From Halobacillus sp. Marseille-P3879 (GTDB taxonomy: Bacteria > Bacillota > Bacilli > Bacillales > Halobacillaceae), in contig NZ_OESS01000001.1 in assembly GCF_900240285.1 (NCBI RefSeq), positions 1,488,001 through 1,552,000 on the forward strand: DNA of 64,000 nucleotides, read 5' to 3'. This document shows, one piece after another, positions 1 to 64,000 of this stretch (within the stretch, counting starts at the first letter, position 1; each line of letters opens with the position of its first letter). The translations under genes were made by a program, and so were the position numbers. Under the pieces are notes generated by a model. It did no database searches and was not told where the DNA came from. It was given only the letters and a program-made list of their open reading frames with translations.

Positions 1-582
1 ATAGGAACGTTTATTTTAGGGTTATTACTTGGTTTACTCCTGTATCTTTCAGGTCCAGGCGGTTTATGGGAGAACAAACTGCTGAATTGGATTACCGCAT
101 CAGTAGTTAATGTGTTTAGGGCAATTCCTTTTATTATTTTAATCTTATTACTCTTTCCATTTACCGACTTTTTAATGGGCACTATACGCGGCCCGGGTGC
201 TGCATTACCCGCTCTCATTATAGGGGGGGCACCGTTTTACGCGAGGTTAGTTGAAATTGCGCTCAAGGAAGTGGATAAAGGTGTCATAGAAGCAGCAAAA
301 GCTATGGGAGCTAAATACCGAACCATAATATTTAAGGTTCTTCTTCCTGAATCTATGCCGGCCCTCGTATCAGGGATCACAGTAACAGCTATTGCTTTAA
401 TCAGCTATACGGCAGTTGCGGGAGTTATTGGAGCCGGCGGTCTTGGTGACTTCGCATATTTCTATGGTTTTCAGCGCAGAGATTTCGACGTTGTAGCTGT
501 ATGTACTATTTTAATCGTCATTATTGTGTTTATTTTTCAATTTATTGGAGACTTTGTTTCCCGTAAATTGGATAAAAGATAA
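1..582 (+). CDS. metI: Methionine ABC transporter permease (MetI/MetP), 5' end outside window
   Basis: Inner-membrane permease of the MetNIQ D/L-methionine importer. The frame is open from base 1, so the true start lies upstream; 193 codons are visible. The segment is very hydrophobic with several membrane spans and carries the EAA-loop typical of binding-protein-dependent permeases (EAAKAMGAKYRTIIFKVLLP, from about base 289), which contacts the ATPase. The next gene, 30 bp downstream, is the cognate binding protein metQ, so the ATPase metN is expected just upstream of the window. The family is often under SAM-riboswitch control, but that leader would be outside the window. Identification is confident from the motif and neighbour. 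Confidence 0.92.
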   Translation: MGTFILGLLLGLLLYLSGPGGLWENKLLNWITASVVNVFRAIPFIILILLLFPFTDFLMGTIRGPGAALPALIIGGAPFYARLVEIALKEVDKGVIEAAKAMGAKYRTIIFKVLLPESMPALVSGITVTAIALISYTAVAGVIGAGGLGDFAYFYGFQRRDFDVVAVCTILIVIIVFIFQFIGDFVSRKLDKR

Positions 583-612
583 TAATACTAATATAAAAAA
601 GGGGTAAGTATC

Positions 613-1449
613 ATGAAAAAAATTTGGTCAAGTTTAATATTTACAGTTTTAATACTTGTTTTAGCAGCGTGTGGAACTTCAGAAGAGGAAGGCTCTTCAG
701 ATGATGGAGAGGACCAGTCAGAAATTACAGTAGGGGCTTCAAGTACCCCGCACTCTGAAATTTTAGAGGAAGCTCAGCCGCTTCTAGAAGAAGAGGGAAT
801 CACATTAAATGTCGAAGAATACCAGGACTATGTATTACCTAACCGAGATTTAGAGGAAGGTGAAATTGATGCCAACTATTTCCAGCACATTCCTTATTTA
901 GAAGAACAGGAAGAGCAGAATGGCTACGACTTTGCTAATCTTGGAGGAATTCATATTGAACCTATGGGAATTTACTCTAAAGACTTTGAAAGTCTGGATG
1001 AAGTAAAAGACGGTACTACGGTTTTAATGAGCAACTCTACAGCTGACCATGGACGAATCCTTTCTCTATTAGAAAAAGAAGGATTAATTACACTAGATGA
1101 AGATGTGAATAAAGTGGATGCTACAGTAGATGATATTGCGGAGAATCCAAAGAATTTAGAGTTTGATACCGGTATTGATGCAGCGCTTCTTCCTGAGAAT
1201 TACGAGCGTGAGGACAATGTATTAGTAGCAATTAATACAAACTATGCAATTGAAGCAGACTTAAACCCAAGTGAAGATGCACTTATTTTAGAGGGCTCGG
1301 ATTCCCCATATGTAAACGTTATTGCCGCTCAAAGTGATGACGAGGATAATGAAGCGTTAAATAAGCTTGTTGAAGTTCTTCGTTCTGAAGAAATTCAAAC
1401 GTTTATCGAAGAAGAATATGAAGGAGCAGTCGTTCCTGTAGACGAGTAA
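613..1449 (+). CDS. metQ: Methionine ABC transporter substrate-binding lipoprotein MetQ
   Basis: Extracytoplasmic methionine-binding lipoprotein that delivers substrate to MetI/MetN. Residues 1-20 form a lipoprotein signal: a KK start, a hydrophobic core and lipobox LAAC with the lipidated cysteine at residue 20. The mature protein begins with an Asp/Glu/Ser-rich linker and then the NlpA-type binding fold (EITVGASSTPHSEIL; DANYFQHIPYLEEQE; IEPMGIYSKDFESLDEVKDG). At 278 residues it has the usual length. The high acidic content fits a halophile. An A/T-rich leader with AAAAAGGGG precedes the ATG. It forms an operon with the permease, and a hairpin terminator follows directly. Confidence 0.94.
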   Translation: MKKIWSSLIFTVLILVLAACGTSEEEGSSDDGEDQSEITVGASSTPHSEILEEAQPLLEEEGITLNVEEYQDYVLPNRDLEEGEIDANYFQHIPYLEEQEEQNGYDFANLGGIHIEPMGIYSKDFESLDEVKDGTTVLMSNSTADHGRILSLLEKEGLITLDEDVNKVDATVDDIAENPKNLEFDTGIDAALLPENYEREDNVLVAINTNYAIEADLNPSEDALILEGSDSPYVNVIAAQSDDEDNEALNKLVEVLRSEEIQTFIEEEYEGAVVPVDE

Positions 1450-1457
1450 TATGAATG

Positions 1458-1502
1458 AAATCCATCGTGTGGTTGATACTAACCTCATGATGGATTTTTT
1501 TA
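1458..1502 (+). terminator. Rho-independent terminator after metQ
   Basis: AAATCCATC (1458-1466) pairs with GATGGATTT near 1489 and is followed by a run of six Ts. It ends the metIQ transcript. The following gene's ribosome binding site begins inside or just after the T run, so read-through into yurZ is possible. Confidence 0.75.
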
Positions 1503-1520
1503 TTGGAAGGAGTTTAAGTA

Positions 1521-1886
1521 GTGGAAATGGAAAATACCGAAATTAATCTCGCAGAAGCTTATTTACAGGAATACAAACATGGAATGGGTGTATTCTCTGA
1601 AAAAATGCCTCATGTTTCCCATGCTTTTAGTGAGTTTTCTGAAGCTTGCTTTAGAGAGGGAGAACTTTCTAAAAAGGCAAAGCAGTTAATGGCCTTAAGT
1701 ATTAGTGTTGTAGCTCAAGATGAATATTGTATTGTTTATCATACAAAGGGTTGTATAGATCAAGGGGCAACTGAACAAGAGTTAATGGAAGCATGCGGTG
1801 TTGCAGCTGCGTTTGGAGGAGGTGCTGCTCTTAGTCAGGCGGTAACTCTGGTTCAAGAAGCGGTCTCAGATTTAAAGCATCATTAA
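1521..1886 (+). CDS. yurZ: Carboxymuconolactone decarboxylase/AhpD-like protein (YurZ-like)
   Basis: A 121-residue CMD/AhpD-fold protein; members act as alkylhydroperoxidase-type thiol reductants or decarboxylases, but the substrate here is unknown. The conserved CMD core is visible in the middle: KKAKQLMALSISVVAQDEYC, then CIVYHTKGC with the family's Cys and His. Only the first active-site Cys is followed by a His at +4, and a second Cys lies seven residues after the first. The GTG start at 1521 is chosen because GGAAGGAG lies eight bases upstream. In B. subtilis yurZ also sits between metQ and sufC, which supports the assignment. Confidence 0.8.
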   Translation: MEMENTEINLAEAYLQEYKHGMGVFSEKMPHVSHAFSEFSEACFREGELSKKAKQLMALSISVVAQDEYCIVYHTKGCIDQGATEQELMEACGVAAAFGGGAALSQAVTLVQEAVSDLKHH

Positions 1887-2061
1887 CTGAAAAGTTAGAA
1901 AATAAAAGCATGTATTAGTAATAAGGATAAAATCAAAGGTACAATCGCTTACATCCGATATATAAACTATAAAATCGAGCAGAAAAGTCTTTAAAGGAGT
2001 TTGGAGTAAATACCAGTGTATGGTAACCTGAATTGTGTAAAAAATCTGAAAGGATTGATTT

Positions 2062-2253
2062 ATTATTACTGACAATTTAGGTTTGAATTACACCCCTGAT
2101 ATGGAAAAAGCAATGCACCAGAAGCATAATATGAGCTATGCTGAGTATGCTAACAGTCTAGATCAAATGATGAAGGTTGAGAAAGAGCGGGAAAAGGAAT
2201 TCAAACAAAGTCAGAAGCTTGTTACTGAAGTTGATCGTCAAATCTTTAAATAA
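2062..2253 (+). CDS. Small conserved-looking hypothetical ORF with possible ATT start
   Basis: An open frame of 63 codons ends at TAA 2251 and is followed by a good terminator, but it lacks a conventional start near a ribosome binding site. AAAGGA at 2049-2054 is seven bases before an ATT at 2062 (second ATT at 2065). The first ATG, at 2101, has no Shine-Dalgarno sequence, and a TTG at 2083 has only a weak one. The product would be hydrophilic and charged (MSYAEYANSLDQMMKVEKER in the middle), probably helical, with no signal or membrane segment. I do not recognise the family. It may instead be a decayed gene. It sits between yurZ and sufC, on the same strand. Confidence 0.4.
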   Translation: MITDNLGLNYTPDMEKAMHQKHNMSYAEYANSLDQMMKVEKEREKEFKQSQKLVTEVDRQIFK

Positions 2254-2267
2254 TAAGTTTTATAAAG

Positions 2268-2302
2268 AAATCGGATGACTGGTGAAGTTATCCGATTTTT
2301 TT
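2268..2302 (+). terminator. Rho-independent terminator before sufC
   Basis: AAATCGGAT and ATCCGATTT form a 9-bp stem with additional ACT/AGT pairing around a short loop, followed by seven Ts. It separates the small ORF from the suf leader. Confidence 0.85.
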
Positions 2303-2508
2303 ATTTATATATTTTTGTTATTATATTAAGGAAGTAAACGGGTTGAAAATTCTTTGTGAAATAACCATTACCAACTGGTGTCGAAACATGGAAATCAGTT
2401 GATATCAGTTTCGAAATGATATAAGATTGTAATGAGAATAAATTGAGAATGGTTTTTGATCCAATTCAACCAGAGCATGAAATAAAATAGATACTGGAGG
2501 TATTATTT

Positions 2509-3294
2509 ATGGCAGGATCAACTCTTGAAATTAAAGATCTTCATGTAGAAATCGAAGGTCAGGAAATCTTAAAAGGTGTAAACCTTACAGTAAAAGGTGG
2601 AGAATTCCACGCAGTTATGGGACCTAACGGAACTGGTAAATCAACTTTGGCTTCAGCAATTATGGGTCACCCTAAATTTGAAGTTACACAAGGACAAGTT
2701 CTCCTTGATGGTGAAGATGTGCTTGAAATGGAAGTTGATGAGCGTGCACAAGCTGGTCTTTTCCTTGCGATGCAATACCCAAGTGAAATTAGCGGCGTAA
2801 CGAATTCTGATTTCTTGCGTTCAGCTATTAATGCTCATAGAGAAGAAGGCGACGAAATTTCTTTAATGAAATTTATTAAAGAAATGGATACTGCAATGGA
2901 TACGCTTGACATGGATAAAAACATGGCGCAGCGTTATTTAAATGAAGGGTTCTCCGGCGGTGAGAAGAAGCGTAATGAAATTCTTCAGCTAATGATGATT
3001 CAGCCGGCAATTGCCATCCTGGATGAAATTGACTCCGGACTTGATATCGACGCACTTAAAGTAGTAGCAAAAGGAATAAACGAAATGCGCGGCGAAAATT
3101 TCGGCTGCTTAACCATTACTCACTATCAGCGTCTGTTAAATTATATTACTCCTGATAAAGTACACGTAATGATGCAGGGGCGTGTTGTAAAATCCGGTGG
3201 ACCAGAATTGGCTGAACGATTAGAGGCCGAAGGTTATGATTGGATTAAGCAGGAGCTTGGCATCGAAGACGAAACGATTGGTCAAAAAGCGTAA
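2509..3294 (+). CDS. sufC: Fe-S cluster assembly ATPase SufC
   Basis: ABC-type ATPase of the SUF machinery; it binds SufB and SufD and drives cluster assembly in the cytosol. At 261 residues it shows Walker A GPNGTGKSTLA (Thr where Ser is more common), signature FSGGEKKR and Walker B AILDEIDSGLDID, with the family insertion LAMQYPSEISGV. The start is supported by TGGAGG nine bases upstream. It is the first gene of sufCDSUB in the usual Firmicutes order. The 200-bp leader (2303-2508) must carry the promoter; I see TATAAG near 2420 but no convincing -35. Confidence 0.98.
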   Translation: MAGSTLEIKDLHVEIEGQEILKGVNLTVKGGEFHAVMGPNGTGKSTLASAIMGHPKFEVTQGQVLLDGEDVLEMEVDERAQAGLFLAMQYPSEISGVTNSDFLRSAINAHREEGDEISLMKFIKEMDTAMDTLDMDKNMAQRYLNEGFSGGEKKRNEILQLMMIQPAIAILDEIDSGLDIDALKVVAKGINEMRGENFGCLTITHYQRLLNYITPDKVHVMMQGRVVKSGGPELAERLEAEGYDWIKQELGIEDETIGQKA

Positions 3295-3313
3295 TAGAGA
3301 TAGGAGGGATACA

Positions 3314-6271
<2,958 letters not shown>

Positions 6272-6303
6272 TTGCTTGATATACCAAAAGGAGGTATTTA
6301 ACA

Positions 6304-7701
6304 ATGGCTAAAAAAGCGCCAGAAGTTGGAGAGTACCAATACGGGTTTCACGAAAAAGATGTCTCTATTTTCCGTACTCAAAAAGGTTTAACAAAAGAAG
6401 TTGTTAAACAAATCTCTGACTATAAAGAAGAACCGAAGTGGATGCTTGATTTCCGCTTAAAAGCATTGGAACAGTTTTATAAAATGCCTATGCCTCAGTG
6501 GGGCGGAGATCTTTCAGAATTAGATTTCGACGATATCACGTACTACGTTAAGCCATCAGAACGTTCTGAACGTTCCTGGGATGAAGTACCAGAAGAAATT
6601 AAAAACACGTTTGACCGACTGGGTATCCCGGAAGCTGAGCAGAAATATCTTGCAGGGGTTTCTGCACAGTACGAATCTGAAGTGGTTTACCACAACATGG
6701 AGAAAGATCTGGAAGACCTTGGTGTAGTATTTAAAGATACAGACACAGCGTTAAAAGAAAATGAAGATATCTTTAAAGAATACTTTGCTAAAGTAATTCC
6801 AGCTTCTGATAATAAGTTCTCAGCATTAAATTCTGCTGTATGGTCCGGCGGTTCATTCATTTATGTACCAAAAGATACAAAAGTAGAAACACCGCTCCAG
6901 GCTTATTTCCGAATTAACTCTGAGAACATGGGACAATTTGAGCGTACCCTCATTATCGTAGATGAAGGTTCTTCCGTCCACTATGTAGAAGGCTGTACAG
7001 CACCAACGTATTCTTCCAGCTCTCTTCACAGTGCGGTAGTTGAAATCTTTGTTAAGAAAAATGCGTACTGCCGTTATACCACGATCCAGAACTGGGCGAA
7101 TAACGTGTATAACCTTGTTACGAAACGTGCAGTTGCTGATGAAAATGCCACAATGGAGTGGGTTGACGGTAACTTAGGTTCCAAACTTACAATGAAATAT
7201 CCTTCTGTTATCCTTAAAGGAGAAGGAGCACGCGGGATGACTCTATCTATCGCGCTTGCAGGTAAAGGACAGCATCAGGACGCTGGTGCGAAAATGCACC
7301 ACCTTGCGCCTAACACATCTTCCACAATCGTTTCTAAGTCAATCTCCAAGCATGGAGGAAAAGTGACGTATCGTGGAATCGTGCAATTTGGCCGTAAAGC
7401 GGAAGGTGCACGTTCCAATATCGAGTGTGACACATTGATTATGGATAACGAGTCCACTTCTGATACCATCCCTTACAATGAGATCATGAATGAAAATATC
7501 TCACTTGAGCACGAAGCTAAGGTATCTAAAGTATCTGAAGAGCAGTTATTCTACTTGATGAGCCGCGGCCTTTCAGAAGAAGAAGCAACAGAGATGATCG
7601 TAATGGGCTTCATTGAGCCATTTACGAAAGAACTGCCTATGGAGTATGCAGTTGAAATGAACCGTCTCATTAAGTTTGAAATGGAAGGTTCTATCGGTTA
7701 A
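6304..7701 (+). CDS. sufB: Fe-S cluster assembly protein SufB
   Basis: Core scaffold of SufBC2D on which the cluster is built; 465 residues, the normal Firmicutes length. The N-terminus is typical ([20 protein letters not shown]), and the C-terminal part carries [28 protein letters not shown] with ideal spacing precedes the ATG. It is the last gene of the operon; a strong terminator follows 12 bp after the stop. Confidence 0.98.
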
Positions 7702-7712
7702 TATAGTTAGAA

Positions 7713-7748
7713 ACGTGCAGGTGGTCTTCCATCTGCATGTTTTTTTTT
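7713..7748 (+). terminator. Terminator of the suf operon
   Basis: A 12-bp stem (ACGTGCAGGTGG with CCATCTGCATGT, G-U pairs included) with a TCTT loop and a run of eight Ts. Confidence 0.92.
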
Positions 7749-7856
7749 GCAGCCGCAGAGGCTGTTGACAGAGGCGGTTTTTATGATCGTTAGATGAATT
7801 TCGCATAGGAATCGTGATACTATAATAATATCTTATATATAGATAGAAGGCTGAAT

Positions 7857-8669
7857 ATGTTAATTGCACTTTCTTTGTTTATTGGATTTATTACTGCTTT
7901 TATTGGTAGTATAGCAGGATTAGGAGGGGGAGTAATCCTTGTACCTGTACTACTGTTTTTAGGTGACCAGCTGGAGTCTTTCCATTGGGTGACACCTCAG
8001 TCCATTGTAGGAATTTCACTTGTGGTAATGGTTTTTACCGGACTTTCCTCAGCTCTTTCCTATGTAAAACACAACAGGGTGGACCTAAAGATGGGTTTCC
8101 TCTTAATGGGAGGAAGTATCCCGGGCGGCCTTTTTGGTTCCTGGCTTAATCAGTTTTTTAAAACGGATAGCTTTGAATTATTCTTTGGAATTGTGATGAT
8201 TGGGGTTTCCTTAGTTTTTTTTCTGCCCAGAGATACGAATTGGCGTCTATTTAAAGGGGGCATTCCCCGGGAGAAAAGAGTAAATGGACAAACTTATTTT
8301 TACCGTGTACCTGTAATAGTTAGTATAATTTTCGCCTTTGGAGTCGGGGTGCTTTCCGGTCTGCTTGGAATTGGCGGTGGATCTCTTATTGTGCCGGCGT
8401 TAATTTTATTGTTTAAGGTCCCGCCACATATTGCTACAGCTACCTCAATGTTTATTATCTTTTTTGCCAGTATTACAAGCTCAGGGGCACATGTGTATTT
8501 AGGAAACGTGGATTGGATGCAGACTCTGCTCTTTATTCCTGGGGCATATATTGGAGGAACTGTGGGGGCAGCTGTAAACCGTAAGTTGAACAGTAAATCT
8601 GTCGAATGGTTCTTAAGAATATTACTTATATTAATCGGTATTCGTCTAATTTGGCAAGGGATCGGATAA
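7857..8669 (+). CDS. yunE: TSUP (TauE/SafE) family membrane transporter YunE
   Basis: Predicted sulfite/sulfonate-type anion exporter of the TSUP family; the real substrate is not known. 270 residues with about eight hydrophobic segments in two homologous halves. Each half begins with the family motif (FIGFITAFIGSIAGLGGGVI near the N-terminus; GVGVLSGLLGIGGGSLIVPA in the second half). GAAGG six bases before the ATG supports the start. TATAAT at about 7820 is a likely -10. yunD follows after 11 bp, as in B. subtilis. Closeness to suf may reflect sulfur metabolism, but this is inference. Confidence 0.9.
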   Translation: MLIALSLFIGFITAFIGSIAGLGGGVILVPVLLFLGDQLESFHWVTPQSIVGISLVVMVFTGLSSALSYVKHNRVDLKMGFLLMGGSIPGGLFGSWLNQFFKTDSFELFFGIVMIGVSLVFFLPRDTNWRLFKGGIPREKRVNGQTYFYRVPVIVSIIFAFGVGVLSGLLGIGGGSLIVPALILLFKVPPHIATATSMFIIFFASITSSGAHVYLGNVDWMQTLLFIPGAYIGGTVGAAVNRKLNSKSVEWFLRILLILIGIRLIWQGIG

Positions 8670-8680
8670 GGAGAATGGAC

Positions 8681-10072
8681 ATGAAGGAAAAAATCTTTCT
8701 TTATTATACGAGCGACTTACATAGCCACTTTGAGAACTGGGCACAGATTGTAGGTTATTTTAATCAAAAAAAAGAGAAGCATATTTACCGAAATGAAACG
8801 TATTGGCTTCTTGACAATGGGGATCATGCTGATCGATTTCATCCGATTACTGAAGGACTGATGGGACAAGGAAATGTAGAGTTATTAAATGAAGCAGGTT
8901 ATAACTTTGCAACTCTGGGTAACAACGAAGGAATTACTCTCTCTTATGACGATCTTTATCGTTTGTATGACGAAGCTGAATTTAAAGTGTTGTGTGCAAA
9001 TCTTCGTTCACTAAAAGACCCCCAGCCCAGTTGGCTGCTGCCATATACGATAAAGACCACACCCTTAGGCACAAAGGTCGCTGTTATTGGCTTGACAGCT
9101 CCATTTGAAACGTTTTACCGAATGTTGGGATGGGAGATAGCCTCCCCCTATACTGTATTGGATAAATATTATGAAGAAATCTGTAACCAGGCCGATATTT
9201 TTATCCTTCTTTCTCATTTAGGTATTCATGATGATGAAGAAATCGCAAGACACTATCCGGCTATTGATGTAATTATTGGAGGACATACTCATCACTTATT
9301 TCAAAACGGAGAGCATTATGGAAACACTCTATTAACAGCAGCCGGTAAACATGGAACCCACCTGGGCGAAGTTCTATTGGAGTGGGACCATACAAGCTGT
9401 GGTTTATCTAAAAAAGAAGCCTATGCTGTGTCTACGGAAAACCTTTTGAAAGATAAAAAGGTTACTGACGATATCGACAAAATGAGAGAGAAAGCTTTAA
9501 AGCATTTACAAACCAGTGTAGCTGTATTGAAAAAACCTTTGCAAGTAGCCTGGTTTAAGGATACCTTGTTAATGAGAAGGTTAACAGAAGAGTTACGGGA
9601 ATGGACCAAAGCTGATGCAGCCATGCTGAACGCAGGGGTGCTACTTGACCATTTAAACCCGGGGAGAATTACGTATGAAGATATACACCGCATTTGTCCA
9701 CACCCAATGAACCCTTGTAAGGTAGAAGTTACTGGTGATGAACTTCTGGAAATAATCAGGGTGGGCCATACAAAAAAACTTACCCAGATTCGTTTAAAAG
9801 GCTTAGGATTCCGTGGTGAAATTATAGGTAAAATGATATTTTCCGGAATAGTGATTCAAACGGTTGTAGGCAGTGATGGAGAAGAGAGAGTTCGTCATGT
9901 TACAATCAATGGCTCACCAATTGACCGATATAAAACTTACACGCTGGGGACTGCTGATACATTTACTTTTGGGCGGTTATTTCCCGAAATTGCTTATTCT
10001 AAAAATAAGCAATATTATATGCCTGAGCTTTTACGCGATGTGTTGGCAAAAGCCTTAAAGAATATCGATTGA
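8681..10072 (+). CDS. yunD: Bifunctional metallophosphatase/5'-nucleotidase family protein YunD
   Basis: Calcineurin-like metallophosphatase with a 5'-nucleotidase C-terminal domain, 463 residues. Metal-binding motifs lie in the N-terminal half: YTSDLHSH, LDNGDHAD, TLGNNE and GGHTHH. The C-terminal half is the substrate-binding nucleotidase domain (NAGVLLDHLNPGRITYEDI). The ATG at 8681 is preferred to the one at 8675 because TAAGGAG then has seven-base spacing. There is no signal peptide, so it is cytosolic. The substrate is unproven; UDP-sugar or nucleotide hydrolysis is the family expectation. Confidence 0.88.
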   Translation: MKEKIFLYYTSDLHSHFENWAQIVGYFNQKKEKHIYRNETYWLLDNGDHADRFHPITEGLMGQGNVELLNEAGYNFATLGNNEGITLSYDDLYRLYDEAEFKVLCANLRSLKDPQPSWLLPYTIKTTPLGTKVAVIGLTAPFETFYRMLGWEIASPYTVLDKYYEEICNQADIFILLSHLGIHDDEEIARHYPAIDVIIGGHTHHLFQNGEHYGNTLLTAAGKHGTHLGEVLLEWDHTSCGLSKKEAYAVSTENLLKDKKVTDDIDKMREKALKHLQTSVAVLKKPLQVAWFKDTLLMRRLTEELREWTKADAAMLNAGVLLDHLNPGRITYEDIHRICPHPMNPCKVEVTGDELLEIIRVGHTKKLTQIRLKGLGFRGEIIGKMIFSGIVIQTVVGSDGEERVRHVTINGSPIDRYKTYTLGTADTFTFGRLFPEIAYSKNKQYYMPELLRDVLAKALKNID

Positions 10073-10298
10073 ACTAGTCTAAAATTACTGCCTGCTGTCA
10101 CGGTCGGTATTTAATTGAGAACCAATAACTTACATTTCACGTTATCCCTAAGGAGTTGGAGGAAGGTGAAGTGGTTGCCTGTCAGGGACTTTTGTAACAA
10201 GAGACACTCTTAATATCATGGGCTGTCTCATAATTTTATTTAGTTAGTTTTAAACCCTTTCTGCTTATCATATAGATAAGGGCAGGAGGGGTTGTTTT

Positions 10299-11072
10299 AT
10301 GGGAAAAATCAGGGCGAGTCCACCCTCATTTGGTAAACGTATCGTACTAACCTTGTTATTCTTTATTATTTTTACAGGAATTTGTTTAGTTATTATCGAT
10401 CGTGGAATCACCCCCACCCTGGAAGAAATTGCTGAAACAAAAGCACAGCAATTAGCAAGGGATGCAATCAATGAAGCAGTAAGCAAGCAAATCTCAGAAG
10501 AAATTCAATTCGAGGATCTAATACGAATGGAGAAAGACAATGAAGGTAATGTTGTTTACATGGGTTGGAATTCTGTGGTCGTTAACAGGACTTTGCGGAA
10601 CACAACTTTACGAGTACAGAACTTCTTAAAGCGAATGGAGTTAAACGAACTTCCGTTAGAAGATACTTCTTTAGATGCTGAGGTTTTTCCTGATGAAGAG
10701 GCACCTGAAGAACCAGGAGAGGAACCTGCTACTCTAATAGAAATACCCGTCGGTTTAGCGACAAACAATTCTATCCTTTCCAACCTGGGTCCAAAAGTGC
10801 CGGTACAGCTGCGGGTCATAGGAGATGTGCAGTCTGAATTTAAGAATGAAATTACAGAGTACGGAATCAATTCTGCTCATTTTCAATTATCGATTAATTT
10901 TACTGTCAGCTTGCGAGTGGTAATTCCGTTTTCTACAGAAACAACGGTGGTGGAAAACGATATTCCAATTGATTCAAGCACGATTATGGGAGAGGTTCCG
11001 CAGTTTTTTAATGAAACTGGAGAAACGGGAAAATCGCCAACATTTTCCTATCCTATGGATCCCTTGCAATAA
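10299..11072 (+). CDS. yunB: Sporulation protein YunB
   Basis: Membrane-anchored sporulation protein; in B. subtilis it is made in the mother cell and affects spore formation, but its biochemical role is unknown. 257 residues: one N-terminal membrane segment (about residues 15-33, LTLLFFIIFTGICLVIIDRG), then a long extracytoplasmic domain with the signature ATNNSILSNLGPKVPVQLRV. GCAGGAGGGG precedes the ATG. CATATAGAT about 30 bases upstream resembles a sigma-E -10 element, which would fit, but the -35 is poor. The stop overlaps the -35 of the next promoter. Confidence 0.9.
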   Translation: MGKIRASPPSFGKRIVLTLLFFIIFTGICLVIIDRGITPTLEEIAETKAQQLARDAINEAVSKQISEEIQFEDLIRMEKDNEGNVVYMGWNSVVVNRTLRNTTLRVQNFLKRMELNELPLEDTSLDAEVFPDEEAPEEPGEEPATLIEIPVGLATNNSILSNLGPKVPVQLRVIGDVQSEFKNEITEYGINSAHFQLSINFTVSLRVVIPFSTETTVVENDIPIDSSTIMGEVPQFFNETGETGKSPTFSYPMDPLQ

Positions 11073-11092
11073 CAACGTCCACCTGTTAAAAT
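11064..11092 (+). promoter_or_regulatory. Sigma-A-type promoter for the lysine riboswitch transcript
   Basis: TTGCAA (11064-11069), a 17-base spacer and TAAAAT (11087-11092). The predicted start near 11099 lies shortly before the riboswitch aptamer, and the -35 overlaps the last codons of yunB. Confidence 0.65.
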
Positions 11093-11117
11093 GTGAAAGA
11101 ATTAAATATGCGTGACC

Positions 11118-11306
11118 TTATCAGATCGGTGAGGTAGAGGTGCAGGCTTCATTAGTATTCAGTGGGAGTGGACAGCAAAGATCACATGAAGAAAGGGGAG
11201 ACTTGCCGAAGTTTATTGGAGTTGTCAGCTCCTATAAGCTGGTATATGTCTAAAGAAGAGATATACTGTCATGCAATCACTTTGGGTGCATGGTGCGCTA
11301 CTGATC
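11118..11306 (+). ncRNA. Lysine riboswitch (L box) aptamer
   Basis: The conserved L-box core is recognisable in order: GTGAGGTAGAGGTGC (11130-11144), AGTATTCAGTGG, AAAGGGGAGACTTGCCGAAG (11194-11213), GGAGTTGTCAGCTCC hairpin, AAGCTGG and ACTGTCATGC (11265-11274). Closing pairing ATCAG (near 11120) with CTGAT (near 11301) defines the ends. The element binds lysine and, by analogy with characterised members, lowers expression when lysine is plentiful. A terminator follows, so control is transcriptional. Confidence 0.93.
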
Positions 11307-11335
11307 GAAATGGAGGATAATCAAATTGCTATTTT

Positions 11336-11371
11336 AGGCAGTGGTAGGTTATTTTCTATCATTGCCTTTTT
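11336..11371 (+). terminator. Riboswitch-controlled terminator
   Basis: GGCAGTGGTAG pairs with CTATCATTGCC, followed by five Ts. It lies between the L-box aptamer and the transporter start and is the likely expression platform. Confidence 0.88.
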
Positions 11372-11497
11372 GTATGCATTTTTATTTGCAGCTAGAGATA
11401 GCACAACTTGAAGTGCTCCGCTTCATCATCCCTCATTTTCAAAAGTAGTTTTCCACACACCCCGTTTTCATCAATAGAAACACGGAGGGAACCACAC

Positions 11498-13048
11498 ATG
11501 GAAGGAACAATTTATTCAGTTATTCCAGCATTACTAATGCTGATTCTTGTTATAGCTACAAGAAAAGTAATTTTATCTTTAGGGATTGGTATTCTTGTCG
11601 GTGCATTTATGCTGACCCAATTTAATCTTGTAGAAGGATTTAATTTAGTTTGGGAAACGTTTTACACGATATTTTTTAGTGAAGGTGAAGTAAATACCGG
11701 CAACTTGTACTTGTTAACGTTTCTGATTCTTCTAGGGATTACAACAGCTTTTATGACCGCTTCAGGTGGAAGCCGAGCATTCGGGCTTTGGGCGATCGAA
11801 AAGATAAAAAGCCGTAGGGGTGCTAAACTCATCCCGTCTTTGTTAGGGATTATGATTTTTATTGATGATTATTTTAATGCATTGGCTGTTGGTCAGGTTG
11901 CCCGCCCGGTAACAGATCGTCATAAAATTTCCCGGGCTAATCTGGCGTACTATATCGACTCCACGTCGGCACCAATTACCGTTATTTCTCCTATTTCAAG
12001 CTGGGGAGCCTACATTATAGGTACAATCGGTTATATTCTGGCTGACAACGGAATTGAAAATTACCAGGCTTTAGAAGCGTTTATCTTGATGATTCCGGCA
12101 AACTTCTACGTATTTGCTGCTTTACTTCTCGTCTTTTTAACAATCTTTTTAAAGTTAGATATAGGGGCAATGCGTCATCATGAAAAACGTGCATTAGATA
12201 CAGGAGAAGTGACGAATCTCGATAAAGGGAATGTACCTGGTGATTTAAACGATGAATTTAAAGAGCATAACAACGGTCGTATTTATCATCTGGTATTACC
12301 TATTGCAGCTCTAATTCTTGGTACCGTTACGTCTATGGTTGTTACTGGGATTCAAAATGGAGAGAATGCCACCAGTATCTTATCTATTTTTGAGAATACT
12401 GATGTAAACATTTCATTATTCTTGGGTGGTCTGGCAGCAGTCGTACTGGCAGCGGCACTCTATTTTACACAGCCGACACCAAAATCAGGGATCAGCCACG
12501 TAACCTATGAAGGAATTAAAGCTATGCTTCCTGCTATTTATATTCTTGTTTTTGCATGGATGATTGGAGATGTAATCGGCCAGCTGGAAACAGGGGAATA
12601 TCTGGCTGAGCGTGTTACACAGTCTTCTATTAATACAGCCTATTTACCGTTTTTATTATTTATTGTTTCGGGTTTTATGGCTTTATCCACAGGTACATCC
12701 TGGGGAACCTTTGGAATTATGCTGCCCATTGCCGGAGAAATTGCTGCTGTTACAGATGTGAATCTAATACTGCCGGCATTAGCTGCTGTATTAGCCGGGT
12801 CAGTATTTGGAGACCATTGTTCACCAATCTCTGATACCACTATTTTATCCTCAACCGGGGCAGGAGCTAACCATATCGATCACGTGATTACTCAGCTGCC
12901 TTATGCTCTAATAGCTGCTGCAGGTGCTTCAATTGGATACCTCGTCTTAGGTATTACTGGACAGGTGGTCTTTCCTCTGTTGATAACCTTAGTGGTTGTA
13001 TTTATTGTAGGTATTTTGATTCATTTAATGAATCGTCAAAAATATTAA
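11498..13048 (+). CDS. NhaC-family transporter under lysine riboswitch control (probable lysine transporter, LysW-type)
   Basis: A 516-residue polytopic membrane protein of the NhaC Na+/H+ antiporter superfamily, with motifs FIDDYFNALAVGQVARPVTD and GSVFGDHCSPISDTTILSST. Sequence alone would suggest Na+/H+ antiport. The upstream L box argues instead for lysine uptake or exchange, because riboswitch-linked NhaC proteins (called LysW in comparative work) have been proposed as lysine transporters. Start ATG 11498 follows CGGAGGGA; an upstream in-frame extension has no ribosome site. It is monocistronic, with a strong terminator behind. Confidence 0.85.
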   Translation: MEGTIYSVIPALLMLILVIATRKVILSLGIGILVGAFMLTQFNLVEGFNLVWETFYTIFFSEGEVNTGNLYLLTFLILLGITTAFMTASGGSRAFGLWAIEKIKSRRGAKLIPSLLGIMIFIDDYFNALAVGQVARPVTDRHKISRANLAYYIDSTSAPITVISPISSWGAYIIGTIGYILADNGIENYQALEAFILMIPANFYVFAALLLVFLTIFLKLDIGAMRHHEKRALDTGEVTNLDKGNVPGDLNDEFKEHNNGRIYHLVLPIAALILGTVTSMVVTGIQNGENATSILSIFENTDVNISLFLGGLAAVVLAAALYFTQPTPKSGISHVTYEGIKAMLPAIYILVFAWMIGDVIGQLETGEYLAERVTQSSINTAYLPFLLFIVSGFMALSTGTSWGTFGIMLPIAGEIAAVTDVNLILPALAAVLAGSVFGDHCSPISDTTILSSTGAGANHIDHVITQLPYALIAAAGASIGYLVLGITGQVVFPLLITLVVVFIVGILIHLMNRQKY

Positions 13049-13067
13049 AATTGGAAAAATATAAGGG

Positions 13068-13109
13068 ACAACGAAGTGCGTCAAATGTACTTTGTTGTCC
13101 TTTTTTTGT
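13068..13109 (+). terminator. Terminator after the NhaC-family gene
   Basis: GGACAACGAAGT and ACTTTGTTGTCC form a 12-bp stem followed by seven Ts. Confidence 0.93.
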
Positions 13110-13144
13110 ATCAAAGAGAAAAATAGTAATTTTCTTATATTACT

Positions 13145-13173
13145 TTGACATCGAACTAAGGTACCGGTATAAT
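13145..13173 (+). promoter_or_regulatory. Consensus sigma-A promoter for the NSS transporter
   Basis: Perfect TTGACA (13145-13150), a 17-base spacer and perfect TATAAT (13168-13173), about 100 bases before the start codon. Such an exact match suggests strong basal transcription. Confidence 0.85.
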
Positions 13174-13274
13174 AAGCATGAATAATCTGAAAAAAATAAA
13201 AATTAGAAACATTCTCTTCTGTACATGCTCATATTATAAACAGAAGAGAAATGTATCTAAGGGAGGTCTTACAC

Positions 13275-14801
13275 ATGGAAAATCGTGCACAATGGGGGAC
13301 GAGAGCCGGGTTTATCTTGGCAGCTGTCGGGTCTGCAATCGGCCTGGGTAACATATGGCGTTTTCCTTCAGTCGCCTACGAAAATGGTGGAGGGGCATTT
13401 TTTATTCCGTATTTATTTGCTCTTATAACAGCTGGTATACCGTTACTTGTCATGGAATTCACGATAGGTCATAAGTACCGTGGATCAGCACCGCTATCAT
13501 TTTTCCGTATGAATAAGAAAACAGAATGGCTTGGATGGTGGGCCGTAATCGTATCCTTTGTTATTTCAACGTATTACGCTGTCATTATTGCCTGGGCAAT
13601 TTCGTATAGTATTTTTGCGTTTAATTTATCTTGGGGTGAAGACACGGAAGGCTTCTTGTTTAGCGAATATTTGAATTTATCCGTAGATCCTGGCCAAGCA
13701 GGAAGCTTAGTACCTGGAGTCTTAATCCCGCTTATCGTCGTCTGGGTAATTACCCTGGGAGTATTGTTTAAAGGGGTCAAAAAAGGGATTGAGGCAGCCA
13801 ACAAGATATTTATTCCGACGTTGGTCGTATTGTTCTTGATCATAGTGATCAGGGCGATTACACTGCCAGGTGCTGCAGAAGGTCTGCAAACCTTTTTTGC
13901 ACCGAATTTTGAAACGATTACTTCAGGTTCAGTATGGGTGGCAGCTTATGGACAGATTTTCTTTAGTTTATCCATTGCATTCGCGATCATGATCACATAT
14001 TCCAGTTATCTGCCGAAGAAATCAGATATTACTAATAACGCTTTTATTACTGGTTTTAGTAACTCTAGTTTTGAACTTTTAGCTGGTATAGGTGTGTTCG
14101 GAGCTTTAGGGTTTATGGCATCACAAATTGACGTACCTGTTGAGGAAGTCGTTAGTGGAGGCGTAGGACTTGCGTTTGTAGTTTTCCCGCAAATTATTAA
14201 TGAATTCCCTGCGTTGAATGGACTATTCGGTTTCTTGTTTTTTGCATCTTTAGTTTTGGCAGGTCTGTCTTCCTTGATCTCTATCTCGGAGACCTATGTT
14301 GCAGGGATCAGCGAGAAGTTTGGTTTATCAAGAAAAGCTGCAGTTGGCTTTGGCGGCGGAATTGCTGCCCTTATTTCCCTTACTTTCGCCACGCAGGGCG
14401 GTCTGTATTTCTTGGATGCGGCTGATTACTTTATTAACCAGTTCGGCGTAGCATTCGTCGGGTTAGTTGAAGTTATCGTCATTGCATGGTTTGTTCGTAA
14501 TCTTAATGACTTTCAGACTCATGCAAATGGGATTTCTGATTTGCATCTGGGTGGGTGGTGGAAGATTTGCCTTGGTGTAATTACCCCACTTGTACTTGGT
14601 TATATGATGTTTGATCTTTTCAAAACAAACCTGCTTGGTCAGTTTGAAACTGAAACCGGCAACTACGAAGGATATGGTGATACGTTCATATTGTTTGGCG
14701 GATGGGCTGTAGCAGCTTTTGCTTTAGTAGTTGGTTTCCTGATGACTTTGAAGCGTTGGGATGCCAAAGCTCTTGAAGAAACACACAGGGAGGTAGAATG
14801 A
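13275..14801 (+). CDS. Sodium-dependent NSS-family amino acid transporter, probable methionine/alanine importer
   Basis: Sodium:neurotransmitter-symporter family protein, 508 residues with about 11-12 membrane segments. The N-terminal Na+ site signature GFILAAVGSAIGLGNIWRFP is intact. Similar to B. subtilis YhdH/YocR in type. The start at 13275 follows GGGAGG at 13261; an in-frame ATG at 13251 lies before the ribosome site. A 34-codon MetS-like gene starts two bases after its stop. In Corynebacterium such a pair (MetP-MetS) imports methionine and alanine, so the substrate is inferred from context. A leucine-like substrate cannot be excluded. Confidence 0.88.
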   Translation: MENRAQWGTRAGFILAAVGSAIGLGNIWRFPSVAYENGGGAFFIPYLFALITAGIPLLVMEFTIGHKYRGSAPLSFFRMNKKTEWLGWWAVIVSFVISTYYAVIIAWAISYSIFAFNLSWGEDTEGFLFSEYLNLSVDPGQAGSLVPGVLIPLIVVWVITLGVLFKGVKKGIEAANKIFIPTLVVLFLIIVIRAITLPGAAEGLQTFFAPNFETITSGSVWVAAYGQIFFSLSIAFAIMITYSSYLPKKSDITNNAFITGFSNSSFELLAGIGVFGALGFMASQIDVPVEEVVSGGVGLAFVVFPQIINEFPALNGLFGFLFFASLVLAGLSSLISISETYVAGISEKFGLSRKAAVGFGGGIAALISLTFATQGGLYFLDAADYFINQFGVAFVGLVEVIVIAWFVRNLNDFQTHANGISDLHLGGWWKICLGVITPLVLGYMMFDLFKTNLLGQFETETGNYEGYGDTFILFGGWAVAAFALVVGFLMTLKRWDAKALEETHREVE

Positions 14802-14802
14802 T

Positions 14803-14907
14803 ATGACAGCAAGTGCAATATTAATGATGATCATAGGAATGGTTGTAATTTGGGGAGGCCTTGTTGCGAGTATCATGAACGCAGTCAAAAAATCTAAACA
14901 ATCATAA
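14803..14907 (+). CDS. metS: MetS-like small subunit of methionine/alanine importer
   Basis: A 34-residue single-pass membrane microprotein. Residues 5-25 are hydrophobic (AILMMIIGMVVIWGGLVASI) and a positively charged tail (KKSKQ) follows, so the C-terminus is predicted to be cytosolic. GGGAGG inside the end of the transporter gene is its ribosome site, and the two-base gap implies coupled translation. Length, GMxVIWGG-type core and position match the MetS family, required for function of MetP-type NSS transporters. It is easily missed because of its size. Confidence 0.85.
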   Translation: MTASAILMMIIGMVVIWGGLVASIMNAVKKSKQS

Positions 14908-14970
14908 ATATAAGAAGTAAAGCAGTGATGTAAAAAACGAACATTCGTATAAACGCAGATCACTAGCGTA

Positions 14971-15084
14971 GTCAAAATACGCAGACTCCTGTGGGAATAG
15001 CGCGAGCCGAAGATCCCACAGGAAAGCGTTCTTTGCTTTCCTAGGAAGCTGAGTCCGCGCCCACGGAAAGCGAAGTGTTTTGAC
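14971..15084. repeat. Palindromic GC-rich intergenic repeat
   Basis: The ends are inverted repeats (GTCAAAATAC at 14971 and GTGTTTTGAC ending at 15084). Inside, TCCTGTGGGA (14988) pairs with TCCCACAGGA (15014), and AGACTC near the left mirrors GAGTC near 15050. Related copies with GAATAC...GTATTC ends lie at 34181-34298 and 60301-60370. No ORF is present. I recall elements of this look (GACTCCTGCGGG..., GCGGAAAGCG) as common in Bacillaceae intergenic regions. Confidence 0.75.
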
Positions 15085-15185
15085 GGAGCGATGGTGTGAA
15101 TTCTTTTTAACATAAATAATCCGAACTGATTTCTACAGAATCAGTTCGGATTATTTTATGATTTATTCAGGTTTGTCCCAGCCTG

Positions 15186-16121
15186 TTAATTTTTTGCTGC
15201 TATGCGCTCCCATCTTTTTAAGTATGGATAGGGATCGAAGGACCATTCGTTCTTTCCGTTATCCTGATACATTCCGTAATGCAGATGCGGGGGAAACTTT
15301 CCTGAAGTCCCGGGTGGTCCATATCCGGTTGACCCTACGGACCCTATAACATCTCCAGGCTGGACTACATCTCCCACTTTTTTATCTTCTTCAAAACCGC
15401 TTAAATGAGCGTAATAATGATAAATGTTATAGATATCTCTAATTCCAATTCTCCAGCCCCCGAATTTATTCCACCCTTTCATTTCAATTACTCCATAAGT
15501 AGTGGAATGGACAGGAACTCCATAGTCAGCAAAGATGTCAGTACCCTCATGGATGCGACGCCCCCCAAAACCACGTGCGTCCCCCCATGTATTATGATAC
15601 GTATAATTAGCAGTGATCGGTAAAGGAAAGTCTCGATCTGTTAATGTCACGGTTTGGAACTTTTCAAACACCTCAGCTGTATTCATAATAGTCTGGACTG
15701 TCAGGTCTCTTTTGTAGTAATTCCACAAGGCAATACGGATATCTTCTTCTGAAGTACCATAGGATTTTAAATATTTCCCAAGGCTCCACATAATATCCTC
15801 ATCATTCGTCATATCTATTTTCTTGTTTCCGTCGCCCGTATCACCCCAGCCTTGCGGGAAAAAAGAAGGTTCGGTGTCTATTCCATTCCAAAATAGTGGG
15901 TCAGGACGAAAAGCAGTCACTCTTCCTTCAGGGGGGTCATCATGCACCTGCCGTTCATATTGGTCGATAGCGGCGAAGTAAGTCCATGGAATGCTGCTGA
16001 CAGCTGCCGTCTTTTTATATATCGACATTCGTTCCACATCTTCTTCCTCAGTTGCTGCTGAGGCGAAGGAAGGTATAGAACTTATTAGAAAGAAAAGAGT
16101 GAATAAATAAAGTACTTTCAT
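15186..16121 (-). CDS. lytH: M23-family endopeptidase LytH (spore cortex/cell wall)
   Basis: Secreted zinc peptidase of about 311 residues. An N-terminal signal peptide (MKVLYLFTLFFLISS..., cleavage after ASA near residue 21) precedes a central helical region and the C-terminal LytM/M23 domain with metal ligands HEGTD (about residue 191), YYAHLSG and HLHYG (about 279). In B. subtilis LytH is an L-Ala-D-Glu endopeptidase that trims cross-links in spore cortex, and there it is also next to yunB and yutC. ATG 16121 is chosen because AGGAAGG is eight bases upstream; a GTG three codons earlier overlaps that site. Confidence 0.9.
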   Translation of the reverse strand: MKVLYLFTLFFLISSIPSFASAATEEEDVERMSIYKKTAAVSSIPWTYFAAIDQYERQVHDDPPEGRVTAFRPDPLFWNGIDTEPSFFPQGWGDTGDGNKKIDMTNDEDIMWSLGKYLKSYGTSEEDIRIALWNYYKRDLTVQTIMNTAEVFEKFQTVTLTDRDFPLPITANYTYHNTWGDARGFGGRRIHEGTDIFADYGVPVHSTTYGVIEMKGWNKFGGWRIGIRDIYNIYHYYAHLSGFEEDKKVGDVVQPGDVIGSVGSTGYGPPGTSGKFPPHLHYGMYQDNGKNEWSFDPYPYLKRWERIAAKN

Positions 16122-16144
16122 GTTGTACACCTTCCTAAAAAAAT

Positions 16145-16732
16145 TTAATTTTCTTTAATATTTTCACTATTAACAGTCCCTTGAGGAGACTCTTTCATCT
16201 TTTCTACGATCCGCTCTACCACTTCACTATATTGTTCATCGTATACGGTTGAGTTACTAAGACTTTGAATATCTCCAAAAGAAGCAGGGTCATCAGATAC
16301 GTAAATCTTATAAAAACTTGGAACTAATGAATAGGCTGTTTTCTTAACCATATCCGCAGCTTCGTCTCTGCTTTTATTCTCGGGAGCCTGGTAAGCAATA
16401 AGAATTTCATCGTCGGCTACAAGTGTGGCCACATCCTCGAATTCTTTATAGCGGAGAATCATCCTGGTGATCATGTCTGCCATCTGTTCCCTGTTTACCT
16501 TAATTTTGTGGTTAGCTTCTTCTTCCTGATCTAATTGATCTTTCTGAAAGCGAACATAACCAACCTGCCCATTATTCGAAGGCTCGTTATAATTATCCAT
16601 CGCGTTCCCTTCTATAGAATGATCATTATCAGCTTCATGTTCAAGTTCCATTCCTTGTTCTTCCGTGTTGTTACAGCCTGTCATCAGTGCAATTGGAATA
16701 AATAGGGCTAGTATCAACTGATATATCTTCAT
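16145..16732 (-). CDS. yutC: YhcN/YlaJ-type sporulation lipoprotein (YutC)
   Basis: A 195-residue lipoprotein with signal MKIYQLILALFIPIALMTGC (lipobox LMTGC, Cys20). The mature part is acidic at first and then has the YhcN/YlaJ domain (ADMITRMILRYKEFEDVATLVADDE). Family members are found in spore membranes and affect germination or outgrowth in B. subtilis; no enzymatic function is known. AAAGGATGA seven bases before ATG 16732 sets the start. lytH lies 23 bp downstream on the same strand, so the two sporulation genes are probably cotranscribed. Confidence 0.82.
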   Translation of the reverse strand: MKIYQLILALFIPIALMTGCNNTEEQGMELEHEADNDHSIEGNAMDNYNEPSNNGQVGYVRFQKDQLDQEEEANHKIKVNREQMADMITRMILRYKEFEDVATLVADDEILIAYQAPENKSRDEAADMVKKTAYSLVPSFYKIYVSDDPASFGDIQSLSNSTVYDEQYSEVVERIVEKMKESPQGTVNSENIKEN

Positions 16733-16861
16733 ACGACTCATCCTTTTTTCGTTCTTTTTTTTAGCTTGGACGGAATTTGAATTATGATACAAATTTTTCT
16801 GATCTATTTCCTTCAACAAATGGAAATATGGTACACTAAGAACTAGTTAGAGGTGATGGTA

Positions 16862-17134
16862 TTGATCGAATTGTATGGAAAAAATTATGAATTAATTGAA
16901 GATCATAGAGAGGGGTTCAATGAAGAGGAAATTGAAGCCCGTTTTAGTGATATTTTGAGCAAGTATGATTATATTGTCGGGGACTGGGGTTACGGACAGC
17001 TAAGATTAAAAGGGTTCTACGATGATCAAAATACAAAGGCTTCATTTGATACAAAGATTACAACCCTGGACGATTATCTATATGAGTATTGTAATTTTGG
17101 CTGTGCATATTTTGTGTTAAAGCGAGTTGATTAA
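16862..17134 (+). CDS. yutD: YutD family protein (DUF1027)
   Basis: About 90 residues, with the very conserved core YIVGDWGYGQLRLKGFYDD and the ending YLYEYCNFGCAYFVLKR typical of YutD. Function unknown; cytosolic. The start is uncertain: AGAGGTGA at 16850 best serves TTG 16862, but ATG 16856 and GTG 16853 are also in frame. It is divergent from yutC, and a hairpin terminator follows immediately. Confidence 0.85.
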   Translation: MIELYGKNYELIEDHREGFNEEEIEARFSDILSKYDYIVGDWGYGQLRLKGFYDDQNTKASFDTKITTLDDYLYEYCNFGCAYFVLKRVD

Positions 17135-17135
17135 T

Positions 17136-17173
17136 AAACCGACGTGTCCATAATCAGCACGTCGGTTTTATAC
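17136..17173 (+). terminator. Terminator after yutD
   Basis: AACCGACGTG pairs with CACGTCGGTT (10 bp) around an 11-base loop, followed by TTTAT. The convergent minus-strand gene at 17237 may share it. Confidence 0.8.
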
Positions 17174-17236
17174 TTACATATTCATTTGAATTAGACCGGG
17201 ATTGTACTCCGCTAGTCATCGCTCTCGAAGCAATTT

Positions 17237-17503
17237 TTACAAATACTGGTCAAGGCATTCTCTTAGCTCATCCGCCTGCACTTGGCTAATGTGAAACACT
17301 TGTTCAAGGTGGCCTTTTTCATGAAGGGTCTGATGGTTCAATGAAAAATTATGATTCCCGAGCAAGTCGACAACTAACGTATCATCTTTCAAATAGTCTG
17401 CCTTTAAAAAGGCAAATTCAAAGCGTCTGCCACTTGCAGAGAAATTAATAAAACGAGTTAAAGCATGTTCTTCCTGGTCTTTAATTACTTTAATTATCGT
17501 CAT
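17237..17503 (-). CDS. DUF3055 (SAV0927-like) small protein
   Basis: 88 residues, hydrophilic, no membrane segment. The pattern ALTRFINFSASGRRFEFAF, a central V-L pair and a C-terminal ADELRECLDQYL match my memory of the DUF3055/SAV0927 family of small Firmicutes proteins. Function unknown. GGAGTTCC-type ribosome site precedes the start at 17503. It lies head-to-head with yutE and tail-to-tail with yutD. Confidence 0.65.
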   Translation of the reverse strand: MTIIKVIKDQEEHALTRFINFSASGRRFEFAFLKADYLKDDTLVVDLLGNHNFSLNHQTLHEKGHLEQVFHISQVQADELRECLDQYL

Positions 17504-17561
17504 ATGAGGAACTCCTTTTTAAATTTTTTACTAAAAATACGCAATAGTAGGAGGAACGTCC

Positions 17562-18029
17562 ATGTATTTTGTTAACCGCCAGCATATTGAAAATATCTTA
17601 CAATATATGGAGGAGCTTCTGGAAGAGCAGCAGAAGCACCACTATCAAACTTTTGCTGAATCTCTATTGTTGGAACGTATCACTCATCTCCTAATAGAAA
17701 CCATTATTGATACAGGTAATCAAATCATTGATGGGTTTATTATGCGGGATCCAGGCAGTTATGAAGACATAATAGATATTCTGACTGATGAAAAGGTACT
17801 TCCTGCTAATCAGGAAGAAAGTTACAAAAGTATAATAAGGCTTCGCAAATCTGTTGTGCAAAACTATATTAAAGTGGATCATCAAGAGATCAAATCCGTT
17901 TGGGAAAAGGAGTATGATACTTTACTGCAATTTCCCGAGCGTGTAAGAAATTACTTAGAAAACGAGCTTGGTCCTGTATCAGCTTTTTCAAAAGATGGAG
18001 TGAAACAAAAAGAAGATGACCAATTATAA
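17562..18029 (+). CDS. yutE: DUF86/HepT-like protein YutE
   Basis: A 155-residue all-helical protein of the DUF86 (HepT-like) family. The C-terminal RLRKSVVQNYIKVD stands where HepT toxins carry RX4-6HXY; the catalytic His-x-Tyr is absent, so RNase or toxin activity is unlikely, and no MNT-type antitoxin lies next to it. GGAGGAACGTCC precedes ATG 17562. It overlaps yutF by 14 bp, suggesting cotranslation, and the same gene pair occurs in B. subtilis. Confidence 0.85.
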   Translation: MYFVNRQHIENILQYMEELLEEQQKHHYQTFAESLLLERITHLLIETIIDTGNQIIDGFIMRDPGSYEDIIDILTDEKVLPANQEESYKSIIRLRKSVVQNYIKVDHQEIKSVWEKEYDTLLQFPERVRNYLENELGPVSAFSKDGVKQKEDDQL

Positions 18030-18795
18030 AGGCTACCTTATTGATTTAGATGGCACCATGTACAGAGGAAATGAACGCATTCCGGGTGCAGCTGAATTTA
18101 TTCATCGTTTAAATCAGGCTTCTATTCCGCATTTATTCATTACGAATAATTCCTCCTCAACTCCAGAGGAAGTGGCATTAAAATTAAAAAGCATGGGGAT
18201 AGAGGCAGATTCTAATCAAATCTTTACTTCAAGTATGGCTGCTGCAAAGTATATTCATACAAAAAATCCTAAATCTAAAGCATACGTAATTGGGGAAAAT
18301 GGACTTTATCATGCGTTAGCCATAGAAAATATTGATATTGACGATCATACTCCAGACTATGTAGTGATGGGGATCGACCGATTGATTACGTATGAAAAAC
18401 TGGCAGAAGCATGCCTGCTGATTAGAAATGGAGCAAAATTTATAAGTACTAATTCAGACCGCGCTATTCCAACCGAACGAGGGCTCTTGCCGGGAAATGG
18501 AGCACTAACCTCCACAGTGGCCGTCAGTACCGGGGTAGAACCTATTTACGTAGGGAAGCCAGAACCCATTATTATGGAACAGGCGATCAGCTATTTAGGA
18601 ATTCATAAAAAAGATATTATTATGGTAGGGGATAATTACCAAACTGATATATTGGCAGGAATTCGCGCTGGGATTGATACATTGATGGTAGAAACAGGAG
18701 TAAGTTCACAGGAAAGCATAAAAGGGATGAGTTCACAGCCGACTTTCGCAATAGGTAGCTTGTCAGAATGGGAAATCGACAGAACGCATATTTAA
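18016..18795 (+). CDS. yutF: HAD-IIA family phosphatase YutF (NagD-like)
   Basis: Cytosolic HAD-superfamily phosphatase of 259 residues. Motif I LIDLDGTMYRG near residue 7, motif II FITNNSS, motif III around GKPEPIIM and motif IV VGDNYQTDILAG are all intact, with a C2-type cap between II and III. NagD-like enzymes hydrolyse nucleotide or sugar phosphates; the true substrate here is unknown. The 5' end overlaps yutE. The stop codon lies inside the loop of its own terminator hairpin. Confidence 0.9.
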   Translation: MTNYKGYLIDLDGTMYRGNERIPGAAEFIHRLNQASIPHLFITNNSSSTPEEVALKLKSMGIEADSNQIFTSSMAAAKYIHTKNPKSKAYVIGENGLYHALAIENIDIDDHTPDYVVMGIDRLITYEKLAEACLLIRNGAKFISTNSDRAIPTERGLLPGNGALTSTVAVSTGVEPIYVGKPEPIIMEQAISYLGIHKKDIIMVGDNYQTDILAGIRAGIDTLMVETGVSSQESIKGMSSQPTFAIGSLSEWEIDRTHI

Positions 18796-18814
18796 GCGTC
18801 CTGTCGATTTTTTT
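18773..18814 (+). terminator. Terminator overlapping the 3' end of yutF
   Basis: AAATCGACAG (from 18773) pairs with CTGTCGATTT (18801-18810), with a further CGC/GCG pair, and is followed by more Ts. The yutF stop codon is in the loop. Confidence 0.88.
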
Positions 18815-20363
18815 ATAATAAATATGGACCAAAAAATATAGTAATAAATAATAGGTGAATCCCTACGAAATAACTCAATTTAAGGGAGACCGACCAATCA
18901 AGACTTTTTCTGTGCCCCATCAGTATCCCGAATACCAGCAAAGCGAAAATAAAAATATAAATAAACGGACTTGCTGGAAAACTCAAATAATCGGGAGCCC
19001 GTACCATTAATTCAGGTGTAAACACTCTATCCTTATAGAAAAAAGCAGCAAGTAAATATACACCAATACCGGTAAATAGAATCCAAGGTCGGTCACGATC
19101 GAGTGCTGAACCTTTTCCAAACATAATAAACAGCATAAACACCATAGGCCAGATAAACCAAAGCAGCCCCAGGATAATGGTTAAAAAGCTGTATGACAGC
19201 ATCCCAAGTGTTTTCCCAAGGGCATCCATTAAATAATGCCCGGCTATTTGTTCGGATATTACAACCGCTTCGTCTGCAGTTGAAGATAGAAGCAGTTGAT
19301 TTTCCTCTCCCATAATATCCAGCCAGACGATCGTATCTTTGTCAACCCACTGAGGGGACGCTGAGGATTCAGGTGTATTGCTTACTCTTGTGACACTGCT
19401 CGCAGAGTCACCCTTCAAAGCAGCCTTATATATGTTGAATTGATTATCGGATCTATATTTAGTTTCTGTGTAACCCAGACCTTTAAATAAAATCTCATTT
19501 TGGTCCTCTGTCACCCTCATCGTAATATCCGAGATTTCAGCTAGTTTTTGATCGGCCTTTGGATCCTGGAACTGTATTTTTTTGAATTCAGGGTCTTCAT
19601 CTAAAGCGTGACTCGCGAAATAGTTAAAGCTTTCAGGTGATCCTGACATGTTTTTCTTTAGATAAGTAGTCAATACAACGGAATAGGTTTCGTTCTGAAT
19701 GGTAAATTGAAGGTCTTCTATAACTTCAGATTGATTTACTGTAAATTCACTTTCTCCAATCAATTCTGTTCCCTTTTCGCTCACTTCATAAAAATTTAAC
19801 TGAGTATTCCCATTTCCATTATATTCAGTAAGCAGATAAGTGTTTTGCTCATTTTCGTATGTATGCAGTTTAGTTTTTTCGTTTTCCAGAGTTAAAATTG
19901 AAGTGGACTCTGAGGTCTCCGGGTTATAGAGGTAAACCTCCATATCATATTGATAAAGAACGAATTGATCTAGAGCAATAAACTGTTGGATATCCGATAT
20001 CTTTTCATTACTTTCCCCGTCATACATGGAATAATAGTCAGAATAGAGGAGGTGATCTTCGTCTAAATAATATTTAGTCCACTTATCATAAGGAATAGGG
20101 TGCATTTCCTCCTCGATTATAGTAAAAGAGTTGTCAAAAGATCGTATGTTGACCCCGTCATTAGTTAAATAAGATGTTTTTAAATTATCGGTTGTTTTCT
20201 GAATGATGGGAAGGTTCGTTGAAGGAGTTAACCCCAGTTCAATCTCTCTGCTCCAATTTTTACTTGGGGGTTCTGTAACTTTGAGATAATTTTCATAAAA
20301 AAGAAGACCAATTCCAATTAAGATAACCAATGTAGGCCATATCCATATATACCGTTTTCTCAT
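18813..20363 (-). CDS. Unknown membrane protein with extracytoplasmic domain and C-terminal membrane bundle
   Basis: 516 residues; family not recognised. Layout: a membrane anchor at about residues 7-24 (IWPTLVILIGIGLLFYENYL); an outside domain of roughly 340 residues rich in beta-type repeats (YNPETSESTSILTLENEK, WVDKDTIVWLDIMGEE) resembling a propeller-like sensor; then about five membrane helices from residue 385 on. No enzyme motif is seen. ATG 20363 is preferred because AGGATAGGA lies just upstream. It has its own position between yutF and yutG and shares a bidirectional terminator region upstream with yutG. In B. subtilis yutF is followed directly by yutG. Confidence 0.8.
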   Translation of the reverse strand: MRKRYIWIWPTLVILIGIGLLFYENYLKVTEPPSKNWSREIELGLTPSTNLPIIQKTTDNLKTSYLTNDGVNIRSFDNSFTIIEEEMHPIPYDKWTKYYLDEDHLLYSDYYSMYDGESNEKISDIQQFIALDQFVLYQYDMEVYLYNPETSESTSILTLENEKTKLHTYENEQNTYLLTEYNGNGNTQLNFYEVSEKGTELIGESEFTVNQSEVIEDLQFTIQNETYSVVLTTYLKKNMSGSPESFNYFASHALDEDPEFKKIQFQDPKADQKLAEISDITMRVTEDQNEILFKGLGYTETKYRSDNQFNIYKAALKGDSASSVTRVSNTPESSASPQWVDKDTIVWLDIMGEENQLLLSSTADEAVVISEQIAGHYLMDALGKTLGMLSYSFLTIILGLLWFIWPMVFMLFIMFGKGSALDRDRPWILFTGIGVYLLAAFFYKDRVFTPELMVRAPDYLSFPASPFIYIFIFALLVFGILMGHRKSLDWSVSLKLSYFVGIHLLFITIFFGPYLL

Positions 20364-20439
20364 TTTTCCTATCCTTTCCATAAGTGTAATTATATTACGA
20401 TTATATACGAAAAAATATGAGAAAAGTTTCGATATGTTA

Positions 20440-20473
20440 AAAAAACCACGCAAGATTTTTTGCGTGGTTTTTT
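20440..20473. terminator. Bidirectional terminator downstream of yutG
   Basis: AAAAAACCACGCAA pairs with TTTGCGTGGTTTTTT; both strands end in T runs. It ends minus-strand transcription from yutG before the membrane-protein gene. Confidence 0.88.
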
Positions 20474-20488
20474 TAGCAGATGGTATAT

Positions 20489-20995
20489 TTAATATTCTTC
20501 ACCGACTGCACTATGGGCCAGCCGGCTTGAAGCTGCTGCTGCAATAGCACCGACAATATCATCAAGGAAAGTGTGGCACTGGCCTGATGATTTATCGTTT
20601 AATTTTTTTAATATTCCTGGTTTCTGTTTGTCTATATATCCGTAATTGGTAAATCCAATAGAACCGTAGACATTTACAATCGAGAAGGCAATGATTTCAT
20701 CCACTCCGTACAGTCCTTCATCTGCTTCAATGGTAGATTGAAGGGGTTCCTCAAGCGTGTTTTGTTCAGCTAATACATCTAATTGAATGCCTGTAATGAT
20801 TGCGTTTTGAACTTCTCTTTTTTTAAGGACCTGATGCACATTGAACCGGCAGTCTTCCATGGTTAGATTAGGATGATATTTGGATTGCAAGTAATAGACC
20901 AACTCTGCCATATCGTCGATGGTAACGCCTCTTTCTATCAGCCAATCTCTGGCTTTCTTTTCAAGTGTACTCACTTTTCGATTTTCGTCTGACAC
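20489..20995 (-). CDS. yutG: Phosphatidylglycerophosphatase A-like protein YutG
   Basis: 168-residue PgpA-family protein; the family dephosphorylates phosphatidylglycerophosphate in phospholipid synthesis, but YutG-type members lack the C-terminal membrane helices of the E. coli enzyme and may act on another substrate. Visible conserved parts: GVDEIIAFSIVNVYGSIGFT and the C-terminal TFLDDIVGAIAAAASSRLAH with the acidic DD. The GTG start at 20995 follows GGGAGGTC; upstream in-frame codons have no ribosome site. Confidence 0.85.
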   Translation of the reverse strand: MSDENRKVSTLEKKARDWLIERGVTIDDMAELVYYLQSKYHPNLTMEDCRFNVHQVLKKREVQNAIITGIQLDVLAEQNTLEEPLQSTIEADEGLYGVDEIIAFSIVNVYGSIGFTNYGYIDKQKPGILKKLNDKSSGQCHTFLDDIVGAIAAAASSRLAHSAVGEEY

Positions 20996-21137
20996 TGTGA
21001 TGACCTCCCTGTGTACAATGATGTCCTGATTAAACATTGGATGCGATAACAGTATTATACCAGAAGTAATTGCGTTATTTCTAAAATATGTGCTATACGC
21101 TTTCATTTCCTTTATAATGACAGTTGAGGTGATAACG

Positions 21138-22103
21138 ATGGCCAAACCGTATATTTTTATTACAAGGAAGCTTCCTGAAGAACTGACAGCACCTTTAAGA
21201 AAAGACTTTGATATTCACATGTGGGAAAGTGAAAATACTGCCGTACCTAGAGAATTATTGGAAGAAGAAGCAATGAAAGCTGATGGGTTATTAACGATGT
21301 TAACAGAAAAAGTGGATGACAATTTGCTAAAGCAGGCGCCGAACCTGAAAATTGTAGCTAATCTGGCTGTTGGTTACGACAATATTGACTTAGAATCAGC
21401 CAGGAGTCATAACGTGATGGTGACAAATACGCCGGATGTATTAACGGACACGACCGCTGATCTCACTTTTACTTTATTGCTGACGACAGCAAGGAGGATT
21501 GTAGAAGCAGCAGAGTATGTTAAACAAGGAAACTGGCAGCATTGGTCTCCTTTTTTGCTCGCAGGATCTGATGTACATCACAAAAAAATAGGAATAGTTG
21601 GAATGGGGAGAATAGGGGAAGCGGTAGCCAGGCGTGCTTTAGGTTTTGACATGAACGTTTCATACTATAATCGTTCGCGAAAAATAGAGGTAGAACAGAA
21701 ATACGGAATTCAATACGAAAAATGGGATGACCTCATTGCAAGTTCAGACTATATTGTATGCCTTGTTCCTTTGACTGATTCAACTAAGCACTTATTCAAT
21801 GAGAGTGCATTTAGAAAAATGAAAAGCAGTGCTGTTTTTGTAAATGCTTCAAGAGGAGCTACAATGAATGAAGAACATCTTTATGAAGCATTAAAAGCAG
21901 GAGAGATAAGAGGAGCCGGACTGGATGTTTTTGAAGATGAGCCGATTCCTTCAGACCATCCGCTTCTTACATTAAACCAGGTGGTATGTCTTCCACACAT
22001 AGGTTCGGCTTCACTTGAAACCAGAGAAGCCATGATTAAGCTCAGCTTGAGTAACTTAGAGAGCTTTTTATTAGGAAAGGGAGCAGTTACTCCTGTGTCT
22101 TAA
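21138..22103 (+). CDS. D-2-hydroxyacid dehydrogenase (glyoxylate/hydroxypyruvate reductase type)
   Basis: NAD(P)-dependent dehydrogenase, 321 residues. The Rossmann motif KIGIVGMGRIGEAVARR lies near residue 150. Catalytic residues are in NASRGAT (Arg), FEDEPIP (Glu) and LPHIGSAS (His). The N-terminal VGYDNIDLESARSHNVMVTN is typical of the GRHPR/GyaR branch, so D-glycerate, glyoxylate or hydroxypyruvate are likely substrates. Start ATG 21138 follows GAGGTGAT. Monocistronic and divergent from yutG. Confidence 0.88.
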   Translation: MAKPYIFITRKLPEELTAPLRKDFDIHMWESENTAVPRELLEEEAMKADGLLTMLTEKVDDNLLKQAPNLKIVANLAVGYDNIDLESARSHNVMVTNTPDVLTDTTADLTFTLLLTTARRIVEAAEYVKQGNWQHWSPFLLAGSDVHHKKIGIVGMGRIGEAVARRALGFDMNVSYYNRSRKIEVEQKYGIQYEKWDDLIASSDYIVCLVPLTDSTKHLFNESAFRKMKSSAVFVNASRGATMNEEHLYEALKAGEIRGAGLDVFEDEPIPSDHPLLTLNQVVCLPHIGSASLETREAMIKLSLSNLESFLLGKGAVTPVS

Positions 22104-22106
22104 TGA

Positions 22107-22137
22107 AAGATCCGTACACGTTATTCGCGTACGGATC
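22107..22137. terminator. Hairpin between dehydrogenase gene and yutI
   Basis: AGATCCGTAC pairs with GTACGGATCT around a short loop between two convergent genes. No good T run follows on the plus strand, and a short CTTTCATT follows on the minus strand. Probably a shared weak terminator. Confidence 0.55.
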
Positions 22138-22152
22138 TGTGTTAAGGCTAAT

Positions 22153-22374
22153 TTAAAATACTTGTTCGACTTCATAAATCCCTGGAACTTCTTGAGCAAG
22201 AGCACGTTCGATTCCTGCTTTAAGAGTTATTGTTGAACTCGGGCAGTTTCCGCAAGCTCCCATAAGGCGCAGGCGTACGATACCATCTTCAACATCAACA
22301 AGTTCTACGTCTCCTCCATCACGAAGTAAAAATGGGCGAAGTTTATTAAGCACTTCTTGAACTTGAGCTTCCAT
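22153..22374 (-). CDS. yutI: NifU-domain Fe-S protein YutI
   Basis: 73 residues forming a single NifU C-terminal domain, a thioredoxin-like fold that carries or transfers Fe-S clusters. The redox/cluster motif CGNCP is at residues 41-45 ([13 protein letters not shown]). The start at 22374 (MEAQVQEVL) follows AAAGGGGA; a longer reading lacks a ribosome site. It complements the SUF operon and the A-type carrier YutM nearby. It is transcribed away from the yuzD-yuzB-yutM genes, with a Fur-like box in the shared 160-bp interval. Confidence 0.92.
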
Positions 22375-22454
22375 GTTCAATCTTCCCCTTTCATTAATCT
22401 TATTATAAATCGGAATCATTAAAAAATCTATTCATGACTCATAGAAAATAAAAT

Positions 22455-22469
22455 TGAGAACCATTTTCA
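22455..22469. promoter_or_regulatory. Fur-like box between yutI and yuzD
   Basis: TGAGAACCATTTTCA matches the B. subtilis 7-1-7 Fur consensus TGATAATnATTATCA at 11 of 14 positions. It lies 68 bp before yuzD and about 80 bp before yutI, so iron-dependent repression of either gene is possible. Prediction by eye only. Confidence 0.45.
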
Positions 22470-22537
22470 TTTTATCTTTTTTATGAAGTTTTGTAAACTT
22501 GAAGAACGAGTAAAACAAGTGACAAGGGAGAATGGCC

Positions 22538-22864
22538 ATGAATGAAAAAGTGCAATTGACCGTATACGGTTCTAGTGAACGCTGTGCAAGCTGCGTTAAC
22601 GCTCCGGGGTCTAAAGAAACGTATGAATGGCTGCAAGCTGCGATTGGAAGAAAGTATGATCCTGAAAGGTTGACCTACCGGTATGTAGACGTCTTTGAAG
22701 ACGAATACACTGAGGATGACGAAAAATATGTGGAACAAATCAAGGCTGACGAGTTATTTTACCCGTTAGTCATTATCAATGGAGAAATTGCCGGCGAAGG
22801 AAATCCAAGATTAAAAGATGTCTATATTTGCTTAGAACAAAATGGCCTACAGCCTTTAAAATAA
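22538..22864 (+). CDS. yuzD: YuzD family thioredoxin-like protein
   Basis: 108 residues with a thioredoxin-like beginning (VQLTVYGSSERCASCVNAPG), CxxC at residues 16-19, and later YPLVIINGEIAGEGNPRLKD, the cis-Pro-like region. The family is DUF1462/YuzD; function not established. ATG 22538 is preferred over 22532 because AAGGGAG is then seven bases away. Cysteine-rich neighbours (YutI, YuzB, YutM) and the Fur-like box suggest a role near Fe-S or iron chemistry, which is inference. Confidence 0.85.
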   Translation: MNEKVQLTVYGSSERCASCVNAPGSKETYEWLQAAIGRKYDPERLTYRYVDVFEDEYTEDDEKYVEQIKADELFYPLVIINGEIAGEGNPRLKDVYICLEQNGLQPLK

Positions 22865-22941
22865 GTTCTTACCTACTTTGAATGAATTATGATATCATAG
22901 GAATGGACTGGGGTTTCATCCAGATTAAAGAGGTGAATTGG

Positions 22942-23178
22942 ATGAATCCATTAATCGAGTTTTGTGTTAATAATTTAATTAGCGGGTCTGATGAAGCAAT
23001 GGAAGAGCTTGAGAAAGACCCGGACTTGGATGTTGTTGAATATGGATGTTTAAGTCATTGCGGCATATGTTCGCAAGGCTTGTTTGCATTAGTAAATGGA
23101 GAACGAGTTATGGCTGATACTGCTGAAGAACTTGTTTCAAATATATATCAACATCTGGAGGAAAACCCCTTGTTTTAA
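22942..23178 (+). CDS. yuzB: YuzB family protein (UPF0349/DUF1450)
   Basis: 78 residues with cysteines at 8, 36, 40 and 43 ([27 protein letters not shown]), a thioredoxin-like ferredoxin pattern with potential for a metal or cluster site. Function unknown. AAAGAGGTGA seven bases before ATG 22942 sets the start. It follows yuzD by 77 bp on the same strand, as a conserved Bacillaceae neighbour. Confidence 0.88.
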
Positions 23179-23347
23179 AAGCAGGTCGGTATACAGCCCT
23201 TTGCAGAGTTATTCTGCAGGGGCTTCTTTAATCGTTAATAACCTGCCATTTATTAAGGGCAATAGAATTATTTTAAACCTCATTTGTTTGATAAAAGTAA
23301 TGGCAGTTAGTATAATTTCATTAAGGAATGGAAAGGAGAGTCTTAAC

Positions 23348-23710
23348 ATGATTCTTAACATTACAGATGCGGCTAATCATCAGATTCAGCAAATGTTGAA
23401 AGAAGAAGAGTCGACTGAGGTCAGCCTTCGTTTTGGCGTAAAAGGCGGCGGGTGCAGTGGATTGTCGTATGCCATGGGCTTTGAAGACGATATTAATGAA
23501 GAATTAGATACGATAGAAGAACACAATGGAATTCCAGTAGTTATTCGAACGCAGGATATTCCGATTATTGAAGGGACCACGATTGATTTTAAACAAAACA
23601 TGATGGGCGGCGGGTTTACGATCGATAATCCGAATGCCATTGTATCGTGCGGCTGCGGATCTTCTTTTAAAACCGCAACAAATGAAGGTACGCCGGATCC
23701 TAACTGTTAA
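23348..23710 (+). CDS. yutM: A-type Fe-S carrier YutM (HesB/IscA/SufA family)
   Basis: A 120-residue A-type carrier that receives clusters from SUF and hands them to target enzymes. The three ligand cysteines are present: Cys36 (KGGGCSGLSY) and Cys101/Cys103 (VSCGCGSSF). ATG 23348 follows GGAAAGGAG; upstream in-frame codons are intergenic. An extra cysteine ends the protein. Gene order with yutI, yuzD and yuzB is as in B. subtilis. Confidence 0.94.
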   Translation: MILNITDAANHQIQQMLKEEESTEVSLRFGVKGGGCSGLSYAMGFEDDINEELDTIEEHNGIPVVIRTQDIPIIEGTTIDFKQNMMGGGFTIDNPNAIVSCGCGSSFKTATNEGTPDPNC

Positions 23711-23739
23711 GCTGAAGAATAATAAAAGGAAGAGATTCA

Positions 23740-23888
23740 GGTTGTCGACAAAGTCTCGACAACCTGATTTTTTTGCGTTTTTCCGTAATTTTCACTAGTT
23801 AGCTCAGAGATCGACTGCTATAAAGGGAAGGCGGGGTTTCGGTGCTGCCGACAAGAAAAAAGCTTGCGGAAAAAATCTCCACAAGCTG
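23740..23888. repeat. Short (MITE-like) copy of hairpin-bounded IS1182-derived element
   Basis: Left hairpin GGTTGTCGA...TCGACAACC (23740-23764) is followed by seven Ts and could terminate yutM. The right hairpin AGCTTGCGGA...TCCACAAGCT (23861-23887) follows. The same pair of hairpins bounds the copies at 29653, 34131 and 59973. The 95 bases between hold no coding remnant that I can read. No flanking duplication is evident here. Confidence 0.6.
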
Positions 23889-23901
23889 AACCACTTTCTA
23901 A

Positions 23902-24888
23902 TTATGAAAACATGCTGGTCGAATGCTTAGGCTGGACCCGCGCATCTGGATCCATATAAGCTTTTGCATTATTTACCGCAGTAGGCCCTTCTCCGAATCC
24001 TGAAGCAATTAATTTAACCTTTCCAGGATATGTGCAAATGTCTCCAGCTGCATAAATCCCCTTTATATTAGTTTCCATCTTCGAGTTAACAACAATGCTG
24101 TTCTTTTCAATTTCGAGCTCCCAGTCTTTAATAGGGCCGAGAGAGGAGATAAACCCATAATTGACAATCACTTCATCCACATCGATGAGTTTCACGTCAT
24201 CGCCTTTTACCTCATGAAGCTCGATTTGTTCGATTCTATGGTCACCAACCATTTTTTCTGGCGTATAAGGAGTCAGTCTGTTAACTTTTGAGTTGGTTAA
24301 CTGTTCCACACTATGTTCATGAGCTCTAAACTTATCACGCCGGTGGACAAGGTGTACCTGGTTGGCTATTGGCTCAAGCATAAGTGCCCAGTCTACCGCT
24401 GAGTCCCCGCCGCCGCAAATCACAACATTTTTGCCGGCAAACTTGTTCATATCATCCACATAGTAGTGAAGATTTGTCTCTTCAAATTTTTCGGTATCAG
24501 CAATCTTCAAACGTCTAGGCTGAAATGCTCCATTACCAGCAGTTACGATAATGGTTTTTGTATAATGAACTTCATTGTTGGTCGTAAGCTTAAAAGAACC
24601 ATCCTCCAGCCGTTCAATGGTTTGCACTTCCTGCTCTAATGAGATTGCTGGATCGAAAGCCAAAGCTTGTTCTTTTAGATTGTCGACTAACTCCTGTGCC
24701 CCTACTCTAGGAAATCCGGCTACATCAAATATATATTTTTCAGGATAGAGAGCTGACAGCTGACCACCCAGGTGAGGTAAGCTTTCAATAATTTTAACAC
24801 TGGCTTGGCGCATGCCACCATAGAATGCAGTAAATAATCCGGTGGGGCCGCCGCCAATAACAGTTATATCGTAAACTTTATCGCTCAT
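23902..24888 (-). CDS. yumC: Ferredoxin/flavodoxin-NADP+ reductase, thioredoxin-reductase-like (YumC)
   Basis: Flavoprotein that reduces ferredoxin or flavodoxin with NADPH, and in Bacillus also supports bacillithiol-disulfide and flavodoxin reduction. 328 residues. The FAD motif [16 protein letters not shown] is at the start, [20 protein letters not shown] follows, and NADP motif [12 protein letters not shown] is in the middle. The CxxC of true thioredoxin reductases is absent, as expected for this class. The C-terminus has [23 protein letters not shown] 24888 follows AGGGGA. A cre-like site lies about 85 bp upstream. Confidence 0.94.
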
Positions 24889-24970
24889 ACTAGTTGTCCC
24901 CCTATAAGAAATCAAATTACACTTTTTCTATTCTATCATAAAACATGACATATGATCATGTAAGTTGGAA

Positions 24971-24984
24971 GGAAAGCGCTTACT
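24971..24984. promoter_or_regulatory. cre-like site upstream of yumC
   Basis: GGAAAGCGCTTACT has the AAGCGCTT core of CcpA operators and matches the B. subtilis cre consensus at all but the first position. It lies 83-96 bp before the yumC start and about 45 bp before the predicted yumB promoter. Confidence 0.4.
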
Positions 24985-25027
24985 AATTATTTAAATATTT
25001 AAACTTTTCGGATAAAAAGGCAAAGGG

Positions 25028-25056
25028 TTGAAAATGCAAATAAAAAGGTCTAATAT
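25028..25056 (+). promoter_or_regulatory. Sigma-A-type promoter of yumB
   Basis: TTGAAA (25028-25033), a 17-base spacer and TAATAT (25051-25056). The predicted start is about 135 bases before the yumB start codon, leaving a long leader that contains the palindrome at 25130. Confidence 0.6.
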
Positions 25057-25129
25057 TGAGACTAGAAACCATAACGATTTTGTGACAGAAATATATACGA
25101 AACGACAGGCTTTTTTTTATGCATGATTG

Positions 25130-25145
25130 TGTGAAACGAGTCACA
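25130..25145. promoter_or_regulatory. Perfect Fnr/Crp-type palindrome in the yumB leader
   Basis: TGTGAAACGAGTCACA is an exact TGTGA-N6-TCACA palindrome, the consensus of Crp/Fnr-family regulators; in Bacillus, Fnr uses this type of site. It overlaps a 16-bp tandem duplication (25139-25170) that repeats the TCACA half. It is 52-67 bp before the yumB ATG and downstream of the predicted promoter, which would fit repression or roadblock, or an unseen downstream promoter. Confidence 0.5.
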
Positions 25146-25170
25146 AGGGAAACAAGTCACAAGGGAAACA
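25139..25170. repeat. 16-bp tandem duplication upstream of yumB
   Basis: AGTCACAAGGGAAACA occurs twice head to tail without mismatch. Each unit contains TCACA and an AAGGGA that could act as a ribosome site. The nearest in-frame starts after it (an ATG at 25182 and the assigned 25197) leave the reading of the start slightly open. Confidence 0.8.
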
Positions 25171-25196
25171 AATTAAATGAGATGGAAGTGATAAGG

Positions 25197-26417
25197 ATGA
25201 AAAACCCTAACATTGTCATTCTTGGCGCTGGTTATGGCGGGATTATGACAGCAGTTAAGTTACAGAAGAGTCTTGGACCAAATGATGCTAATATTACATT
25301 AGTGAATAAGCACAGCTATCATTATCAAACTACCTGGCTTCATGAAAATGCGGCTGGAACTCTTCATCATGATCGTACTCGTATTAACATTAAAGATGTC
25401 ATAAACACTAGTCAGGTTAATTTTGTACAGGATACAGTTGCAAGTATCCTTCCTGAAGAGAAGAAAGTAGTACTAGAGAATGGCGAACTTTCTTATGATT
25501 ACTTAGTTATCGGTCTGGGATTTGAAGCAGCAACGTTCGGCATTCCCGGTCTTAAAGAGCATGCGTTTACTATTAACAGTATTAATAGCGCACGTCTGCT
25601 TCGTCAGCATATTGAATACAATTTTGCAAAATACAACAATGAAGTTAGTCCTAAAGAAGAACGCTTAAATATTGTGGTCGGTGGCGCCGGCTTTACTGGC
25701 ATCGAGTTTGTTGGTGAGTTAGCTAATAGAATTCCTGAATTGTGCAAAGAATACGATATTCCACGTGAAAAAGTTCGTATTATTAACGTAGAGGCTGCCC
25801 CAACGGCTCTGCCTGGATTTGACCCTGAACTTGTGGAATATGCCATGAACTCCCTGGAAGCAAGAGGAGTAGAATTCAAGATTGGTGCTATGATTAAAGA
25901 GGTTACTGAGAACAAACTCGTGTTTGAAAAAGACGAGCAGCGTGAAGAGATAGCTACCAATACCGTTGTGTGGGCTGCAGGTGTAAGAGGAAATTCACTT
26001 GTGGAAGAATCAGGGTTTGAAGCAAACCGCGGGCGTATACCGGTTGAAGCTGATTTAAGAAGCAAGCAATATTCTGATGTGTTCATCGTTGGGGATTGTG
26101 CCTTAATCTTTAACGAAGAAACAGAACGTCCTTATCCTCCAACTGCACAAATTGCCATTCAAATGGCTGAAAACACAGCTGCGAACCTTACGAAACTGGT
26201 AAAAGGTGAGGATCATATCGAACCATTTAAACCAGATCTTAAGGGTACAGTTGCTTCTCTAGGTCATAATGATGCAATTGGTGTCGTTTTTGAAGATAAA
26301 AAGCTATTTGGCTGGTCTGCAACAGCGATGAAGAAAGTTATTGATAACAGATACCTTCTTAAATTAGGTGGACCAAGTCTATTGTTGAAAAAAGGAAAGT
26401 TGAATTTCTTAAAATAA
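25197..26417 (+). CDS. yumB: Type II NADH dehydrogenase-like FAD oxidoreductase (YumB)
   Basis: Membrane-associated single-subunit NADH:menaquinone oxidoreductase type, 406 residues, non-proton-pumping. FAD motif [19 protein letters not shown] is at the N-terminus, the second dinucleotide motif [19 protein letters not shown] in the middle, and [20 protein letters not shown] binds FAD near residue 310. The C-terminus is amphipathic, as usual for membrane docking. Start ATG 25197 follows GGAAGTGAT. It is divergent from yumC. It would feed the menaquinone pool made by the men genes in this window. Confidence 0.92.
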
Positions 26418-26427
26418 AGGAAGATTG

Positions 26428-26462
26428 AAAAGCAAAGACAGTCAGTCTGTCTTTGCTTTTTT
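26428..26462 (+). terminator. Terminator after yumB
   Basis: AAAGCAAAGACAG pairs with CTGTCTTTGCTTT around a TCAGT loop, followed by Ts. Confidence 0.92.
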
Positions 26463-26482
26463 ACAAGTAGGGGGATCTTCTG

Positions 26483-26800
26483 TTGAATGTTGTACAATTT
26501 GCTGTATCCATGCTTCTGTTTTTTGTTCTTTTCTTCGGAATCGGGTTCTTGTTAAACATGATTCTGCGCTCTTCGTGGATAATGGCTGTATTCTATCCTG
26601 TTGTAGTCTTGCTTATTGTAGATAACTTTAAGACTGGTTTATATTTTACCAATCCGGCTGAAGCCTTTTCTACTGTGTTCAGTATGCTTACTAATTTAAA
26701 AGTGGTAGATATCATTATTTTATCAGCCGGTTTCATCGGTACGATAGCAGCTGGAATTGTGATTAGATGGCTTAGGAAAAATGGTTATCAAATGTTCTAA
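26483..26800 (+). CDS. yuiB: YuiB family membrane protein
   Basis: 105 residues with three membrane segments (VVQFAVSMLLFFVLFFGIGF; SWIMAVFYPVVVLLIV; VVDIIILSAGFIGTIAAGIV) and a short basic tail. Function unknown. The TTG start at 26483 is chosen because AGTAGGGGGA lies eight bases upstream. It is followed 67 bp later by yuiC, as in B. subtilis. Confidence 0.82.
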   Translation: MNVVQFAVSMLLFFVLFFGIGFLLNMILRSSWIMAVFYPVVVLLIVDNFKTGLYFTNPAEAFSTVFSMLTNLKVVDIIILSAGFIGTIAAGIVIRWLRKNGYQMF

Positions 26801-26867
26801 TTCACACTTTAAAATTGAATAAAAATTCACTACTTTGGACATGATGAACATCGAGAGGTGATTCATC

Positions 26868-27500
26868 ATGTTTTTGGTGCTTAAGCGGCTGGGATTGCTT
26901 TTATTGTTTCTAGGGGCTGTATACAGCACCTGGTATAATATTTCTAATGTATCGGTGAAAGATCTAAATGAATGGTTTAGAAATAAGGATAGAGATAAAA
27001 GTATGCAGGCGAGCTTTTATACCTCCAGTCAGCAGGCGGCATCTGCCCAATCTCTCGAACACTCAGAGTTGACCAACTTTCTCGATCTTGCTCAATACCC
27101 TTCACGTAATGTTGTAGCAACTGGGTATACAGCGGGTTATGAGTCTACCGGCAAGAATAAAGATCACCCTGCATATGGTATTACTTATTCAGGTGTAGAA
27201 GTTACCCGGGATTTATATTCTACAATTGCGGCTGACACGGATATTTTTCCTATTGGAACTATTCTTTTTATACCTGGTTATGGATATGGTGTGGTAGCTG
27301 ACACAGGCTCAGCTATAAAGGGGGATAAAGTAGATTTATATTATCCTACAGTGGACGCAGTTTATCAAAATTGGGGTAAGCAGAATGTGGAAGTATATGT
27401 AATTGAAGAGGGAGACGGCACATTAAAAGAAGAAGAGCTGATCCATTATAATAACAACGAAACTATGCAAGTATTTCGTGAAGCCATATTAAATGAGTAA
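26868..27500 (+). CDS. yuiC: 3D-domain protein YuiC (stationary-phase muralytic type)
   Basis: 210 residues: an N-terminal membrane anchor or uncleaved signal ([16 protein letters not shown]), a linker of about 60 residues, then the 3D (three-Asp) double-psi barrel domain. Visible: [20 protein letters not shown], the first Asp in [20 protein letters not shown] (the ADTG and DKVDLYY Asp residues). Such proteins resemble resuscitation-promoting or Sps lytic transglycosylases acting on peptidoglycan outside the cell. GAGAGGTGAT precedes the ATG. Confidence 0.9.
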
Positions 27501-27535
27501 AAATCCGGCTGTGTAGTACAGGCCGGATTTTTGTT
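27501..27535. terminator. Terminator between convergent yuiC and yuiD
   Basis: AAATCCGGC pairs with GCCGGATTT, with CTGT/ACAG extension, followed by TTTTGTTT. It serves yuiC, and the minus-strand yuiD ends at its edge. Confidence 0.88.
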
Positions 27536-28011
27536 TATTTTATAAGTGCATGTAATAGGGTGGTTAACAGAACACCTGTAAGACCACCAAAGAATACTTC
27601 GATCGGTTTGTGGCCTAACAATTCTTTTAACTCTTCCCTCTTTTGGAACTGCTCCTTATTTGCCCATTCTCTTGCTTCATTCACAAATCGATGGAAATCA
27701 TTCAGTAAGATATTCAACATAATTGCTTGTTCTCCCGTTTGCCGTCTAACTCCGGTAGAATCAAACATAACAATAATAGTAAATACAGCGGCCACAGCAA
27801 ACATCGAAGAATCAAATCCCTGATCTAATCCCACTGCAGTTGAAAGAGCTGTCACTGCTGCGGAGTGACTGCTGGGCATGCCTCCAGTACTAAAAGCGAG
27901 GCCGGGATTGAGGGTTCTGGATGCGATAAATTGAATGGGTATTTTTACTATTTGAGCAAATAGGATAGCTGCAATAGAAGCCCAAAGCGGAAAGTTGTGG
28001 AGTAAATCCAT
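27535..28011 (-). CDS. yuiD: Divergent PAP2 family membrane protein YuiD
   Basis: About 158 residues, DUF212. Conserved block STGGMPSSHSAAVTALSTAVG contains the PSSH of PAP2 phosphatases, and FDSTGVRRQTGEQA supplies the other conserved block. Hydrophobic N- and C-terminal segments are present. Predicted membrane phosphatase, perhaps of an isoprenyl or lipid phosphate; no substrate known. Start at MDLLHNFPL (28011) is chosen by similarity to the family N-terminus; an ATG five codons upstream (28026) abuts the ribosome site. Confidence 0.87.
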   Translation of the reverse strand: MDLLHNFPLWASIAAILFAQIVKIPIQFIASRTLNPGLAFSTGGMPSSHSAAVTALSTAVGLDQGFDSSMFAVAAVFTIIVMFDSTGVRRQTGEQAIMLNILLNDFHRFVNEAREWANKEQFQKREELKELLGHKPIEVFFGGLTGVLLTTLLHALIK

Positions 28012-28146
28012 TTCTGTAACGAACATCCTCTCTCAACTGATAATACGTGTCGTATAATGATTGTAGCATATTACTAAAATATTTGTCTGTTCTGTAATAG
28101 GAAGAAATAAAATATTTTAGTATACTTTAGTTGGGAGGAGATCAGA

Positions 28147-29628
28147 ATGTTTCAAATTACTAAATCTTATAAGAATGAAGAGGAGACGCTTGTAATAGGT
28201 TTATTTACGAATAAGGCCCCTTCGCCGACGTTTAATAATTTAAATGAGCAATTAAAAGGGGCTCTTCAGCGCTACATACAAGACGGAGATATATCGACTA
28301 ATTATAAAGAAATAGAAAAAGTATTGGTCCCTGAATATTCAGGGGTTAAAAGAATTTATTTTATCGGACTAGGGAATGAATCGAGCATAAATAAAAGCAG
28401 GTACCGTAAAGCTTTCGGGAATTTATTTAAGAGAATGCAGAAGGATGGGATCCAGCGTGCTGCTGTTGATGTAAACAGCATTCTTTCAGTTTTTGCAACT
28501 GAAAATGATTGTGCTTCCCTTATTTCAGAATGTATGGGAATGGCTACTTTTCAGCTCTCTCACTTTAAAACAAAAAAACAGAAAGAAACAGCTTATATTG
28601 ACCAGTTAACCCTGATTACAGAGGCAGAGGAAAGCGAGTTAATGTTTTCTTTAGCTGCAGGGTACGCTTTTAGCAAAGGCGTAAATACTGCAAGACATCT
28701 TGTTCATTCTCCTGCAAATTTATTAACTGCATCATCTATGGCAGAATTTGCGAGAGAACTGGCATTGATGCATGATTTTTCTGTGGAAATATTAGAGGAA
28801 GAGGATCTTGAGAGATTAGGTATGGGAGCTTTATTGGCTGTAAATCAGGGGTCGACAGAACCGCCGGCCTTAATTGTATTGAAGTATCAGGGACTTGAAC
28901 AATGGGAGAACGTGACTGCATTTGTAGGAAAAGGAATTACTTACGATACTGGAGGATATTCTCTAAAATCGAAAACAGGGATGCCTGGAATGAAGGGGGA
29001 CATGGGAGGAGCTGCGGCTGTTCTTGGAGCCATGGAGACCATAGGCAGAGTAAGACCTAAGTGTAATATTTTAGCGGTGATTCCTTCTACTGATAATATG
29101 ATCTCAGGAGGAGCGTTTAAGCCGGATGATGTCATTACTTCAATGAGCGGGCGGACCATAGAAGTATTGAACACTGATGCAGAAGGGCGTTTGGCCTTAG
29201 CAGACGGTGTGACCTATGCCAAACAGAATAAGGTGGACCGTATTATTGATGTCGCCACACTTACCGGAGGCGTTGTCACTGCTTTGGGTTCCTGGATGAC
29301 CGGTGCAATGACGAACAACCAGGATTTCTATAAAGAGATTGAGCAGACTGCCGAAGAAATGGGAGAACCTATTTGGCAGCTTCCTTACAACGAGGATTAT
29401 AAAGAACAGGTTAGAAAAAGTGACGTAGCGGATTTAAATAACTCTCCAACTAGAAAAGCACATCCTATTATGGGAGGAGCATTTGTTGGAGAGTTTGCGG
29501 AAGATACCCCATGGGTACACCTTGATATAGCTGGGACTTCAATGGCAGATGCCCCACATGAGCTTGGCCCTAAAGGACCTACAGGAGTAATGGCGAAAAC
29601 ATTGGCTGCCTATGCAATTAATTCATAA
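28147..29628 (+). CDS. yuiE: Leucyl aminopeptidase, M17 family (YuiE/PepA)
   Basis: Cytosolic two-metal aminopeptidase that removes N-terminal amino acids; 493 residues, the usual M17 length. The C-terminal catalytic domain shows FVGKGITYDTGGYSLKSKTG (metal-binding Lys and Asp), MKGDMGGAAAV and NTDAEGRLALADGV (metal-binding Asp and Glu, catalytic Arg). GGGAGGAG precedes the ATG. It is divergent from yuiD. Confidence 0.94.
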   Translation: MFQITKSYKNEEETLVIGLFTNKAPSPTFNNLNEQLKGALQRYIQDGDISTNYKEIEKVLVPEYSGVKRIYFIGLGNESSINKSRYRKAFGNLFKRMQKDGIQRAAVDVNSILSVFATENDCASLISECMGMATFQLSHFKTKKQKETAYIDQLTLITEAEESELMFSLAAGYAFSKGVNTARHLVHSPANLLTASSMAEFARELALMHDFSVEILEEEDLERLGMGALLAVNQGSTEPPALIVLKYQGLEQWENVTAFVGKGITYDTGGYSLKSKTGMPGMKGDMGGAAAVLGAMETIGRVRPKCNILAVIPSTDNMISGGAFKPDDVITSMSGRTIEVLNTDAEGRLALADGVTYAKQNKVDRIIDVATLTGGVVTALGSWMTGAMTNNQDFYKEIEQTAEEMGEPIWQLPYNEDYKEQVRKSDVADLNNSPTRKAHPIMGGAFVGEFAEDTPWVHLDIAGTSMADAPHELGPKGPTGVMAKTLAAYAINS

Positions 29629-29652
29629 AAAGTACCCTCTATGAGAGCACGC

Positions 29653-29964
29653 AGGCTGTCGAGAACTTTCTCGACAGCCTTATCTGTGTGCCCGCCTGCC
29701 GCTGTCAGACTAGAAAAGGCTCTGTGGCTAAGTGGAAGTACCAGTAGGACGTGTATGGGAAAAAAGAGCGGTTTCGTTTGAATCGACTTTTCAATGAGGG
29801 AAATGGATTATCGTCGTGTGAGAATAGAGAAAGCGGAGCGTTGCTTACCAGGTTATAAAGAACAGGTTTCTTGGAAAGGAAAATGTCTGCGAAAAGCGAG
29901 TGGGTTTTGGCCGCACGTGCGCATAAAAAAGCTTGTAGAAAAACACGAGGTTTCTCTACAAGCT
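29653..29964. repeat. IS1182-derived hairpin-bounded element (copy 2)
   Basis: Left hairpin AGGCTGTCGAGAA (29653) pairs with TTCTCGACAGCCT (ends 29680); right hairpin AGCTTGTAGA (29930) pairs with TCTACAAGCT (ends 29964). Between them a short stretch, 29770-29800, can be read as RLNRLFNEGN, resembling the transposase fragments at 34387 and 60057. It is flanked by AGTACCCTCTAT (29631) and AGTGCCCTCTAT (29966), an 11/12 duplication. No intact gene is present in the 362-bp interval. Confidence 0.7.
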
Positions 29965-29990
29965 GAGTGCCCTCTATTGATGACACTTTT

Positions 29991-30701
29991 TTATTCCTGG
30001 ATCGCTGCTTCTAATGCTACTTCAATCATTTCGTTAAAAGTAGTTTGACGTTCTTCAGAAGAAGTTTCCTCTCCTGTTAGGATATGATCGCTTACTGTTA
30101 GAACGGATAACGCTTTCCGGCCAAACTTGGCAGCTAACGTATAGAGTGCCGTTGTTTCCATTTCTACGGCAAGAACGTTATACTTAGCCAGCAGGTTGAA
30201 CAAATCCATCGCATTATCGCGATAAAAGCTGTCACTTGTGAATACGTTACCTACACGGAGTTTCAATCCTTTATTAAACCCAGCATCATAAGCGTTCTTC
30301 AATAAATTAAAATCAGCGGTTGGAGCATAATCGATACCGCCGAATACCATGCGGTTCATTTGGGAATCTGTAGTTGATGTTGAAGCAAGAATAACATCAC
30401 GAACCTTGACGTCTTTTTGAAGAGCTCCACATGTACCTACTCGAATCAATTTCTGAACATCATAACTTTCCATCAATTCATTGATATAAATAGAAATAGA
30501 AGGAACACCCATTCCGGTTCCTTGAACGGAAATACGTTCACCTTTATAGGTTCCTGTGTACCCATACATTCCTCTAACTTCATTATAGCAAATTGCATCC
30601 TCTAAAAAGTTCTCAGCTATATATTTTGCTCTTAGCGGATCTCCGGGTAATAGAATTTTATCAGCAATATCGCCAGGTTTAGCACCAATATGTACACTCA
30701 T
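29991..30701 (-). CDS. deoD: Purine-nucleoside phosphorylase DeoD
   Basis: Hexameric purine nucleoside phosphorylase; splits ribo- and deoxyribonucleosides with phosphate for purine salvage. 236 residues. N-terminal phosphate and nucleoside loops [20 protein letters not shown] and [16 protein letters not shown] are typical, followed by VRVGT-like [22 protein letters not shown] (ribose-binding Glu) and [11 protein letters not shown] (catalytic Asp). GGAGG-type site (AAAAGGAGG) precedes the ATG. TTGTTT-17-TAATTT upstream is a possible promoter. Confidence 0.97.
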
Positions 30702-31069
30702 TGGTTGACCTCCTTTTCATTCTTTCGCACTATTAAAATTACCACACTCGTTGGGATAAAACAAATAAACAAGTGGAATGGCAAATAAGCAGCTGATAGA
30801 ATAAAAATAACCGTATGGATATTATGTAAGCGTTTTAAAGTCAAGGAGCTGTGAAATCCTGAATTAAAGAGGAAAATCTGGCGACCTTATGGTTAGATAT
30901 TACGATAATGAGTTCGACGAAAACAAAGGGCTTCCGCAATAACCAATTATTCGCTGTTTTAAGGACGATCATTCTTTTAATACGTATAGTATAGAAATTA
31001 TTGATTTATCTAAAGATACAACGACGCGTTTCCATGAATAACAGCGTCGTGGCAGAAAGGAAGGACGAC
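30702..31069. other. Intergenic region between divergent deoD and khtT
   Basis: 368 bases without a supported gene. It must hold both promoters: TTGTTT-17-TAATTT on the minus strand near 30730-30775 for deoD, and TATAGT near 30985 for khtT. A cre-like site is at 30825. A hairpin ACGACGC (31021)...GCGTCGT (ends 31050) stands 20 bases before the khtT start codon. I see no ydaO/c-di-AMP riboswitch core and no other known RNA. Confidence 0.5.
30825..30838. promoter_or_regulatory. cre-like site between deoD and khtT
   Basis: TGTAAGCGTTTTAA matches the CcpA cre consensus TGWAARCGYTWWCA at 13 of 14 positions. It lies 124 bp upstream of deoD and 232 bp upstream of khtT. Confidence 0.4.
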
Positions 31070-31558
31070 ATGAATATTTCTATTTCTCAGCTGCCGGGAA
31101 TCGGGCAGAAGATTTCTCTGAAAACAGCCGAAGAAAGTATGCTTGTACTTATTGTTCATCATACCGGCAAACGGGAATTATACTTTTTCGATGATAAGGA
31201 TAGTGAGGAAGCTGACTTCGCTATGGATTTAACTTCTGATGAAACAAGAGAGCTTGGTGCTCAGCTGTTAGGGGCAACCTATCAGCCTGTGAATGCAGAC
31301 CAGCTGAAGATATTTAAAAACCAAATTGTGATTGACTGGATTGAACTAAAGCCTGGTTCTCCACTTGTACACAAAACAATAGAAGAATCTGAAGTTCGTA
31401 ATTTAACTGGCGTAACTATTATCGGTATTGTCAAAGGAGACGAAACAATTGCTATTCCGGATGCAGACACTAAATTGCAGCCTGGAGATGTTATTATGTC
31501 AATAGGGAAACAAGATCAAATAGATAGTATGACATCTTTGTGTAATGGAGGGGAATGA
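31070..31558 (+). CDS. khtT: K+/H+ antiporter regulatory subunit KhtT
   Basis: 162-residue cytosolic regulator of the KhtU antiporter. The C-terminal RCK_C (TrkA-C) domain from about residue 85 (HKTIEESEVRNLTGVTIIGI ... LQPGDVIMSIGKQDQI) is the part that binds nucleotides, c-di-AMP in the B. subtilis protein. The N-terminal domain is the family-specific dimerisation part. ATG 31070 follows GAAAGGAAGG; upstream in-frame codons lie beyond a hairpin. khtU starts six bases after the stop. khtS of B. subtilis is absent. Confidence 0.9.
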   Translation: MNISISQLPGIGQKISLKTAEESMLVLIVHHTGKRELYFFDDKDSEEADFAMDLTSDETRELGAQLLGATYQPVNADQLKIFKNQIVIDWIELKPGSPLVHKTIEESEVRNLTGVTIIGIVKGDETIAIPDADTKLQPGDVIMSIGKQDQIDSMTSLCNGGE

Positions 31559-31564
31559 TCCAAC

Positions 31565-32743
31565 TTGCATACCGACTTTCCTGATTTGTTAGGGGCGGGG
31601 CTCATTTTATTATTCATTTTTTATTTGGGGTACCTGAGCCTTAAAATCAAAATGCCAAACGTTATTCTTTATATTCTATTAGGAATTATTTTGGCAGACG
31701 CGCTTGCTGAAAGTGAGATCCTTCACTTTGCGAGCGAAGTAGGGATAGTTCTGCTGTTTTTCCTGCTTGGGTTAGAGTTTAATGTGAAACGTCTTGGAGG
31801 GATTGCGAAGAAAGTTTGGCCTGCAGGCTTGCTGGATGTGTTTTTAAGCCTGGGAATTACAACGGGAATTGCCTTGTTATTTAATCTTGATTTATTTTCC
31901 AGTTTTCTTGTTGGTGGTATTGCATACGCTACAAGTTCATCGATTACAGCAAAGCTGTTGGATGATCGAGGAAGAATGGCGAATACAGAGACAGAATTCA
32001 TACTTGCGATTTTAATTTTTGAAGACTTAGTAGCACCTATTGTTGTGGCTGTATTATTTGGAGTAAGTTCAGGAGAAAATTTCACAAGCCTGTCTACACT
32101 ATACTTATTAGGAAAAATAATAGGGTTAACCTTATTAGCAGTCATTATTGGTAAAACTTTATTCAAGAACTTTGAACGCTTTCTTGATCGAATATCAGAT
32201 GAGGATTTTAAGATTTCACTGCTTATAGGGATTGCTTTAACTTATGGAGGGCTTGCTCTGTTTTTGGGGCTCTCAGAAGTACTGGGAGCTTTTTTGGCAG
32301 GTATGATGCTTGCTGAACTAGGAAAGATCGAGAAGGTGGAACAGACGGTGTTTCCTGTTAGGGATTTAATGCTTCCCGCATTTTTTGTTTATTTTGGGAC
32401 AACCATTGAGCTCGGTAATGGTGTCCCTATGGCTTTGTTATTAGTTATCGTGATCATGTGGTCGATCCTTTCAAAGCTCCTTGTTGGAATCGTGGGAGGG
32501 CCTATTTATGGTCTGTCTAAGCGATCGTCTCTGCGAGCAGGTTTATCCTTGTGTGCCAGAGGCGAATTCTCAGTTGTAATAGCAAGTGTCGCAACCGGCA
32601 CTTTAAAGGCTTTTAGCGGGCTTTATATATTAATCGCTGCATTTATCGGCATGTTTCTATTTGAAAAAGCTCCAAAAATCACGACAAAAATCTATGGTCA
32701 ACCCTTGAAGAAAAAGAAGAATCTTAAAGTGCCGGGAGATTGA
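31565..32743 (+). CDS. khtU: K+/H+ antiporter KhtU (CPA2 family)
   Basis: Membrane antiporter that expels K+ in exchange for H+, 392 residues with about 12 hydrophobic segments. CPA2 features: LLFFLLGLEFNVKRLGGIAK, AYATSSSITAKLL in the core region, and EVLGAFLAGMMLAE with the partner LMLPAFFVYFGTTIELG. TTG 31565 is the start by the GGAGGGGA site 10 bases before. The operon with khtT implies c-di-AMP and pH control of K+ efflux, useful for a salt-adapted cell. Confidence 0.93.
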   Translation: MHTDFPDLLGAGLILLFIFYLGYLSLKIKMPNVILYILLGIILADALAESEILHFASEVGIVLLFFLLGLEFNVKRLGGIAKKVWPAGLLDVFLSLGITTGIALLFNLDLFSSFLVGGIAYATSSSITAKLLDDRGRMANTETEFILAILIFEDLVAPIVVAVLFGVSSGENFTSLSTLYLLGKIIGLTLLAVIIGKTLFKNFERFLDRISDEDFKISLLIGIALTYGGLALFLGLSEVLGAFLAGMMLAELGKIEKVEQTVFPVRDLMLPAFFVYFGTTIELGNGVPMALLLVIVIMWSILSKLLVGIVGGPIYGLSKRSSLRAGLSLCARGEFSVVIASVATGTLKAFSGLYILIAAFIGMFLFEKAPKITTKIYGQPLKKKKNLKVPGD

Positions 32744-32745
32744 AA

Positions 32746-33129
32746 TTACTTGAAATATTGTTTTTCTAAATCATCAAGCTGTCTTAGAGCTGATTGATTA
32801 AAATTGGTTTCACGTCTAATGAGTTTTTCTTTCAGTTTTTCTACTGATTTTCTTAACGAGTCTGTATAGTCGGGAACTTCTTGGTCTTCGAGTATTTCTA
32901 TTGCTTGTTTGTTTATGTTTGCTTTTTCCAAATAGCTTAACGCCTTTCTTTGGTGAAAAAATACTTCATCTGTCTGCCCGGGATTATGCAAATCACCTTG
33001 CATCGGGTGTTTATCAACAGCTAACACCTTAACTAAATAAGCGTGGGGGCGTTCTTCTATAAATTCTCCTATATAAATTCCGGTCTTATAATGAGCCTTT
33101 ACAATATCACCTTGTTTTAATTCAGTCAT
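32746..33129 (-). CDS. kapB: Kinase-associated protein KapB
   Basis: 127 residues. The N-terminal half has the KapB beta-barrel pattern (LKQGDIVKAHYKTGIYIGEF; YLVKVLAVDKHPMQGDLHNP), and the C-terminal half is helical. In B. subtilis KapB is needed for full activity of the sporulation kinase KinB. kinB itself is not seen here, though patB, its B. subtilis neighbour, lies 1.7 kb away. GGAGGAATAAT precedes ATG 33129. The 3' end is convergent with khtU, two bases apart. Confidence 0.88.
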   Translation of the reverse strand: MTELKQGDIVKAHYKTGIYIGEFIEERPHAYLVKVLAVDKHPMQGDLHNPGQTDEVFFHQRKALSYLEKANINKQAIEILEDQEVPDYTDSLRKSVEKLKEKLIRRETNFNQSALRQLDDLEKQYFK

Positions 33130-33241
33130 ATTATTCCTCCTCTTTGTAAGCTCAAAGTATTTTAAATGTGATGGAATGGTTAACATTATTCCACTGCATC
33201 TTTTACATGTTATAATATCATCGAAAGGTAGTGGTTGTCTT

Positions 33242-33445
33242 ATGATGGAATTTCTATATTTTCCCGAAGATAAAACAGAATACATTCCAGCTGTTTTAAT
33301 GCTTGCGGTTTTTGTTATTCTAGCTGGGGTTACAATGTACTTCATTATTAAAAAATCCCGTAAGGAAGAAAGAAAGACGGAAAACTTCTCCCGGTCACAT
33401 ACGGTAAGTGAACAATCAAGTAAAGATTACTCAAACAAGGCTTAG
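33242..33445 (+). CDS. Small single-pass membrane protein, unknown
   Basis: 67 residues: an acidic N-terminus, one membrane helix (about residues 15-36, YIPAVLMLAVFVILAGVTMY), then a basic and polar tail (KKSRKEERKTENFSRS). Family not recognised. The start is uncertain because the closest purine-rich stretch (GAAAGG) is about 15 bases before ATG 33242 and a second ATG follows. Divergent from kapB. Coding potential is supported only by length and composition. Confidence 0.55.
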   Translation: MMEFLYFPEDKTEYIPAVLMLAVFVILAGVTMYFIIKKSRKEERKTENFSRSHTVSEQSSKDYSNKA

Positions 33446-33534
33446 ATTATTATATAGTCTTGTTTTTTTTGTTATAAAGTGGACTGCTTATGGAAAAACT
33501 AGCCACTATACTGTCTTCTGAAAGGGCGTTGATT

Positions 33535-34098
33535 ATGAAGAAGTGGCTAGGTTTAGCAGGTTTGGTATTATTAATAGGTTGTAACGATGCCAGCCGCTCT
33601 CCTCTTGAAACACCAATTTATAACCAAGAAGGGGATCGAATAGGAAATGCAATTTTTACTGAACAGCCTGATGGAGTGGAAGTAAGTGTTACTGCTGAAG
33701 GACTTTCTTCAGGCGTACATGGGATTCATGTTCATGAACGACCGGAATGTAAAGGTCCTGATTTTAAGAGTGCAGGCAACCACTTTAATCCAAAGAATGC
33801 GGACCACGGGTTAATGAATGAAAAAGGAGCTCATACAGGTGATCTTCCTAATATTGAAGCCGGCGGTGATGGCAAGGTTGACGTAGAATTAATGCTTCCA
33901 GAAGCTACACTTAAAGATGGACAAACTTCTCTATTGAGAGATAAAGGGACTTCGTTGGTGATTCACAGTGAGGCAGATGATGGGATGTCTCAGCCGGCGG
34001 GTGATTCTGGGGAAAGAGTGGCTTGTGCAGAGATTACCCAAGAGGCTGATAAAGATGAAACCAGTGATCCAACAGAGCTGGATGAGAATAATGAATAA
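33535..34098 (+). CDS. sodC: Cu/Zn superoxide dismutase-like lipoprotein (SodC)
   Basis: 187-residue lipoprotein. The signal MKKWLGLAGLVLLIGC ends in lipobox LIGC (Cys16). The SOD fold then shows all metal ligands: GIHVHE (two Cu His), GNHFNP (bridging His), ADHG and GAHTGDLPN (Zn His and Asp), VIHSEADD (Cu His), plus the disulfide pair ECKGP and VACAE. Extracytoplasmic superoxide removal is therefore plausible, unlike B. subtilis YojM, which I recall as missing a Cu ligand. AAAGGG nine bases before ATG 33535 sets the start. An acidic tail ends the protein. Confidence 0.9.
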   Translation: MKKWLGLAGLVLLIGCNDASRSPLETPIYNQEGDRIGNAIFTEQPDGVEVSVTAEGLSSGVHGIHVHERPECKGPDFKSAGNHFNPKNADHGLMNEKGAHTGDLPNIEAGGDGKVDVELMLPEATLKDGQTSLLRDKGTSLVIHSEADDGMSQPAGDSGERVACAEITQEADKDETSDPTELDENNE

Positions 34099-34100
34099 AA

Positions 34101-34129
34101 ACAACTTCCTAGTGTGACTAGGAAGTTGT
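34101..34129. terminator. Terminator hairpin after sodC, left copy of a flanking duplication
   Basis: ACAACTTCCTAGT pairs with ACTAGGAAGTTGT (13 bp, loop of three). The stop of sodC is three bases before. The same 29 bases recur at 34846-34874 with only two mismatches, exactly across the inserted element. Confidence 0.85.
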
Positions 34130-34180
34130 CAGCTTGTAGAGAACTCCCGTGTTTTTCTGCAAGCTTTTTTTGTGTGCACG

Positions 34181-34298
34181 GGCGGGCGAATACCGCTCGC
34201 TTTCCGCGGACGAACGCCCGGGCCTCCTCGTGAAACCCACACTGCGGGGTCTCGGATCGCCCGGTTTTCCGCAGGAGTCTCGCAGTATTCGCCAGCCC
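34181..34298 (-). repeat. GC-rich palindromic repeat nested in the IS1182-derived element
   Basis: Inverted ends GGGCGGGCGAATAC and GTATTCGCCAGCCC. The minus strand contains GAGACTCCTGCGGAAAA and GCGGAAAGCGAGCGG, the hallmarks of the copy at 14971-15084. It carries no credible ORF. Confidence 0.65.
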
Positions 34299-34386
34299 GT
34301 AACAGAAAACGACTCTCCTTCACCTGGCTAACCCTGTCCAGGTGAAGGGCAATCTTTTTTCATGTTCAAACAGGCAGCTGTCAGTA

Positions 34387-34503
34387 ATGCCTTTGAACCG
34401 GCTTTTGAATGAAGTCAAGTGGATTTATCGAATGAGAAAAGAAAAAGTGGAACGTAGCTTCGCAGATACCAAAGAACTGCACGGGCTGCGTTATTATCGT
34501 TTT
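34387..34503 (+). pseudogene. IS1182-family transposase, C-terminal fragment
   Basis: 39 codons read KWIYRMRKEKVERSFADTK and ELHGLRYYRF, the conserved VERSFAD-K-LHG-RY region near the C-terminus of IS1182/IS1380-like transposases. It stops at an abrupt junction where the sequence continues into the inverted N-terminal part. A more decayed relative is at 60057. Confidence 0.72.
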
Positions 34504-34523
34504 GTCTTTCCAATTCCAGTTCC

Positions 34524-34736
34524 GAACGAATCCCATAGAAATAGCCGATAAACATCATTTTGAATACCACAAGAAGATCAAGAGAAGGACGGCCATTGTC
34601 TTGCACGTACTCTTTCAGGGATAAAGGAAAAATCTATGTATTGATCAATCTTACGAAGCAAGTGATCTTCGGGCACCAATTCTTCAATGGTCAATATTTC
34701 GATTTCATTTTGGCGTTCTTTTCTAGAGTGAAACAT
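34524..34736 (-). pseudogene. IS1182-family transposase, N-terminal fragment with frameshift
   Basis: The minus strand from ATG 34736 reads EEDHLLRKIDQYIDFSFI-type sequence (IEELVPEDHLLRKIDQYIDF), the typical IS1182 N-terminus, then shifts frame to YVQDNGRPSLDLLVVFKMMF and ends at YFYGIRS. It faces away from the C-terminal fragment, so the element has been rearranged as well as deleted. Not functional. Confidence 0.75.
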
Positions 34737-34845
34737 GACTAACACCGCCTTAGAGAATTCTTACCTATAGTGTACCAAACTAACGCGGTGAAAAGTGAAA
34801 GTTACAGAAAAAAATAAAGACTGTCGAGACTTTCTCGACAGTCTG

Positions 34846-34874
34846 ACAACTTCCTAGCATGACTAGGAAGTTGT
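34846..34874. terminator. Terminator hairpin of patB, right copy of the flanking duplication
   Basis: ACAACTTCCTAGC pairs with GACTAGGAAGTTGT; six Ts follow on the plus strand. It encodes the last codons of patB (KTTS, stop). 27 of 29 bases equal 34101-34129. Confidence 0.82.
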
Positions 34875-36044
34875 TTTTTGCCGTACGGCATCGACGATAC
34901 GTTGAACCCCATTTTCTATTATTTCCTGGGGAGCAGCAAGGTTCATCCTCATAAACCCTTTCCCTTCTTCTCCGAAAGAAACTCCATCGTTTAGCCCTAC
35001 TTTAGCTTGCTTTTGCATAAATGATTTAAGTTCAGCCTGGGACAAATTTAGCGAGCGGCAATCCAGCCAGAGTAAATAAGTGCCTTCAAGTGGAACTGCC
35101 TTTATTAAATCCGTATGTTTTCTAAACTGTTCTGCAGCGAAGTCTCTATTACTCTGGATTGTTTCAAGGAGCTCCTCCAGCCATTCCTCTCCGTGTATAT
35201 AAGCATTCTCCATGGCAGTTAACCCCAACGTGTTTAGCATATGCATTCCTTGTTTATCAAAGTTCTTCTTAATGGATTCACGTTTTTCTTTATCAGAAGT
35301 CACTATATAAGATGCTTGCAGCCCTGCTAAATTAAATGTTTTTGTGGGAGAGTAGCATGTTACTGTTTGATTGTTCAATTGATTACTTACAGATGCAACA
35401 GGGATATGCTTGTGCTCATCCAAAATCAAATCCGCATGAATTTCATCTGAGGCAATGATTACATTATGCTTTACGCAAATCTCGCCCATTTTCTTTAATT
35501 CTTCTTCTTTCCACACTCTGCCGACAGGATTGTGAGGGTTACAGAGAATAAACATTTTTACGTTATTTTTTACTATCTGGTTTTCAAAGTCTTCAAAATC
35601 GATCGAATACATGCCTTCACTATAGATTAAAGAGTTCTTAACAACATTACGCTGATGTTCTTTGATAACACTGTAAAAAGGTGGGTAGACAGGTGTCTGA
35701 ATAAGTATGTTATCTTGTTCTTCAGTCAGGGCCTGCACGATCATGTGTAAGCTTGGTATAACTCCAGGACTGTAAGTAATCCAATCGGATTCTATGTTCC
35801 ACTGATGCCTTTTAGCAATCCAGTCTATTATAGAGCGCTTTATCTCTTCATCAGGCATGGTGTATCCAAAGATTCCATGCTCTACCCTTTGTTTTAAAGA
35901 ATCGATGACCTCTTGTGGTGCCTGAAAGTCCATATCAGCTACCCACATTGGGAGTATTTCTTTGTCTTGATATAAATGTTCAGCATAATCCCACTTGACT
36001 GAGCGGGTACCTTTGCGTTGAATAACATTTGAAAAACGGCTCAT
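34863..36044 (-). CDS. patB: Cystathionine beta-lyase/aminotransferase PatB (MalY-PatB family)
   Basis: PLP enzyme with C-S lyase activity toward cystathionine and cysteine, feeding homocysteine and methionine synthesis; 393 residues. N-terminal MalY/PatB signature LPMWVADMDFQAPQEV, substrate region FILCNPHNPVGRVWKEEE, PLP Asp in IASDEIHADL and the PLP lysine in YSPTKTFNLAGLQ. The start at 36044 is normal for the family; the ribosome site is GGAGTGG-like. The gene lies with kapB as in B. subtilis patB-kinB-kapB. Its 3' end overlaps the terminator. Confidence 0.92.
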   Translation of the reverse strand: MSRFSNVIQRKGTRSVKWDYAEHLYQDKEILPMWVADMDFQAPQEVIDSLKQRVEHGIFGYTMPDEEIKRSIIDWIAKRHQWNIESDWITYSPGVIPSLHMIVQALTEEQDNILIQTPVYPPFYSVIKEHQRNVVKNSLIYSEGMYSIDFEDFENQIVKNNVKMFILCNPHNPVGRVWKEEELKKMGEICVKHNVIIASDEIHADLILDEHKHIPVASVSNQLNNQTVTCYSPTKTFNLAGLQASYIVTSDKEKRESIKKNFDKQGMHMLNTLGLTAMENAYIHGEEWLEELLETIQSNRDFAAEQFRKHTDLIKAVPLEGTYLLWLDCRSLNLSQAELKSFMQKQAKVGLNDGVSFGEEGKGFMRMNLAAPQEIIENGVQRIVDAVRQKTTS

Positions 36045-36131
36045 ATCCTACCACTCCAATCCATTCATTCACTTTCTTAATCATACCTAAAAAAGCTGTT
36101 AAGAAAAAATAATGTGATTTCATTTAAAAGC

Positions 36132-36164
36132 AAAAAAAAAGCAAAGCGATAAAATCGCTCTGCT
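36132..36164 (-). terminator. Terminator of the Xre-type regulator gene
   Basis: On the minus strand AGCAGAGCGAT pairs with ATCGCTTTGCT, followed by a run of eight Ts. Confidence 0.82.
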
Positions 36165-36236
36165 ACACAGGGGGAATACGAGAAAGTCTTACGCTAATAA
36201 ATATAGCCATTATTTAGGCACTTTAAACCTATTTTT

Positions 36237-36587
36237 TTATTTTTTTTCGTTTTTTAAGTCATAAAGTAGATTCATAGCTTTTAATACTTCCTCCTCCGAG
36301 AAGTCTAACGCTTTTCGAAGCAGAAGTTTAGTTCGTTTCACGCCTACCTGGTTAACCAGTTCCTGTAATTCTTCGTCCATTACCTGGGTTTCGTCGTCTT
36401 CCATAAGCTCTGATGCAGGGATATCAAGGACGGTTGAAATTTTCAGTAAGGTGTCCAGTTCGGGAATTCTTTCATTAGATTCGTAGGATTTCAACGTTTG
36501 GGTACCGATTCTTGCTTTTAAGGCTAACTCTTCCTTTGATATTTCTTTGAGGTTGCGATACTTTTGGATATTCTCACCAACAGCCAT
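36237..36587 (-). CDS. Xre-family helix-turn-helix regulator
   Basis: 116 residues. The N-terminal HTH_3 domain (about residues 5-60, ELALKARIGTQTLKSYESNE with the recognition helix, then PELDTLLKISTVLDIPASEL) is followed by a charged hinge and a C-terminal helical part (KLLLRKALDFSEEEVLKAMN), likely for dimerisation. Chromosomal Xre regulators like this often control small operons or phage-derived genes; the target is unknown. GGAGGGATAATAA precedes the ATG. It is divergent from yugI. Confidence 0.88.
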   Translation of the reverse strand: MAVGENIQKYRNLKEISKEELALKARIGTQTLKSYESNERIPELDTLLKISTVLDIPASELMEDDETQVMDEELQELVNQVGVKRTKLLLRKALDFSEEEVLKAMNLLYDLKNEKK

Positions 36588-36654
36588 TTATTATCCCTCC
36601 TCATTTATAGTTTTATTATAGCATGAACGAGGCGGTGTATCTTTCATGAACTCT

Positions 36655-36683
36655 TTGCTTAAAGTGTAAAGGTGTGGTAAAAT
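36655..36683 (+). promoter_or_regulatory. Sigma-A-type promoter of yugI
   Basis: TTGCTT (36655-36660), a 17-base spacer and TAAAAT (36678-36683), about 50 bases before the start codon. Confidence 0.65.
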
Positions 36684-36733
36684 CAATAATTGCGTGAAAA
36701 GAAACGAATAATTTATATCAGGAGTTGTATAGC

Positions 36734-37123
36734 ATGTCAGATAAGTTTCAAGAAGGTCAAGTTCTAGAAGGAAAAGTTACAGGTATTCAACCATATGGAG
36801 CGTTTGTTGCTTTAGATGAGAAAGTACAAGGTCTTGTTCATATTTCTGAAGTAACACATGGTTATGTAAAGGATATTAACGAACATCTTACTGAAGGTGA
36901 CGAAGTACAAGTTAAAATTCTAAACATTGATGAAGAGAAGAATAAATACTCTCTTTCTATTCGTGCGACTCAGGAAGCACCAAAGCAGGAACAGCGCCGT
37001 CCACGTAAACAAGCTGTTGCAAAACCTCAACAGGAAGAAGCATCTGCAGGTTTTAACACCCTTAAAGATAAACTTGAAGACTGGATTAAGCAGTCAGACG
37101 ATCGAGAGAAATATCGTAAATAA
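36734..37123 (+). CDS. yugI: S1-domain RNA-binding protein YugI (general stress protein 13)
   Basis: 129 residues. The N-terminal S1 domain (residues 5-75) reads VLEGKVTGIQPYGAFVALDE, GLVHISEV and VKILNIDEEKNKYSLSIRA. A basic Gln/Arg-rich linker and an acidic helix follow. It binds ribosomal or other RNA; general stress protein 13 in B. subtilis. ATG 36734 follows CAGGAG; three codons upstream lie within the ribosome-site region. Confidence 0.92.
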   Translation: MSDKFQEGQVLEGKVTGIQPYGAFVALDEKVQGLVHISEVTHGYVKDINEHLTEGDEVQVKILNIDEEKNKYSLSIRATQEAPKQEQRRPRKQAVAKPQQEEASAGFNTLKDKLEDWIKQSDDREKYRK

Positions 37124-37125
37124 TC

Positions 37126-37156
37126 AAAAACCCGGCGGTTAGCCGGGCTTTTTTAT
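37126..37156. terminator. Bidirectional terminator between yugI and yuzA
   Basis: AAAACCCGGC pairs with GCCGGGCTTTT around GGTTA; Ts on the plus strand, Ts (complement of AAAA) on the minus strand. Confidence 0.9.
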
Positions 37157-37392
37157 TTTTCTGTAACATCCGCAGTGGCATCATGGTATTCAGCGGCACG
37201 TGAGAAATAGATCGAAATGGCTATAAGTCCGCTAATTCCTACAAGTGTATAAATAACACGTGCGAAAGCTCCACTTTGCTCGCCGCCTCCAAACAAACCT
37301 GCCACGAGGTCATATTGAAAGAGACCGATTAAACCCCAGTTAATCGCTCCGACGATAATTAAAAACAATGCTGTTTTTTGGATCCAGCTCAT
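37153..37392 (-). CDS. yuzA: DUF378 membrane protein YuzA
   Basis: 79 residues with two membrane helices: KTALFLIIVGAINWGLIGLF, the DUF378 signature, and YTLVGISGLIAISIYFS. A short loop between them contains DLVAGLFGGG. Function unknown. GGAGGGATAAT precedes the ATG at 37392. Confidence 0.9.
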   Translation of the reverse strand: MSWIQKTALFLIIVGAINWGLIGLFQYDLVAGLFGGGEQSGAFARVIYTLVGISGLIAISIYFSRAAEYHDATADVTEK

Positions 37393-37537
37393 ATTATCCC
37401 TCCTTTTAATGTTTACATGTATAGGTTAAACATTCTTTTAATTTTTATACACAACGCATTTCTTTTGAGTATCAACTTAATATAAGGGATAATGAGATAC
37501 TGTAAGAACGATCTTCATACAAGGAAGGAGAATTGAA

Positions 37538-38704
37538 ATGGATTCATTTACATTCCATAATCCGACGAAGTTAATTTTTGGTAAAGATCAAATCCAACAA
37601 TTATCAGAACAGCTGCCTGAAGGCACCAGAAACGTCCTGGTGGTTTATGGCGGTGGCAGTATAAAGAAAAACGGTGTATATGATCAAGTTATGCAACAGT
37701 TAAATCAAGTTAATGTTAACGTGTTTGAATTAGCAGGAGTAGAACCTAACCCTCGCTTGACAACTGTGAGAAAAGGAGTAGAGCTCTGCAGACAAGAAAA
37801 CATTGATTTCTTGTTAGCAGTCGGGGGCGGAAGTGTGATTGACTGTACTAAAACTATTGCAGCCGGAGCGAAATATGACGGAGATGCATGGGATTTAGTT
37901 ACCCGCCAGGCAACTCCAGACGGGGCTTTGCCTTTTGGTACAGTGCTGACTTTGGCAGCTACTGGGTCAGAAATGAACGGGGGTGCGGTTATTACAAATT
38001 GGGAAACAAATGAAAAATATGGATGGGGATATGCACCATATACTTATCCTGCTTTCTCAATTCTGGACCCTCAAAACACAATCTCTGTTCCGCGTGACCA
38101 AACGATTTACGGAATTGTAGATATGATGAGTCATTTATTTGAACAATACTTCCACAATGATACTCAATCCCCGATTCAGGATGAGATGATCGAAGGTGTG
38201 CTTCGAACAGTTATAGATACAGCACCTAAGCTTCTTGATAATTTAGATTCCTATGAACACCGCGAAACTATTCTTTATGCAGGTACGATTGCTTTAAATG
38301 GGATGCTGCAGATGGGTTATCGCGGCGACTGGGCCACTCATAATATTGAGCATGCGGTTTCAGCCGTCTATGACATTCCACATGCAGGGGGACTGGCTAT
38401 TTTATTCCCTAACTGGATGAGGCATACTCTTGAAACAAACGTTGAACGATTCGCTCGACTTGCTGTTAAGGTATTCCACGTAGAGGAAGAAGGCAGATCA
38501 ACTCGCGAAGTAGCAGAACAGGGGATTGAAGAACTACAATCCTTCTGGTCCTCCCTCGGAGCTCCTAAGACTTTAGCTGATTATGAGATCGGAGACGATC
38601 AATTTGAAGTAATTATTAACCGTGCGATGAAACGCGGCGCATTTGGTAACTTTACCAAGTTAGAAGAGAATGACGTTGAGAAAATTTTAGAGCTATCGAA
38701 ATAA
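37538..38704 (+). CDS. yugJ: Iron-containing alcohol dehydrogenase (YugJ/butanol dehydrogenase type)
   Basis: NAD(P)H-dependent group III alcohol dehydrogenase of 388 residues, acting on short-chain aldehydes or alcohols. Coenzyme motif [20 protein letters not shown] near residue 95. Metal ligands lie in [15 protein letters not shown] (Asp, His) and [20 protein letters not shown] (two His). AAGGAGAATTGAA precedes the ATG. B. subtilis has the pair yugJ/yugK upstream of pgi; only one is present here. Confidence 0.93.
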
Positions 38705-38735
38705 AAAAGAGGGCACACATATGTGCCCTTTTTTA
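38703..38735 (+). terminator. Terminator after yugJ
   Basis: AAAAGAGGGCACA pairs with TGTGCCCTTTTTT around CATA. Confidence 0.92.
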
Positions 38736-38737
38736 AA

Positions 38738-38751
38738 TGAAAACGATTACA
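38738..38751. promoter_or_regulatory. Consensus cre (CcpA) site upstream of pgi
   Basis: TGAAAACGATTACA fits the cre consensus TGWAAACGNTNWCA at every position. It lies 84-97 bp before the pgi start and directly behind the yugJ terminator, so control of pgi is the natural reading. Confidence 0.6.
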
Positions 38752-38834
38752 AAAACAACTCCACTTGATTTGGTTGTAAGGTTTCGATAAAGTGAAATTG
38801 ACATAGTAAATAAAGAACCTGGAGGAATTTATAC

Positions 38835-40181
38835 ATGACACATGTGCGGTTTGATTATGAAAAAGCACTGCCATTCTTTGGCGAGCACGAACTGGAATAT
38901 ATGGAAGACGCGGTGAGCCTTGCTCATAAAGCTTTACACGAAAAAACCGGGGCGGGAAATGATTTTCTTGGATGGCTGGATCTTCCAGAGAATTATGATC
39001 GCGACGAGTTTGCCCGAATCCAGAAGTCAGCAGAAAAGATTAAACAGGATTCGGACGTTCTTCTTGTTATCGGAATCGGAGGGTCTTACCTCGGTGCACG
39101 TGCGGCTATCGAAATGCTGAATCACAGTTTCTACAACGAGCTTTCTTCAGCGCAGCGGACAACCCCGCAGGTATTCTTTGTCGGGAATAGCATAAGTGCT
39201 CCTTATTTAAATGATTTGTTCACTTTATTAGAAGGTAAAGATGTTTCTGTAAATGTTATTTCTAAGAGTGGTACAACCACGGAGCCGGCGATCGCATTTA
39301 GAGCTTTCCGTAAGTATCTTGAAGATAAATACGGCCAGGAAGAGGCTCAGAAACGAATTTATGCCACGACTGATAAAGAAAAAGGGGCTCTTAAAACACT
39401 AGCAGATGAGCAAGGCTACGAATCTTTTGTGGTTCCGGATGATGTTGGCGGCCGCTACTCTGTCCTGACAGCTGTTGGACTCTTACCTATTGCCGTAAGC
39501 GGCGTCAATATTGAAGAAATGATGCAAGGCGCACATCAAGCCCAACAAGATCTAAGCTCAGAAAAGCTCTCAGAGAACCCTGCTTATCAGTATGCAGCAG
39601 TTCGAAACACTTTATACAGTAAAGGAAAGACAATAGAGATGTTGATCAATTATGAGCCATCTCTCCAATATTTTTCAGAATGGTGGAAACAGCTTTTTGG
39701 AGAGAGCGAAGGGAAGGATCAGAAAGGGATATTCCCTTCTTCTGCGAATTTCTCGACAGACCTTCATTCATTAGGTCAGTACGTTCAGGATGGCCGCCGA
39801 GACCTATTTGAAACAGTGTTACACGTAGAAAAGCCGAAGTCAGATTATACGATTGAAGAGGACGCTCAGAATCTGGATGGATTGAATTACTTAGCCGGAC
39901 AGACGGTAGACTACGTAAATGAAAAAGCCTATCAGGGCACCATGCTTGCTCACACTGACGGGGAGGTTCCTAACTTAATCGTTCACGTTCCAGAGCTGGA
40001 TGCTTATACGTTTGGATACCTTGTCTATTTCTTTGAGAAAGCTTGTGCCGTAAGTGGTTATCTACTTGGTGTTAATCCATTTGATCAGCCGGGTGTTGAA
40101 GCTTATAAGAAAAACATGTTTGCGCTGCTAGGTAAACCTGGCTTCGAAAAAGAAAAAGAAGAACTTGAAAAACGATTATAA
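38835..40181 (+). CDS. pgi: Glucose-6-phosphate isomerase
   Basis: Interconverts glucose 6-phosphate and fructose 6-phosphate; 448 residues, the short Firmicutes form. Sugar-phosphate motifs [38 protein letters not shown] and the catalytic region [17 protein letters not shown] are present, and the family signature near the C-terminus reads [29 protein letters not shown] precedes the ATG. Confidence 0.98.
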
Positions 40182-40189
40182 TTAGTATG

Positions 40190-40230
40190 AAACCACCTCC
40201 AATTATTGGTTAATCGGAGGTGGTTTTTTT
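40190..40230 (+). terminator. Terminator after pgi
   Basis: AAACCACCTCC pairs with GGAGGTGGTTT, followed by more Ts. Confidence 0.93.
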
Positions 40231-40261
40231 GGGTAAACTAAGCGCTAAAGGAGGGATGAAA

Positions 40262-40684
40262 GTGATTACGTTGGACTCAGAACTAACTAATAAATTTTAT
40301 GTCTATCACGAAATGGAAGAAGCGCTGGCCCCGCTGGGTTTTACTCTTGCTGATAATTGGGATTATGACCATGGATATTTTGATTATAAAATAGATAATC
40401 ACGATGGATATCTTTTTTTACGTCTGCCTGTAGAAGTAATGGGGGGTTTTATGGATTCACCTACAGATTCAACAATGGTAAAAATTAAAGAACCATTCTT
40501 GCTTTATCATCAATTTCAAGATGAAATTGATGATCACGTAAGAGAAGGAAATTTCAGAGCATCCATCGATCAGTTCCAGGAACCGAAGGATCGTGATGCC
40601 CAATTTCCTAAAGAGTATGTTGAAGCAGGGAAGCAGGCGCTTCAAGAAGCGGAGCAGGTTCTACGGGCGCAGCGGGATAAGTAA
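40262..40684 (+). CDS. yugN: YugN-like family protein
   Basis: About 140 residues, soluble, no signal peptide. The sequence NWDYDHGYFDYKIDNHDGYL and the mid-region GGFMDSPTDSTMVKIKEPFL fit the YugN family; function unknown. AAAGGAGG at 40247 best serves GTG 40262; ATG 40256 is too close. The 3' end overlaps the convergent yugO by 24 bp. The order pgi-yugN-yugO is conserved with B. subtilis. Confidence 0.82.
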   Translation: MITLDSELTNKFYVYHEMEEALAPLGFTLADNWDYDHGYFDYKIDNHDGYLFLRLPVEVMGGFMDSPTDSTMVKIKEPFLLYHQFQDEIDDHVREGNFRASIDQFQEPKDRDAQFPKEYVEAGKQALQEAEQVLRAQRDK

Positions 40685-41659
40685 AATCAGTGTTTGAACG
40701 TTCTTTAATGGGGTAGAAGGATCCAATGAAAAATAAAGCTTCTTATTGTAGCGATACCCTATAACGATAGTTCCTTTTTTTAGATAAAACTGAATGGCAT
40801 CCGATAAAAACCTGTCATTATAACCTGGAGGAATAGCTTCTTCATGAAACTGCCTGGACGTTAACAACTTAAGCAAAAGATCAAATGGCTCAATAGGGTC
40901 CGTGTGATACAGTTCATGATAGAATAAGGTACTCATAAAATCATTTGAACGTATCACACGGTCCGCCCCTGCTCGTTCAGCGTTAATTTTTTGTTTTTCT
41001 GTCAGTACTTCAGCAATAATAAATAATTTGGAATTGTGTCCTTTTAGAGATACAATTTGATGAATGACGGACTGATCGGCAGCATGCTCTGATTTAGAAG
41101 GATCTGCCGTTACAATCGCAAGTTTAGATTCACTTGTATTCGCTTTCTCCAAAGTATCTTCCAGTGTGGCGTCACCATGTATGAAATGGACGTTTGAATG
41201 GTTTTCATAAAGCTGTTTCATCGACCGGTCAATCAGCACAATGGATTCATGGCACTGGTTCTCAGTCATCATTTCAATCAACTGGCGGGTGCGCTCATTC
41301 CAACCAATAATCAGAATATGGTCTTTTCCTTTATAGTTAACTTTTCCTTTGGATAGGTCCCGTTCGTGTTTGACAGTAGCTGCAGACAAAGTAGCCATAT
41401 AGAAGGTTACTAATCCACCTCCTGAAAGAATTAATAATATAGCTGTTACTTTACCTGCCGTACTTAAAGGCACATAATCTCCATAACCCACCGTGGCGCC
41501 GGTTACGAAGGCCCACCAGATACCATCAAATACCGTAGGGAAATTGTCCGGTTCAATCATATGAATAACGATTCCAAATGAAATCATTAATACAAATACT
41601 GTACTGAGAAGCCTTAGAAATAAAGGAAGCTGAAAATAATAGCGCATCAAGTGCTGCAC
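40661..41659 (-). CDS. yugO: Potassium channel with RCK domain (YugO)
   Basis: 332 residues: two membrane helices flanking a pore loop with K+ filter TVGYGD (residues 56-61), then a cytosolic RCK/TrkA-N domain (DHILIIGWNERTRQLIEMM; HFIHGDATLEDTLEKA) and a C-terminal part. In B. subtilis YugO carries the K+ release linked to biofilm formation and electrical signalling. The GTG start at 41659 is chosen for AAGAGGTG eight bases upstream; an ATG four codons later is the alternative. Together with khtTU it makes K+ handling prominent here. Confidence 0.92.
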   Translation of the reverse strand: MQHLMRYYFQLPLFLRLLSTVFVLMISFGIVIHMIEPDNFPTVFDGIWWAFVTGATVGYGDYVPLSTAGKVTAILLILSGGGLVTFYMATLSAATVKHERDLSKGKVNYKGKDHILIIGWNERTRQLIEMMTENQCHESIVLIDRSMKQLYENHSNVHFIHGDATLEDTLEKANTSESKLAIVTADPSKSEHAADQSVIHQIVSLKGHNSKLFIIAEVLTEKQKINAERAGADRVIRSNDFMSTLFYHELYHTDPIEPFDLLLKLLTSRQFHEEAIPPGYNDRFLSDAIQFYLKKGTIVIGYRYNKKLYFSLDPSTPLKNVQTLILLIPLRP

Positions 41660-41739
41660 AACACAAGCACCTCTTTTTTAAAATTAGTATGGCTTTTAAA
41701 CGCATTCTTCAAACATGAAAAAGAAGCTCCCTGCGTGGA

Positions 41740-42226
41740 AATTAGTTTCCGTACAGACCGCTTATCCTCTAATTTCAAGAGGTTTGTGCCATCTATTCTT
41801 TCAGTAGTTTGACGATTCGTTGTACAGTTGCTTTAAAATCGCCATCGCACCCTGAATGCGCATACCTTCGAGACCCGAAGATGAGGCGTCCTCATATCCG
41901 TGTCTATGCTTCAATCCGCTGTTTTTTCTTCAATCTTATATCGTTCCTTCGCCCTTTCTTTAAAGGTATCACTGTTTTGAAAGGTGAGTTGATCGATCTG
42001 TTCTTCTGAATCACACCTTTTTCAAGAGCGACTTCCACGGTTTTTCCAATCAGAAGATCTAAAAGGTTTTTGTCTTTTAGACGTGGGCGACGGAAGTAAG
42101 CTAATGAACAGCGTTCCGCCCATTGTCATGACACTATTTGTCCTTGAATTCGTCATAAACGAAGGAAAAGTCTATTTAAGGAAAAAATGGCAAAAATTAA
42201 AGCTGTCGAGAACTTTCCCGACAGCC
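41740..42226 (-). mobile_element. Decayed IS1182-family insertion between duplicated hairpins (copy 5)
   Basis: Right end: hairpin AGCTGTCGAG...CCCGACAGCC (42201-42226), like the hairpins of the other copies. The left end is less clear. It is flanked by AGAAGCTCCCTGCGTGGA (41722-41739) and AGAAGCTTCCTGCGAGGA (42229-42246), 16 of 18 identical. The right flank is half of a terminator-like hairpin with a T run. Inside is a deleted transposase gene on the minus strand. Confidence 0.7.
41793..42122 (-). pseudogene. IS1182-family transposase remnant, internal deletion and frameshift
   Basis: From about 42122 down: LAYFRRPRLKDKNLLDLLIG then KTVEVALEKGVIQ, the region preceding the catalytic domain. 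An internal deletion then joins it to FQNSDTFKERAKERYKIEEK, and a frameshift precedes LKHRHGYEDASSSGLEGMRI and QGAMAIL, the conserved IS1182 C-terminus, ending at a stop at 41793. The catalytic core is missing, so it is inactive. Clear homology by eye. Confidence 0.85.
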
Positions 42227-42229
42227 TGA

Positions 42230-42257
42230 GAAGCTTCCTGCGAGGAGCTTCTTTTTT
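42230..42257 (+). terminator. Hairpin with T run, right flank of IS1182 copy
   Basis: GAAGCTTCCT pairs with AGGAGCTTC around GCG, followed by six Ts. It is downstream of no intact plus-strand gene and is the right copy of the duplicated flank. Confidence 0.7.
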
Positions 42258-42296
42258 AGTACTTGCAGATTAAAGAATTTTGTTCCCATTGATTTT

Positions 42297-42860
42297 CTAA
42301 TTGGTTATGCTAGTGAGTTTATTCTTTAAATCCCTATAGACATAAAATCTGAAGTCTTCATTGTCTCTATAAGCTTTGGTGACGAATTGAAACATTTCTT
42401 TTTGCTTTTCTTCAAATTGAGGATTGTCTCTGGAAGGCAGTGATGATGAGGCATCATCTATAAATTGCTGAAGTTCCGGAGCACGAGGGCCCCAGTTGAG
42501 CACTTCTTTCCCTTTTTCGTTAATGATGATGATTTTTGGGATTGCTCTTGCTTTGTTATTGGAAAGATACTGATCCATTAATTCAATATTTTCATCTCTA
42601 GATAAAAATTGAGTATTTATCTTTCCAGCTTCCGCAATTCTTAAGAAAATAGGGAGATTCAGCATAGCATCTCCACACCAATCCTCTGTTAATATAATAG
42701 CTCTCCAGTTCTTTCCCCTTAAGCTCGCAAATAAAGGTTCATCCTCGGTCGGGATTTTGAAATGTTCATAAATATAAATAAAGCCCTCCTGGTGTTTGTT
42801 CATAGAGTCTACATATTCTTGGGCACTTAAACCTCTTGAATACCAATCATTTAATTCCAT
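42297..42860 (-). CDS. Thioredoxin-fold protein with WCGDA in place of WCxxC
   Basis: 187 residues, cytosolic. The thioredoxin-like core has IILTEDWCGDAMLNLP, where the redox site is W61-C62-G63-D64-A65: one cysteine only, so classical disulfide exchange is not possible. The cis-Pro loop RAIPKIIIINEKG is intact, and a long C-terminal helical extension follows. This single-Cys type is common in Bacillaceae, annotated as thioredoxin family protein; function unknown. GGAGGTATCACG precedes the ATG. Monocistronic. Confidence 0.85.
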   Translation of the reverse strand: MELNDWYSRGLSAQEYVDSMNKHQEGFIYIYEHFKIPTEDEPLFASLRGKNWRAIILTEDWCGDAMLNLPIFLRIAEAGKINTQFLSRDENIELMDQYLSNNKARAIPKIIIINEKGKEVLNWGPRAPELQQFIDDASSSLPSRDNPQFEEKQKEMFQFVTKAYRDNEDFRFYVYRDLKNKLTSITN

Positions 42861-42987
42861 CGTGATACCTCCTCCTAAACCGCATCTTTATACTCATTCC
42901 CTAATTCAGGAAAGTTTAAGCTCCCTTTTATATTTTCCAAAAAGGAGTGGTATAATCTAGTTAGACACGAATGGAGGGTATACATAT

Positions 42988-44046
42988 ATGAGCTTACAAA
43001 ACCAGAATTTTTTATTAGAGCTTTTACAAACTCCTTCACCGTCCAGCCAGGAAATGATGATTCAAAAGCGCTGGATCAAGGAAATGAGGGATCATGCCGA
43101 TGAAATTCGAACGGACAATGCCGGAAATGCCATAGCAGTATTAAATCCCGACGCAGAATTTAAGGTGCTGCTCGCTGGTCACTGTGATGAAATTGCTTTG
43201 GTTATTAACCGAATCGATGATCAGGGGTTTTTATACTTCGATAAAATGGGAGGAATAAACCCGAAGGCAGCTGTCGGGATGAAGGTCACGGTTTTAAGTG
43301 AAGAGAAACCACTCAGTGGTGTAATAGGTGTAAATGCTCAGCATCATGGGGGGCTTAAAGGAGATTTTGGATTAGAAGATCTTTTTATCGATTGTGGAGC
43401 TCACTCGAAAGAAGAGGTTGCTGCTTTAGTTAAAATTGGAGATCTGGCTGTATATAAACGTGAACCTGAAGTTATGATGAATCGTTATGTTACTGGCCGA
43501 GGCCTCGACAATCGCACTGGTCAATTTGTAGTAGGAGAAGTGCTTCGTAAGCTTTCCGGAAAGAAACTGAATGTTGGTTTGTATGCGGCAAGTACCGTGA
43601 ATGAAGAAACAAATATGGGAGGGGCATATTTTGCTGCTGCTGGTATTAAACCAACTATGGCCCTTGCCTGTGATGTAACATTCGCAACCGATTACCCGGG
43701 AGTTAATAAAAACAAGTACGGAGATATAAGACTTGAAGGAGGACCTGTGCTGGCTAAAGGGGCTCCCATTAACCGAAAAATTAATAATCTCCTGGAATCC
43801 AGTGCTCGTGAATTGAATATGGATGTCCAGTACGAATTAACTTCCCGTGCAACAGGAACGGATGCCGATCGAATGAGATTAACCGGTAAAGGAGTACCGG
43901 TTAGTCTTGTCTCACTTCCTCTGCGCTATATGCATTCTCCAGTAGAAACTGCCAGTCTGGCTGATATCAACCAGGAGATTGATTTATTAGTGCATATGAT
44001 TGAAAACATGACAGGGCAGGAAAGCTTAAATCCATTAGACAATTAA
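42988..44046 (+). CDS. M42-family metallo-aminopeptidase/endoglucanase-like protein
   Basis: 352 residues, dinuclear-metal M42 peptidase (deblocking or tetrahedral aminopeptidase family). Metal and catalytic residues: AGHCDEIALVI, GRGLDNRTG, VNEETNMGGA (catalytic and metal Glu), CDVTFATDYPG and RYMHSPVE. An insertion domain follows the first motif (PKAAVGMKVTVLSEEKPLSG). TATAAT at 42951 is a likely -10. GGAGGGTATACAT precedes the ATG. B. subtilis has YsdC and YtoP of this family; I cannot say which is closer. Confidence 0.9.
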   Translation: MSLQNQNFLLELLQTPSPSSQEMMIQKRWIKEMRDHADEIRTDNAGNAIAVLNPDAEFKVLLAGHCDEIALVINRIDDQGFLYFDKMGGINPKAAVGMKVTVLSEEKPLSGVIGVNAQHHGGLKGDFGLEDLFIDCGAHSKEEVAALVKIGDLAVYKREPEVMMNRYVTGRGLDNRTGQFVVGEVLRKLSGKKLNVGLYAASTVNEETNMGGAYFAAAGIKPTMALACDVTFATDYPGVNKNKYGDIRLEGGPVLAKGAPINRKINNLLESSARELNMDVQYELTSRATGTDADRMRLTGKGVPVSLVSLPLRYMHSPVETASLADINQEIDLLVHMIENMTGQESLNPLDN

Positions 44047-44055
44047 AAACATGTT

Positions 44056-44085
44056 AAAGAAGAGCGGGATATCAGCCTCGCTCTT
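44056..44085. terminator. Terminator hairpin between convergent M42 and yteA-like genes
   Basis: AAGAAGAGCG pairs with CGCTCTTCTT; the right arm is inside the 3' end of the yteA-like gene. Confidence 0.65.
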
Positions 44086-44440
44086 CTTCTGCTTCTTCTA
44101 CTGTAAAACGGGCTGTCGGCATAGCTTTCAGTCGTTCCATAGGGATCGGTTTGCCTGACTTTTCGCTCTTTCCGTAAGTGCCCTCATCAATACGTTTTAG
44201 CGCATCGTTAATTTCCATCAGTTTTTCTTTGGATTGTTCATAAAAAGTTTGATCTTTTTCACGTTCATGCTGGACGGTTCCAAGATCCCCCGGATGGTCA
44301 GAAACGCTTGATAATTCACCTTCGTAATCGCTTGAAGACTGATCCTGATTCTGTACATAGCCAGCGAGTTCTTTCTCCGTTTTTTCTTTCATTTCTTCTA
44401 ATTGTTTCTTAAATTGTGAAAGTTGTTTTTCTGACAGCAT
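44072..44440 (-). CDS. yteA: DksA/TraR (YteA)-like protein lacking zinc-finger cysteines
   Basis: 122 residues: an N-terminal coiled coil (LSQFKKQLEEMKEKTEKELA), then DYEGELSSVSDHPGDLGTVQ, and a C-terminal YGKSEKSGKPIPMERLKAMP where relatives have YGxCxxxG..IPxERL and four zinc cysteines. All cysteines are replaced. It is also shorter than B. subtilis YteA. In E. coli, DksA acts in the RNA polymerase secondary channel; here a structural or sporulation role is more likely. GGAGAATATTAG precedes the ATG. Confidence 0.8.
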   Translation of the reverse strand: MLSEKQLSQFKKQLEEMKEKTEKELAGYVQNQDQSSSDYEGELSSVSDHPGDLGTVQHEREKDQTFYEQSKEKLMEINDALKRIDEGTYGKSEKSGKPIPMERLKAMPTARFTVEEAEEERG

Positions 44441-44463
44441 TCTAATATTCTCCTTTCTTTTCG

Positions 44464-44859
44464 TTAGGAGTTTTGTATAGGAACCACCCCCACTGTACAG
44501 CGGGAGATAGAAATAAGCTCATTGTGTTCGTCTGTCACTTTAATTTCCCAAACCATAGTCCTTTTACCGATATGAAAGGGTTTGGCTGTACCGAAGACAA
44601 CCCCTGAACGAACACTCCTAATATGGTTAGCATTGATTTCGATTCCGAAAATTTGTTGAGTCTCTGGATCAATATTTAAGTAACCCGCTATACTGGCAGC
44701 TGATTCAGCCAGAGCTACTGTAGCTCCACCATGTAAATATCCCATAGGCTGGTGAGTGCGTTCGTCTACCGGCATTTTTAGAGTAACTTTTTCGGGGGCA
44801 GATTCTACAACCTCTATACCTAACGTGCTCATTAAAGTATTTTCCATAGATAGCTTCAT
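44464..44859 (-). CDS. menI: Hotdog-fold thioesterase, probable DHNA-CoA hydrolase (MenI/YuxO type)
   Basis: 131 residues of the PaaI-type hotdog family. Signature HQPMGYLHGGATVALAESAA contains the catalytic acid, followed by GIEINANHIRSVRSG. YuxO-type members hydrolyse 1,4-dihydroxy-2-naphthoyl-CoA, the step between MenB and MenA, and the adjacent menA supports this. General acyl-CoA thioesterase activity is the alternative. ATG 44859 is preferred for AAAGGA nine bases away; an ATG three codons earlier is too close. It follows menA on the same strand with a terminator between. Confidence 0.78.
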   Translation of the reverse strand: MKLSMENTLMSTLGIEVVESAPEKVTLKMPVDERTHQPMGYLHGGATVALAESAASIAGYLNIDPETQQIFGIEINANHIRSVRSGVVFGTAKPFHIGKRTMVWEIKVTDEHNELISISRCTVGVVPIQNS

Positions 44860-44908
44860 ACAAATCATTCCTTTTTATTATTCCCTTGCACGGGTTTGTC
44901 AAACCTAT

Positions 44909-44934
44909 TGAAAAAGGATGGTTGTGAACCATCC
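44909..44934 (-). terminator. Terminator after menA
   Basis: On the minus strand GGATGGTT pairs with AACCATCC around CAC, followed by five Ts. Confidence 0.85.
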
Positions 44935-44940
44935 AGATGT

Positions 44941-45888
44941 TTACAGCGTAAGAGGTATATATAATTGTAAGAGTAAAGAAAGGCCGAGCAGCAGGCCGTA
45001 AAAAGTGTTTGTCTGTGCAGTGGCCTTCATAGCGGGCATCATCTCAATCGGTTGATTCTTGGCAATAAACCCTTTAACGGAGGCGATTGCTTTTAATACA
45101 CTTATAAAAGTAAGAATCGACCATAAAGGCAGGATCCCTAAAATGATAAAAATTAATGTTAACCCGTATGCCACAGTATAATTGGCTGTTAAAAAGCGTA
45201 TTGAACCCTTATGACCAAACAGGATAGCCAGCGTTTTTCGTCCATTCAGTTCATCGCCAACCCTGTCTCTTATATTGTTTGCTAATAAAATCAGGCCAAT
45301 AAATACAGCTACGGGGATGGAGATAATTATAACGTGGGCATGTAAGGTTAAAGTTTGAATATAATAACTGATGCCGATTATAACGGTTCCCATAAAAATT
45401 CCAGCAGTAAGTTCACCGAATGGGGTGTAAGCTATGGGATAAGGACCGCCGGTGTAGAGATAGCCAAACAACATACAAATAATACCAATTAATGCGATCC
45501 ACCAGCTGGACGAGGCGCAAATATAAATCCCTAAGAGAGTAGATAAGCCGAGGAAAGTATAAGCTAAGCCCTTAACGGTACCAGGGCTGATCCCGTCTCG
45601 TACAATTGCCCCCCCAATCCCGACAGATTGGTCATTGTCAAGGCCGCGTACGTAATCGAAGTACTCGTTGAACATATTCGTCGCCGCTTGAATTAAAATT
45701 GAAGCCAGCAGCATGGCTGAAAACAAACCAAAATTAAGCGATCCTTCTAAAGCAGCAAGCATTGAACCAATAAAAACAGGAACGAATGCAGCGGTCAGGG
45801 TATGGGGACGTAATAATCGCCACCAGACTTGAAATCCTTCTCGCTCATTTAAGGAAGCTTTCAGATCTTGATTAGATACCGTGCTCAT
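44941..45888 (-). CDS. menA: 1,4-dihydroxy-2-naphthoate polyprenyltransferase MenA
   Basis: Integral membrane UbiA-family enzyme that attaches the polyprenyl chain to DHNA; 315 residues with about eight helices. Asp-rich site NMFNEYFDYVRGLDND binds prenyl diphosphate, and the second site is LANNIRDRVGDELNGRKTLA. N-terminal WWRLLRPHTLTAAFVPVFIG is typical. ATG 45888 follows GGGAGATGA. A consensus promoter (45926-45954) lies upstream, divergent from the men operon. Confidence 0.95.
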   Translation of the reverse strand: MSTVSNQDLKASLNEREGFQVWWRLLRPHTLTAAFVPVFIGSMLAALEGSLNFGLFSAMLLASILIQAATNMFNEYFDYVRGLDNDQSVGIGGAIVRDGISPGTVKGLAYTFLGLSTLLGIYICASSSWWIALIGIICMLFGYLYTGGPYPIAYTPFGELTAGIFMGTVIIGISYYIQTLTLHAHVIIISIPVAVFIGLILLANNIRDRVGDELNGRKTLAILFGHKGSIRFLTANYTVAYGLTLIFIILGILPLWSILTFISVLKAIASVKGFIAKNQPIEMMPAMKATAQTNTFYGLLLGLSLLLQLYIPLTL

Positions 45889-45925
45889 GGAGGTCATCTC
45901 CCTTAGATTAAGTAATATCAATTTA

Positions 45926-45954
45926 AGTTTAGGGAAACGGTACCCAAGTGTCAA
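45926..45954 (-). promoter_or_regulatory. Sigma-A promoter of menA
   Basis: Minus strand: TTGACA (45954-45949), a 17-base spacer and TAAACT (45931-45926). Confidence 0.75.
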
Positions 45955-45990
45955 TCGTTGTAAGAATATGCTTGAAAAAGTGAGGATTTC

Positions 45991-46019
45991 TTGAGTCCGA
46001 GACAGAAAGAGAATAAAAT
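45991..46019 (+). promoter_or_regulatory. Sigma-A promoter of the men operon
   Basis: TTGAGT (45991-45996), a 17-base spacer and TAAAAT (46014-46019). It stands back-to-back with the menA promoter, about 37 bp apart, so one regulator could act on both. Confidence 0.7.
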
Positions 46020-46092
46020 AGAAGAGGGTCTGTTTAATCTTTGATAGGACCGATTAAATGCAGCGTCCCTGTTTGGGATGGGAGGAATTTTC

Positions 46093-47484
46093 ATGCTTCA
46101 TACAAAAATACCTCAGATCGAAGAGATCATCGAGGAAGCTATAAACCAGGCTTCTTTAAGTGAAGAGCCACAATTTATCAGTATTGTTAACCAAATAGAA
46201 TATACAGACAGCATTGCTTTTTTGGATCGAGCGAGAAATGTGGACAAGCATCGGTTGTTCTGGCAGAGTGCTGACGAAAAATTCACCTTAGCCGGGGTTG
46301 GATCTACCAAGAAAATTCTGTCTTCAAGTTCTTACCGGTTTAATGAAATTGAAGCGGTCTGGAATGAATTACAGAAGAAGGCGAGTGTGTATGATATTCT
46401 TCACGAGAAAGGGACAGGTCTTGTTACCATTGGTGGCTTTAGTTTTGATACAGAACAATCAAACGACAGCCCATGGGAAAACTTTCCTGACAGTCAAATG
46501 ACAATCCCTATGTATTTGTTAACAAATAAAGGAAGTCAATCTTTCCTGACAACCAATATTCTAATCTTCAAAGAAGATCACAAGCAGCAAATCGTTCATC
46601 AGATTCTTAACGACCATGAGCAATTATTATTTGGTGAAAGAGAAGAGTTAAACTTGCCGATCAGGGTAAATAGAGAAGACCTTCGATCCGTTGATTGGAA
46701 AAAAACAGTGGAAGACGCCACTGAAGACATCAAAGATAAAGCACTTGAAAAAGTTGTGTTAGCCAGAGAAGTCAGAGTCAAATTCAGGCAGGATGTCGAG
46801 CTGGCAGCAGTTATTCAAAAGCTTTGTGAAACTCAAATGAACAGTTACGTTTTTGCTATAGAAAGCGGTGGGGATTATTTTGTCGGAGCCACTCCTGAAA
46901 GATTAGCCAAAGTGGATAACCAGAAACTTGTGTCTACTTGTTTAGCCGGTACAGTACAGCGGGGTCATTACCCAGAGCAGGACCGGCAGCTTGGAGACGC
47001 CTTGCTGAATGATCCTAAGAATCGCCAGGAGCACGAGTTTGTTGTTCAAATGATTCGTGAAGCTGTGGAAGCGTGTTGTTTTAATGTTGAAATTCCTGAT
47101 GAGCCGGTGGTTTATCCGCTTAGGAACTTACAACACTTATATACACCCGTTACAGCTACTCTGGAGAAGGGTTACACACTCTTAGACGTAGTGGCAAGGC
47201 TTCACCCTACACCTGCCATTGGCGGCTTACCTCAGCAAAAATCAGTGGACTATATACGAAAGAATGAACAGTTAAATCGTGGATGGTATGCAGGGCCTTT
47301 AGGATGGTTTGATGGAAAAAACAACGGAGAGTTTGCTGTAGCTATTCGTTCAGCATTAATTCAGAAAAATGAAGCCTCATTGTTTGCTGGCTGCGGTGTA
47401 GTTGAGGATTCCGATCCTGAAGCAGAATTCGAGGAAACAGGGGTTAAATTAAAACCGATGCTTTCAGTTTTAGGAGGATACTAA
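46093..47484 (+). CDS. menF: Isochorismate synthase MenF
   Basis: Converts chorismate to isochorismate, the entry to menaquinone synthesis. 463 residues. The C-terminal chorismate-binding domain carries YVFAIESGGDYFVGATPERL, LAGTVQRG, QEHEFVVQMI and LHPTPAIGGLPQQKSVDYIR, and ends FAGCGVVEDSDPEAEFEET. The start at 46093 follows GGAGGAATTTTC. It overlaps menD by one base. Confidence 0.96.
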   Translation: MLHTKIPQIEEIIEEAINQASLSEEPQFISIVNQIEYTDSIAFLDRARNVDKHRLFWQSADEKFTLAGVGSTKKILSSSSYRFNEIEAVWNELQKKASVYDILHEKGTGLVTIGGFSFDTEQSNDSPWENFPDSQMTIPMYLLTNKGSQSFLTTNILIFKEDHKQQIVHQILNDHEQLLFGEREELNLPIRVNREDLRSVDWKKTVEDATEDIKDKALEKVVLAREVRVKFRQDVELAAVIQKLCETQMNSYVFAIESGGDYFVGATPERLAKVDNQKLVSTCLAGTVQRGHYPEQDRQLGDALLNDPKNRQEHEFVVQMIREAVEACCFNVEIPDEPVVYPLRNLQHLYTPVTATLEKGYTLLDVVARLHPTPAIGGLPQQKSVDYIRKNEQLNRGWYAGPLGWFDGKNNGEFAVAIRSALIQKNEASLFAGCGVVEDSDPEAEFEETGVKLKPMLSVLGGY

Positions 47485-49217
47485 TGGAACATACAGCTGC
47501 ACTGACTAAATATATGACAAACTTTGTCGATCAATTAAGCTATTCAGGAGTTCAAGACGTTGTCATTTCTCCCGGCTCCCGTTCCACTCCTCTGGCCTTA
47601 ACTTTTCGTGAACATGGTGAATTTAAGTACTGGATTAACCTTGATGAACGTTCGGCCGCATTTTTTGCATTAGGTATAGCAAAAGAACAGCAGAAACCTG
47701 TAGCGTTAGTTTGTACTTCAGGTACAGCAGCTGCTAATTATTACCCTGCCATAGTAGAAGCATACTATAGCAGGGTTCCTTTACTTGTATTGACAGCTGA
47801 TCGACCTCATGAATTAAGAGATGTAGGTGCACCTCAGGCGATTGAACAAAATCATATGTTCGGCGGCTATGTTAAATGGTTTCATGATTTAGCGTTGCCT
47901 GAGGACCGGCTGGTTCCATATGTAAGAAAGCAAGCCTTACGTGCTATAAGTGAAAGTGCTTCAGGACATCCGGGTCCTGTACATTTGAATATCCCTTTAA
48001 GAGAACCTCTAGTTCCTGATTTCTCGATACCGGGCATATGGAGAAATCATACACGGCCGGTTCCTCATTATATTCAGGGGAATGCAAGCTTAACGAAGGA
48101 ACAGTCTGCCATCTTTAAAGAATTATTATGGAGTGGCCAAAAGGGTTTGATCGTTTGTGGGCCCCAGGCGAACCAGCAGCTTCCGGATTTGATCGCGAAA
48201 CTTGCCTCCAAGGCAGGTTTGCCTGTGCTGGCAGATCCCTTATCACAGCTTCGATCAGGCGGTCACGACAAAAGAAATGTAATTGAGAGTTATGATGCCC
48301 TTTTAAGGTCAGATACTTTTAAAGAATTAAACAAGCCTGATTTCATCATTAGGTTTGGCGCAATGCCTGTATCTAAAGCGTACCTTCAATGGATTCAAAT
48401 GCACGGCAGTGATATAGAGCATTTTGTCATTGATGAATTTTCTAGTTATCGAGAGCCCTCAGGGGTTCCAACTGCTTTTATTTATGCAGATCCAGTTGAC
48501 TTCTGCCGGCAGTTGACCGGGGAACTCGGGGAAGACGGTAAGAATTCACATTGGCTTGATAAATGGCGTGGATTGAATACTGAAGCAAAAAAAATTATGC
48601 TTTCAAGTCCTGATGACACATTAAATGAAGGTCATGCGGTTGTATTCTTAAGTGAAGCGATTCCTGAAAAGTCCGTTTTATTTGCTGGCAACAGTATGCC
48701 TATTCGTGAAGTAGACAGTTTCTTTACAGCTTCACCTAAGAATATTACAACGATGGCCAACCGCGGGGCAAATGGAATTGATGGAGTTGTCTCTACCGCC
48801 TTAGGCACTGCAGCGAGTGGAAGGAAAACGACATTGATTCTTGGTGATTTATCTTTTTTCCATGATTTAAATGGGTTATTAATCGCCAAGCAAAACAAGA
48901 TAAACATTACGATCATCGTTATAAATAATGACGGCGGGGGGATCTTTTCTTATCTTCCACAGGCCTCGCAAAGCCATCATTTTGAAGAGTTATTTGGGAC
49001 ACCTACAGGGCTCGACTTTCAAAAAGCGGTATCCATGTATGGAGGGACTCATAGAGCAGTAAAGGACTGGAGTGCTTATAAGGAAGCTTTATCATTAAGC
49101 TATGAAGAAGAAGGGCTGTCAGTAGTTGAAGTTATAACCGATCGCAATAATCAAGTGGCTTTTCACCGTGAAAAATGGAATCAAGTTAATGACTTAGTTG
49201 AAAAGTGGGGGAGTTAA
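47484..49217 (+). CDS. menD: SEPHCHC synthase MenD
   Basis: Thiamine-diphosphate enzyme that joins isochorismate and 2-oxoglutarate. 577 residues in three domains. N-terminal QDVVISPGSRSTPLALTFRE and the catalytic-Glu region LDERSAAFFALGIAKEQQKP; C-terminal ThDP motif LILGDLSFFHDLNGLLIAKQ ... NNDGGGIFSYLPQ. Translation is coupled to menF through TAATG, with TAGGAGG as ribosome site. Confidence 0.97.
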   Translation: MEHTAALTKYMTNFVDQLSYSGVQDVVISPGSRSTPLALTFREHGEFKYWINLDERSAAFFALGIAKEQQKPVALVCTSGTAAANYYPAIVEAYYSRVPLLVLTADRPHELRDVGAPQAIEQNHMFGGYVKWFHDLALPEDRLVPYVRKQALRAISESASGHPGPVHLNIPLREPLVPDFSIPGIWRNHTRPVPHYIQGNASLTKEQSAIFKELLWSGQKGLIVCGPQANQQLPDLIAKLASKAGLPVLADPLSQLRSGGHDKRNVIESYDALLRSDTFKELNKPDFIIRFGAMPVSKAYLQWIQMHGSDIEHFVIDEFSSYREPSGVPTAFIYADPVDFCRQLTGELGEDGKNSHWLDKWRGLNTEAKKIMLSSPDDTLNEGHAVVFLSEAIPEKSVLFAGNSMPIREVDSFFTASPKNITTMANRGANGIDGVVSTALGTAASGRKTTLILGDLSFFHDLNGLLIAKQNKINITIIVINNDGGGIFSYLPQASQSHHFEELFGTPTGLDFQKAVSMYGGTHRAVKDWSAYKEALSLSYEEEGLSVVEVITDRNNQVAFHREKWNQVNDLVEKWGS

Positions 49218-49221
49218 GACC

Positions 49222-50016
49222 ATGTATGTCGCGACGGCAAATCGTAAATATTGGGTCGAAGAAGAGGGAACAGGACCTCCTCTCTTTTTATTACATGGTT
49301 TTACAGGGAGTTGTCACTCTTTTGATAAAATAAAGCCTTCCCTGTCTTCTAAATTTCGGGTGATTTCAATTGATATGCCCGGCCACGGTAATACGGGGGA
49401 AATCGGGCCGGTTAGTATGGAAGATTTTACAGGGGACTTAAAACAGATAATTGAGCATTTCACTTACAAATCCGTTCATTTACTCGGTTATTCAATGGGG
49501 GGACGTTCAGCTCTTTCATTTGCCATGCTTTACCCTCAATATGTGAATTTATTAATACTTGAAAGTGCCTCACCTGGATTAGAAACGTTAGAAGAGCAGT
49601 TAGCACGACAGTCTAAGGACCAATCCCTCATAGATAAATTGCTGGAGCAAGGATTGAATGCCTTTGTTCAATACTGGGAGGACATTCCTTTGTTTTCCAC
49701 CCAACGCAAGCTGCCTGAGTGCGTTAGTCAGCAGCTGCGGGAAGAGCGGTTAAGCCATACAGCCCGGGGGCTGGCTCAATCTCTTGAAGGGATGGGAACA
49801 GGTACACAGCCTTCATGGTGGCCTCAGCTTCCTGACTTAAATAAACGAATATTGCTGGTTACCGGGGAAAAGGATGAAAAGTTTGTAAAACTAAATCAAA
49901 GAATGAATAACCTTCTGCCTGGGAGTGAATTATTTACGGTAAAAGGGGCTGGTCACGCGGTTCATGTCGAGGACCCGAAAGCTTTCGCTAAAATTGTGGA
50001 AGAATTCATGCTATAA
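49222..50016 (+). CDS. menH: SHCHC synthase MenH (alpha/beta hydrolase)
   Basis: Removes pyruvate from the MenD product. 264 residues. The alpha/beta-hydrolase elements are oxyanion-loop LHGFTGSCHSFD, nucleophile elbow LGYSMGGRSALSFA and the late His in KGAGHAVHVEDP. ATG 49222 follows GGGGGAG; a longer reading overlaps menD. It lies 4 bp behind menD. Confidence 0.93.
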   Translation: MYVATANRKYWVEEEGTGPPLFLLHGFTGSCHSFDKIKPSLSSKFRVISIDMPGHGNTGEIGPVSMEDFTGDLKQIIEHFTYKSVHLLGYSMGGRSALSFAMLYPQYVNLLILESASPGLETLEEQLARQSKDQSLIDKLLEQGLNAFVQYWEDIPLFSTQRKLPECVSQQLREERLSHTARGLAQSLEGMGTGTQPSWWPQLPDLNKRILLVTGEKDEKFVKLNQRMNNLLPGSELFTVKGAGHAVHVEDPKAFAKIVEEFML

Positions 50017-50071
50017 TGAGTGATGGAAAACGGGATAATGCCGTTAATTTTTTGATCAAGGAGGCTTATTT

Positions 50072-50890
50072 GTGAGTTATAATTGGATTTCAGAACGAGA
50101 GTATGAAGATATTTTATATGAAACTTATGAAGGTATTGCTAGAATTTCGATCAATCGTCCCCAGGTGAGGAATGCTTTTCGTCCAAAGACTGTGCAGGAA
50201 TTGATTGATGCTTTTGCCTACGCACGTGATGATTCTAATATTGGAGTCATTGTGTTAGCAGGAGTGGGAGATGATGCCTTCTGTTCAGGAGGAGATCAGA
50301 GTGTTCGAGGACACGGAGGTTATGTAGGAGACGATCATATTCCTCGTTTGAATGTTCTTGATCTGCAGCGTTTGATTCGTGTTATTCCGAAACCGGTAGT
50401 AGCTGAGGTGTCCGGTTATGCAATTGGTGGAGGACATGTCCTACATATCGTTTGCGATTTAACGATTGCCGCAGACAATGCTGTGTTTGGCCAGACTGGT
50501 CCTAAGGTAGGCAGCTTTGATGCAGGCTATGGTGCAGGATTGCTGGCCCGTATAGTCGGTCACAAGAAAGCTCGTGAAATTTGGTATCTCTGCCGTCAAT
50601 ACAGTGCAAAAGAAGCTCTTGACATGGGGCTCGTTAACACAGTAGTGCCGCTTGATCAGTTGGAAGATGAAGTGGTTCAGTGGGGAAGAGAAATGCTTGA
50701 GAAATCACCTACAGCTCTTCGCTTCCTTAAAGCTTCCTTTAATGCAGATACGGATGGCTTAGCTGGGTTGCAGCAAATGGGCGGGGACGCGACATTGCTC
50801 TACTACACCACGGAAGAAGCGAAGGAAGGCCGCGACTCATTCAAGGAAAAACGAAAGCCTGACTTTAAACAGTTTCCTCGTTTCCCATAA
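50072..50890 (+). CDS. menB: 1,4-dihydroxy-2-naphthoyl-CoA synthase MenB
   Basis: Crotonase-fold enzyme closing the naphthoquinone ring of OSB-CoA. 272 residues. CoA and oxyanion elements: [40 protein letters not shown] and [20 protein letters not shown] (active-site Asp and the bicarbonate-type Gly). GTG start with AAGGAGG. A hairpin follows before menE. Confidence 0.97.
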
Positions 50891-50901
50891 TATTTCTTAA
50901 A

Positions 50902-50936
50902 TTAGGGCTTTCCCAGGACGGGAGAGCCCTTTCTTT
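50902..50936 (+). terminator. Hairpin between menB and menE
   Basis: AGGGCTTTCCC pairs with GGGAGAGCCCT around a short loop, followed by TTCTTTG. It could attenuate expression of menE and menC relative to menB. Confidence 0.65.
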
Positions 50937-50967
50937 GAAAAATATTATAAAGAAAGAAGGATGAGTG

Positions 50968-52449
50968 ATGACAGAGATTCCTCACTGGCTGGAGAAACAA
51001 TTTGAAATACAACCGGATGCAATTGCTATAGAGACAGAAAATGGTCTATCGTTAACCTTTGCAGAATTAAGAACACAAAGTCGACGGATAGCTGCCGGTC
51101 TAAAAAGTAAGGGTGTTTATAAAGGACAGCATATCGCTTTCTTAGCGGGGAATCACCTTCATTATGTTGTGCTTATTCACGCTGTAAGTTATTTGGGAGC
51201 GGTTGTGATTTGTTTGAACACAAGATTATCGCCTAATGAGCTTGCCTATCAAATAAATGATTCAGACGCCGCGCTTCTAGTTGCAGATAACCAATTTATA
51301 GAATTAGGTGAGCAATCAATCTCAAAAGGTGAAGCTGAAATCCCGTTAATATCGTTGGAAAGCATACCGAAAAAAGAGAAAACAGAGGATCTCGTTGAAA
51401 GTCTTGATTTAAGTAAGCCATTTACAATGATGTATACTTCTGGCACCACCGGCAAACCCAAAGCTGTGATTCACACTTACGGGAATCATTGGTTTAGTGC
51501 GGTTGCCTCCGCGTTAAATCTTGGTTTGAGAGAGAACGATAAATGGTTGGTGTGTTTACCGCTGTTCCATGTCGGCGGTTTTTCGATTTTAATGAAAAAT
51601 GTCATTTACGGGATGCCGGTCGTATTAATGGAGAAATTTAGTGCTGAGGCTGTTAATCATCAAATTACTGAGCGTAAAGTGTCTCTAGTTTCACTGGTTA
51701 CCGTAATGCTCCAGAGATTAATGGATCAACGACAGAAAGAAGTCCCTGGTACTTTTAGGGGGGCGTTGCTCGGCGGCGGCCCTGTGCCTGAATCCCTTCT
51801 TCGCAAAGCCTCTCAAGCCAATGTTCCTGTTTTTCAAACTTACGGAATGACAGAAACGAGTTCACAAATTTCTACATTACGGCCAATAGATGCTGTTCGT
51901 AAGCTAGGTTCGGCCGGAAAGGCCCTTTCCCCGGCCTCATTAAAAATTTTATCACAGGACAAGATCTGCTCTCCTTATGAAATAGGTGAAATTCAAGTAA
52001 AAGGTCCAATGGTATCGAGCGGATATTATAATCATGCTCCGCACCGTGAAGAATATTTCTCAACAGGAGACTTAGGCTATTTAGATGAAGAAGGATATTT
52101 ATATGTTGTGGATCGCGTGACCGATATGATTATTTCAGGTGGTGAAAATATTTATCCGGCTGAAATTGAAAGTACTCTTCTTGAAATAGAAGGAGTGCAG
52201 GAAGCAGCTGTAACTGGTGTGGACCACCCTGAATGGGGAGAAGTGCCTGCTGCTTTTATTGTAAGAAATCATAATCATAAAGTGACAGAAGAAGATATTC
52301 ATGCTTATTGTAAAGACAAACTGGCTGGCTACAAACTGCCTCGCTCAGTTTATTTTATTAAAGAAATTCCAAGGAACGCTGCGAATAAAATGGTAAGAAG
52401 AAACCTTCAGGCTGCCATTCAGAAGGAAGATATTGATGAATATAAATAA
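50968..52449 (+). CDS. menE: O-succinylbenzoate-CoA ligase MenE
   Basis: AMP-forming ligase of 493 residues. Motifs: P-loop TMMYTSGTTGKPKAVIHTYG, A5 VFQTYGMTETSSQ, A7 YFSTGDLGYLDEEGYLYVVD and A8/A10 DMIISGGENIYPAEIES with the C-terminal catalytic Lys in IPRNAANKMVRR. ATG 50968 follows AGAAGGATGA; a GTG one codon earlier is closer to it. It overlaps menC by 14 bp. Confidence 0.96.
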   Translation: MTEIPHWLEKQFEIQPDAIAIETENGLSLTFAELRTQSRRIAAGLKSKGVYKGQHIAFLAGNHLHYVVLIHAVSYLGAVVICLNTRLSPNELAYQINDSDAALLVADNQFIELGEQSISKGEAEIPLISLESIPKKEKTEDLVESLDLSKPFTMMYTSGTTGKPKAVIHTYGNHWFSAVASALNLGLRENDKWLVCLPLFHVGGFSILMKNVIYGMPVVLMEKFSAEAVNHQITERKVSLVSLVTVMLQRLMDQRQKEVPGTFRGALLGGGPVPESLLRKASQANVPVFQTYGMTETSSQISTLRPIDAVRKLGSAGKALSPASLKILSQDKICSPYEIGEIQVKGPMVSSGYYNHAPHREEYFSTGDLGYLDEEGYLYVVDRVTDMIISGGENIYPAEIESTLLEIEGVQEAAVTGVDHPEWGEVPAAFIVRNHNHKVTEEDIHAYCKDKLAGYKLPRSVYFIKEIPRNAANKMVRRNLQAAIQKEDIDEYK

Positions 52450-53536
52450 AATAACATTAAATGAGGTTACCATTCCTTTAAGGAATCCCTTTAGCACTCA
52501 TTTAGGAGAGCTGAGGGAAAGGTCTGTCATTATCGTTGCTGTGGAGGATAAGGAGGGGATGACAGGGTATGGAGAAGTACCCGTTTTTTCTACTCCCTTC
52601 TATACCCCTGAAACGCTGGGGACGGCTTGGCATATTCTTAAAGACATTTGTCTTCCATCTATTCAATATGCTTCTATAACCCATCCATCTGATTTTGAAG
52701 AAGCATCCTCTTTCATAAAGGGGCATCAAATGGCTAAGTCAGGTATAGAGGGAGCTTTATGGGATTTGTATGCCAGGCAGCATAATCGTACTCTAGCAGC
52801 TATGATTGGGGGTACCCGCAGGATTGTTAAAGCGGGAGCTGTGTTAAGCTTATCGAGCAACTTAGTCTCAGAGGTCGATCATTTACTTGATAAAGGGTAT
52901 GAACGATTTAAGTTGAAAGTTGAGAAGGGCAGAGAAGAAGAAATTATTTCGTCCGTAAGGGAAGCTTACCCTGATATTCCTCTTATGATTGACGCAAATG
53001 GAATGTATACCTTTGATGATCTTGATGTACTGAAGCGCCTTGATCAATATAATCTTCAAATGATTGAACAGCCTTTTAGGGCGGGGGATTATTATATGCA
53101 TCAGCAGCTTCAGCAAATGGTAAATACACCTCTGTGTCTGGATGAAACCATTAACAGTTTTCAAGATGTTGTCCAGGCCGTTTCTATGGAAAGCTGCCGG
53201 GTAGTAAATATAAAAATAAGCAGAGTCGGGGGTTTGACAGAAGCTGTCCGCATTCATGACTATTGTCAGGCATATAATATCCCTGTATGGTGCGGTGGAA
53301 TGGTGGAGACCGGAGTATCTAAAGCACATAACCTGGCCCTTGCGTCTTTAAGTAATTTCACAATACCTGGAGACCTATCACACTCTACGCGTTATTTGGA
53401 AGAAGATATTATACAGCCATATGTAGAAGTAAATGATGGACAAGTAGAAATCCCCTCAGATCCAGGAATAGGTTTTAGTGTAGATGAGGAGAGATTGGCT
53501 CGGCTTTCGAAAAGAAGCTGGGCTCATCATATATAG
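52436..53536 (+). CDS. menC: o-Succinylbenzoate synthase MenC
   Basis: Enolase-superfamily dehydratase, 366 residues, of the NSAR/OSBS branch. Catalytic and metal residues are visible: the KxK in ERFKLKVEKG, metal Asp in LMIDANGMYT, Glu in MIEQPFRAGD, Asp in LCLDETINS and the second Lys in VNIKISRVGG. ATG 52436 follows AGAAGGAAGAT and overlaps menE. It completes the menaquinone operon. Confidence 0.95.
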   Translation: MNINKITLNEVTIPLRNPFSTHLGELRERSVIIVAVEDKEGMTGYGEVPVFSTPFYTPETLGTAWHILKDICLPSIQYASITHPSDFEEASSFIKGHQMAKSGIEGALWDLYARQHNRTLAAMIGGTRRIVKAGAVLSLSSNLVSEVDHLLDKGYERFKLKVEKGREEEIISSVREAYPDIPLMIDANGMYTFDDLDVLKRLDQYNLQMIEQPFRAGDYYMHQQLQQMVNTPLCLDETINSFQDVVQAVSMESCRVVNIKISRVGGLTEAVRIHDYCQAYNIPVWCGGMVETGVSKAHNLALASLSNFTIPGDLSHSTRYLEEDIIQPYVEVNDGQVEIPSDPGIGFSVDEERLARLSKRSWAHHI

Positions 53537-53551
53537 AAGAGGTGAAGTTGT

Positions 53552-54304
53552 TTGAATTCCTTAAGCAGGGAAGAAGAATATTTTCTTCATAAGCATTTTA
53601 GGTATTTTATTGAGGAAGAAGACGAGAAATATGGAATCACAGAAGGAACAACGCTATGTACTAAATCAGGAGTTCAGGAAACAATCGACTTTATACACGT
53701 TTATATGCAGTCTGAATTTCTATTAACGTCAGCATCTATTCTTTCAAAAAGATATAGCTATTACATCGCTTCGGTTCCATTAGCTTCCATGACCTTGTTT
53801 AACAAAATGCCCAATATGAATTTGGAAAACATAGAGTTAATACGTACGACTGAAGAAAAGAAATGGTTTCCTAAAATTAGGCTCCTTTCGCAGGAAGTCA
53901 GTCAACCAGCTGAAGGAGAGCGGATGGATTGGATGCTTAAGGAACTTACAAACCTCTTTTCATTTCATATCCGTCCATTATTTTTACACATCAATCAATT
54001 AACCAGACTATCTATGGACGTTATGTGGGAAAATATTGCACTATATATGTTTCGGTTTTATGAAAAAGAATTAAGTTTATGGTATGACGAAGCTGATGTT
54101 AGAAACCTTAAGGAGGATCTCTATTTTATAGTAGAGCGTCTGCCGGGAGAGGTGTTCGGCATGAAGAGGAATCCATTTAGTTATTTCTTATACCAGCCCC
54201 TACTGAGCAGCGGCGCAAGGAAAAGAAAATGCTGCTGTTTATCCTATAAGCTATATCAGGACAGTAATTTTTGTAAGACATGCCCTCATTTGGCAGATCA
54301 GTAG
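53552..54304 (+). CDS. FhuF-like [2Fe-2S] protein (ferric-siderophore reductase type) at end of men operon
   Basis: 250 residues. The mid-region resembles the IucA/FhuF C-terminal domain (LTNLFSFHIRPLFLHINQLT, MWENIALYMFRFYEKEL). The very C-terminus has a cysteine cluster, Cys227-228-229 then Cys241 and Cys244 (KCCCLSYKLYQDSNFCKTC), like the C-C-x10-C-x2-C site of the ferric reductase FhuF, here with x11. Reduction of ferric siderophore is the likely role. TTG start with AGAGGTGAA. Only 15 bp behind menC, so cotranscription is probable. Confidence 0.72.
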   Translation: MNSLSREEEYFLHKHFRYFIEEEDEKYGITEGTTLCTKSGVQETIDFIHVYMQSEFLLTSASILSKRYSYYIASVPLASMTLFNKMPNMNLENIELIRTTEEKKWFPKIRLLSQEVSQPAEGERMDWMLKELTNLFSFHIRPLFLHINQLTRLSMDVMWENIALYMFRFYEKELSLWYDEADVRNLKEDLYFIVERLPGEVFGMKRNPFSYFLYQPLLSSGARKRKCCCLSYKLYQDSNFCKTCPHLADQ

Positions 54305-54367
54305 CCATTTCTGTAATAAAAGCCGTCTTTTTGTTCAACCTAAGTACATAAAGGAGGCTTTTTGTGT

Positions 54368-54706
54368 ATGGATAAGAAACCGTATTTTGTAAATATAGGT
54401 ACCAGAGAAATTTCGATTAATCATGATGGCAACAACGATGATTTCGTAATTTATGCCGATGGAGAGGATTTGTTATTGTTAAGGGAAATGTTTGATGAAA
54501 TGTATAATTCAGACACGCGGGCATTCTTTAGGGCTCACGTTCCATTTGATCCTTACCATAGAGATCAGTCAAATGATGAGTTTGATGAAGGAATGAAATC
54601 TGCTTTTCGGAAAATTTACGAGCTTGGTGATGAGCAGACGAAGCAGCACATTTCATCAATGGGTGTCCTTGAAGATTTAGACAGTAATAAGCCGCTTCAA
54701 GACTGA
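54368..54706 (+). CDS. Conserved hypothetical acidic protein
   Basis: 112 residues, acidic, no signal or membrane segment. The sequence ADGEDLLLLREMFDEMYNSD and FRAHVPFDPYHRDQSNDEFD, followed by RKIYELGDEQTKQHISSMGV, looks like a widespread Bacillaceae family whose name I do not recall; sometimes annotated as hydrolase without basis. ATG 54368 follows AAAGGAGG nine bases upstream. Convergent with the lipoprotein gene, with a hairpin across the 3' end. Confidence 0.75.
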   Translation: MDKKPYFVNIGTREISINHDGNNDDFVIYADGEDLLLLREMFDEMYNSDTRAFFRAHVPFDPYHRDQSNDEFDEGMKSAFRKIYELGDEQTKQHISSMGVLEDLDSNKPLQD

Positions 54707-54716
54707 AGCGGCTGAA
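54688..54716. terminator. Bidirectional terminator between 54368 gene and the lipoprotein gene
   Basis: AGCCGCTTCA pairs with TGAAGCGGCT around AGAC; AAAAA follows, which reads as Ts on the opposite strand. The plus gene's stop is inside. Confidence 0.8.
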
Positions 54717-54723
54717 AAATGGA

Positions 54724-55542
54724 TTAATTTAATTGTCCCATATCAGGTAATTCCTCAGCGTTTTCTTTAACATCATCGGGAATTTGAATATCTTCGACTT
54801 TATTAAAGTTGCTATAGTTTCCGCTTATCACCTGGTTTATGGAGGTTTTCTCGCCATCCATTTCGATTGTGAAATCCAATTCAGCATCAAGCTTTCTAGG
54901 GTAGTAACTTTCTTTGTCTACTTCAAAGGAGTAATCGACTTTCTCTACTGTTAAGTCCTCCATCGCATCTTCAGGCATTGTGCCATCAGGAAATGTTTCT
55001 TCCAACGAATCTTCGATGAGAGACTGAACGTTTTCGCCTTCTGAACTAAAAGATAAAATATAAGAGTTATCATCTTCTCCTAGGTTGATTTCGTCGACAT
55101 AACCTTCAAGGTTTTCAAGCTGATTTCCTGGAGACTGCTCTTCAGAGCTTATCTGATTAAGCTGATCCACAAGATCTTCAGGTGCTTTAAACCACCCATC
55201 TTCTCCGGGCATCGACATATACATGCCCTCTTCCGTATAGTACTGTTCCATGGACTGCCCCATAAATTCTATCGTTTGATAAAAGGCAACTGGATCCATC
55301 TGCATGTCTGAATCCATTTTCGTTTTTAAAGGTACGCCTTCCGGAACAGCTTCTTCTGAGTTACTGGAATTAACATCCATATTCTGGGTCATTTCCATAT
55401 CCATAGAGAAGCTCTCGAGCTCTTCAGACGCTGCTGCTGATTTCTCGAATACGTCTTTCGCTTTTTCTCCCTCGGCACTTGAGCAGGCAGTAATAAAAAG
55501 CAGGCTCAGTATGGCAAAGGGAATTAGTTTTAATTTCATCAT
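54724..55542 (-). CDS. Acidic lipoprotein, DUF6612/LppX-like
   Basis: 272-residue lipoprotein: signal MMKLKLIPFAILSLLFITAC with lipobox ITAC at Cys20, followed by a very acidic mature domain. FSMDMEMTQNMDVNSS, QTIEFMGQSMEQYYTEEGMY and DYSFEVDKESYYPRKLDAEL fit the DUF6612 fold, related to LolA/LppX-type lipid-binding barrels. Function unknown. AGGGGGA precedes tandem ATGs (55542, 55539). The acid-rich surface fits a salt-adapted cell. Confidence 0.8.
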   Translation of the reverse strand: MMKLKLIPFAILSLLFITACSSAEGEKAKDVFEKSAAASEELESFSMDMEMTQNMDVNSSNSEEAVPEGVPLKTKMDSDMQMDPVAFYQTIEFMGQSMEQYYTEEGMYMSMPGEDGWFKAPEDLVDQLNQISSEEQSPGNQLENLEGYVDEINLGEDDNSYILSFSSEGENVQSLIEDSLEETFPDGTMPEDAMEDLTVEKVDYSFEVDKESYYPRKLDAELDFTIEMDGEKTSINQVISGNYSNFNKVEDIQIPDDVKENAEELPDMGQLN

Positions 55543-55716
55543 GGTCCCCCTTTTATTCTACTCTCTATACATACGATTGGATTAAGAGAAAGTTTCAGAA
55601 ATTCAACATTTGTGTAACATAAGTGTAATAATCACTATTGTTTTTAATCTTGTAAGCTTATGATACGATTTAATGCAGAAGTACATATCTCGTTAATTAA
55701 AGGCAGTTGATTTAAC

Positions 55717-56196
55717 ATGAAAACTTTTTACGATTATTATAGAAATCAAGTGAAGCTCTCTTTTGAGGATCACCCTTTTTCAACTGCACCTAAGCATGTC
55801 TGGGTTATTTGCCGGTACGATGATCAATGGCTGTTAACTAAACATAAGGACAGAGGTCTTGAGTTTCCTGGAGGGAAAGTAGAAGAAGGAGAATCAGCTG
55901 ACGAAGCGGCTGTAAGGGAAGTGCGGGAAGAAACGGGTGCGGAGGTTAAGCGTCTGTATTATATTGGCCAGTATTATGTGGCGGGCAAGGGTGGAACAAT
56001 CATTAAAAACGTATATTTCGCCAACATTTCATACTTAATGGAACAGCCTCATTATTATGAGACAGAAGGCCCTTTTCTGCTTGAGGAATTACCTGCATCT
56101 ATAAAAAATAATCCGCTTTACAGCTTTATGATGAAGGATGAAGTGTTAATAGAGTGTTTAAAAGTAATTAAAAGGAAGCATTTAGAATCTCATTAA
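55717..56196 (+). CDS. ytkD: Nudix nucleoside triphosphatase YtkD
   Basis: 159-residue RNA/DNA precursor-sanitising phosphatase. The Nudix box GGKVEEGESADEAAVREVRE-ETG lies at residues 52-74 with the three catalytic Glu residues. N-terminal STAPKHVWVICRYDDQWLLT is characteristic of YtkD, which hydrolyses (d)GTP and 8-oxo-dGTP in B. subtilis. Start at 55717 (MKTFYDYYR) has a weak ribosome site (AAAGGCAG at 55699). Terminator directly behind. Confidence 0.93.
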   Translation: MKTFYDYYRNQVKLSFEDHPFSTAPKHVWVICRYDDQWLLTKHKDRGLEFPGGKVEEGESADEAAVREVREETGAEVKRLYYIGQYYVAGKGGTIIKNVYFANISYLMEQPHYYETEGPFLLEELPASIKNNPLYSFMMKDEVLIECLKVIKRKHLESH

Positions 56197-56197
56197 A

Positions 56198-56226
56198 ACA
56201 CCGTGCCAGAAGAGGCACGGTGTTTT
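56198..56226. terminator. Terminator between ytkD and pckA
   Basis: AACACCGTGCC pairs with GGCACGGTGTT around AGAAGA, followed by TT. Usable from both convergent genes. Confidence 0.88.
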
Positions 56227-56258
56227 GTATATATTAAAGAAATGAGGAAACAGTATCA

Positions 56259-57851
56259 TCAAGCTCTACCGTAATTTGGGCCCGCCTTTATAATATCATT
56301 GCTTGCTTGCTTAAATTGTTTAAAGTTCTCATGGAATTGCTTTGCCAGGTCATTAGCTTTCTTATCATAGGCATCCGGATCTTTCCACGTTTTTTTAGGG
56401 ATTAATACATCATCAGGTACACCAGGGCAATGGACTGGGATGTTTAAGCCGAATACCGGGTCTGTATATGTGTCTGCAGAATTGAGCTCACCTTCCAAAG
56501 CAGCGTGGATCATGGCCCGCGTATAAGAGAGTTTCATACGCTTACCTTCCCCATAAGGTCCGCCGGTCCATCCCGTGTTTACCAGGTAGACGTCTGAATT
56601 AAATTGGTCAATTTTTTCTCCGAGCATTTCAGCGTACACAGAAGGGGCTAACGGAAGAAAAGGTGAACCGAAACAAGCTGAGAATGTGGCTTGAGGTGAA
56701 GTTACTCCCCGTTCAGTGCCTGCAAGCTTACTCGTATAACCACTTAAAAAATGATACATCGCTTGCTCTTTAGAGAGCTTACTGATAGGAGGAAGAACCC
56801 CTGTAGCATCAGCTGTTAGAAATACAATTGCATTTGGATGCCCTGCTACACTAGGAATCACTGTGTTTTTAATATGATCTAGAGGATAGGCGGCTCTAGT
56901 ATTTTCAGTTAAGGATGTGTCGTCATAATCAGGCTGATTCGTTCCTTCATTTAAAATGACGTTTTCTAAAACTGTTCCAAAATGAATAGCATCGAAAATT
57001 TGAGGTTCTTTATCATAGGATAGATTGATGCATTTAGCATAACACCCACCCTCAATGTTTGAAATGCCGTAGTTTGACCACGCGTGTTCATCATCCCCGA
57101 TCAGTTTTCGATCTGCATCCGCTGACAGTGTAGTCTTGCCTGTTCCTGACAATCCAAAAAAGAGAGCGACATCGCCTTCTTTCCCTACATTTGCTGAGCA
57201 GTGCATAGGAAGAACATTTTGTTTAGGTAATATATAATTCATTACAGAAAAAATAGATTTCTTAATCTCCCCCGCATATTCCGTGCCTCCGATAAGCACC
57301 ACTCTATGCTTAAAGGAAATCATAATGAAAGCTTCTGAATTTGTACCATCAGTATCAGGGTCAGCCTTAAATGTAGGAGCGGAAATTACTGTAAATTCAG
57401 CATCATGGTCAGTTAATTCATCATGTTCTGGTCGGATGAACATTTGTCGTGCAAACAGGTTGTGCCAGGCAAATTCGTTGATGACTCTTAAAGGAAGGCG
57501 GTATCTTTCATCTGCACCGGCATAACCGTTGAATACAAAAAGTTCATCCTGCTTCTTTAAGTAATCCAACACCTTATGATAAAGCTTTACAAACGTAAGC
57601 TCATCAATCGACTGATTTACTTTACCCCAGTTTACAGTATCAGCAGCTTCATCGTCTTTTACGATGAATTTATCGTGCGGAGAACGGCCTGTATATTCTC
57701 CTGTTGTCGCTTGAATAGCGCCACTATTTGTCAGAGTGCCTTCATTGCGCGCAAGGATTCTCTCGACAAGATGTGGGACTGATAATTGGTGTTGAACATT
57801 AGGCTCATTTAATAGTTGAGTCAAATCAGACATCTGATTAATGGTGCTCAT
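56259..57851 (-). CDS. pckA: Phosphoenolpyruvate carboxykinase (ATP)
   Basis: Gluconeogenic enzyme forming PEP from oxaloacetate; 530 residues. Substrate site [37 protein letters not shown], kinase-1a P-loop [15 protein letters not shown] and kinase-2 LIGDDEHAW are intact, as is the adenine-site [16 protein letters not shown]-type segment. AAAGGCGGGT precedes the ATG. Minus-strand TGGACT-16-TATACT near 57900-57930 is a likely promoter. Confidence 0.98.
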
Positions 57852-57937
57852 ATGGGACTACCCGCCTTTACTTAAAGATTTGGTGCTACTTTGAAATAAA
57901 GTATAACACATTAGTTTGTTTAGTCCATACTATTAAT

Positions 57938-57951
57938 TGAAATTGCTTTCA
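57938..57951. promoter_or_regulatory. cre-like palindrome upstream of pckA/yuxK
   Basis: TGAAATTGCTTTCA has perfect TGAAA/TTTCA arms but TG in place of the central CG of a cre site. It lies 87-100 bp before pckA and 52-65 bp before yuxK. B. subtilis pckA is glucose-repressed through CcpN rather than CcpA, so this is only a candidate. Confidence 0.3.
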
Positions 57952-58002
57952 TTTTATTTTATTACATAATGAGCTATAATGTTATTGAAGGGATGTGAAA
58001 TA

Positions 58003-58389
58003 GTGAGCAAATCTATAATTCTCTACGATGCCGGGTGCTATTTGTGTCGGCAGAGTAAAAAGTGGATACAAATTTTAGACTTTTTTAAGTTTTTTCAATG
58101 GGAAACAATCCAGAATGCCGGAAGCACTGAATGGGAGAAAGACGTGAATTTAAATGAGGAGAATTTGTCTAAAGAGATTCACTTGATCACCCCTGATGGA
58201 AAGATACTAAGAGGCTTTTATTCACTGAGATACGTATTAATAAGAACGCCTCTGACATTTATTGCAGGATTATTTATGTATATCCCGGGTTCTGGATTGG
58301 TTGGTGTTCCCGTCTATAAATGGATTGCCCGAAATCGATACAGGATCTTTAAGAACCGCTGTAAAAACGGCTCTTGTTCAATTTCTTAA
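58003..58389 (+). CDS. yuxK: DUF393 thiol-disulfide oxidoreductase-like protein (YuxK family)
   Basis: 128 residues. The DUF393 N-terminus is SIILYDAGCYLCRQSKKW, with CxxC at residues 12-15, followed by GKILRGFYSLRYVLIRTPLT and the C-terminal FMYIPGSGLVGVPVYKWIAR. Two further cysteines end the protein. Predicted DCC-type thiol oxidoreductase; partner unknown. GTG 58003 follows GGGATGTGA. Divergent from pckA and upstream of the metK leader. Confidence 0.85.
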   Translation: MSKSIILYDAGCYLCRQSKKWIQILDFFKFFQWETIQNAGSTEWEKDVNLNEENLSKEIHLITPDGKILRGFYSLRYVLIRTPLTFIAGLFMYIPGSGLVGVPVYKWIARNRYRIFKNRCKNGSCSIS

Positions 58390-58402
58390 AGGGGAAAATT
58401 GA

Positions 58403-58431
58403 TTGACATGCTTACAGTATTTCGATACTAT
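58403..58431 (+). promoter_or_regulatory. Promoter of the metK SAM-riboswitch transcript
   Basis: Perfect TTGACA (58403-58408), a 17-base spacer and TACTAT (58426-58431); the S box starts about 10 bases after the predicted start site. Confidence 0.8.
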
Positions 58432-58447
58432 TAGTCCGAACGGATAC

Positions 58448-58563
58448 TCTCTTATCCAGAGCTGGTGGAGGGACAGGCCCAATGAAACCCGGCAACCGTC
58501 AATTATTTGACATGGTGCTAACCTGCAGCAAGGTCGTGTTTACGATCTTGGACGATAAGAGCG
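58448..58563 (+). ncRNA. SAM-I riboswitch (S box)
   Basis: All S-box landmarks are in order: CTCTTATCCAGAG (58449), GGTGGAGGGACAGGCCC, AATGAAACCCGGCAACC, GGTGCTAA, CCTGCAGCAAGG and closing GACGATAAGAG (ends 58561) that pairs with the first strand. It binds S-adenosylmethionine and stops transcription of metK when SAM is sufficient. Confidence 0.97.
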
Positions 58564-58576
58564 AAAGGAACGGATG

Positions 58577-58606
58577 CCTTTCCTCTTTAAGAAGGAAGGG
58601 TTTTTC
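58577..58606 (+). terminator. S-box terminator
   Basis: CCTTTCCT and AGGAAGG pair with a one-base bulge and are followed by five Ts, directly after the aptamer. The first arm can also pair with GAAAGG just upstream, giving the alternative fold. Confidence 0.75.
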
Positions 58607-58738
58607 TTTATGTACAACCTTAATTGGAAATATAGATAAACAAATATGAAGTTCCTAGCGTAATATAAACTTCTATAAAGTAATACTGGAAAGAGTGCCG
58701 TCGAATCTTTGTATTGACAGAAGGAGGAGTTTTTAAGA

Positions 58739-59938
58739 ATGCCTGCTAATCGCCGGTTATTCACGTCAGAATCTGTCACAGAGGGTCATCCTGACAAAAT
58801 TTGTGACCAGATTTCTGACGCGATTTTAGATGAAATATTAAAAAATGATCCAAATGCACGAGTGGCGTGTGAAACTACAGTTACCACTGGGTTAGTATTA
58901 GTATCTGGTGAAATAAGTACCAATACTTACGTAGATATCCCTGCAATTGTTCGAAAAACGATCAAAGAAATAGGATACACCAGGGCGAAGTACGGGTTTG
59001 ATGCTGATACTTGTGCCGTGCTTACAGCTATTGATGAACAATCACCTGATATTGCCGGAGGGGTAGATGTAGCACTAGAATCCCGTGAAGGTCAAATGAG
59101 CGACGACGAAATTGAAGCAATAGGAGCGGGGGACCAGGGATTAATGTTTGGATTCGCTAATAATGAAACCCAAGAATTAATGCCTCTTCCTATTTCATTA
59201 GCACATAAAATCGCAAAACGCCTTTCTGATGTAAGAAATGACGGAACTTTAAGTTACTTGCGCCCAGATGGTAAAACGCAGGTTACGATTGAGTACGATG
59301 AGAATGACCAGCCAGTTAGAGTGGATACGATTGTTATTTCTACTCAGCATGCTGAAGAAACTACGTTAAAGCAAATTCAAAAGGATTTAAAAGAACAAGT
59401 GATTAATCCTGTGGTTCCAGGTCATCTGATAGACGAACAGACAAAATATTTTATTAACCCTACAGGTCGTTTTGTTATCGGAGGTCCTCAAGGAGATGCA
59501 GGGTTAACAGGAAGAAAGATTATTGTTGATACTTATGGTGGATATGCCCGTCATGGCGGGGGCGCTTTTAGCGGAAAGGACGCTACCAAGGTAGACCGTT
59601 CAGCTGCTTATGCTGCCCGTTATGTGGCTAAAAATATCGTCGCTGCCAAATTAGCTGAGTCTTGCGAGGTCCAGTTGGCGTACGCTATAGGAGTTGCCCA
59701 GCCTGTCTCTATTTCTATAAATACCTTTGGGACAGGAAAGGTTTCTGAAGAGAACCTTGTAAAGGCGGTACGGGAATTATTTGATTTAAGACCAGCCGGT
59801 ATTATAAAGATGCTTGATCTGAGGCGCCCGATTTACCGCCAGACTGCTGCTTATGGTCACTTCGGCCGTACGGATGTCATCTTTCCATGGGAACAGACAG
59901 ATAAAGCAGAACTACTGAAAGGAAAAGTAACACAATAA
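58739..59938 (+). CDS. metK: S-adenosylmethionine synthetase MetK
   Basis: Forms SAM from methionine and ATP; 399 residues. [20 protein letters not shown] at the N-terminus, [20 protein letters not shown] (methionine and ATP site), [17 protein letters not shown] and the P-loop-like [19 protein letters not shown] are all present. GAAGGAGGAG precedes the ATG. Controlled by the S box; monocistronic. In B. subtilis asnB follows, whereas here a decayed mobile element does. Confidence 0.98.
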
Positions 59939-59941
59939 AGA

Positions 59942-59970
59942 GGAAGCGCCGTTCCAAACGGCGTTTCTCA
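59942..59970 (+). terminator. Terminator of metK, left copy of a flanking duplication
   Basis: GCGCCGTT pairs with AACGGCGT around CCA, followed by TTCTC. A diverged copy of 26 bases (20 matches by eye) reappears near 60436-60461 beyond the inserted element. Confidence 0.75.
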
Positions 59971-60056
59971 GGCTGTCGAGAAAGATCTCGGCAGTTTTAT
60001 TTTTTGCTTTTTTCCAGGAATTTCTTTTTCTTAAGAAAGAACTCCTGGAGCCGGTG

Positions 60057-60182
60057 GTGAGTGGTTTCAACCAAAAAGAGTTGGATCGTTTGAACGAACT
60101 TTTAAATGAAGGAAAGTGGGTTTTTAGTATGGGAAAAGACTTCCCGGATTCGAAAGCACTCCATGGGCTGAAGTATTGGCGC
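60057..60182 (+). pseudogene. IS1182-type transposase C-terminal remnant
   Basis: The frame reads LNELLNEGKWVFSMGKD then SKALHGLKYWR, collinear with LNRLLNEVKWIYRMRKEK and ELHGLRYYR of the fragment at 34387, with a few residues lost in the VERSFAD part. It is too short for function. Confidence 0.6.
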
Positions 60183-60300
60183 ACACCGAAAGGTAAATGT
60201 CCGTCAACAAGCACTGATGACGGGTACCTGCCAGAACACAGAATATTGCCCTTCACCTATCCAAAGTAAGTTAGAATAGGATAGTCTTTTTCGGTGGAAG

Positions 60301-60370
60301 GCGGGCGAATACCACAAGACTCCGGCGGAAAAATAGCAGGCGTTATGAGACTCTGCAGCGGGGTATTCAC
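60301..60370. repeat. Partial GC-rich palindromic repeat
   Basis: GCGGGCGAATACC at the left and GGGTATTCAC at the right are inverted ends. Inside, AAGACTCCGGCGGAAAA and GAGACTCTGCAG recall the copies at 14971 and 34181. It is shorter than those. Confidence 0.5.
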
Positions 60371-60463
60371 GAGGAGGAGGTCGCATTTACCCGAACGATC
60401 TCACAAAAAAGCTTGTAGAAAAACTCTACAAGCTGTGAAGCACCGTTCTATACGCCACTTCTT

Positions 60464-60979
60464 TTAATTTTTTTCTATGTTTTTATAAACTTGCCCTTTC
60501 TCCACATAAGTGGCTCTGATTCGATCAAGTTCTTTGTAATCATCTTCAGTTAATTCCCGGATGACTTTAGCGGGACGCCCTAAAGCTAAGGTTCGTGGAG
60601 GAATTATTTTTCCGGGCGGAACTAAACTTCCGGCTCCGATAAAAGCTTGTTCCCCTATGACAGCTCCATCTAATATGAGGGACCCCATCCCGATAAGCGC
60701 ATTCTTCTTTATATGTGACGAATGTAACGTCACCTGATGCCCGACTGTGACACCGTCCTCAATAACTAATGGCTGGTTCGGGCTTTGATGAAGCATACTT
60801 AAATCCTGGATGTTTACTTCACTGCCGATATATACAGGAGCTACGTCTCCCCGTATTACTGTTTTAAACCAGATGCTCGATGATGCGCCAATGGTAACAT
60901 CTCCAGTGATAACAGCGTCTTCAGCAATATAGGCACTTTCATCAATCTTAGGCTGGATGCCTTTATATTCGCAAATCAT
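60464..60979 (-). CDS. ytoA: Gamma-carbonic anhydrase-like left-handed beta-helix protein YtoA
   Basis: 171 residues of hexapeptide repeats (ESAYIAEDAVITGDVTIGAS, VIRGDVAPVYIGSEVNIQDL) with the metal His residues in SMLHQSPNQP, GHQVTLHSS and the loop GSLVPPGKIIPPRTLALG. Gamma-CA fold; carbonic anhydrase activity in Bacillus homologues is not established. ATG 60979 follows AAGGGGG. Divergent from ytpA. Confidence 0.9.
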   Translation of the reverse strand: MICEYKGIQPKIDESAYIAEDAVITGDVTIGASSSIWFKTVIRGDVAPVYIGSEVNIQDLSMLHQSPNQPLVIEDGVTVGHQVTLHSSHIKKNALIGMGSLILDGAVIGEQAFIGAGSLVPPGKIIPPRTLALGRPAKVIRELTEDDYKELDRIRATYVEKGQVYKNIEKN

Positions 60980-61041
60980 GGTCAACCCCCTTATAATTAA
61001 TAATAAATTCAGTATAACAAATAGACAGGGAGAACAAAGTG

Positions 61042-61830
61042 ATGATTAAGGATAAGTTAGCAACGATTATAGTTGTCCACGGAGCATTCGAACACTCCGG
61101 GCGTTACACTTATTTAGTAGAGAAGCTGCAGAGGGATGGCTTCCATGTTGTGATTCATGATCTCCCTGGCCAAGGAAAATCGGAAGGATTAAAAGGCCAT
61201 ATCCGTTCTTTTGATGATTATTTACATAAGGTGAAAGAATGGGTGAAGGCAGCGGATCCTGATTTGCCCGTCTTCCTGCTAGGGCACAGCATGGGGGGTC
61301 TGATTGTTGTACGAACGCTTCAAAAGTTGGGAGTTACAGTGGATGGGGTTATTTTATCCTCTCCGGCGTTTGGTATTTTGAATGGGGCAAGTAAACCTAT
61401 GGCTGCCTTATCCAGGTTGTTGAATTTCGTGTGGCCTTCTTTTCGTGTGAATTCAACGCTCCAGCCGGAATCCATAACAACAAATCCCCAGGTAATTAAG
61501 AGGGATCATAACGATCCCCTCATTATTGATAAAGTATCGGTAAGGTGGTATAACGAATTTCAACGCTCCATTAAAAAAGCGTTTAAAAACGTGGATAAGT
61601 TTCCTGATGTACCTTTACTTGTTATGCAGTCCGGAGATGATCTGGTTGTCGATCGTTTAAAGACTTACCAATGGTTTCATGAAGTGAAAACAAATGAAAA
61701 AAATTACAAAGAATGGCCGGGTTTTTACCATGAACTATTTAATGAAGCAGAATGGCAGCTCCCTTATATGTATTTGTATAACTTCGTACAACAGCAGATG
61801 ACTAAGCATCAAACACAAAGGAGAGATTAA
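61042..61830 (+). CDS. ytpA: Monoacylglycerol lipase/lysophospholipase-like hydrolase YtpA
   Basis: 262-residue alpha/beta hydrolase. Oxyanion region IIVVHGAFEHSGRY, DLPGQGKSEG, nucleophile elbow FLLGHSMGGLIVV, late Asp in SGDDLVVD and late His in GFYHELFNE form the triad. In B. subtilis YtpA is a phospholipase that makes the lysophospholipid antibiotic bacilysocin. ATG 61042 or the GTG one codon earlier can serve GGGAG. ytpB starts directly after its stop. Confidence 0.9.
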   Translation: MIKDKLATIIVVHGAFEHSGRYTYLVEKLQRDGFHVVIHDLPGQGKSEGLKGHIRSFDDYLHKVKEWVKAADPDLPVFLLGHSMGGLIVVRTLQKLGVTVDGVILSSPAFGILNGASKPMAALSRLLNFVWPSFRVNSTLQPESITTNPQVIKRDHNDPLIIDKVSVRWYNEFQRSIKKAFKNVDKFPDVPLLVMQSGDDLVVDRLKTYQWFHEVKTNEKNYKEWPGFYHELFNEAEWQLPYMYLYNFVQQQMTKHQTQRRD

Positions 61831-61831
61831 T

Positions 61832-62905
61832 GTGGGCGAGAAAGTACCTGAACGTGCGCTTCCATTAATGGTGCGCGTCTATAAACAAATTTTCCCTTAC
61901 GTGCACAAGCAGCTTAACCAATGGAGGAAAAAAGCTGAAACCATTCCAAATACAGAATTAAAAACTCAGGCACTGGCCAGTATTCAGCATAAAACCTTCC
62001 ATTGTGAAGGTGGAGGAATATATTCTTTATTAGCCAGGGAAAACTGGAGAGAAGCCGTTCGGTTTATTGTAGCTTATCAAACCATTAGTGATTACTTAGA
62101 TAATTTGTGCGACCGCAGTACTTCAATGGACCCTGAGGATTTTCGGATGCTGCATGCTTCAATGACGGATGCACTTAACCCAGGGAATGAATTAAAAGAC
62201 TATTATTATTACAGGGAAGATAAAAATGATGGAGGATATTTACACTCACTTGTTCTAACCTGTCAGGAAGTATTGCGTGATGCTTCACCTTATTCATTTG
62301 CCCAGCCTTATACTAGTAAACTGGGTTATCTCTATAATGATCTTCAGGTCCATAAGCATGTGCAGGAGGAAGAAAGAATACCGAGGCTGAAGGGGTGGTT
62401 TGAGCATTATCAGCAAGAATGTCCGAATCTTGAATGGTATGAGTTCTCAGCTTGTACAGGTTCCACTCTCGGCATCTTTTGTTTAGTATCTTACTCGCTA
62501 AGCGGAGAGATGACAGAGGAGTTGGCTGAACAAGTAATGTGCAGTTACTTCCCTTATATGCAAGGCCTCCATATCCTGCTTGACTACTATATTGATCAGC
62601 AGGAAGATGAGGAGGAAGGAGACTTGAACTTTTGTTCCTATTATGAACACGAAGAATTAATGAGGGATCGGTTTGTTTATTTTGTGAAACAAACGAACCT
62701 CTCTGTGAAAAGTCTGCCTCATGCAGCTTTTCACGAGATGATCCGGGAAGGGCTGGTCGGATTATACTTAGCAGATCATAAAGTTAAAAGGATAAGTCAT
62801 GCAAAGAGCTTTGTAAAAGCACTGCTCAGGGCAAGTGGAAAAAAAGCTACCTTTTTTTACTACAATTCGAAAATGTACAACAGATTAAGGAGTATACAGT
62901 CATAG
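61832..62905 (+). CDS. ytpB: Tetraprenyl-beta-curcumene synthase YtpB
   Basis: Class IB terpene synthase of 357 residues that cyclises heptaprenyl diphosphate toward C35 sesquarterpenes. Mostly helical, with the Asp-rich DYLDNLCDRSTSMD (about residues 89-102) and a second acidic site in LLDYYIDQQEDEEEGD for Mg2+-diphosphate. GTG start one base after ytpA, with AAAGGAGAG as ribosome site. The operon with ytpA is as in B. subtilis. Confidence 0.93.
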   Translation: MGEKVPERALPLMVRVYKQIFPYVHKQLNQWRKKAETIPNTELKTQALASIQHKTFHCEGGGIYSLLARENWREAVRFIVAYQTISDYLDNLCDRSTSMDPEDFRMLHASMTDALNPGNELKDYYYYREDKNDGGYLHSLVLTCQEVLRDASPYSFAQPYTSKLGYLYNDLQVHKHVQEEERIPRLKGWFEHYQQECPNLEWYEFSACTGSTLGIFCLVSYSLSGEMTEELAEQVMCSYFPYMQGLHILLDYYIDQQEDEEEGDLNFCSYYEHEELMRDRFVYFVKQTNLSVKSLPHAAFHEMIREGLVGLYLADHKVKRISHAKSFVKALLRASGKKATFFYYNSKMYNRLRSIQS

Positions 62906-62906
62906 T

Positions 62907-63479
62907 CTATTTCTTTTCTATGGCCAGGACGAATGGGGGAGAGTTCTTTTGATTAATAAACCCGTATTGAAGGACGCTGTAACTATTTTGTTCAAGAGAG
63001 GTTACAAATTGGAGAACCTCATCTTTTTCCTCTCTGCCTCCGGGATGACCGTGGTAAACCACCAATACAATTAATCCACCGGGTTGGAGGTGCTGTAGGA
63101 TTGAATTAATTGAACGCAGTGTCCCTTCAGGTGTAGTGATAATAGATTTATCACTTCCTGGAAGGTAGCCTAAATTAAAGATCGCGGCTTTTAATCGGGA
63201 CAAATCTTTATGTGGAATCGTAGAACCGATCTGATCATGGCTTTGTTGGAATATCGTTGCACGTTCAGAGAGTAGGTCAGCTTCCAGGCGGGCTATGGTA
63301 TTATTAACAGCCTGTTTTTGAATGTCATATCCGTACACATGACCGCTTGAACCGACTAATTTACAAAGGTGTAGGGTGTCGTGCCCGTTACCACATGTTC
63401 CATCAATCGCTATATCCCCTTCTGTAAGGGTATCTTCCATTAAGTCATGAGCATATTGCAAAACTCTTTTTAATTTCAT
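62907..63479 (-). CDS. mnmM: tRNA mnm5s2U methyltransferase MnmM (YtqB), class I SAM methyltransferase
   Basis: 190 residues. SAM-binding motif I AIDGTCGNGHDTLHLCKLVG, then GHVYGYDIQKQAV (motif II), KAAIFNLGYLPGSDKSI (NLGYLPG catalytic-type motif) and VVYHGHPGGREEKD, which is specific to YtqB. The family methylates nm5(s2)U34 of tRNA in organisms without MnmC. ATG 63479 follows AGAGGAG. Tail-to-tail with ytpB, one base apart. Confidence 0.9.
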   Translation of the reverse strand: MKLKRVLQYAHDLMEDTLTEGDIAIDGTCGNGHDTLHLCKLVGSSGHVYGYDIQKQAVNNTIARLEADLLSERATIFQQSHDQIGSTIPHKDLSRLKAAIFNLGYLPGSDKSIITTPEGTLRSINSILQHLQPGGLIVLVVYHGHPGGREEKDEVLQFVTSLEQNSYSVLQYGFINQKNSPPFVLAIEKK

Positions 63480-63579
63480 TTGCGTTAAACTCCTCTGTTT
63501 AAAATCGTAGAAACACTGCATTATTTTAGCATGAACCATAGTTCTAATAAACTTTTTTTGTATAGAAAGAAGGGATAGA

Positions 63580-64000
63580 ATGGAGTTACATACCATTGAT
63601 GCTCATTCATCGCATGTAAATAAAGTGAAATACCACCCTGAGGAAAGTTTGATTTTATCCGCTGGGTTTAATGGAGAACTTTACTTATGGGACGCTGTGA
63701 AAGGGAAGAAAATGGAGGAATATTCAGGACATAAGGTTAGTGTAAATAGTGTGCAGTGGATTGAAGGTGGAAATAAACTCGTCTCTGCTTCAGCAGACGG
63801 GACTGTTCTGCTCCATGAAATTTCAGCCTCTGAGCCTCTTAAGACCATACATGATTTAAAATCCGGCGTCAGTCATTTGCGTTTCACCTACGATCACCGT
63901 TATTTGCTGACGAGTAATAAGCAATCGATGTTACGAATCAGAGAATGGCCGGATGGAGAGCTGGTCCATAAATTGAAGAGTGACCAGCAAAACAGCGGTG
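63580..64000 (+). CDS. WD40-repeat protein, 3' end outside window
   Basis: 140 codons to the window edge, ATG 63580 with AGAAGGGAT in front. WD40-type blades: SSHVNKVKYHPEESLILSAG ... GELYLWDAVKGK, then GHKVSVNSVQWIEGGNKLVS ... DGTVLLHEI, then VSHLRFTYDHRYLLTSN. No signal peptide, so probably a cytosolic scaffold. WD40 proteins are uncommon in Bacillaceae, and I do not recognise a close relative. The gene is divergent from mnmM. Confidence 0.85.
   Translation, partial: MELHTIDAHSSHVNKVKYHPEESLILSAGFNGELYLWDAVKGKKMEEYSGHKVSVNSVQWIEGGNKLVSASADGTVLLHEISASEPLKTIHDLKSGVSHLRFTYDHRYLLTSNKQSMLRIREWPDGELVHKLKSDQQNSG

Follow-up and report, generated by a model that had tools for sequence, protein, structure and literature searches.

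In the window, by which is meant the whole 64-kb stretch of Halobacillus DNA that was analysed, two convergent genes, sodC and patB, are separated by a degenerate insertion element enclosed between two nearly identical hairpins. The gene names sodC, patB and ispG (see below) are putative and come from a reading of the sequence. The features of the locus, with two further copies of the element found in the window, are as follows.

29652..29965, − strand: a further short copy of the element, flanked on either side by a diverged terminator hairpin
33490..34098, + strand: sodC (putative), the longest ORF in its frame, with relatives matched by tblastn; its stop lies 2 nt before the left hairpin
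34101..34129, no strand: left of the two copies of the bidirectional terminator hairpin; its stem is 13 bp and its loop 3 nt
34130..34845, − strand: degenerate IS1182-family element with CAG...CTG ends, 716 bp; what remains of the transposase is on the − strand, apart from an internal piece that is inverted
34130..34172, + strand: element end 1, an inward-reading, terminator-like hairpin with T-run, −16.6 kcal/mol
34178..34300, no strand: G+C-rich imperfect inverted-repeat module within the element
34342..34551, + strand: inverted fragment of the transposase C-terminus, 86% identity over 37 aa to the intact transposase
34415..34606, − strand: transposase remnant with part of PF05598 (DUF772), 72% identity to the intact transposase
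34578..34745, − strand: N-terminal remnant of the transposase, 84% identity over 45 aa
34808..34845, − strand: element end 2, an inward-reading, terminator-like hairpin with T-run, −19.0 kcal/mol
34846..34874, no strand: right copy of the duplicated hairpin, T-tract side retained
34863..36044, − strand: patB (putative), convergent with sodC, with relatives matched by tblastn
59969..60435, − strand: third copy of the element, between two similar though diverged hairpins; its left end was placed by counting

The two hairpins lie in direct orientation 745 bp apart and are identical at 27 of 29 bases, and both mismatches (34113/34858 and 34114/34859) are at the loop. With up to two mismatches allowed, the left hairpin occurs in the 64-kb window at just these two places. 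The coordinates and the degree of identity given in the preliminary description were both borne out. The same description placed exactly one base between each hairpin and the element. C 34130 and G 34845 do fall between the target hairpin and the one formed by the element end, but they are the first and last bases of the element itself, which in intact relatives also starts with CAG and ends with CTG, and the target hairpin abuts the element directly. The terminal inverted repeats of the window copy read CAGACTGTCGAGAA / CAGCTTGTAGAGAA, and those of the intact relatives CAGGCTGTCGAGA / CAGCTTGTAGAGA. The left hairpin copy retains its A-tract side, and the element takes the place of the T-tract side. 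The last codons and the stop of patB (34863-34874) sit in the 3′ arm of the right hairpin, and the end of this gene stays intact because the whole hairpin is duplicated.

The assignment to IS1182 made in the preliminary description found support in an intact 460-aa transposase from genome G004, which is 100% identical to a Halobacillus hunanensis record. This intact relative (P0001) matches NF033551, the IS1182 family model, with an E-value of 9.9e-144 and 480 bits at a cut-off of 270, and the fragments in the window are 72-86% identical to it. Of the window's transposase only fragments remain, two of them on the minus strand and a third, inverted, on the plus strand; this third one (34342..34551) gives a weak PF13751 match (E 0.002) under the PF13751 cut-off. 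The residues of the DDE triad, D156, D286 and E413, are invariant in 32/32 aligned transposases (39 loci were tried for the alignment and tree, 7 of which had no long open frame), the broken window copy standing outside this alignment. Judged by its sequence, the window copy is a fossil with a broken transposase.

The rest of the genome offers a similar picture. Its five PF05598 matches are every one partial or broken, and a search with the element and its ends gave at least 63 matches, so it holds fossils and short derivatives. The own-genome copy counts are lower bounds, as 40 of 78 candidates were scored; 36 stretches were taken and 33 left ends tested. A junction repeat scoring at least 13 was found in 9/33 left-end copies compared with 1/2000 mismatched flank pairs, and a stem of at least 8 pairs abuts 17/33 left ends compared with 18/1980 control positions; a clear repeat was kept in just 9 of the 33 copies. 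The rearranged interior of the window copy recurs at another site, L009, as a single alignment with 84% identity. An interior common to two copies at different sites suggests non-autonomous movement in trans, and in Halobacillus sp. A5 copies of ~465-505 bp are present with both ends and repeats. The G+C-rich module is also carried by the intact H. hunanensis copies, between transposase and end, and its exact core pattern occurs at 3 places in the window's own genome at ≤1 mismatch. At the left junction of L042, the abutting hairpin (CTGTCGAG...CTCGACAG) looks like the end of an element, as would result if a copy had landed in the end-terminator of another.

Target hairpins and repeat length across Bacilli and Clostridia

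Sixty related loci from Bacilli and Clostridia were surveyed, with one genome per species searched. The first junction scan took 55 of the 60 (5 contig-end loci were left out) and the later scans took all 60. The null of the first scan had a 99th percentile of 14 and a maximum of 40, the latter meaning that a few mismatched pairs have long sequence in common. Both end motifs, at a loose setting, were present in 47/60 loci. A junction repeat was found in 31 of these 47, and none in the other 16, many of which seem by eye to carry a spurious right motif. The repeats are 17-35 bp long (n = 31), and 21 of them are exact (17-30 bp). Every repeat folds as one hairpin from end to end, the outermost pair lying ≤2 nt from both repeat ends in 31/31; the z-score of the fold is below −2 in 30/31, and an A-rich left or T-rich right flank is found at all 31. 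Insertion took place ≤120 nt 3′ of an ORF stop at 27/31 loci, and at none of the 31 did it fall inside an ORF of 200 codons.

Two observations go beyond the preliminary description: repeat length tracks the hairpin, and terminator folds are formed by the ends of the element itself. For the former, a correlation of r = 0.96 between hairpin and repeat length was discarded as partly circular, the hairpin having been measured inside the repeat, and was replaced by a search of the joined flanks that is blind to the repeat. This search gave a Spearman coefficient of 0.60 between hairpin core and repeat length. It placed a G:C core ≤3 nt from both repeat ends at 25/31 loci, with L089, L096, L101, L115, L122 and L133 failing at this distance, while slid placements gave 183/3100 (5.9%). 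A repeat length set by the hairpin is strongly supported.

A target duplication of fixed length was rejected, as the exact repeats span 17-30 bp at 21 loci. The exceptions are L109 (Paenibacillus, 55% identical), which has both ends and an 8-bp repeat without a hairpin, and L120 (B. mojavensis), which has both ends and a 10-bp repeat, again without a hairpin. Short repeats of this kind, few as they are with two cases, suggest that the enzyme may revert to an ordinary stagger where the DNA lacks structure. Three further loci are of irregular form: the two sides of L114 carry different hairpins, as recombination between copies would leave them, L124 has a hairpin on one side alone, and L128, which is outside the 31 counted, has the hairpin at both junctions, the copies differing by a 1-nt indel.

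In the mechanism we propose, the intrinsic terminator between sodC and patB would be entered by an IS1182-family element or by a non-autonomous derivative mobilised in trans. The transposase would recognise the extruded hairpin (cruciform), and the two 3′ ends of the element would be joined at the hairpin's 5′ foot on each strand. Because of the joining at the 5′ feet, gap filling would copy the whole hairpin, and the length of the hairpin would set that of the repeat. Attack on a cruciform is an inference. The target may instead be a hairpin on single-stranded DNA, in the lagging strand or a transcription bubble. Terminators do form hairpins on single strands, and other elements are known to target hairpins in single-stranded DNA. 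Nevertheless, no orientation bias with respect to the neighbouring gene was found (10 loci with a gene on the left only, 9 on the right only and 8 with convergent genes on both sides), as a symmetric duplex target predicts, and we regard the single-stranded target as unlikely.

An ordinary staggered cut was also considered, one that is aimed at terminators and leaves a long, loosely variable repeat, so that structure guides the targeting and not the cut positions. The 8-10 bp repeats of L109 and L120 at non-hairpin sites speak for it, as does the moderate correlation of 0.60. Nevertheless, the repeat ends flank the hairpin symmetrically far more often than in the slid controls (25/31 against 5.9%), and one fixed geometry would hardly yield repeats that range from 17 to 35 bp; we regard the staggered cut as improbable.

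The folding of the element ends was looked at in 28 of the 31 repeat-bearing loci. One end folds at ≤−17 kcal/mol in 27/28 relatives, the exception being the truncated L122, and the other folds at −14.3 kcal/mol or lower in 28/28. The stems of the ends vary among Halobacillus, Evansella, Clostridium and Caloramator, and the hairpin is kept; the T-runs are weak at one end of the Sporosarcina copies. A mechanical terminator scan of the window gave 3 sites where 1.4 were expected, and lists element end 2 but not end 1. Insertion would split the old terminator such that one copy loses its T-tract and the other its A-tract. Since each hairpin copy loses the tract on the element side, the hairpin and T-run at both element ends would take over termination for the two flanking genes, and the element ends would thereby replace the function of the split terminator. 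With termination supplied by the ends, a terminator would be a low-cost landing site. Landing in terminators and bringing terminators along suggests how an element can live between genes with little harm.

Element-free junctions in the genus

The preliminary description had proposed insertion into one common terminator with duplication of the whole hairpin, and that an empty sodC-patB junction should hold a single hairpin. In the genus sample of 10 other genomes, sodC and patB are convergent in 10/10, with 28-142 nt between the matched protein ends, and from this spacing the element is absent there. A mechanical scan for hairpins of at least 8 pairs found exactly one in 7/10 of these empty junctions. 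Two of the 10 (L053 and L054) have the main hairpin and a second, weaker one, and one (L059) has no hairpin at this threshold, where RNAfold still draws an imperfect hairpin. A 12-nt direct repeat was found in 0/10 of the element-free junctions. The junction hairpin of the nearest relative, L051, resembles that of the window. The element-free convergent junctions support the proposed insertion.

A second site is found downstream of ispG. In H. hunanensis, the element lies there between two exact 29-bp hairpin copies, and the other congeners have one hairpin in 10/10, mostly with the same GGTGGACC...GGTCCACC arms. The intact 460-aa relative carries exact hairpin repeats of 20 bp and 29 bp; intact relatives give the same outcome as the window, with exact repeats. 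An element-end-like sequence (GTAGAGAAACC...TTTCTACAAGCTTTTTT) was also seen downstream of another gene, at L238 of G002, and is perhaps one more terminator insertion.

These sites bear on two other accounts of the paired hairpins. Tandem terminators occur in general, and two of them may have pre-existed between sodC and patB with the element landing in between, as the second, weaker hairpins of L053 and L054 would allow; this is very improbable, as none of the ten empty junctions, lacking the 12-nt direct repeat, has two like hairpins, and the exact repeats vary by site while the element is constant. That the hairpins are the outermost ends of the element and not a copied target is scarcely credible: they adjoin the ends in most copies and the element ends are hairpins too, but the hairpin sequence varies by locus while the ends are constant, and element-free genomes carry the same hairpin family at the ispG site.

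Taken together, insertion with duplication of the whole hairpin is near certain. On comparative sequence grounds, we consider it highly probable that an IS1182-family element, or a non-autonomous derivative of one, inserted into the single bidirectional terminator of these two convergent genes, with duplication of the whole hairpin, the wider mechanism given above included.

Other IS1182 lineages and known systems

Two other IS1182 lineages are found in Halobacillus. The transposase of the 493-aa type is 22-23% identical to the 460-aa type and forms a separate clade. Copies of this lineage (L139, L144, L140, L145, L141, L142, L195-L223) have the ends GAGGCCACTGAA...TTCAGTGGCCTC and are inserted in hairpin loops, mostly those of terminators. 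The lineage duplicates the loop, and the repeats are mostly 8-12 bp. Loop insertion with loop duplication was observed in 6/6 of the family sample; in family and order together, 35 loci were tried, of which 31 have a repeat, and at least 5 pairs span the repeat in 25 of these 31. L208 and L219 have only 5-nt, chance-like repeats. The G+C-rich module at 34178-34300 is also seen in L062, the intact H. hunanensis element, and similar-looking modules flank L141, L142, L203-L206, L216 and L218, where they serve as landing sites for this loop-duplicating lineage.

In the 566-aa lineage (L146-L156), a direct repeat is absent at the 7 copies compared. L154 was compared with L231 (G006), which is free of the element and has a hairpin there, whereas the filled site lacks it. 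A hairpin is also present at the L154 site in three other congeners (L232, L233 and L234); for the remaining 6 of the 10, the alignment stopped short of the flank's end. The comparison of L073 with L172 was uninformative, as ~230 bp differ between the genomes, and no useful congener was found for an empty-site comparison of L151. At the one compared site, the terminator hairpin appears to have been replaced, as in IS1272.

The lineages of H. hunanensis match replacement (one compared site), duplication of the whole hairpin (two copies) and duplication of the loop (two copies). We lean slightly towards a common explanation, in which the extruded hairpin would dictate the spacing of the two strand transfers in the IS1182 family and the lineages would differ only in the point of attack: the 3′ feet (hairpin replaced), the 5′ feet (hairpin duplicated) or the loop (loop duplicated). 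All three would then occur in a single H. hunanensis genome, each alongside the sites of the other two, and the lineage that duplicates whole hairpins would have adapted to terminators by making its own ends terminators. Target duplications are usually taken as a fixed footprint of the transposase; here, in Bacilli and Clostridia, their length follows the fold of the DNA. If the three-lineage reading is true, the geometry of the DNA and not that of the enzyme is the ruler for target duplication. A genome with what look like all three outcomes makes the mechanism testable in lineages with a common catalytic triad. For annotation, these elements and their short derivatives can be recognised by a pair of like hairpins that encloses an insert.

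Hairpins or terminators are also the landing sites of group IIC introns and REP-targeting ISs. These use different enzymes, and we know of no whole-hairpin duplication by them. A full-text search, mostly without subscription papers and ISfinder, found no earlier report of natural whole-hairpin duplication. No earlier natural example of joining at the 5′ feet, drawn as pathway b in the scheme discussed below, is known to us either, and the claim of novelty is a limited one.

The window's element shares the NF033551 family model and terminal inverted repeats with the IS1182 family in general, some members of which target palindromes (Siguier et al., as cited in PMC5678879 and PMC4923244). The closest known systems are IS1272 and TnSha1 of the same family, which are described as targeting hairpins, often terminators, without a sequence consensus (PMC5678879, PMC4923244). 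From these descriptions, they resemble the window's group in the IS1182-family transposase, the hairpin target and the hairpin-forming ends. IS1272 deletes the target stem-loop and makes no repeat (PMC5678879, PMC4923244), whereas in the window's group the hairpin stays and is duplicated in full. Stem-loop replacement of the IS1272 type was rejected for the window's element, as the hairpin is retained on both sides in the window and at the 31 loci. In the scheme of Wan et al. 2017 (PMC5678879, Fig 13), pathway b joins at the 5′ feet and duplicates the entire stem-loop, and pathway c joins at the loop and duplicates the loop; the authors argue for the 3′ feet in IS1272 and give b and c as possibilities. 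As far as that scheme goes, the lineages described here provide natural cases for the two pathways which the IS1272 authors drew as possibilities (PMC5678879). Pathway c matches the 493-aa lineage of the same genus and not the window's element, which behaves as pathway b, and here a whole clade shows pathway b.
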